Part shown: piece after piece, positions 1-26,541 of the stretch
Layout of the letters: every line of letters starts with the position of its first letter
Numbering within the stretch: position 1 is the stretch's first letter
IMG/VR virus record: IMGVR_UViG_3300043409_001777
Coordinates: 1 to 26,541 of that record
DNA length: 26,541 nucleotides
Direction: 5' to 3' (one strand)
From: a virus
Position numbers and translations under genes: made by a program
Notes under the pieces: model-generated
Databases searched by the model: none
Told to the model about the DNA's origin: nothing
What the model saw: the letters and a program-made list of their open reading frames with translations, nothing else

Positions 1-2
1 GC

Positions 3-2093
3 CGGGCCGCTGGACGTGACATCGGCACGCATCCGCTACCGAAAAAGCCGAAGCGCCGCGCCAAGTGCAAGCGAAACCTCCTCGCGTTCTGCCGTACCTA
101 TTTCCCGCAGCGTTTCGAGTTGGCGTTCAGCGAAGACCACGTCACCGCGGTCAAGCTGTTGCAGTCGGCAGTGCTCGACGGTGGCCAGTTCGCCGTGGCC
201 ATGCCGCGCGGTTCGGGCAAGACCACGATTTGCGAGGTCGCGTGCATCTGGGCAATCCTCAACGGGCACCGCCGCTTCGTGTTCGTCGTCGCATCTGATG
301 CCGCCGCCGCTGAGTCGATATGCTCAAACCTGCGCGCGGAACTCGACGGCAACGACCTCTTAGCCGAGGACTACCCCGACGCCGTCCACGGCATTCGCGC
401 ACTGGAAGGAATCGCGCGACGCGCCGAAGGACAGACCAGCAACGGTGAGCGCACGTATTTGATCTGGACCAAAAACGAAGTCCGTCTTCCGAACACCGCA
501 GCCGGTGGCGGTTCGGTCATTCGTACCGCTGGCATCACCGGCCGCATCCGTGGCGCCAAGGCTCCGTTGTCCGATGGCTCACAGGTCCGCCCTGACCTCG
601 TGTTGGTCGATGATCCGCAGACCGATGAATCCGCGCGCTCGCCGTCCCAAGTTGCCGCGCGTCTAAAAACTTTAACCAATAGCGTGCTGGGCCTTGGTGG
701 GCCCGGTAAAAAAATCGCGTGCCTGGTGACGTGTACCGTCATCGAAAAAGGCGACCTTGCCGACCAGCTCCTAGACCGACGACTGAATCCGCAATGGCAG
801 GGCTTCAAGTGTTCGCTGATGCATTCGATGCCCGCAAATGTTCCGCTGTGGGACCAGTACGGCGAGATCCTGCGCGAAGACATGCGCACCGAATCCGGCA
901 CCGAACGAGCAACCGCGTTCTACGCCGCCAACCGCAAGGCGATGGACGAGGGCGCCGTTGCCGCCTGGCCGCAGCGTCACGCGCCTGATGAACTCTCCGC
1001 GATTCAGCACGCCATGTCGTTGCGCATCGTTCGCGGTGAAGCCGCATTCCAAGCCGAATATCAGAACACGCCGTCCGATCCCTTCGCGTCCGGCGAAGTC
1101 CAGCAAATCACCACGGCCGCCGTGTTGAAGAAATTGAACAACCACGAGCGCGGACTCGTGCCGCTCGATGATACGCTCATTACCGCAGCAATCGACGTGC
1201 AGCGCAAGGCGTTGTTCCATTCCATCGCCGCATGGAATCCCGCGTTTGGTGGCGACGTGATCGCCTACGGCGCATTTCCCGATCAAGGCCGCCCCTATTT
1301 TACGCTGCAAGAAATCCAAAAAACCATGGAAGCCGCACACCCTGGCGCATCGTGGGAGGCCGCGCTCTACGCCTCACTTGAGCAAACTGTCGAAATAATT
1401 TGCGGCCAAGAGTGGCGCCGCGACGACGGCAGCGTGGGCCGTGTCGAGCAAGTGCTGATCGACGCCGGCTACGGCGAATCCACCAACACCGTCTATAAAT
1501 TTTGCCGCGCCTCAAAATACAGCGCAATCTTGCTGCCATCGTTCGGGCGTGCTGTCGCTGCTGGCGCTCTGCCACTCGACGAATGGAAAAAGAAACCAGG
1601 CGACCGCGTCGGTTCCGCGTGGCGCATTCCAAAACCTGCCGCACGTCAGACCCGTCATTGCCTGTTCGACGCAAACCGCTGGAAGTCGTTCGTCGCTGAT
1701 CGGCTGTTAGCACTGCCCGGCTCTGCTGCATCGCTCGGAATCTACGGCAAGCGCCCCGGCGAGCATCGCATGTTGGCCGACCATCTCGCATCAGAAATCC
1801 GTACGCGCGTGGCCGCCAATGGCCGAGTGTCGGACGAATGGAAAAAGAAACCCAACACGGAAAACCACTGGCTCGACACCATCGCGCTCTCCGCCGTCGC
1901 AGCGTCCATCCGTGGCTGCAAGCTGGACGAAAAGGCCGCGATTGTCCGAGCAGAAGCGCCGACCGAAAACGCCAACGCCAACGCGACAATCACCGCCACC
2001 ACGCCGGCATTCAGCACGAAGCCGCCACCAGTCCGTCCACGTCTTCGCCCAACCGGCGGCAACTGGCTAGCCGGCTACGGAGCGAAGCTATGA
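3..2093 (+). CDS. Phage terminase large subunit (5' partial)
   Basis: This is the ATP-driven DNA packaging motor, which also cuts the concatemer at the capsid portal. The frame is open from base 3, so the N-terminus lies before the window. The TTG at 120 is only an internal candidate start, because residues upstream of it (AFCRTYFPQRFELAFSEDH) already look like terminase. Walker A (MPRGSGKTT) is at about bases 201-227 and Walker B (LVLVDDPQTDE) at about 598-630. A C-terminal RNase H-type nuclease domain follows, with candidate acidic residues in AIDVQ (about 1189-1203), VLIDAGYGES (about 1453-1480) and WLDTIA (about 1870). The tail is Ala/Thr/Pro-rich. The stop overlaps the ATG of the next gene. 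The family call is secure. The packaging type (cos or headful) cannot be read here. Confidence 0.93.
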   Translation, partial: RAAGRDIGTHPLPKKPKRRAKCKRNLLAFCRTYFPQRFELAFSEDHVTAVKLLQSAVLDGGQFAVAMPRGSGKTTICEVACIWAILNGHRRFVFVVASDAAAAESICSNLRAELDGNDLLAEDYPDAVHGIRALEGIARRAEGQTSNGERTYLIWTKNEVRLPNTAAGGGSVIRTAGITGRIRGAKAPLSDGSQVRPDLVLVDDPQTDESARSPSQVAARLKTLTNSVLGLGGPGKKIACLVTCTVIEKGDLADQLLDRRLNPQWQGFKCSLMHSMPANVPLWDQYGEILREDMRTESGTERATAFYAANRKAMDEGAVAAWPQRHAPDELSAIQHAMSLRIVRGEAAFQAEYQNTPSDPFASGEVQQITTAAVLKKLNNHERGLVPLDDTLITAAIDVQRKALFHSIAAWNPAFGGDVIAYGAFPDQGRPYFTLQEIQKTMEAAHPGASWEAALYASLEQTVEIICGQEWRRDDGSVGRVEQVLIDAGYGESTNTVYKFCRASKYSAILLPSFGRAVAAGALPLDEWKKKPGDRVGSAWRIPKPAARQTRHCLFDANRWKSFVADRLLALPGSAASLGIYGKRPGEHRMLADHLASEIRTRVAANGRVSDEWKKKPNTENHWLDTIALSAVAASIRGCKLDEKAAIVRAEAPTENANANATITATTPAFSTKPPPVRPRLRPTGGNWLAGYGAKL

Positions 2094-2362
2094 ACAGCGG
2101 ATGGCTAACCGGCTTTGGTCACGACCCGCGACCACGAGCACCAAGAACGACACCAGTACCACCGAAGACCGCCAGCAAGTCCGGCCCGCTCACCACTTGG
2201 AAGCCTGGGCAAGCACGCGTCGTGGTCGAGGTCGCATGCTGCCCAAAGTGCGGACACGAGCGCGTGAAAATCCGCACGCCACGCGGTGAAAACCTCGTGC
2301 TGCTGGTGTGTCGATCCTGCTGCCACGAGTGGAAAGACGAGCGCTGCGACCGCCTCGCGTAG
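2090..2362 (+). CDS. Small zinc-ribbon protein, function unknown
   Basis: This 90-residue protein starts at an ATGA overlap with the terminase stop, so it is probably translated by coupling. The N-terminal 45 residues are Pro/Thr/Lys-rich and likely disordered. The C-terminal half carries two CxxC knuckles: C51-P-K-C54 and C74-R-S-C77, with extra Cys at 50 and 78 and a His at 79. That arrangement is typical of a zinc ribbon. I do not recognise a named family. Its place right after the large terminase suggests a packaging accessory or a DNA-binding role, but that is inference. The same frame is open further upstream inside the terminase gene. I prefer 2090 because of the overlap and because the upstream part reads as shadow sequence. 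Confidence 0.7.
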   Translation: MNSGWLTGFGHDPRPRAPRTTPVPPKTASKSGPLTTWKPGQARVVVEVACCPKCGHERVKIRTPRGENLVLLVCRSCCHEWKDERCDRLA

Positions 2363-2368
2363 ATACCA

Positions 2369-2422
2369 CCTGTGTTTAACGACACACCCCGCTGGCGACA
2401 TCGCCCGGCGAATCGCTAAGGC
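2369..2422 (+). repeat. Intergenic repeat element, copy 1
   Basis: About 52 bases closely match 8270-8321. The shared core reads CCTGTGTTTAACGACACA, then CCCGCTG, CGACATCGC and CGCTAAG. It begins with a small hairpin (TGTGT, six-base loop, ACACA). A second perfect hairpin, GGCG-ACAT-CGCC, is present only in this copy. It sits in the gap between the zinc-ribbon gene and the 119-aa structural gene. The function is unknown; a promoter, a processing site or a recombination boundary are all possible. Confidence 0.75.
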
Positions 2423-2458
2423 ACAAGCCCTCAACCTTTCCGACCGGAGCAAATCGCC

Positions 2459-2818
2459 ATGGCCAACATCCCCGCCGCTACCAACGCCAGCGCCGCCGGC
2501 ATCAACATCACCACCCCACCGACCGCAGCGTTGACGAACATGTCATTCGCCAATGACGGCCGCACCATGTTGCGCGTCAAGACCGTGGCCACTGGCGCCA
2601 ACCTCACCTTGACGCCACAGGGCAAGGTCCAGGACGGCAGCCCTGCCGGCCTCCTGCCCGTCGCGCCCGTGATCGTTCTGGCAACAAATCAAGAATACCT
2701 CATCGGGCCGTTTTCGCCCGGCGTCTACAACGACGCAAACGGCGAAATGAATATCGTATTCAGCGCGGTGACCGCTATCGTGCTGCAAGCCATTCGCGTG
2801 AACCAGGCCGCAGCCTAA
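2459..2818 (+). CDS. Phage structural protein, probable capsid-associated
   Basis: This 119-residue protein is rich in Ala, Thr, Asn and Val and has no membrane segment or enzyme motif. The pattern (ANDGRTMLRVK, then LIGPFSPGVYND, then a hydrophobic beta-rich end with VTAIVLQAIRVNQ) resembles a small family often found among phage head genes. That is pattern recall, not a search. A GGAG at about 2446-2449 can serve as ribosome binding site. It follows repeat copy 1. A beta-sandwich decoration or connector accessory protein is plausible. The exact role is not determined. Confidence 0.7.
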   Translation: MANIPAATNASAAGINITTPPTAALTNMSFANDGRTMLRVKTVATGANLTLTPQGKVQDGSPAGLLPVAPVIVLATNQEYLIGPFSPGVYNDANGEMNIVFSAVTAIVLQAIRVNQAAA

Positions 2819-2824
2819 GTCACC

Positions 2825-3121
2825 GTGGCATCCACCACGATCATTACCGCGTTGCACCTCGCAGCAGCCGGCATCACTGATGCCGCGCTGGTTGCGGCGT
2901 TGACCGGAATCACCGTGGCGGCTGCCGCCGATTTATTCCAAGTCATTTACCAACTGGCCATGGCAAACGGCGCAATCGCTCGCAAGGGCGTGGTGCGCTA
3001 CACGCTGTCGGGCCAGTCGTCAGAGTTCGACGCCTTGCAGCTTGAAGCCGTGATGCGGCTCCTGGCCACGATGAAGTCCTCTGGCCGTGGCCCCGTCTCA
3101 TGCGCGGTGACGCTACCATGA
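2825..3121 (+). CDS. Putative gpW-like head-tail connector protein
   Basis: This 98-residue protein has a GTG start seven bases after the previous stop. Its stop overlaps the portal start (ATGA). In lambda, the small connector gpW sits exactly between large terminase and portal. The C-terminal part (GVVRYTLSGQSSEFDALQLEAVMRLL) has the beta-hairpin-then-helix pattern of gpW-like proteins. The first 45 residues form an Ala-rich helical stretch that gpW (68 residues) lacks. The call depends mainly on gene order and a weak pattern. It could instead be an unrelated small head protein. Confidence 0.6.
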   Translation: MASTTIITALHLAAAGITDAALVAALTGITVAAAADLFQVIYQLAMANGAIARKGVVRYTLSGQSSEFDALQLEAVMRLLATMKSSGRGPVSCAVTLP

Positions 3122-4743
3122 GCGCGTTCGAAGGATCAACCTCGCACCCGCTTTTGGCCGAATGGCTGACGTGGATTGAAGACCATACGTGGATTTGGCC
3201 ATCCGAAGCCGCAACGCTGGCGGCGCGTGGTCAATGGCTCGGCATCAATGACCCGTTCGTTGCCTCACTCTACGCCGCGCACAACCAGGGCACCCTTGGG
3301 CCGCTCGGCCTACGTCTGACCTCGCTGTACGATCCGCACCCAGAAGCGAACAACACCGACAAGCAGACGCGCGCCCTGCGCCGTCGCATCACCGCCATTT
3401 GCAATGCCACCTGGCACGGAACGGAACTGGACGCGGAAGGCGTCCGCACCCGCCGCGAGCTGGAAGAAGCGGCCGACTGGTTCGCATTCTTCCACGGTGA
3501 CGGCTTCCTAGTCCGCGTCACGATGGACGGCCGCTCACGCTGGCGCCTCATCCATCCCGATCGCGTCGGCAATCCCAACTGGACGGCGAACACCGAAGAA
3601 CTGCGCGACGGCTTCAAACTCAAAGACGGCCGCGTGATCGGCATCTGGGTGCGTCCGCCTACCGTGTTCGGCGGCGGCACGCTCTCGACCGCGCAGCGTG
3701 AAGCGACGTTCATCCCATGGCGCGCAGCAGACGGCACGCCCAACGTGATCCACAAGCCCGGCCTCCGCCTGCCCGGCATGATGCGTGGCGTCTCACGTGT
3801 CGCGCCCATGGTGGTGATGATGCGCCAGCTCCACGGCGTGCTGGAAAGCCACGTAGCCGCCAAGCGCCTCCAAGCCATCTATGGCATGATCATCGAGGCC
3901 GAAGATCCCGAAGCCTGGAAGGCTGCCCAAGCAGACGGCACCGCGCTGGACCCCACCGCCATGCGCGTGTCCGGCTCGCTCAATGTATGGGTGAAGCCGC
4001 CCGGCTCGACCGTTCAATTCACCGACATTGAGTTCAAGGGCGAAGACCTCACCGCCTACTTGATGCTGTGTTACAAAGTGCTGTGCGCCGTGCTCCAGCT
4101 CCCGGTTGACGTGGTGCTTTGTCAGCTCGGCAACAGCAATCTTGCAAGCGCCCGCGCTGGCCTTGACCAATGCGACCGCACGCACCAGACCGAACAAGAG
4201 GCGCACGTCTCCACCGTCTCGTCCGTCATCGACGAAGTGGCCGTCCGTGACGCCGTGGTGTACGACGGCCTCAAGCTGCCCGCCGATTCGTGGACGCAGA
4301 TCATGGCGGGCAAGCGCACGCGTCCGCCGAAGTACAGCACCGACCGCCTCAAGGATGCAAAGACCATCCAAGAGCTGATGGCGGCCGGCGTCTCCGGACC
4401 AACCGCGTTTGAAATGTTCGGCCTCAATTGGGAAGACGAGCAAGAGCTACGCGCCGCGTGCGCAACCTTCCTCAAGGCGCAGGGCATCGACCCCGCCGCA
4501 CAAACCTCGGACTCGGGCCAAGCGCCCACAAAAAACATCGACGACAGCGGCGACGCGCCCACGTCCGAGGACCAAGAAGCACCAGAATCCCCAGCAAAGC
4601 CGCCAGCGGCAAAGGCGAAACCGAAGGCCGGCGAAGCCATCGCCATTCACCTTGGAACAGGCGCCCGGCCAACCAAGTACCGAATTGACCGCGACGCCAA
4701 CGGGCGCGCTATTGGCGTATCGGTCGAAACAGCGGCAGCATGA
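3118..4743 (+). CDS. Lambda-type (gpB family) portal protein
   Basis: This 541-residue protein forms the ring at the capsid vertex through which DNA enters and to which the tail attaches. The order of motifs fits the lambda-type portal family: an N-terminal helical region with ALRRRITAICNATWHG, a WFAFFHGDGFLVRV stretch, RWRLIHPDRVGNPNW, VIHKPGLRLPGMMRGVSRVAPMV and the YKVLCAVLQLPVDVVL segment. The C-terminus is Pro/Ala/Lys-rich and probably disordered. The frame extends to an ATG at 3100. I prefer 3118 because it has GGTGA seven bases upstream and overlaps the previous stop. It follows terminase and the gpW-position gene, as in lambda. Confidence 0.9.
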   Translation: MSAFEGSTSHPLLAEWLTWIEDHTWIWPSEAATLAARGQWLGINDPFVASLYAAHNQGTLGPLGLRLTSLYDPHPEANNTDKQTRALRRRITAICNATWHGTELDAEGVRTRRELEEAADWFAFFHGDGFLVRVTMDGRSRWRLIHPDRVGNPNWTANTEELRDGFKLKDGRVIGIWVRPPTVFGGGTLSTAQREATFIPWRAADGTPNVIHKPGLRLPGMMRGVSRVAPMVVMMRQLHGVLESHVAAKRLQAIYGMIIEAEDPEAWKAAQADGTALDPTAMRVSGSLNVWVKPPGSTVQFTDIEFKGEDLTAYLMLCYKVLCAVLQLPVDVVLCQLGNSNLASARAGLDQCDRTHQTEQEAHVSTVSSVIDEVAVRDAVVYDGLKLPADSWTQIMAGKRTRPPKYSTDRLKDAKTIQELMAAGVSGPTAFEMFGLNWEDEQELRAACATFLKAQGIDPAAQTSDSGQAPTKNIDDSGDAPTSEDQEAPESPAKPPAAKAKPKAGEAIAIHLGTGARPTKYRIDRDANGRAIGVSVETAAA

Positions 4744-5150
4744 AAACGACGGCCTACGCACAGGACGTGCAAGCCTACCTGTTTTCCGGCGTGCGTCCCG
4801 ATTGGGACGTCGCCGCTGAGTTAGTGATTAGCTGGCACCAAGAAGACCCCGGCGTAGACGGCAACCAAAGCACGCACGAAGCGTCATTTCCTGGCTATCG
4901 TCGCGCCGCCGTGCCGCGTCCAGGCGGATTCAGTACCTCCGAAAACGTCGCCGCGCTGGCTCAAAATCTCATGTGCTCCATGCGCAAGGCAGAAGGCGAC
5001 CCGCAACAGCTAAAATATATCGGCATCGGCATCGCGATGGAAGGTGCCGGGAAACTTTTACACGTCCTCAAACTGTCGCGGCCTCTCTCCGTCGAGATCG
5101 ACGGCGCACCGTTCATTGCTGCCGGCGATATCAAAATAACAGAGCAATGA
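4740..5150 (+). CDS. Phage structural protein, fibre-like, unassigned
   Basis: This 136-residue protein starts at an ATGA overlap with the portal stop. The middle holds an ISWHQEDPGVDG segment followed by FPGYRRAAVPRPGGFSTSENVAAL, then IGIGIAMEGAGKLLHVLKLSRPLSVEIDGAPFIAAGDIKI. That order (an unusual-day-like first strand, a GY-R core, a final strand ending in AGDI-I) resembles a common family of small phage virion proteins that I cannot name with certainty. No catalytic motif is visible. It begins the inserted module between portal and protease, so a head fibre or decoration role is likely by context only. Confidence 0.65.
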   Translation: MKTTAYAQDVQAYLFSGVRPDWDVAAELVISWHQEDPGVDGNQSTHEASFPGYRRAAVPRPGGFSTSENVAALAQNLMCSMRKAEGDPQQLKYIGIGIAMEGAGKLLHVLKLSRPLSVEIDGAPFIAAGDIKITEQ

Positions 5151-5199
5151 TGTCCATTGCGCTCTGACGAGTTTTAACAAAAAACCGCAAGGAAATCCC

Positions 5200-5721
5200 A
5201 TGGCCGCAACATTCACCGTCACCGTGCAAGGCACCGCCTTTGCCTCGAACAAGTCCCTTCTTTCGCTGTTCAACGGCGCAGGCTCTGGCCGTGTCCTCCG
5301 CGTTTATCGTGCGTGGATGCTCAACCATCAGACCGGCGCAGTAACCGGCGTGATGACGGCATGCGAACTTCGCCGAATTACGGCAAGTACAGGAGGAACC
5401 GCACAGACTCCGGCGAAGCATGACACAGCTAGCGCCAATCTGCCGGCGCAAGTGACGGCGGCAGCCGGTCCCACAGACACCGTCACCGACCTGTTCCGTC
5501 GTGTGCTGTGGTCAGCAGATGAGCCAGCCGTCGGTACCGGATCCAACGATGAGTTAGAATGCCTTCCGGAATTAGGCAAGATTTGGGACGCTGGTTACGG
5601 CGACACCAACGTCGAGCCGATCACCCTGCGCGAAGGTCAGGGAATTAGCGTGCGTCAGCCCGGCGCAAACGCTATCGGCGTGGTCGATGTCATGCTTGAG
5701 TTTACGGACGCGGCAACCTGA
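5200..5721 (+). CDS. Virion protein, single copy of a repeated phage domain
   Basis: This 173-residue protein has a good ribosome binding site (AAGGA, six bases before ATG). It opens with a beta-strand segment (FTVTVQG), then SLLSLFNGAGSGRVLRVYR at residues 19-37. It ends with LREGQGISVRQPG and a VVDVMLEFTD strand. The motif set SLLxxxNxxGSG, TPxKxDTAS and LRxGxGIxV also appears in the 718-residue protein that follows, so the two share a domain. Beta-rich composition with no enzymatic residues fits a capsid-surface or fibre subunit. I know of similar proteins in phage head modules but no tested function. Confidence 0.75.
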   Translation: MAATFTVTVQGTAFASNKSLLSLFNGAGSGRVLRVYRAWMLNHQTGAVTGVMTACELRRITASTGGTAQTPAKHDTASANLPAQVTAAAGPTDTVTDLFRRVLWSADEPAVGTGSNDELECLPELGKIWDAGYGDTNVEPITLREGQGISVRQPGANAIGVVDVMLEFTDAAT

Positions 5722-5724
5722 TCT

Positions 5725-7881
5725 ATGCCTCTCCCTACGTATCGCGTCGGTGGAAAGATGGAGTGGGCTTGCCAGTCGGGGCAGGCCATCATTGCGCTGC
5801 AAAACTTTGGCGGCTCTGGCCGAAAGGTCACGGTCCAACGTATCGACGTGGATGTGCTCACGTCATGCCAAGGAGCAGCCGGGGCAATTCTACGCGGTAG
5901 CCAGTTCGTCCTGGTGCAGCGTGGCACCTTGGGCGGAGGTGGGGAGCCTGTTGAATTTATCGAAAACGACACCAACAGCGCAGCGCTGCCTGCGGGAGTA
6001 ACCGCATGGACACTGAGCGGTGTCAGTTCTCCCACGACACTCAGGCGGCACTATCTCAATCGGTGCTTCACCGCGCTGGGATTTAATGACCTCGCGGCAG
6101 GAATACAGCACGGCAAATTACGGTTTTCCATGGGAAAAAATGGCCGTCCGTCTACCAGCCTAGAATCATATATTGCTCGCGAAGGCGAATGTATCGCGCT
6201 GACGGCGGCAGACGATCGCTCAACCATCCCGTACGAGGTAAGCGCAGAGGTTCGCGTTGGTTCGCGCTCGTACACCCTGCGCGCGTTTACGTGGTCCCTG
6301 TGCGGTGGGCTTTCGCTTCTGACCATCGACAACGCCGTGGGCAGCGGCGTGGTGGTGGAAGTTCGGAACATCAGTATCAGCGAGCTAGGAAGTACCGACA
6401 CGCCGTATTTACAGGTCGTGCCGATCGGATCTATCGACCCCGCTGCGATCGTTCCGGCAACACGGCTAACGCCAAACAAGAACGACACGGCCAGCCCAAC
6501 ACTTGATACCGCCAAGGTTGCCGCGTTCAAAAACGTGGCATTGCTCCCGTTGGGCGTGCCTCAGTCGTACATTCAGGAATCGAGCACAGGGACACCAAAG
6601 GGCTATAATTATCTTCACACCAAAGATTTTTCCGGCCCGGTCTACCGTATGTGCTTCCCCGAATTGCGTGTCGGCGCAAGTGGCATTGTGCCCGATGGCG
6701 GCCCATTTTTCCAAAAACAAATCAATCTCCTGGGAACCAAAAACAACGCGGGAATAGTACTTCGTCCAGGCGAGGGAATTGCGGTCTGTTCCGCAGCGGA
6801 GAATGCGACCGGGGCTATTGTTGGCGTGAGCGCCTGGACCAGTCTTGAAATATGGCTGACGATAACCGACGAGCCTCTCATTGCCCCATCGGTAACGTTG
6901 ACCGGACTCGCCACCGGTACGGTGGTAGCAGTGGTCGAGCAAGGCACCGAAACACTGATCGAAGTCCTCAGCGAATCGGGCGGCAGCGTCACCTATGAAT
7001 ACGACGCCGACCCAGGAACTCTCGTAGATTTCAATATTCTGGCAGCAGGTAAAGTGTGGCAGCGCCTAGCCGGATTCGATTTGATCGAAGACATTCAAGC
7101 GATCCCCATCAGCCAGTCTGATGACGTGGTGTATGATGGCGCGACCGCTGAGGCGGTGACTTTTAGCGGTTCAACGAAGCGCATTGTATGTGACGCGGGC
7201 AATTCATCGCTCAACGTTCAGGCGCTGTATTCTGAATGGATCGACTGGGCGCTACTCGGCAGCAATCTACGATTTTTCCCAGCCTTCAGCACGCAAGGCG
7301 GTACCGACGTTGACCCAGGCGCGGGCACCTCGATTCCGTTCTACGTCTATTTGATTAATTCTTGGCGAGTTCGACCGCAGGAGGCGAGCCACACCCTTGC
7401 AGTCACGACGGGTATTCTTCTTGTCGATGGCGGCGGCGATCCGTTTGTTGACACGCTCGCGGCATTTACCGTGCGAATCAATTATCAGCAACCGGTGCAG
7501 GCTATCGCCGTCAGTACGGGCGGCGGTGGCGGTGCATCGGCTGCCGATGTGTGGGACTATGCGACTCGATCGTTAACCGCTGGTGGAGTAGCTGCGATTC
7601 AAAGCGGATTGGCAACATCCGCAGCCGTGGCGGCACTTCCGACAGCGATTGATGTACGTGCAGAAATAGACGCAAATTCAACGCGACTGGACGCGAATGT
7701 ATCAAGCCGACTTGCTGACGTAAACTACACCGCTCCAGCAAACGCCGACATCACCGCGATTAAAGCCAAGACCGATGCAATCACGCTTACCGTTTCCGGT
7801 AAAGTTGATGCGAATATCAAAGCGGTGAATGATTTAAATGTTGACGGAACCGGTACTGAGTCCGACCCGTGGGGTCCATAA
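5725..7881 (+). CDS. Large multidomain virion protein (probable head fibre or spike)
   Basis: This 718-residue protein has no membrane segment and is mostly beta-rich. Residues about 18-190 and 190-382 are two divergent copies of the domain seen in the 173-residue neighbour. Both have the N-x-x-GSG turn (29-32, 203-208) and the Gly-Glu-rich end motif (AREGECIAL at 151-159, LRPGEGIAV at 346-354). Residues about 388-600 form another beta domain with SDDVVYDG and a YSEWIDW segment. A Gly-rich linker at 599-604 leads to ADVWDYATRSLTAGG and a helical, coiled-coil-like C-terminus. The DVWDYATRxLT motif recurs in phage fibre and structural proteins. Codons are less GC-rich than in the portal gene, which suggests module exchange. 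Enzymatic activity is not evident. Confidence 0.75.
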   Translation: MPLPTYRVGGKMEWACQSGQAIIALQNFGGSGRKVTVQRIDVDVLTSCQGAAGAILRGSQFVLVQRGTLGGGGEPVEFIENDTNSAALPAGVTAWTLSGVSSPTTLRRHYLNRCFTALGFNDLAAGIQHGKLRFSMGKNGRPSTSLESYIAREGECIALTAADDRSTIPYEVSAEVRVGSRSYTLRAFTWSLCGGLSLLTIDNAVGSGVVVEVRNISISELGSTDTPYLQVVPIGSIDPAAIVPATRLTPNKNDTASPTLDTAKVAAFKNVALLPLGVPQSYIQESSTGTPKGYNYLHTKDFSGPVYRMCFPELRVGASGIVPDGGPFFQKQINLLGTKNNAGIVLRPGEGIAVCSAAENATGAIVGVSAWTSLEIWLTITDEPLIAPSVTLTGLATGTVVAVVEQGTETLIEVLSESGGSVTYEYDADPGTLVDFNILAAGKVWQRLAGFDLIEDIQAIPISQSDDVVYDGATAEAVTFSGSTKRIVCDAGNSSLNVQALYSEWIDWALLGSNLRFFPAFSTQGGTDVDPGAGTSIPFYVYLINSWRVRPQEASHTLAVTTGILLVDGGGDPFVDTLAAFTVRINYQQPVQAIAVSTGGGGGASAADVWDYATRSLTAGGVAAIQSGLATSAAVAALPTAIDVRAEIDANSTRLDANVSSRLADVNYTAPANADITAIKAKTDAITLTVSGKVDANIKAVNDLNVDGTGTESDPWGP

Positions 7882-8280
7882 ATGGCTAGTGCCTGGAGCA
7901 AGGCGTGGGGGAAAGCCTGGGGAGCAGCGTGGGGCGGCATTGTGGCGGCGGCCAATGCCAGCGGATGGCGGCAGGCTGACCAAACGAAACCATGGCCACG
8001 CCCCGCAGTCCGCCGCGCGCTCATGGCGCAGGCAGAGGGGGCCGGAATCGCTGGCGGATCAGCGGCCGCAGTGGTGCGCTATCCGGTCGCGTGGTTACTG
8101 CCGGCATCAGCAATCGGCGTCGCCCGCGCAGGCGGATCGACGCAGACATCTTGTCTGCGTAGCTCCCGCGCAGGCGGCAACGGATCGTCCAACGGTCGCG
8201 CGTCGGCGTCAGTCGTAACCGACGACGCTGTAGAAATTCTCGCCCTCATCCTTGCCATTGATCGCGGCGCCTGTGTTTAA
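7882..8280 (+). CDS. Small phage protein with N-terminal AW repeats
   Basis: This 132-residue protein starts directly after the previous stop. The N-terminus has a periodic Trp pattern: AWSKAWGKAWGAAWGG, residues 4-19. Short Trp/Gly-rich starts of this kind are common in small phage proteins beside fibre genes, but I know no function. The middle is Ala/Gly/Ser-rich and basic. The end (DDAVEILALILAIDRGACV) is hydrophobic. The stop codon lies inside repeat copy 2, so the last three codons are part of the repeated element. Base composition over the last two thirds supports coding only moderately. Confidence 0.6.
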   Translation: MASAWSKAWGKAWGAAWGGIVAAANASGWRQADQTKPWPRPAVRRALMAQAEGAGIAGGSAAAVVRYPVAWLLPASAIGVARAGGSTQTSCLRSSRAGGNGSSNGRASASVVTDDAVEILALILAIDRGACV

Positions 8281-8321
8281 CGACACAGCCCGCTGACGAC
8301 ATCGCGCGCCGTCGCGCTAAG
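8270..8321 (+). repeat. Intergenic repeat element, copy 2
   Basis: This is the second copy of the element at 2369-2422, with roughly nine in ten bases identical. It covers the stop codon of the preceding gene and ends right before the protease start. Here a longer fold is possible: ACGACAC (8280-8286) can pair with GTGTCGT (8321-8327), with GACG/CGTC nested inside. That fold would hold the translation start region of the protease in a stem. The pairing is not available in copy 1. Confidence 0.75.
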
Positions 8322-8329
8322 TGTCGTCC

Positions 8330-9688
8330 ATGAAACTATCCGCCCTCGGTCATCAAAATTGGGGCATGACCTACGACGCCCGCCGCGCGTTGGAAGCGCG
8401 CATGGAATCCATGGACGCGCTGATCAGTCGCGGCGTTGGCATCCTGGATGACAAGGGCGCGTCACCATCTGACCGCATGCGTCTCATCTTCAACGGTGGA
8501 AATCCCATCGTTGCCGAAATCGTTGGCGAAGTCGCCACCATCGAAATTTTGGGCGACATCATCGCTCGCGCTCCCTGGTACGCCAAGGCGTACATGGACG
8601 GCGTCGACCCGTTCGACGTGGCCGACGCCGTTGACGCGCTCGCGCTCAATGACGCGGTAAAATCACTGGTTATCGAGATGGATTGTTGCGGCGGAACGAT
8701 CGCCGGTACCGCTGAGGCCGCCGCTGCGCTCACTCGTTTCCAAGGCAAAGGCAAGACCATCGAAGTGCGCGCCGCTGGCGTCATCGCCTCCGCCGCCTAC
8801 TGGATGGTCGCCGGCGCTGATCGCATCGTTGCCACGCCGACCACGCACGTGGGCTCGCTGGGCGTTTATAATTTACTGATAGACGAGACCGGCGCTCTTC
8901 ATCAGTCCGGCATGCGCATGGAGACCATCGTCTCAGCAGCCGGCAAGGGCCTGGGCACTGACGGTCGAATCACGCCCGCGCAACGCGACCAAGTTCAGCG
9001 CCGCGTAGACTCACTGGTGGCCGTGTTCCGCGATGCGGTCGGCGCAAACCGTGGGCTCACCGGCGCCGCGCTCGATGCCGTTTTCACCGGCGACACGTGG
9101 CTGGCTGGCGAAGCGTTGACGCTTGGCCTTATCGATGCCGTCGCCTCACCCGCTGACGAGCTGGACCAGGCGAAGGGCGACACGCCGCCGCCAGCCCTCG
9201 TCGTGCCCATCCCTCTCCCCGGCGACTCGACCGAGTCCGCCAAGTCTTCAATCACCCCGCCGGCAGCAGCCGGCTCCCAGGAGTCCAATACCATGGACAA
9301 AGCACTGATGGCTGCGCTCGCCGCGCTGACCGAAACCTACCCCACCCACGCCGCTGCGCTCGTCAAAGCGGCACAGAAAGAAGGCGCCACCGCTGACGGA
9401 CTCAAAGCGATGTCCTCGGACCTCGTCGCCCAGGCGACCGGCGCCGAACTCGCCACCGTCAAAGCGTCGTTAGCAGCCGCTGAAAAGCGCGCGACCGATG
9501 CCGAAGCGGCGAAGGCCAAGGCCGATGCCGATCTCATCGCAGCCAAGGCGCACGGCCAAACCGCCGACCCCAAGGGCGGAGACGAAACCATCGCCAAGGA
9601 TGTCCGCCGCATCCCCATCGCGGACTCCGCCAAGCTGACCAAGAACGACCTCGCCGACATTCAAGCCGGCAAGGCCGCGTTGGTCTGA
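8330..9688 (+). CDS. S49-family (SppA/ClpP-fold) capsid maturation protease with C-terminal scaffold
   Basis: This 452-residue protein processes the phage procapsid, as gpC does in lambda. Residues about 60-270 are the S49 domain: IEMDCCGGTIAGTAEAA, then the nucleophile motif ASAAYW (Ser154), then THVGSLGVYN and a GDTWLAGEALTLGLIDAVA segment. A Pro-rich linker (about 285-320) leads to a helical scaffold region with a coiled coil, KASLAAAEKRATDAEAAKAKAD. A GTG at 8321 would add three residues. I prefer ATG 8330, though neither has a clear Shine-Dalgarno. Placement just before the major capsid gene fits. An internal start is listed separately. Confidence 0.92.
   Translation: MKLSALGHQNWGMTYDARRALEARMESMDALISRGVGILDDKGASPSDRMRLIFNGGNPIVAEIVGEVATIEILGDIIARAPWYAKAYMDGVDPFDVADAVDALALNDAVKSLVIEMDCCGGTIAGTAEAAAALTRFQGKGKTIEVRAAGVIASAAYWMVAGADRIVATPTTHVGSLGVYNLLIDETGALHQSGMRMETIVSAAGKGLGTDGRITPAQRDQVQRRVDSLVAVFRDAVGANRGLTGAALDAVFTGDTWLAGEALTLGLIDAVASPADELDQAKGDTPPPALVVPIPLPGDSTESAKSSITPPAAAGSQESNTMDKALMAALAALTETYPTHAAALVKAAQKEGATADGLKAMSSDLVAQATGAELATVKASLAAAEKRATDAEAAKAKADADLIAAKAHGQTADPKGGDETIAKDVRRIPIADSAKLTKNDLADIQAGKAALV
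9293..9688 (+). CDS. Nested scaffold protein from internal start (Nu3-like)
   Basis: An in-frame ATG at 9293 inside the protease gene has a strong ribosome binding site: AGGAG at 9279-9283, nine bases upstream. It would give a 131-residue protein (Met322 to the end of the protease) that is Ala/Lys/Asp-rich and helical, with a predicted coiled coil. This matches lambda, where the scaffold Nu3 is made from an internal start of the protease gene C. The start lies exactly after the Pro/Ser-rich linker that separates the two domains. Translation from it is inferred, not shown. Confidence 0.6.
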   Translation: MDKALMAALAALTETYPTHAAALVKAAQKEGATADGLKAMSSDLVAQATGAELATVKASLAAAEKRATDAEAAKAKADADLIAAKAHGQTADPKGGDETIAKDVRRIPIADSAKLTKNDLADIQAGKAALV

Positions 9689-9735
9689 TCCACACCCACA
9701 CACCCATCCAATAAAAAGAAAGCACACACTCCGCC

Positions 9736-10887
9736 ATGCCTGCCAATAACCTCGCATTGCTGATCCCGACCGTGATCAGCACCATTCAAGAAACCGCCCG
9801 CAACACGGGCTTTATCCTCAACGGCGTAGCCCGTGACCAGCGCACTGACGCTGCCTCGCAAGGTCAGACCGTTACCTATCCGGAACTGCCGGACATCGCC
9901 GCCGTAAACGTCGTGCCTGGCGTCACCCCGCCCGACGCAGCCGGCGCCACCGCCGTTGCTAAAACGCTGACCTTGACCAATCACAAGGCCGGTCAATTCA
10001 AGCTCACCGGCGAAGATGAGCGCGGCATGGCCAGCCTTGGCCAGAACTACCGCAGTGAGCAAATCAATTTGGCGGTTCAAGCCGTCGTTGATGCCATCGC
10101 CGCCGAAGCGTTCAACTTGATGGTTCTGGGCGCCGGTCAGGCGTTCGGCACGCCAAGCACCGACCCATTTGCCACCACGCCCAACATCCTCGTGGATGCC
10201 TGGAAATCGTTGGCAGACGGCAAGGCTCCTGACTCGGGCCGCATCGGCATCCTGTCAACCAACCATTACGCCAGCGCCGCCAAGCTGACGCAGTTCCAGA
10301 AGCTCAGCGAAGCACCACGCGGCACCGACTTTGCGGCCGGCCGTTTGGGCATGCTGTCCAACTTCAATGTTGGCTATGATCAGCTTGCTGGCAGCACGCA
10401 AACCACGGTCGCCGCTGGTGGCTACTTGGTGAACCAAGTAGGATTGGTTGCAGGCGCTAAGGACATCACCGTGGATACCGGCACCGGCGGCTTTGCTGCT
10501 GGCGACGTGATCACGATTGCGGGAAGCTTCATTCCCGGCACGGCGACCCTTGCGCAGTACGTGGTGAAGTCCGCCACCGCGACCATCGTCACGCTGAACA
10601 TGGGCCTGTGGACCGCCGTGGCCGACAACGCCGCGATCGTACGCATCGCCACCCATGTCCGCAGCGTGCTGGCGCATCCGATGGCGACCTACCTGAGCGT
10701 GCGTCCAAGTGCGCAGCCAAGTGGCGGCGATGCTGCCGCCATGGAGCAGATCATCCGCGATCCAGTCACCGGCCTGACCATGCGCTTGGCATACTATAAA
10801 GAGTACCATCAAGGCGTGTGGGAAGTCTCGGCGGTCTACGGTGGCATCGTTCGCCGCCCATCGTGGGTGCGTACGCTCATCAGCTAA
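9736..10887 (+). CDS. Major capsid protein, P22 coat (gp5)-like
   Basis: This 383-residue protein should form the icosahedral shell. The HK97-fold pattern of the P22 coat family is visible: an N-terminal helix, then QTVTYPELPDI, then TLTNHKAGQFKLTGEDERG and the spine-helix region YRSEQINLAVQAVVDAIAAEAFNLM. Residues about 235-290 look like the inserted beta domain typical of P22-like coats (ITVDTGTGGFAAGDVITIAG). The C-terminus ends in a beta-rich VWEVSAVYGGIVRRPSWV. It follows the protease/scaffold gene and precedes a hairpin, as is usual for a highly expressed capsid gene. The ribosome binding site is weak (AAAAGAAAG, rather far upstream). Confidence 0.88.
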   Translation: MPANNLALLIPTVISTIQETARNTGFILNGVARDQRTDAASQGQTVTYPELPDIAAVNVVPGVTPPDAAGATAVAKTLTLTNHKAGQFKLTGEDERGMASLGQNYRSEQINLAVQAVVDAIAAEAFNLMVLGAGQAFGTPSTDPFATTPNILVDAWKSLADGKAPDSGRIGILSTNHYASAAKLTQFQKLSEAPRGTDFAAGRLGMLSNFNVGYDQLAGSTQTTVAAGGYLVNQVGLVAGAKDITVDTGTGGFAAGDVITIAGSFIPGTATLAQYVVKSATATIVTLNMGLWTAVADNAAIVRIATHVRSVLAHPMATYLSVRPSAQPSGGDAAAMEQIIRDPVTGLTMRLAYYKEYHQGVWEVSAVYGGIVRRPSWVRTLIS

Positions 10888-10901
10888 GCCGATGAAAAGA
10901 A

Positions 10902-10928
10902 ACCCACCCGGCACGTTGTCGGGTGGGT
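10902..10928 (+). terminator. Strong hairpin after the capsid gene
   Basis: A perfect 9-bp stem ACCCACCCG / CGGGTGGGT encloses the nine-base loop GCACGTTGT, 14 bases after the capsid stop. On the plus strand it lacks a T-run, so it is more likely a partial terminator or mRNA 3'-end stabiliser. On the minus strand it is followed by TTTCTTTTC, which would make a better terminator against antisense transcription. Confidence 0.7.
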
Positions 10929-10964
10929 ACTGCGTATTTCCTCCAACACATCGAAAGTCAACCA

Positions 10965-11150
10965 ATGGTACACCTCAATATCGTGCATCCGAAACACGGC
11001 GCCGCGCACTGCGCACCAGAGCAGCTCAAGGACATGGAATCCGAAGGCTGGACCGTCGACAAGGACGGCGACGGCAAGCCCGACAAGAAAGCGAAGGGCA
11101 AGAAGCCCGACACCGACGAAGACACCGACAAGGACGGCGACGGCAAGTAA
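10965..11150 (+). CDS. Small acidic protein with two DxDxDG calcium-loop-like motifs
   Basis: This 61-residue protein begins MVHLNIVHPKHGAAHC and ends in a charged, low-complexity tail. The tail has two DKDGDGK motifs, at residues about 32-38 and 55-61. They resemble the loops of EF-hand or dockerin proteins, though no flanking helices are clear. The two motifs are encoded by an exact 22-base direct repeat, so the tail grew by duplication. The frame is open back to a GTG at 10923 inside the hairpin. I chose ATG 10965 because it avoids the stem and matches the conserved-looking MVHLNIVHP start. It follows the capsid gene; a minor head role is a guess. Confidence 0.65.
   Translation: MVHLNIVHPKHGAAHCAPEQLKDMESEGWTVDKDGDGKPDKKAKGKKPDTDEDTDKDGDGK
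11057..11078 (+). repeat. 22-bp direct repeat, copy 1
   Basis: The repeat begins CGACAAGGACGGCGAC and ends GGCAAG; it is identical to 11126-11147. It encodes DKDGDGK in the small acidic protein. Confidence 0.9.
11126..11147 (+). repeat. 22-bp direct repeat, copy 2
   Basis: This is an exact copy of 11057-11078, 69 bases downstream and in the same reading phase. It encodes the C-terminal DKDGDGK. Confidence 0.9.
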
Positions 11151-11275
11151 TGACCGCGTCTCCCCGTCCGCCCTGGCAACAGGACGGCATGGGAGCCGAC
11201 GATCTCGATCACTGCAAGGAACCGCATGGCCGACACCGATCAACAACCGACACAGAGAACACCGCGCATGTCTAA
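11150..11275 (+). CDS. Possible 41-residue small protein
   Basis: The ATG overlaps the previous stop (TAATG), and the ORF encodes a 41-residue polar protein starting MTASPRPPWQQDGMGADDLDH. Its stop falls in ATGTCTAA at 11268-11275, the same overlap form seen at the tape measure start (14704-14711), which speaks for a real coupled gene. Against it are the lack of a Shine-Dalgarno and a long overlap with the next gene if that starts at 11226. There is no recognisable domain. Confidence 0.35.
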   Translation: MTASPRPPWQQDGMGADDLDHCKEPHGRHRSTTDTENTAHV

Positions 11276-11600
11276 CGGCATCGACTGGAAAGCATTTGGC
11301 CAATACGTCGGCGTCACTGTTGGCGGGCTGTCGCTCTCCATTGGTGCATGGCTGCATGGTGCGCTCATCGGCCATGGCGAACGCCTGACCACCATTGAAA
11401 CGCGCGAAGTGGTGCGCGAAAAACAAAACGAAAAAGACGCCGCCGCCACCGCGTCCGCGCTCGCTGAAATAAAAGTAACCTCAGAAAAATCATCCGTTGA
11501 AATCCGCACCGAGCTGAAAGAGCTGGGACGCGGCGTTGAACAATTGCGCCTTGAGTTCGCCCGCAGCAATCGCGTGCCAGCATCGAGCGGCACGCCGTGA
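11226..11600 (+). CDS. Small membrane-anchored coiled-coil protein (holin/spanin-like context)
   Basis: This 124-residue protein has a single membrane segment, YVGVTVGGLSLSIGAWLHGALIG, at residues about 27-49. A charged helical C-terminal part (heptad-like from about 55 to 112) follows. Two starts are possible: ATG 11226 with AAGGA five bases upstream, and ATG 11268 (Met15), which overlaps the stop of the small upstream ORF. The stop overlaps the GTG of the next, also membrane-bound, gene. One-membrane-segment plus coiled-coil proteins occur as holins, spanins and membrane anchors. No endolysin is adjacent, so a lysis role is only a possibility. Confidence 0.65.
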   Translation: MADTDQQPTQRTPRMSNGIDWKAFGQYVGVTVGGLSLSIGAWLHGALIGHGERLTTIETREVVREKQNEKDAAATASALAEIKVTSEKSSVEIRTELKELGRGVEQLRLEFARSNRVPASSGTP

Positions 11601-12328
11601 GGGATTTAGCGCTCATTCTTCCAGTCTGCCTGTGCATGGCCTTATGGTCTTGCTCGGTCGGAACCATCGCGCCCATGCCGGTAATCGAAGCGCCAAAAAT
11701 GACCGCGCCGCCAGAAATCAAAACGCCAGCGAAAGCGAGCGAAACGGAAACCGACGCGCAATTGCGCCAGGCAAAGGATACCGTGCGCGCATTGTCTGGC
11801 GACCTCGCCAACTGGCAGCAACGCGTGCTCACCTTGACGAAGGACCGCGACCAAGAACGCAAAGAAGCTTTTCTAGGCACTTTACGCGCGTCATGCTTAT
11901 GGGTGGCAGGCATTGCCCTTTTAGGTGCGTTAGCGTGCGCCGTTTTGGCGTTCGTGTCACCAATCGCTAAAACCACCCTGGCAAAAGTCGCCATCGCTTG
12001 CGGCGCCCTGGTGGTGCTCGCCACGGGCTGCGCGTGGGCCGTGCCGTGGCTGCCAGCGGTCGGCGTGGTGTCGCTAATTATTCTCGTGTGCGGCCTCATC
12101 GTCGCTGCGATCGTCGCCGCCGTTCGTTGGTTCCCATCGTTCGCCCACGCCGCAATTCATGCGGCAGACGGCTACCAGCAATCGGTGGGATTCTTGCGCG
12201 CAGAAGCCCCATCAATCGCCAACGCGTTGGACTCTGAAAACCGGGCCATGCAAAGCGCGCAGGTCATCACGCAAGGCGACACGTTGCACGAGCTGGCCAG
12301 GACGTTCAGAAAAGGCATCGAGCTATGA
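11597..12328 (+). CDS. Multi-pass membrane protein with lipoprotein-like signal
   Basis: This 243-residue protein has a GTG start overlapping the previous stop (GTGA). The N-terminus looks like a signal sequence ending LWSC (Cys19), an imperfect lipobox with Trp at -2. A Pro-rich stretch and a coiled-coil-like region (about 52-92) follow. After these come about three membrane segments: residues 99-121, 128-146 and 149-175. The C-terminus (YQQSVGFLRAEAP onward) is soluble and helical. I recognise no family. With its partner upstream it makes a membrane pair in the middle of the head genes, possibly for lysis, envelope passage or superinfection control. That is inference from topology. Confidence 0.65.
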   Translation: MRDLALILPVCLCMALWSCSVGTIAPMPVIEAPKMTAPPEIKTPAKASETETDAQLRQAKDTVRALSGDLANWQQRVLTLTKDRDQERKEAFLGTLRASCLWVAGIALLGALACAVLAFVSPIAKTTLAKVAIACGALVVLATGCAWAVPWLPAVGVVSLIILVCGLIVAAIVAAVRWFPSFAHAAIHAADGYQQSVGFLRAEAPSIANALDSENRAMQSAQVITQGDTLHELARTFRKGIEL

Positions 12329-12684
12329 GCCTGCGCGACCTCGCCGCCATGGATCGCGCCAGCGACAACGCCAACCCCATGGGCGTTGCCGAGGCCATCG
12401 TCTACGAACCAGAAACCGCCGCCGCCGTCAGCCTTCGCGGCGTCTGGCAGGAGTTCCCCAGCGACGACCGGCAATCGTTTGGAATCGGCGTCCAATCGCA
12501 GTTCAGCGGCGCCACGCTCGACGTTGCCCTTGCTGACGTGCCGGGCTTCACACGCGGCGCCACGTTCGTTCGCTCCGCCACCGGCCAACGCTGGGAAATT
12601 GACGAGGCCGACCTCCTGGCCGGCGTCGGCTACCGTCTGCGTCTCAAGCGCGCGGGCGACGCACAGCCGAAGGGGTTGCGCTGA
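12325..12684 (+). CDS. Head-tail joining protein (lambda gpFII-like)
   Basis: This 119-residue protein starts at an ATGA overlap. The helical start is followed by a beta-rich half, LRGVWQEFP, VALADVPGFTRGATFVR, ATGQRWEIDEADLLAGVGYRLRLKRA. This is the strand pattern of gpFII-type proteins, which close the filled head and make the tail docking surface. Length (lambda FII has 117 residues) and place after capsid and before tail completion genes agree. Sequence identity to lambda is low by eye, so the call relies on size, pattern and order. Confidence 0.7.
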   Translation: MSLRDLAAMDRASDNANPMGVAEAIVYEPETAAAVSLRGVWQEFPSDDRQSFGIGVQSQFSGATLDVALADVPGFTRGATFVRSATGQRWEIDEADLLAGVGYRLRLKRAGDAQPKGLR

Positions 12685-13169
12685 TGCCTGACGTACTTCC
12701 ATCCGGTCCGCTCTCTGTTCCGCTCCACACCGTCAAAGGCTGGCTGACGGCCAACGTCGCATGGCAAGCGTGGTGCGGTGGCGTTACGCCCGCTACGGCA
12801 CAGGTCTACTTGATCAGCGCGCCCCGCAACGCCCCACGTCCGCACGCCATTGTAGATTTTAACACCGGCACCGGACGCCGTCGCGACGGGCAGACCGTTG
12901 GGCCGTTCATCCAGGCCGGCGGCGCCCTCCTGTATTTCTGCGACGATGCGCGCCAGGGCAGCGACGCCGACGCGGAAACCGATTTCCTCAACCGCGTCGG
13001 TGCGGTGATGGTCGAGATGGAACAGCTCCCGCCCCTGGGCGGTGCGCCCGTCGTGCTCAACGGCTACGACCTCGCCAACGGCCCGGCGCGCATCAGTTCG
13101 CAAGAGCGCGACAAACACGGCGACCAGCTCGAAATCATGTGGGCGCTCGACCTGACGGTGTGGCCATGA
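12684..13169 (+). CDS. Probable tail terminator / minor tail protein (gpU position)
   Basis: This 161-residue protein starts at a TGATG overlap and ends at ATGA with the next gene. It has an N-terminal helix (LHTVKGWLTANVAWQAWCG), then alternating strands such as HAIVDFNTGTGRR and GALLYFCDDAR, and a long amphipathic helix DAETDFLNRVGAVMVEMEQL. It ends EIMWALDLTVWP. An alpha-beta fold with a helix packed on a sheet fits tail terminator proteins (lambda gpU), which cap the tail tube. There is no clear motif, so the role is assigned from neighbours. The order relative to the gp10-like gene is inverted compared with lambda Z-U. Confidence 0.55.
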   Translation: MPDVLPSGPLSVPLHTVKGWLTANVAWQAWCGGVTPATAQVYLISAPRNAPRPHAIVDFNTGTGRRRDGQTVGPFIQAGGALLYFCDDARQGSDADAETDFLNRVGAVMVEMEQLPPLGGAPVVLNGYDLANGPARISSQERDKHGDQLEIMWALDLTVWP

Positions 13170-13684
13170 TCGTCGTAGAAATAAAAGCAGACCGCAGCAT
13201 CCAACGTGCCCTTGCCACGGCGCAGATGGGACCACTGCGCAAGATGCTGCGGAAGTCGACCAAGCAGGGTGCCAAGCCCATGCTCGCGTCCGTGAAGGCC
13301 GCCACGCCGGTGAAGTCCGGCAAGCTGCGCGCGAGCTGGGCCTCCCATGCTTTTTTCGACGGCCGCACCGGATCCGTAGGCGTGACGATCGAACCGCGTT
13401 CCTCGTTTACCTTCAAGGACACCGGCGGCAACAAGCGCTTGGTGACGCGCCGTGGACGTGCTCACAAGTCCGTCTTGGCAGCCAACGCCAAGGGCGTGGC
13501 CGTCGATCGCGCCGACGCGTGGAAATACGCCTACGGAATCGAAATCGGCCACAGCCCAAAGGGTCGCATGACGCGCCAAGCCGGCGGCGCGAAAATGCTG
13601 GAACGCAGCGTCCGCCCCGGCGCCGGGCCGTTCACCACCACCATCCACGACGACGTGCGCAAACACATTGCCGCCGCCGTCTGA
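13166..13684 (+). CDS. HK97 gp10-like tail completion protein (gpZ position)
   Basis: This 172-residue basic protein shows the typical core: LRKMLRKSTKQGAKPMLASVKAATPVKSGKLRASW (residues about 22-56), followed by strands VGVTIEPRS and a YAYGIEIGHSPKG motif near residue 130. The TPVxxGxLRxS signature and the late Y...E.G pattern belong to the HK97 gp10 / tail-completion family that attaches tail to head. The frame is open back to a GTG at 13139. I chose ATG 13166 because of its ATGA overlap with the upstream stop. The assignment is good at family level. Confidence 0.82.
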   Translation: MIVVEIKADRSIQRALATAQMGPLRKMLRKSTKQGAKPMLASVKAATPVKSGKLRASWASHAFFDGRTGSVGVTIEPRSSFTFKDTGGNKRLVTRRGRAHKSVLAANAKGVAVDRADAWKYAYGIEIGHSPKGRMTRQAGGAKMLERSVRPGAGPFTTTIHDDVRKHIAAAV

Positions 13685-13711
13685 TCACCAGCCACACCCA
13701 AGGACCACCCC

Positions 13712-14122
13712 ATGCCTACCGAATACAAGAACCTCAACGGAATTTTGCTGTCGATGCCGTCGCGCCCCTCGTTCGTCGTGACGCTTATTGGTCTCGACCT
13801 CAACGAGGAGACCACGACCGAGATCGACAACACCGACCTAACCAGCACCATCAAAAAGTCGTTTGCCGGTCCGGTGCTCGATGTCGGAGAGGTGAGCGCA
13901 ACCATCCGTTACACGCCGGACATTGCCGTGCCCGTTGGCCAGATTGATGAGCTGGTGCGCATCACCCTGCCGTTACTCACCGGCCAGACCGTTGCGGCCA
14001 AGTACGAGTTCCAGGGCCACATCAGCAAGATGAGCCGGCCGAAGGCGGCCAATGACGGCCGTTCAGAGGTCGGCATCACCATTAAAGTCAACAGCGCGAC
14101 CACCTTCACGGCGGCAACCTAA
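13712..14122 (+). CDS. Major tail (tube) protein
   Basis: This 136-residue protein has a good ribosome binding site (AAGGA, seven bases before ATG) and its own short leader, consistent with high expression. It is beta-rich: FVVTLIGLDLNEETTTEIDNTDLTSTIKKSF, VLDVGEVSATIRYTPD and AAKYEFQGHISKMS. The TEIDNTDLTST...G..DVGE pattern is typical of siphophage tube proteins, which describe changes relative to a test antigen-like fold. It lies right before the frameshifting chaperone gene, the usual place. No C-terminal Ig-like domain is present. Confidence 0.85.
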   Translation: MPTEYKNLNGILLSMPSRPSFVVTLIGLDLNEETTTEIDNTDLTSTIKKSFAGPVLDVGEVSATIRYTPDIAVPVGQIDELVRITLPLLTGQTVAAKYEFQGHISKMSRPKAANDGRSEVGITIKVNSATTFTAAT

Positions 14123-14445
14123 TGGACCGCGCGGAACTCCTCGGCAAATCGACGCGGCCCGTGGTCCTCGTCGTATGTCCGGACCTGGGCACGGTCTGCC
14201 TGCGCGAGCTGTCCGGCGCTGAAATGGCGCGACTCTACACCGGCGAACGTCCGGTGGAGGAGATCACGCAGCTACTCGTTGCGGCCTCGCTCTGCGATGA
14301 GGCCGGCGCCCGCCTCCTCAAACCAGAGGACGGCCTTGCCCTCTACGAAGCTCACCCGTCGCGCGTCCTCACGCCAATCGTGGACGAAGCGCTGCGCATC
14401 AACCGCATGACCAAGTCGGCGGTGGACGACGCAAAAAAAGCCTAA
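14122..14445 (+). CDS. Tail assembly chaperone, short form (gpG-like)
   Basis: This 107-residue protein starts at a TAATG overlap with the tube gene. It is alpha-helical with a short beta start (RPVVLVVCPDLGTVCLREL) and then LSGAEMARLYTG and ITQLLVAASLCDEAG, as in many gpG-type proteins. These bind the tape measure during tail assembly. The 3' end has seven consecutive A residues (14433-14439) just before the stop; a -1 slip there makes the longer GT form listed next. Confidence 0.82.
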   Translation: MDRAELLGKSTRPVVLVVCPDLGTVCLRELSGAEMARLYTGERPVEEITQLLVAASLCDEAGARLLKPEDGLALYEAHPSRVLTPIVDEALRINRMTKSAVDDAKKA

Positions 14446-14711
14446 AGCGCGACGGCCGCAAACGTGACTGGCATTTCCTCGCCAAAGAGCTGGGAGGGAC
14501 AACGGTCGCAGAGCTGCAAGAGCGCATGAGTGAGTCGGAGTTTGTGGACTGGATGCTCTACTTTGAGCACCAGAACGACATGGCGGAACGGCAACGCCAA
14601 GGGTTGCCAATGCACGACGGCGACGCCGCCGACGACATGACGCCAGAGCAGTCCGCGCAACACGTAACGGCCATATTTGGCCAGATAGCAACGACCCGCC
14701 CACATGTCTAA
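14122..14711 (+). CDS. Tail assembly chaperone, -1 frameshift product (gpGT-like)
   Basis: Joining 14122-14439 to 14439-14711 after a -1 slip on A-AAA-AAA gives a 196-residue fusion. The downstream frame has no usable early start. It reads KRDGRKRDWHFLAKELGGTTV, then ELQERMSESEFVDWMLYFE, the typical T-domain pattern of lambda-like GT proteins that recruits tail tube subunits. The frame runs open to the TAA at 14709-14711, which overlaps the tape measure ATG by eight bases. Frameshift frequency is unknown and no clear downstream pseudoknot was seen. Confidence 0.78.
14433..14439 (+). other. Slippery heptamer for -1 frameshift (A AAA AAA)
   Basis: In the zero frame the codons are gcA AAA AAA gcc taa. 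Slipping back one base re-pairs both lysine codons perfectly and moves the ribosome into the T frame six bases before the G stop. Confidence 0.8.
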
Positions 14712-16857
14712 TACCACGATCGGTACCGTCCAAGTCGTCCTCTCGGCATCGCACGAGAAGATGACGAAGGCGTTTGGCGAGGCCTCCAAGCAGGTGGCCG
14801 CGTTCAAGAATACCGTCCTGGGACTGGTCGGTGTGTGGGCGTCCGTCGCCACGGTCAAAGCCGCCGCGTCGTTCATCAAGACCAACATGGACATTGCGGA
14901 CGCACTGGAGGATCAGGCGGAGCAAATGGGAGTGACGGCCGAGGCTATGGCGAGCATGCGCTTGGCCGCGGTGCAAACCGGCATGACCGGCGAGAAGTTC
15001 GCCACCAGCATGGGCAAGATGCAGCAGGCCATGGTGGCGCTGCGCAACGGCTCGCCGGAGGTGGAGAGCGCGCTGCGTGGCATCGGCCTCAGTCTGGACG
15101 ACCTCAAGGGTAAGGGCACCGACGAGCAATTGGCGGTCATCGCGGACCGCTTTGAAGCGACCGGCGATGCCAGTCTCAAAGCCGCCACGGCGATGAAGAT
15201 ATTTGGCAAGGGCGGCATCGAGATGCTGTCGATGCTCAACGGCGGATCTGCCGGCTTGAAGCAAGCGACGGAAGACGCCAAGGCGTTGGGCGTCGCGCTG
15301 ACCGGCGCAGAGATTGGCCAGATCACCGAGGCCAAGATGGTCCTCTCGCAAGTCGAGTCCGTCGTCCAGTCGCTCGGCCTGCGCGTGACCTCGGAATTGT
15401 CGCCGTATATCACCGAACTGGGCCACGCATTTCTCAACACGGCGCGCGAGTCCAACGGCTTCCGCTCGCAGATCGCGGCACTGGTGGAGGCCGGCGTCCG
15501 TGGTGGTGTCGCCGTGTATGACGTGTGGATGCGTATGCGCGAAGTGTGGTCCGCGCTGCGTATCGGCGTCATGTGGATGGCGGACAAAGTCCTGGCCGCC
15601 GCATCGAACATCACTCAAACCGGGCAAATGATCGCCAACGTATGGAATGCCGCCTGGGATACCGTGAAGTTTGGCGGCGAAATGGTGGCTGCGGCTATCA
15701 AGCACACGTGGCAGAGCATGAAACTGGGCCTCCTGGTGGTGCTGGACAGCCTCGGATCTGCCGCGTCGGTGATGATCACCAAGCTGGCCGACGCCGCCGG
15801 CTACGTGTCGGAGAGCCTGAGCGCCAGCCTGTCCAGCGCAGCCAAGTCGCTGAGCGACACCACCGCAGAAATGCGCAGGGAAGCCGCGCAGGACCTGGTG
15901 GTGACGGGCGTCATGATGGGCAACGCCGCCGACGATGCCGCCAGCGCGCTGGGACGGTTGGGCGCTGCATTCACCACGTTGCCAGAGGCCAACGCCACGA
16001 TCGCGCAGTGGCGCGCCAACCTCACCGACAACATGCGCGCTGAGGTTCATGACCTCCACCAGATCGACGAGGAACGACTCGCCAACATGGGCAAGGTCGA
16101 GGCGGCAATTCTCACCATCAAATCCCAGGCCGAAGAACGCGCCAAGGAGAAGGAGGCGAAACGTGTGGCGGTAACGGTGGCCGCACGCAACGCCACCAAC
16201 TCCGAGGAGATCGAGGCCGAGCGCAAGAAACAGATGGCATTGCTTGGCGCCACCTCTGATTTTTTCGGCAACATGGACACGCTCACCGCGCAGGGGGCCG
16301 AAAGCAGCAAGGGCCTATTTTACCTCAATCGTGGCGCCGCCATGGCCCAAGCCACGGTCAACGCGTGGATGGCCTACAGCAACACGCTGGCCAGCCCGGC
16401 ACTGATCAGCAATCCGGCGCTGGCGCAGGTATTCGCCGGCATGGCGCTGGCGTCGGGCATGGCCGCAGTGGCGCAGATCGCCGGCCAGGAACCACCCGGC
16501 CGCGCCAACGGCGGGCCGGTCTCGCGTTTTGGCATGTACCAAGTCAACGAGCGCGGCCCGGAAATGCTCACGGTCGGGGACAAGTCGTTTCTCATGATGG
16601 GCAACAAGGGCGGCCAAGTCACCCCAGGCGGCCCCGGCGCCGGCAAGCCCACCGTGGAGGTTCACGTCCACACGCCGCCCGGCATGGCGACGCGCAGCGA
16701 GGAAAGCACCGGCGAGGGCGGAGCTCCACGCATCGACCTCATCATCGAGCAGGTATCCAACCGCATGGCCGGCGACATCGCCAGCGGCGTGGGACCGGTC
16801 AGCAAGACCATGCAAAACACCTACGGCCTCAACCGTTCGCGCGGGTCCAGCCGATGA
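14704..16857 (+). CDS. Tail tape measure protein
   Basis: This 717-residue protein sets tail length and is delivered during DNA ejection. It begins with SASHEKMTKAFGEASKQVAAFKNTV, then long helical stretches, EQMGVTAEAMASMRLAAVQTGMTGEKFATSMGKM, as in lambda/HK97 tape measures. Hydrophobic segments lie near residues 38-58 and 275-380. A Gly-rich C-terminus with RANGGPVSRFGMYQVNERGPEML (about residues 600-622) is typical of the tape measure end. It follows the GT chaperone with an eight-base overlap. Its length predicts a tail of roughly 100 nm by the usual 1.5 Angstrom per residue rule. Confidence 0.92.
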   Translation: MSNTTIGTVQVVLSASHEKMTKAFGEASKQVAAFKNTVLGLVGVWASVATVKAAASFIKTNMDIADALEDQAEQMGVTAEAMASMRLAAVQTGMTGEKFATSMGKMQQAMVALRNGSPEVESALRGIGLSLDDLKGKGTDEQLAVIADRFEATGDASLKAATAMKIFGKGGIEMLSMLNGGSAGLKQATEDAKALGVALTGAEIGQITEAKMVLSQVESVVQSLGLRVTSELSPYITELGHAFLNTARESNGFRSQIAALVEAGVRGGVAVYDVWMRMREVWSALRIGVMWMADKVLAAASNITQTGQMIANVWNAAWDTVKFGGEMVAAAIKHTWQSMKLGLLVVLDSLGSAASVMITKLADAAGYVSESLSASLSSAAKSLSDTTAEMRREAAQDLVVTGVMMGNAADDAASALGRLGAAFTTLPEANATIAQWRANLTDNMRAEVHDLHQIDEERLANMGKVEAAILTIKSQAEERAKEKEAKRVAVTVAARNATNSEEIEAERKKQMALLGATSDFFGNMDTLTAQGAESSKGLFYLNRGAAMAQATVNAWMAYSNTLASPALISNPALAQVFAGMALASGMAAVAQIAGQEPPGRANGGPVSRFGMYQVNERGPEMLTVGDKSFLMMGNKGGQVTPGGPGAGKPTVEVHVHTPPGMATRSEESTGEGGAPRIDLIIEQVSNRMAGDIASGVGPVSKTMQNTYGLNRSRGSSR

Positions 16858-17351
16858 CCCTAGCCGCCTGGCCAATCAAGTACCTGCCGCGTCCGCTCGC
16901 TGATGGCTACGGCTTGCAGCCGATGCCATCGACCATTCGCACCGACATGGACAACGGCGCGGCGCGCATGCGTCGGCGCTTTTCCCGGCAGATGACCGGG
17001 GCGTCCCTCAACTTCAATTTCACCCGCCTACAATACGGCCTCTTTGACGGTTTCTGGCGCGGCACGCTCGTTGACGGTTCATCGTGGTTTAACCTCATAT
17101 TGCGCAACGGCACCTCCGACGACGTGTGGACGGTGCGCGGCGTCGCTCCGTTCAAGTCGCAGATGATCAGCTCAGACGTGTGGCACGTCTCCTGGGATGT
17201 CGAGGTTGACCAGATGCCGCAACTCTCAGCCGGAGACCTTGAGGGGCTCATGGCGGAGGGAGCGTTTGAATACGCCAACGATGCGCTTTCCCTCTACAAC
17301 TTTGTCCACGTTCACTACCCCGCTGACTCTATCGCACCGCTAGGACCTTGA
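16854..17351 (+). CDS. Minor tail protein (gpM position)
   Basis: This 165-residue protein starts at an ATGA overlap with the tape measure stop. The core reads RTDMDNGAARMRRRFSRQMTGASLNFNFTRLQYGLFDGFW, then WFNLILRNG and WHVSWDVEVDQMPQL. Distal tail proteins of gpM type have the same plan: an N-terminal gyrated barrel with a description of a measured residue range in the middle and a final strand pair. Lambda gpM has 109 residues, so this is longer. The family was recognised by pattern and by place after the tape measure; the frame is also open upstream inside the tape measure gene, where it is shadow. Confidence 0.7.
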   Translation: MTLAAWPIKYLPRPLADGYGLQPMPSTIRTDMDNGAARMRRRFSRQMTGASLNFNFTRLQYGLFDGFWRGTLVDGSSWFNLILRNGTSDDVWTVRGVAPFKSQMISSDVWHVSWDVEVDQMPQLSAGDLEGLMAEGAFEYANDALSLYNFVHVHYPADSIAPLGP

Positions 17352-17354
17352 CCT

Positions 17355-19385
17355 ATGAGCCTTGCAACTGACATCGCCCGCATTGCCTTGGATCGCCCGA
17401 AATTCCAAAGCATCGTCAACGGCGATGCTACCACCACGGTGGCGACGGACGGCGGCCAGGTCCCAAGCATGGCGCGGCTACTGTCGCAGATGGGCGCGGG
17501 AACGATCAAGGGCGCCTGGGTGACAGTGACGGCCTATGTCCTGGGCGACGTGGTCACCAACGGAGGAACCGCATACCGTTGCATCCTGGCACACACCAGC
17601 TCGGCGGCGCTGGCCACCGATTTGGCCGCCGGGAAGTGGATTATCCACTACACCGCCACCACGCTGACGGACACCATTGCCGCGCTCAAGGGACTGGCCA
17701 ATACCTACGGATCAGTGATCGTCCAAGGGTACAGCGCGGCAGGCGACGGTGGCGGCGGAATTTTCCGCTGGGACGGCGCGAGCGCGGCGGCAGACAACGG
17801 CGGGACGATCATCACTCCAACCGCCGCACCGGCAACAGGGCGGTGGATGCGTGTTTATGACGCGCATGTCAGTCTTTTATGGTTCGGGGCCGCAGGGGAC
17901 GGCGTCACGGATGACACAACGGCAGTACAGGCCGCGCTGAATACGGGCCGGCATGTTTTAGCACCGAAGGGGTACACCTTCCTCGTAGACGGGAACCTAG
18001 CCACGTCGGTCAATAGGCAGAAAATATCCGGAGGCGGTGCGTTCAAGAAAAAATCGGGCAACGTAAAGCCGGTGTTTCTCTTGCCCGACGAATCGGAGGG
18101 GGTGCATTTTGACGGCATCGAAATAGACGGGAACCTTGCGGCGTTTACGATAGGCAACGCAACGCCCGCGATCTTTGGTTATCTCATCAAGTCCCTGACT
18201 GTGACCAACTGCAACCTTCACAGCAACGCCGACGCAGGGATAAAACTCAGGGACTCCGCCGGGCTAACGGCGATCGGAAACCGCTTTTACCGCACGCAAA
18301 ATAATGGCATAGAGCTGCGTCATTATATCAATGACCCAAGGACGGGAAGCCCATACGTCGGGACTAGGCCGTCCGTCCAGGGGAACGTCCGAGTAATCGG
18401 CAACCACTTTGAGCGCATAGATGATGGAGGGCACGGTGCCGGCGACGGCTGCGGCGTCACCTTTGATTCAGTAAATGGATCTTATCCATTTAAAAATGTC
18501 ACGGTTGAGGGGAATACATTTCAGGATGTATTGCGGTGCGTATGGACTGAAAACAATATCGCGGGTTCAGAATCGGTAAACGTCTCCATCGTGGGAAATA
18601 CGTTGCTTGGTAACGTCCTTGGCGCTGGGACAACCGAGTGTAAGGACGGCATTGGTCTGATCGGAGTGCGAGGCGCCACGGTCAAGGGAAACGTCATCCG
18701 CAATATTTCCAATATCGTTTCCGTTGGGGACTGTGTAGGCATTCAAGTCAGTGGATCGATGGGAATCACAGTGGCGGAGGATATAGAAATTGAGGGGAAT
18801 ATCATCGTCGACGATAGCGGCATAGCTAATCGTATGGACTACGGAATAAAAATAACCCTAGCCAATCGTATCCGCGTGGTCGGAAATCGGGTGCGCGGGG
18901 CGAGCGTTAATCAGATAAATATCGCCGCCTCCAACGTCACCGCGCTGGCGTGCTTTGGAAATCCTGGCGCGGAAGAGGATTACTCCTGGTCGGGCTGCTT
19001 GGCGACAATGCCTTTCTGGAGAGACAATCTAGCCATATCGTCAACCCTGCCGCTCTATCCAAGCGGGTGGACATCGGAGATTGAGTTGGCGATGCCGTGC
19101 TCTGGCGTTCTAGTTGGCATTGTCGTGCGGCTAAGTGCTGCAATTTCTGCGGGAACGCTGACCGTGAACCCATACACAAACTCAGTTCTGCGCACTAATT
19201 TACAGGTTTTGAATGCGGACTTCGGCGGCGGAGCCATAGCCAGTAAGCGCATAGCAACGGAGAGCGGCGTCGTGGTAACCGCCGGCCAACGGATAAAGGT
19301 TGAGGTAGTAACGGACGGATCCTGGGCGCCAACAACGGCAGACATACACGTGTCGCTCGTGTTCGATTTAGGGCAAAAGAAATAA
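17355..19385 (+). CDS. Pectate-lyase-like (right-handed beta-helix) tailspike
   Basis: This 676-residue protein probably binds or cleaves host surface polysaccharide. Residues 1-50 look like a virion-anchoring start. Residues 53-83 (GAWVTVTAYVLGDVV and GGTAYRCILAH) resemble a small chitin-binding/carbohydrate-binding domain. Residues 176-195 hold the pectate-lyase superfamily hallmark WFGAAGDGVTDDTTAVQAAL. A repetitive beta-helix follows to about residue 530, with many IxGNxxxxN rungs such as VIGNHF, VEGNTF, IVGNTL and VKGNVI. The last 120 residues are a beta-rich cap. Codon use in the beta-helix is less GC-rich than in its neighbours. Catalytic residues and sugar specificity cannot be told from sequence alone. 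Confidence 0.85.
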   Translation: MSLATDIARIALDRPKFQSIVNGDATTTVATDGGQVPSMARLLSQMGAGTIKGAWVTVTAYVLGDVVTNGGTAYRCILAHTSSAALATDLAAGKWIIHYTATTLTDTIAALKGLANTYGSVIVQGYSAAGDGGGGIFRWDGASAAADNGGTIITPTAAPATGRWMRVYDAHVSLLWFGAAGDGVTDDTTAVQAALNTGRHVLAPKGYTFLVDGNLATSVNRQKISGGGAFKKKSGNVKPVFLLPDESEGVHFDGIEIDGNLAAFTIGNATPAIFGYLIKSLTVTNCNLHSNADAGIKLRDSAGLTAIGNRFYRTQNNGIELRHYINDPRTGSPYVGTRPSVQGNVRVIGNHFERIDDGGHGAGDGCGVTFDSVNGSYPFKNVTVEGNTFQDVLRCVWTENNIAGSESVNVSIVGNTLLGNVLGAGTTECKDGIGLIGVRGATVKGNVIRNISNIVSVGDCVGIQVSGSMGITVAEDIEIEGNIIVDDSGIANRMDYGIKITLANRIRVVGNRVRGASVNQINIAASNVTALACFGNPGAEEDYSWSGCLATMPFWRDNLAISSTLPLYPSGWTSEIELAMPCSGVLVGIVVRLSAAISAGTLTVNPYTNSVLRTNLQVLNADFGGGAIASKRIATESGVVVTAGQRIKVEVVTDGSWAPTTADIHVSLVFDLGQKK

Positions 19386-19389
19386 AACA

Positions 19390-19914
19390 ATGGCCTCCAT
19401 CACCGAAGCCCTTGCCGAAGCTTACGCCAGCGCACCGTCCACGGTTGTCATCCTCCATACCATGGAGCTGTGGCATCCGTCGTGGGCGGCTGCCATCCGA
19501 TTGGTGGCGGATTTCGCAGACCTGACCGCGACGCTTGAGGACGACGCGCCGGTGGACACCGGGGCCGCCGTGCTGTTCACCGCTTGCCCGTTCCGCTTCA
19601 CCTTGCCGCAGGTAGGCGAGGGCCGGCAGGAGCTGCAAATCCAGATCGACAACGTGGCGCAGCTCTTGATGCCTCTGCTGGAAGCCGCCGACCTCGCCAG
19701 CGAAACGCCGATCAAAGCGACCTACCGCCCATATCTGTCGACGGACACCACCGCGCCGCAAATGTCGCCGGTACTGACGCTCGACGTGACGCGCATTTCA
19801 GCCGACGCTATGCAAGTAACGTGCACCTGTGCGCACGCGGATTTCCTCAACCGTCGTTTCCCTCGCCGCATCTACACGGTCGAGGAGTTCCCTGGGCTTG
19901 CGCCTCGTGTCTGA
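19390..19914 (+). CDS. DUF1833 minor tail protein (gpL-like)
   Basis: This 174-residue protein fits DUF1833: an early LHTMELWHPSWAAAIRLVADFADLTATL, then FTACPFRFTLPQVGEG, the LQIQIDNVAQLLMPLLEAAD core, and the C-terminal FLNRRFPRRIYTVEEFPGL. Members sit in the tail-tip module next to the NlpC/P60 gene and correspond in position to lambda gpL. Here the upstream neighbour is a tailspike gene rather than gpM. No Fe-S cysteine cluster like that of lambda gpL is evident. Confidence 0.85.
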   Translation: MASITEALAEAYASAPSTVVILHTMELWHPSWAAAIRLVADFADLTATLEDDAPVDTGAAVLFTACPFRFTLPQVGEGRQELQIQIDNVAQLLMPLLEAADLASETPIKATYRPYLSTDTTAPQMSPVLTLDVTRISADAMQVTCTCAHADFLNRRFPRRIYTVEEFPGLAPRV

Positions 19915-20308
19915 TCTCATCGATATCGTTGTTCCGTTCGTTGGTCGCGCGTGGGAGCCGCCAGCATTCGATTGCTGGCAGTTCCTCCGCCTGGTCTATC
20001 GCCAAGCGTACGGCATCGAGTTGCACGAGCTGGGCCACGTTGCGGGCGACACCGCGCGGGACGTTCCCTTTGCCTACACCGAGGCCGGCAGCGGTAGGTG
20101 GTGCCCGGTGTTGATCCCGCGCGATGGTGACGCGGTGGCGATGGGGCGACGAGAACGGCCGCACCATGTCGGCATCTGGCTGGCAACGGACGGCGGCCTA
20201 GTGGCGCACTGTGCCGAACCGCTCGGCGTGACGGTCGCGCCAATTCGCGCGCTTGCCGTCGTCGGCTGGGGGTCGCTCAAGTTCTACCGTCACCGGGACC
20301 GCGCATGA
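19907..20308 (+). CDS. NlpC/P60-family peptidoglycan hydrolase of the tail tip (gpK-like)
   Basis: This 133-residue protein is a small tail-associated cysteine peptidase that likely opens peptidoglycan during DNA entry. The catalytic Cys lies in FDCWQF (Cys23), the catalytic His probably in HHVGIW (His87), and a second His in LVAH (His101). DGDAVAMG precedes the His, as in the family. The best start is GTG 19907, overlapping the upstream stop. TTG 19898 is also possible, and earlier starts would add unrelated residues. Lambda gpK also has a JAB domain, which is absent here. Confidence 0.85.
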   Translation: MSDLIDIVVPFVGRAWEPPAFDCWQFLRLVYRQAYGIELHELGHVAGDTARDVPFAYTEAGSGRWCPVLIPRDGDAVAMGRRERPHHVGIWLATDGGLVAHCAEPLGVTVAPIRALAVVGWGSLKFYRHRDRA

Positions 20309-22986
20309 CCATCAAGTTACTTGCCTGCGCCGATCCATTCCAGCCACACCGCCGGGGGCTGTCAGAGTTGCCGTCCGGTCGCACGGTGCGCGATTGCCTG
20401 CGCTCTGCCGACATGGCAGACGGCCGCCCTGCCGTGGTTTCAATCAATGGCGTGTGGGTCCTGCAAGCGGAGTGGGAGCGCCCAATAGAATCCGGCGCCG
20501 TGGTGGTTGCCGTCCGCCTGGTGGCCGGTGGGAAAAACGCCGGCCTATGGGTGTCCATCGGCATGATCGCCATTGGCGCGGTGCTGTTGTTCACCCCGCT
20601 GGCGGGCGTCGGCGTCGCGCTCATCGCTGGCGGCGTGGTTGGCCTCGCCTCCTCGTTGCTGATTCAAACGCCGCGCGTCCCAAGCGCGCTGCAATTTGAA
20701 AGCGGATCGCCAACCTACGCGCTAGACGTGGTCAACCGTCGCCGCATCGGCGAGCCAATCCCGGTCCTCTACGGGACGCACCGCATCGTGCCGGACCTCA
20801 TCGCCAACCCGTACACCGAATATGACAGCAATGACCAATATCTTTTTATGGTGCTTTGTCTCGGAAATGGTGAGTTCGACATCGACGAGGTGCGCATTGC
20901 TGAATCCGTCGTCACCCGGCTGTCCAACTTCACCTCGCAGATTGTCGAGCCGGGCGATACGCTGACCCTGTTTGAGGACAACGTCAGTACCTCCAGCCTC
21001 GTCCAGGGTCAGCTACTACGCGCGACCAATGACGCGAACCTCCCAGGCCGTGGGCGCGTGCAAATGTTCGCCAGCACGCAGCGCGTCCATTCACTGGATG
21101 ACCCGGACCTTTTCATCGGTGCCAGCATTGGCGACCTTCTCACGCTGACCAATTGCACCAACGCCATGGTCTCGGAGGCCATCGTTGACGTAGACGCCGG
21201 TGGCCTGTGGGTGGAAATTGCCGCCGGACTGGTGGACGAGTCGCCAAAAGCGGCGGGCGTCAACGTCGACACCGTTGGGGATTTGATCATTGCAGGCAAC
21301 GTCACGTTCACCGCTGGCACCAAGGCCATTTCAGACCCAACGCTAAAGCGATTTATCCGCCTCAAGCCCGGCGACTCCATCACCATCAGCAACACGGCGA
21401 GCAACAACGCAACGCTCACGCTCGACACCGTCGACCCCAGCGGGGCCAGCGCCACCGTGCTGGAAACGATCGTGGGCGAGACACTCGCCAACCCGTACAT
21501 CATTCTAGCCAGCGGTGGCTACGTCGGTCCGTTCCCGGTGAACGCGACCAACACCGACTTGCAGGCGATCGGCCTAGATATTCTTTTTGCCAAGGGCCTG
21601 ACCAACAACGGCGCGGAGTATACCGTGGGCGTCGAGTTCCAGGCGCGGCCGATCGACAACAACGGCGACCCCACCGGACCCGGCACGTGGACCACGCTGG
21701 GCACGGAGTCGATCACGCGCAACAACCTCTCAGCGGTGCGCGTGTCCTTCCGCTACAACCCGCCAACGTCGGCAGATCGGTGGGAGGTGCGCGTCCGGCG
21801 CACCACGTCGTCACCGTTCAACGCCAACATCCCCGACGAGGCCACGTGGGCGGGCATGCGCGCGTATCTCCCAAGTGTTGGCACCTATGCCGATGTCACG
21901 TTGTACGCGCTACGCGTGAAGGCCACGGAGCAGATCCCGCAGGACGTGGCGCGGCAAATCAACATCATTGCCACGCGCAAGTTGCCGGTGTGGAACGGCA
22001 TCACGTGGAGCGCGCCCCAGGCGACTCGCTCACCGGCCTGGGCACTGGCCGACGTGTTGCGGAATGGCGACTATGGCGCCGACCTACCGGAGAGCCGCAT
22101 CGACCTAGCCAAACTGTTGGAGCTGGACGGCATTTGGGCAGGACGCGGCGACTATTTCGACGCCGTTTTTGACCAGACGATCACGGTGTGGGAGACCTTG
22201 CAGCGCATTGCCAGAGCCGGTCGTGCAACGCCCATCGTCAGCGGCGGCACCGTCACGTTCGTACGCGACCAAGCGCGCGCGATTCGCACAGCGCTCTATG
22301 CGCCGGCTCACATGAAAAAGGGCAGTCTGGGCATTGAATACACCTTTCGCCAAGCCGACGATCCGGACGGCATCGAGCTGGCATGGATCGACCCCAACAC
22401 CTGGCGGCAAGCGCACATTGAGGCGACGGTGGGCGGCGGCGCCCCACTCCGCCCGGCATCGGTCGACCTGTTCGGCGTGACCAACCAAGCGCAGGCGCAG
22501 CGCGAGGCCACCTACTTGGCGCGCGTCGACGCCTACCAACGCAAGGTCATCCGCTTCACCACCGAGCTCGACGGGCATATTCCGCTGGTGGGCGACCTCA
22601 TCGCCATCAGCCACGACGTTCCGAGCTGGGGCCAATCCGGCGCTCTCTTGGCCATCAGCGGCACCACGTACACCACCACAGAGCCGTTGACCTGGACGCC
22701 ATCCAGCGCGCACTACGTCGGCCTGCGCAAGCCAGACGGCAGCCTATCCGGCCCCTGGGCCGTCACCGAAGTAACCGACAACCCCAACGCCTTCATCCTG
22801 GTGGGCGCCCTGGGATTCATCCCACGTCTCGACCTATCGAACGGCGACCGCACCGCCTACCTGTTCGGACCTGGCACCACCTGGTGCCAGGACGTAGTGG
22901 TCACCAAGATCATGCCCCGCAGCGAGACCGAGGTAGAGCTAACATGTCAGCCCTACGACCCACGAATCTACGCCGCAGGATCTTGA
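20305..22986 (+). CDS. Tail tip / host specificity protein, I-J fusion (TipJ-like)
   Basis: This 893-residue protein is the central tail-tip protein contacting the receptor. It starts at an ATGA overlap. Residues 1-75 form a ubiquitin-like region, as in gpI (LPSGRTVRDCLRSADM, then GAVVVAVRLVAGG). Residues 80-120 are a hydrophobic Gly/Ala-rich stretch also typical of gpI. The J part follows from GEPIPVLYGTHRIVPDLI, with later motifs WALADVLRNGDYG, FDQTITVWETLQRIARAGRATPI, GIELAWIDPNTW and REATYLARVDAYQRKVIRFTT. The end reads TTWCQDVVVTKIMP...VELTCQPYDPRIYAA. It is shorter than lambda J (1132 residues). The 3' end overlaps the minus-strand recombinase by 77 bases. Confidence 0.88.
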   Translation: MTIKLLACADPFQPHRRGLSELPSGRTVRDCLRSADMADGRPAVVSINGVWVLQAEWERPIESGAVVVAVRLVAGGKNAGLWVSIGMIAIGAVLLFTPLAGVGVALIAGGVVGLASSLLIQTPRVPSALQFESGSPTYALDVVNRRRIGEPIPVLYGTHRIVPDLIANPYTEYDSNDQYLFMVLCLGNGEFDIDEVRIAESVVTRLSNFTSQIVEPGDTLTLFEDNVSTSSLVQGQLLRATNDANLPGRGRVQMFASTQRVHSLDDPDLFIGASIGDLLTLTNCTNAMVSEAIVDVDAGGLWVEIAAGLVDESPKAAGVNVDTVGDLIIAGNVTFTAGTKAISDPTLKRFIRLKPGDSITISNTASNNATLTLDTVDPSGASATVLETIVGETLANPYIILASGGYVGPFPVNATNTDLQAIGLDILFAKGLTNNGAEYTVGVEFQARPIDNNGDPTGPGTWTTLGTESITRNNLSAVRVSFRYNPPTSADRWEVRVRRTTSSPFNANIPDEATWAGMRAYLPSVGTYADVTLYALRVKATEQIPQDVARQINIIATRKLPVWNGITWSAPQATRSPAWALADVLRNGDYGADLPESRIDLAKLLELDGIWAGRGDYFDAVFDQTITVWETLQRIARAGRATPIVSGGTVTFVRDQARAIRTALYAPAHMKKGSLGIEYTFRQADDPDGIELAWIDPNTWRQAHIEATVGGGAPLRPASVDLFGVTNQAQAQREATYLARVDAYQRKVIRFTTELDGHIPLVGDLIAISHDVPSWGQSGALLAISGTTYTTTEPLTWTPSSAHYVGLRKPDGSLSGPWAVTEVTDNPNAFILVGALGFIPRLDLSNGDRTAYLFGPGTTWCQDVVVTKIMPRSETEVELTCQPYDPRIYAAGS
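22871..22890. repeat. 20-bp palindrome at the convergent gene ends
   Basis: CTGGCACCACCTGGTGCCAG is a perfect 9-2-9 inverted repeat near the 3' end of the tail-tip gene and 20 bases beyond the recombinase stop. It could act as a hairpin ending recombinase transcription, though no T-run follows on either strand. It also encodes conserved-looking residues, so it may be chance. Confidence 0.5.
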
Positions 22987-24079
22987 CCGGAAAGCGGCCT
23001 AAACGCACCGTCACGGTTCGTACGCCGTGCAGACGGGGTAACTTTTCTGACGAGTAGTACGAACCACCGGCCGCTGCGGTTTCTGGCCGGTAGAGTTCCA
23101 TGACCATTTGGTCCGGCAATAATCGTACGCGTTTGACGATGATTCGCAGGACGGCGCCGAGTTCTTCCGCTGATCCGCTTGCTATGGCGGCGAGTTTTTC
23201 GCGCATGTGATCCATGACTAAATCGAGGCTGCCGAGGTCGACGTTGCCGGCGGATTCGCTGCCGACGAGGTAAGCCAGGCGCGAGTCTATGCGCACCAGC
23301 TCGACATTGAGCGCTTTCATTGATTCATTGAATACGGGCGTGCCTATTTGCGTGCGCAGGGTGAGGTGTCCGATTCGCGCCCCTACTTGCTCGCGTTCTG
23401 CGGTGAGCTGGATGCGCTCGGTTCTGATGGTGTCGACGTTGGCGCGGGCGTGTTCCATGCATGTGCGAAGTTCCCGCGCGTATTCGCCGGCATGATCAAG
23501 GGCGCGGATGATCGATTCGCGGACCTCTTGTTCTATCGGCTCGCACCGTTCGTCCTTTTGTTTGCATAGTTTTTTTGGCTTGGCGGTGCAGCGAAAAAAA
23601 CGATAGGCGCCGCCGTTGCCGTTCGCGGTGATCTGTACCATGGAGGCGTCGCAGGATGGGCACCGCAGCAGGCCGGCGAGTGGTGATGGTTGCATGGCGC
23701 GGTTTCCTATCGGTTGAGTGATGCCTTTGCGGCCTGGTGCTTCGCGCCCGGCGAGGGCTTGCCGTGCTGCGTTCTGCGTGGCGGCGTCGACCAGCACGCC
23801 GACCACTTGGTGTGACAGTATCAAATTGCGGACGGTGGTGGGCGTCCAGCCGGTGCGAGTTTCGATTCCTGGGCGCGAGGTGGGGCGTATGCCGTCATCC
23901 TTGAAGCGCTGGCACAGCATGGCCAATGATGCGCCTGCGATGATTTCCGGCCAGGCACGCGCGACGGCGTCGGCCTGTTCGCCGCGAGCCAGTCGCTTGT
24001 GGTTGCCGTCCATCACCACGTTGCAGCCGGCAGGCACCGCGCGGCCGAGCCAGCGGCCCTGGGTGCGCGCGTGATCCAT
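22910..24079 (-). CDS. Large serine recombinase, catalytic domain missing (probable pseudogene)
   Basis: The 389-residue reading begins MDHARTQGRWLGRAVPAG. It then shows a recombinase domain (RGEQADAVARAW through GWTPTTVRNLILSHQVVG), a zinc ribbon (CPSC and, later, C-K-Q-K-D-E-R-C) and a coiled-coil region (about residues 195-300), in the order of phage large serine integrases. The N-terminal resolvase domain with its Ser nucleophile (about 140 residues) is absent. Homology continues a little upstream in frame without a start codon (IHLLGSIAQLESETVGQRVKAA), to about base 24150, where the sequence turns into a lipoprotein gene. The simplest reading is a deletion. Without the serine it should not recombine DNA. 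The 3' end overlaps the tail-tip gene convergently. Confidence 0.85.
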   Translation of the reverse strand: MDHARTQGRWLGRAVPAGCNVVMDGNHKRLARGEQADAVARAWPEIIAGASLAMLCQRFKDDGIRPTSRPGIETRTGWTPTTVRNLILSHQVVGVLVDAATQNAARQALAGREAPGRKGITQPIGNRAMQPSPLAGLLRCPSCDASMVQITANGNGGAYRFFRCTAKPKKLCKQKDERCEPIEQEVRESIIRALDHAGEYARELRTCMEHARANVDTIRTERIQLTAEREQVGARIGHLTLRTQIGTPVFNESMKALNVELVRIDSRLAYLVGSESAGNVDLGSLDLVMDHMREKLAAIASGSAEELGAVLRIIVKRVRLLPDQMVMELYRPETAAAGGSYYSSEKLPRLHGVRTVTVRLGRFPVKILRRRFVGRRADMLALPRSRCGA

Positions 24080-24113
24080 CGCCGCCTTGACGCGTTGGCC
24101 GACCGTTTCGCTT

Positions 24114-24275
24114 TCAAGCTGTGCGATCGAGCCGAGGAGATGGATAGCTGTCCGCCTTGGCCAAGCCGTGGCTTATCGTGAAGCGTTGCGTGCTCTCCTC
24201 TTTGGTGAGTTGTCGGTATCCACAGCCGCTCAGCGACAGGAGGGACACCAGGGCTAGGACTGAAATCATATGCAT
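24114..24275 (-). CDS. Truncated small lipoprotein, runs out of frame into recombinase
   Basis: This 53-residue ORF has a good ribosome binding site (AAGGA, ten bases before the ATG). It has a clean lipoprotein signal: hydrophobic ISVLALVSLLSLSGC with the lipobox LSGC (Cys18). The following residues TKEESTQRFTISHGLAKADSY look like the start of a normal periplasmic lipoprotein. The last ten residues (PSPRLDRTA) are read from recombinase DNA in another frame, so the gene has lost its 3' part. It may originally have been a moron in the lysogeny block, for example for superinfection exclusion or host conversion. That role is inference. The protein could still be made and exported. Confidence 0.65.
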   Translation of the reverse strand: MHMISVLALVSLLSLSGCGYRQLTKEESTQRFTISHGLAKADSYPSPRLDRTA

Positions 24276-24314
24276 GGTGGGTCTATCCTTTGGTGTGGGT
24301 AAAACGTCGAAAAC

Positions 24315-24809
24315 TCACGATTGAAGCGTTAAAAACAGAGGCGAAACATATCGCATGGTCAAGCCCTTACGGGCTACCCGGCGAGCAATGCGCCGGGCTG
24401 AATCGGTAACCAGAACCCTAGCCGACATCAAGCGCACGGATGCCCTTGATTTTCCTAAGCCTGCGGAGCAGGCGACGACCAGCGCGGAATCATCAGCAGA
24501 TAGCGATAATCGGCGCTCTTTAAGTGCGGTTGAAAGCACGAGGGATAGCCGGCGCTCTTTAACATTGCCAGCAAAAAAAGCGGGTAAAAAAATCAGCGGT
24601 CCGTACGATGACAAAATGCTCAAAGATTTATTATTGAAAAAGAAGCCTTTGGCTTTGGTGTTATCGGCAAAAGGGCTGGTAAAATGGGCGCAAAGCATCC
24701 GCCCAGGTGATGACAATATGGCCGAGGCCATATTATTCGCAAAGAATCGGCTGGTAAAAATCAAACAGCCATACGATGGAGAGATGCGACCCCGCAAGGC
24801 ATCACTCAT
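24315..24809 (-). CDS. Uncertain ORF over an AT-richer repeat region
   Basis: The 164-residue minus ORF starts in an eight-base overlap with the repressor stop (ATGAGTGA) and has AGAGG eight bases upstream, which favours this strand. It fits a minus-strand unit running repressor, this ORF, lipoprotein. The product is unusual: Phe/Ser/Leu-rich, with internal repeats such as SYGCLIFTSRFFANN and SYGPLIFLPAFFAGN, and KERRLSL twice. The plus strand is also open (24355-24954, 199 residues, Lys-rich, with three AK..VK..PYDD.M-like repeats), but its 3' part runs antisense to the repressor. Repeats are spaced by multiples of three, so both frames look ordered. It could also be a noncoding repeat tract. 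Confidence 0.35.
   Translation of the reverse strand: MSDALRGRISPSYGCLIFTSRFFANNMASAILSSPGRMLCAHFTSPFADNTKAKGFFFNNKSLSILSSYGPLIFLPAFFAGNVKERRLSLVLSTALKERRLSLSADDSALVVACSAGLGKSRASVRLMSARVLVTDSARRIARRVARKGLTMRYVSPLFLTLQS
24511..24562. repeat. 13-bp direct repeat pair, 39-bp period
   Basis: CGGCGCTCTTTAA occurs at 24511-24523 and 24550-24562. The 39-bp period equals 13 codons, so the repeat is in phase in either coding reading. Confidence 0.8.
24571..24790. repeat. Three imperfect ~52-bp repeats
   Basis: Units at about 24571-24622, 24667-24721 and 24739-24790 share GCAAA, then GGTAAAA, then (less in the middle unit) a TACGATG-like block. Offsets are 96 and 72 bases, both multiples of three. 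Similarity is partial and was judged by eye. Confidence 0.55.
24715..24734. repeat. 20-bp perfect palindrome
   Basis: AATATGGCCGAGGCCATATT has 9-bp arms and a two-base centre. It lies within the repeat tract between the second and third units. It could be a protein-binding site or a hairpin; no T-run follows. Confidence 0.75.
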
Positions 24810-25173
24810 GCTTGCCGCCTCTCTGGCCTGCGCTTTCGAGCGCATCCAGGCGGATCTTGACGGCATCAATCGTCGTTTGTTGCGCCTTGAGCTGACGCAA
24901 CAGAGCAAGGAAACGAGGCTGGACGACGACGGGAAGGTGGGCGACTGCCGCTAAGTCCATGAAGTTCTGCCGCTCCTCGCCGTAAAGTTCCAGGGCATTT
25001 GCCCAGGAGTCGAGACGATCGAGGGGCGGCGGCTTGGTCTTTTTTAATACCTGCGTCACGTAACTTTGTGCGGCGTCTTCATTCTTGGCGTTCGTTGCCC
25101 TTACGAATGCCCGGCGAGACTCAAACTTGGCCGCTATTAGGGTATTTAGAAGTTGAGAGAAAGCGGTTGGCAC
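24802..25173 (-). CDS. Phage repressor (CI-like, HTH)
   Basis: From GTG 25173 this is a 123-residue protein. Its HTH part, about residues 4-55, reads AFSQLLNTLIAAKFESRRAFVRATNAKNEDAAQSYVTQVL then PPPLDRLDSWANALEL. It ends in a helix likely to be a coiled coil (ALLRQLKAQQTTIDAVKIRLDALE). Short repressors without a peptidase domain of this pattern are known from Xanthomonadales prophages. The frame is open upstream to ATG 25251 and beyond, but that would encode through the palindromic operator at 25221, so I prefer the GTG, despite no clear Shine-Dalgarno. Divergent orientation from early genes and flanking operators support the role. It should hold lytic genes off. Confidence 0.75.
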   Translation of the reverse strand: MPTAFSQLLNTLIAAKFESRRAFVRATNAKNEDAAQSYVTQVLKKTKPPPLDRLDSWANALELYGEERQNFMDLAAVAHLPVVVQPRFLALLRQLKAQQTTIDAVKIRLDALESAGQRGGKHE

Positions 25174-25220
25174 GCCGCAATCTATCGGCGTTTTGTGAAT
25201 TTCGCAAATTGTGCTTGCAT

Positions 25221-25239
25221 TGGACACCAATGGTGTCCA
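25221..25239. promoter_or_regulatory. Operator 1, 19-bp palindrome
   Basis: TGGACACCAATGGTGTCCA has perfect 8-bp arms with a three-base centre. It lies 48 bases upstream of the repressor GTG start. The same half-sites recur at 25287. It is likely bound by the adjacent repressor. A rightward -35 (TTGCAT, 25215-25220) and a poor -10 (CATGAT, 25238-25243) flank it. Confidence 0.8.
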
Positions 25240-25252
25240 TGATATTCCCATG

Positions 25253-25275
25253 CCGCCAGGATGGGCGGTTTTCTT
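25253..25275 (+). terminator. Terminator-like hairpin between the two operators
   Basis: CCGCC and GGCGG (five pairs, loop AGGATG) are followed by TTTTCTTT on the plus strand. The stem is short but G+C only, and the T-run is good. It would stop rightward transcripts entering from the repressor side. On the minus strand the hairpin lies just before ATG 25251. Confidence 0.5.
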
Positions 25276-25286
25276 TTCCTCTGAGG

Positions 25287-25305
25287 TGGACACCAAAAGT
25301 GTCCA
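25287..25305. promoter_or_regulatory. Operator 2, 19-bp palindrome
   Basis: TGGACACCAAAAGTGTCCA has 7-bp arms with a five-base centre and the same total length as operator 1. Centre-to-centre distance is 66 bases, about six helical turns, which would let one protein complex bind both on one face. It covers the -35 and spacer of the early promoter. Confidence 0.8.
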
Positions 25306-25316
25306 GTCTTTATGAT
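25287..25316 (+). promoter_or_regulatory. Putative early rightward promoter
   Basis: TGGACA (25287-25292) as -35 and TATGAT (25311-25316) as -10 are separated by 18 bases; each matches five of six sigma-70 consensus positions. The operator overlaps the -35 and spacer, so repressor binding would block it. The expected start of transcription (near 25323) lies after the ATG at 25312, which leaves the start of the next gene in doubt. Confidence 0.5.
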
Positions 25317-25527
25317 CTACCGCCCGACTCTCACCACTACCACCGCCCCGGAGATCCTGGCCACCATCCAGGCGATCCAGGCCGCCGAGCAGCGCACCCG
25401 CGCGAGCGTGGTCCAAGAGTTGTTGACTCTGGGACTCAAGGCTCGCGGCAAAGCTCTAGCTGGTGTCGTGCGTCGTAGCGGTGCGCGTCATGTTCATGCC
25501 CGTGATTCTGTCGGGGTGAAATCGTGA
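25312..25527 (+). CDS. Ribbon-helix-helix-like early regulator (Cro position)
   Basis: This 71-residue protein reads RPTLTTTTAPEILATIQAIQAAEQRTRASVVQELLTLGLKARGK: one short strand, then two helices, the plan of Arc/MetJ-type ribbon-helix-helix proteins. The basic C-terminus is probably flexible. It is the first rightward gene after the operators, where Cro lies in lambdoid phages. ATG 25312 has no ribosome binding site and falls in the presumed -10, so either the transcript starts further upstream or translation is leaderless. Its stop overlaps the next start (GTGA). The DNA-binding role is an inference from fold pattern and place. Confidence 0.6.
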   Translation: MIYRPTLTTTTAPEILATIQAIQAAEQRTRASVVQELLTLGLKARGKALAGVVRRSGARHVHARDSVGVKS

Positions 25528-25976
25528 GGCACGCAACGAATGCCCGCCCGTCGTTGCGTCCGCTGTCCGAGGCTTTCGCGCAGTTCCGCGACCGCATCGC
25601 CGCCGCTGAGATCGGACGCCGATTAGATTTGTCCACGTCGACCATTAGCCGCGACCGCAAGGACTCGCCTGTGGAGTCGTGGTCGTTCGCTGAGCTGATC
25701 CGTACTGACGAACTGTTGCGCCACGTGCTGACCGATTACCTAGACGGCGGACACTCAAGCTCTGCTGACCCGCGCTTGCTGGCTGCTGATCTGGCGCGCG
25801 AAGTCCAGGCAACGGCGGATCTGCACTGCACCGTGATGGCCGCGCAGGCAGACGGGAAGATTGACCCGCGTGAGCGCGCGCTGATCCGCCAACGAATCCT
25901 TGATCGTCAAAACACCGACGCCGCGCTCCTGCGTGATTTGGAAGCGATGGACGCACGTGAAGGAGCCAGGTCATGA
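25524..25976 (+). CDS. CII-like transcriptional regulator (HTH)
   Basis: This 150-residue protein starts with GTG overlapping the previous stop. Residues about 13-50 read LSEAFAQFRDRIAAAEIGRRLDLSTSTISRDRKDS, a helix-turn-helix of the phage CII/early regulator type. The C-terminal half is helical and charged (LAADLAREVQATADLHCTVMAAQADGKIDPRERALIRQRIL). It sits second in the rightward early operon, like cII in lambdoid phages. The N-terminal domain is well supported; the DNA target and role in the lysis-lysogeny choice are not. It is longer than lambda CII (97 residues). Confidence 0.7.
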   Translation: MRHATNARPSLRPLSEAFAQFRDRIAAAEIGRRLDLSTSTISRDRKDSPVESWSFAELIRTDELLRHVLTDYLDGGHSSSADPRLLAADLAREVQATADLHCTVMAAQADGKIDPRERALIRQRILDRQNTDAALLRDLEAMDAREGARS

Positions 25977-26137
25977 GCGACAAAGCCAAGCCACGATTCA
26001 CTAAGCCCGCACAAATCATCATCAGCGAAGAACGGCGCGACGTGGTGACGTTGTGCAACGCGATGCTCGATCAATCAAAAATCCGTCTGGTGCGCCTGCG
26101 CGCATTGGTCGATGCAGGAAAGGCAGTAAAACCATGA
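25973..26137 (+). CDS. Small helical hypothetical protein
   Basis: This 54-residue protein starts at an ATGA overlap with the CII-like gene and ends at ATGA with the next. The upstream AAGGAGCCAGGTC holds a very good ribosome binding site, AAGGAG. It is basic: MSDKAKPRFTKPAQIIISEE, then RRDVVTLCNAMLDQSKIRLVRLRALVDAG. No family was recognised. The tight overlaps and strong site make a real gene likely. Confidence 0.65.
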   Translation: MSDKAKPRFTKPAQIIISEERRDVVTLCNAMLDQSKIRLVRLRALVDAGKAVKP

Positions 26138-26382
26138 ACGATCCTCAATCAGTCAAAGGCGTCTACGCGATCGACAAGGGCGTGCCCGTGGTGGTGCGTC
26201 GCTGTGAACGTGTGCGCAAATATCCGATTCGTGACATGCAGGTGGGCGACAGCTTTCTGGTGCCGACGGCGGACATTCAACGCAACCTTGCCCAACACGT
26301 TCGCAACGTCGCCGTCGCGCACGGCATGAAGACGGCAGTGCGCAAGACAGACGACGGCGTCCGCGTTTGGCGGATCGCATGA
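26134..26382 (+). CDS. Small phage protein of the VGDSF / RVWRI type (DUF7303-like)
   Basis: This 82-residue protein starts at an ATGA overlap, with AGGAAAGG shortly upstream. The core YPIRDMQVGDSFLVPTADIQRNL followed by HGMKTAVRK and the end DGVRVWRIA is a pattern I know from small phage early-region proteins, which I place tentatively in DUF7303. The family's function is unknown to me. An upstream extension to 26053 is possible but has no support. It belongs to the early operon. Confidence 0.7.
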   Translation: MNDPQSVKGVYAIDKGVPVVVRRCERVRKYPIRDMQVGDSFLVPTADIQRNLAQHVRNVAVAHGMKTAVRKTDDGVRVWRIA

Positions 26383-26541
26383 GCGCGGCGCGTCAACACA
26401 CGGACGGCATCAGTGCCACGGGCGAAACCACGCAAATCATCAAGCCGATGGGCCGTGCTGAGGAAGCGTTGCGCAAGACTGGTCACCAGTCGCCAAATTG
26501 CCGCCCAATCAGCAACGAGGACTGGATCGAGTTGGAATCTC
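26379..26541 (+). CDS. Hypothetical early protein (3' partial)
   Basis: An ATG in ATGA overlap with the previous stop opens a frame that stays open to the window end (54 codons seen). It starts MSAARQHTDGISATGETTQ and contains KPMGRAEEALRKTG and NCRPISNEDWIEL. No domain was recognised. The overlap pattern shared by the whole early operon makes it credible. Confidence 0.55.
   Translation, partial: MSAARQHTDGISATGETTQIIKPMGRAEEALRKTGHQSPNCRPISNEDWIELES

Follow-up and report, generated by a model that had tools for sequence, protein, structure and literature searches.

A large serine integrase gene without its catalytic domain is joined, out of frame, to the start of a lipoprotein gene in the IMG/VR virus record IMGVR_UViG_3300043409_001777, the whole of which (26,541 bases) was analysed here and is called the window. 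The two genes are whole and adjacent in a related contig, and the surviving part of the integrase shows no decay. A small deletion between neighbouring lipoprotein and integrase genes, in the lysogeny module of a temperate phage that would thereby have lost integration, is in our judgement quite probably the explanation.

The junction and the two remnants

The features of the fused locus are the following.

24144..24275, minus strand: 5' part of a lipoprotein gene (44 codons: signal, lipobox LSGC and start of the mature protein), recognised by its translation, a PHROG 8801 match and its likeness to the lipoprotein of the related locus L194
24144..24154, minus strand: junction; lipoprotein similarity stops at Y44 (24144) and integrase similarity starts between R (24154) and I (24145)
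22910..24154, minus strand: headless large serine integrase with helix E, Recombinase domain, zinc ribbon, coiled coil and complete C-terminus, without the catalytic domain
about 23980-23774, minus strand: Recombinase domain of the integrase
about 23683-23516, minus strand: zinc ribbon of the integrase

The lipoprotein gene is preceded by an AAGGA ribosome site (24290-24286) and starts at the ATG at 24275 of the minus strand, and its frame reads MHMISVLALVSLLSLSGC-GYRQLTKEESTQRFTISHGLAKADSY through HGLAKADSY (Y44 = 24146-24144), after which out-of-register residues lead to a stop at 24114. A type II signal peptide and a lipobox are present in MHMISVLALVSLLSLSGC (translation read by eye), and lipobox-based families give weak matches below cut-off on this start. 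The PHROG 8801 lipoprotein match terminates at 24144; as a family assignment, PHROG 8801 was dropped and is not relied on, the model being weak and also ringing in unrelated genomes. The integrase sequence from 24154-24145 starts IHLLGSIAQLESETVGQRVK, corresponding to helix E of a large serine integrase, in a frame that is shifted relative to that of the lipoprotein, open for about five codons upstream of 24154 and then continuous to 22910. When homologues were aligned to the query with four extra upstream codons, the alignments started exactly at the CGG codon at 24154 in 20 of 28 cases and earlier in two. Because the lipoprotein match ends at 24144 and integrase homology mostly starts at 24154, we place the breakpoint within 24144-24154, with its exact position, the size of the deletion and any microhomology judged against a distant comparison (integrases about 26-27% identical). 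The preliminary description had proposed such an out-of-frame fusion at about 24145-24155, and the two similarities indeed meet there.

On the integrase fragment, matches were obtained to PF07508 (22.2 bits, cut-off 21.1), to PF13408 (28.9 bits, cut-off 25.3) and to the integrase family PHROG 95 (E 1.7e-27), the last beginning at profile position 208 at 24145, compared with 42-86 in intact homologues. The sole Resolvase (PF00239) match in a six-frame search of the record covers profile positions 111-145 of 145, at 24154-24050, and the same search found no separate catalytic-domain gene elsewhere in the record, an arrangement that had been raised earlier as an alternative. Of 32 homologues, 28 have a YxRxS catalytic motif upstream, in most cases 104-113 residues ahead of where the window homology sets in, and the N-terminal Resolvase domain with this active serine is missing from the window integrase. 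The profile start of the fragment maps to residues 122-142 of Bxb1 and SprA and to residue 102 of DNA-invertases. The predicted fold gives, among hits with E < 0.2, only large serine integrases (SPbeta SprA, Bxb1, phiC31, LI), with serine integrases throughout hits 1-17; since the structure model is of low confidence (mean pLDDT 57.5), these hits are taken as support only. The fragment thus shares with large serine integrases (phiC31, Bxb1, SPbeta SprA, LI/A118; PHROG 95; PF07508 + PF13408) helix E, the recombinase domain, a zinc ribbon with four cysteines, the coiled coil and the C-terminus, and adjoins a lysogeny module as they do, but the PF00239 catalytic domain, about 117-130 residues with the active serine, is absent. 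By these alignments the fragment begins at helix E with no catalytic domain before it, so that the earlier term "headless" holds for the lost catalytic domain and is refined in that helix E is kept alongside the DNA-binding domains.

The lipoprotein has likewise lost its C-terminus, as had been claimed: 27 mature residues precede the junction, and the whole mature domain of the L194 type (about 130 residues, PHROG 4002 / DUF4468-like) is absent. If the gene was once as long as its L194 counterpart, it would have lost about 100 residues. The 27 mature residues resemble the L194 lipoprotein (IxHG...A..Y, with 5/16 residues around IxHG; shuffle p 0.0014). The PHROG 4002 profile finds no match in the window, leaving the 44-residue remnant undetected, and a BLASTP comparison of this remnant with the L194 lipoprotein gave no match; homology of the two lipoproteins is weakly suggested by sequence and leans on synteny.

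Intact relatives and the missing segment

The most informative relative is the contig IMGVR_UViG_3300031548_000010 (L194/L217), surfaced by a helix-E pattern scan, in which both genes are whole. Its locus L194 contains, the first three genes being on one strand:

292-738: repressor gene
867-1307: lipoprotein gene
1308-2855: serine integrase gene
from 2862: convergent tail genes

The L194 lipoprotein (146 aa, PHROG 4002, weak DUF4468) has its stop directly abutting the integrase start, and cro-like and CII-like genes lie ahead of the repressor on the opposite strand. The minus strand of the window has the same order, with the repressor at 25173-24802, the lipoprotein start at 24275, the integrase to 22910 and the convergent tail gene J. 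The two integrases align from the R at 24154 to the C-terminus (tblastn E 2.5e-23), the L194 terminase large subunit (TerL) is 45% identical to that of the window, and TMP and tail genes are colinear. The two loci therefore agree in their cro-like, repressor, lipoprotein, serine integrase and convergent tail genes, and differ in that both L194 genes are whole, whereas the window pair is short of about 0.66 kb, and in that the integrases are only 26-27% identical. A second contig, L218 (IMGVR_UViG_3300037471_000551), has a repressor, an exported protein and a serine integrase in the order of the window, although its exported protein is unrelated to the lipoprotein in that slot. The intact relatives sought to judge the deletion-scar reading thus exist, syntenic and with both genes whole, and they support it.

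On the L194 scale, the missing piece corresponds to 999-1658, about 660 bp across two adjacent genes, so that the deletion would have taken the end of the lipoprotein gene together with the beginning of the integrase gene next to it. What remains would be a lipoprotein gene that falls out of register and soon meets a stop, and an integrase that retains helix E, both DNA-binding domains (recombinase and zinc ribbon) and the coiled coil, with the catalytic serine gone. The deletion would be larger than about 0.66 kb if an extra gene lay between the two, as in G839 (IMGVR_UViG_3300042691_055943, 35 kb), the closest whole-genome relative, with a terminase 64% identical to that of the window. G839 is largely colinear with the window from TerL to J and has a lipoprotein gene between integrase and repressor, but its integrase is a tyrosine rather than a serine enzyme, and it also has a further gene, for a membrane protein, and about 6 kb of early genes absent from the window. 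The G839 slot (L318 7667-10975) holds the tyrosine integrase, the membrane-protein gene and an unrelated lipoprotein, and this difference implies that integrase type and lipoprotein are both exchanged between relatives. Loss of a large early module from between lipoprotein and integrase was considered and dropped, since the two are adjacent in L194.

It had also been suggested that the phage attachment site was lost with the deletion. This part of the earlier reading is not upheld: L194 has no room for attP in either gap, because its lipoprotein and integrase genes abut and about 6 bp separate the integrase stop from the end of the convergent tail gene. The site more likely lies upstream of the lipoprotein gene, in a stretch that the window retains, or inside a gene.

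Two further recombinase genes were observed in the comparison. In L097 1067-2539 (L014, IMGVR_UViG_3300037558_002885), a serine recombinase frame runs stop-free into an apparent tape-measure C-terminus, a possible further deletion fusion ending in a recombinase gene. In L193 (G045 contig 23), a serine recombinase homologue is open for only 44 residues ahead of helix E, shows no active-site motif and is possibly another headless copy.

The lysogeny module and the fidelity of the record

Around the fusion, the window contains:

24802..25173, minus strand: repressor-like gene with a GTG start, in the same order as in L194, L218 and G839, preceding the lipoprotein/integrase pair
25221-25239 (TGGACACCAATGGTGTCCA) and 25287-25305 (TGGACACCAAAAGTGTCCA): two near-identical 19-bp palindromes, probable operators, between the repressor-like and Arc-like genes
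25312..25527, plus strand: Arc-like (ribbon-helix-helix) small regulator in the cro position, with weak PHROG 4738/3431 matches
25524..25976, plus strand: CII-like regulator (weak PHROG 101, DUF533), in the same place as the CII-like genes of L217, L218 and G839
20305..22986, plus strand: tail protein J (PHROG 469, E 3e-147)

In our reading the locus is the lysogeny module of a tailed temperate phage, with the cro-like and CII-like genes on one strand and the repressor, lipoprotein and large serine integrase genes on the other. The repressor-like gene (24802..25173) has no family match in HMM searches, and matches the protein in the repressor position of G839 locally (35% over 54 aa, E 2e-7). 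The palindromes are the only two in the window, where 0.29 are expected, and two were reached in 4 of 100 shuffles; they have the form TGGACACC...GTGTCCA, and the second copy (25287-25305) overlaps a promoter-like site. A 199-codon plus-strand frame at 24355-24954 has no family match and contains a 22-bp direct repeat (24502, 24541). It shares 153 bp with the 3' end of the repressor-like gene; perhaps one of these two frames is not a gene over its full length. No tRNA or Rfam family was found in the window. With no catalytic serine, the recorded phage would be unable to catalyse its own integration or excision, and the chemistry of serine integrases indicates that it is probably unable to integrate.

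The state of the fragment bears on the age of the lesion. The integrase remnant is a single open frame of 414 codons without an internal stop, its codon usage is like that of the phage's own structural genes, and all four zinc cysteines are kept in the alignment. Gene J is convergent with it, and the two overlap by 77 bp at the integrase 3' end; an additional cut of the integrase C-terminus at this overlap was considered and dropped, since the fragment aligns to the L194 integrase through the C-terminus. The remnant of a prophage long in decay, with the deletion as one lesion among many, could account for an integrase that is dead as recorded and for the absence from the record of the replication region of G839. 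This reading is nevertheless improbable, given the undecayed fragment, the near identity of the two operators, the structural genes from TerL to J, which are open and largely colinear with those of relatives, and a TerL frame that continues across the record ends, as would suit a free circle better than a remnant in a chromosome. With the fragment undecayed and the repressor-operator switch in place, a recent small deletion appears favoured over an old prophage.

The terminase frame continues across 26541/1, which suggests a closed circle, and in G839 the terminase gene is likewise intact from its ATG across the ends of its record. Between the CII-like gene and the terminase (25976-26541 plus 1-120), the window has about 0.4 kb, compared with about 6 kb of early genes in G839. 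Either there has been a second large loss, of the early region, or the contig is incomplete and its frame continues by chance. The missing early region leaves the local finding unchanged and lowers confidence in the contig as a faithful whole genome. It is thus one of the points that speak for an assembly or amplification artefact, in which the real phage would have both genes whole and the contig would skip a segment; others are that this is an IMG/VR virus record and that the frame is broken at a single point in otherwise undecayed genes, as a mis-join would give. A mis-join by a de Bruijn assembler requires a word common to the two sides, and the surrounding window sequence has no repeat spanning the junction. 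Both sides moreover stand in the order, orientation and distance expected for a simple deletion between neighbours, unlike a random mis-join, and we consider an artefact unlikely and the deletion a change that the DNA itself would carry.

Possible products and known parallels

One further feature of the integrase frame has to be considered.

22910..24079, minus strand: first usable start in the integrase frame past the junction (ATG 24079, weak AAGG upstream, 389 aa)

This ATG falls inside helix E, about 35 bases past the stop of the lipoprotein frame, and could yield a 389-residue fragment. In the LI integrase, the C-terminal half retains binding to an attP half-site when the catalytic domain is missing (PMC3783163), and by this analogy a DNA-binding remnant of the headless integrase would be physically possible. 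It might be argued from this, from the ATG and from the undecayed state of both frames that the headless integrase and the short lipoprotein are both kept products of a functional split. We regard such a split as highly improbable: the searches brought up no relative in which the arrangement is conserved, out-of-frame residues close the truncated lipoprotein, and translation from this ATG would begin at a weak site. That the integrase product from ATG 24079 binds the attachment site uncut, as a regulator or as a decoy against the integration of related phages, has an equally slight chance of being correct.

The closest published parallel to the deletion is found in Streptococcus thermophilus phages, where the plaque-purified derivative TP-778L has a truncated integrase gene and the lysogeny module of TP-J34 has a lipoprotein gene beside a CI-like repressor gene (PMC3952083). 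The lipoprotein of TP-J34 / TP-778, Ltp, functions in superinfection exclusion (PMC3952083), and the window lipoprotein is likened to it by gene place. The window resembles these phages in having a lipoprotein gene in the lysogeny module near the repressor and, as in TP-778L, a truncated integrase; it differs in that the phages are unrelated and TP-778L arose by aberrant excision. In that phage the truncated integrase came from recombination with a second, truncated integrase gene of the host (PMC3952083), a precedent for aberrant excision or recombination with another element in place of a simple deletion. For the window this origin is very improbable, because what is fused to the integrase is neither host nor foreign DNA but the gene that relatives lead one to expect there.

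A simple deletion of this kind is an ordinary event, truncated integrases being documented in plaque-forming derivatives of temperate phages, and it is the phage lineage that is new to the collections searched. No integrase relative closer than about 26-27% identity was found, and no closer integrase at E <= 1e-12 was present in two sets of 399 genomes around a Caballeronia relative; a DNA-level search of phage records gave no match, and peptide-pattern searches with single window proteins gave no relative.

The locus documents a lysogeny module in which the gene immediately before the serine integrase encodes an exported protein or a lipoprotein, and it illustrates that annotations of "integrase present" based on domain hits can refer to a protein that has no active site. 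A temperate phage lineage appears to have been caught as integration is being lost and the repressor-operator switch is still apparently whole; if reads confirm the junction, it would offer a natural example in which to study the persistence of such a phage.
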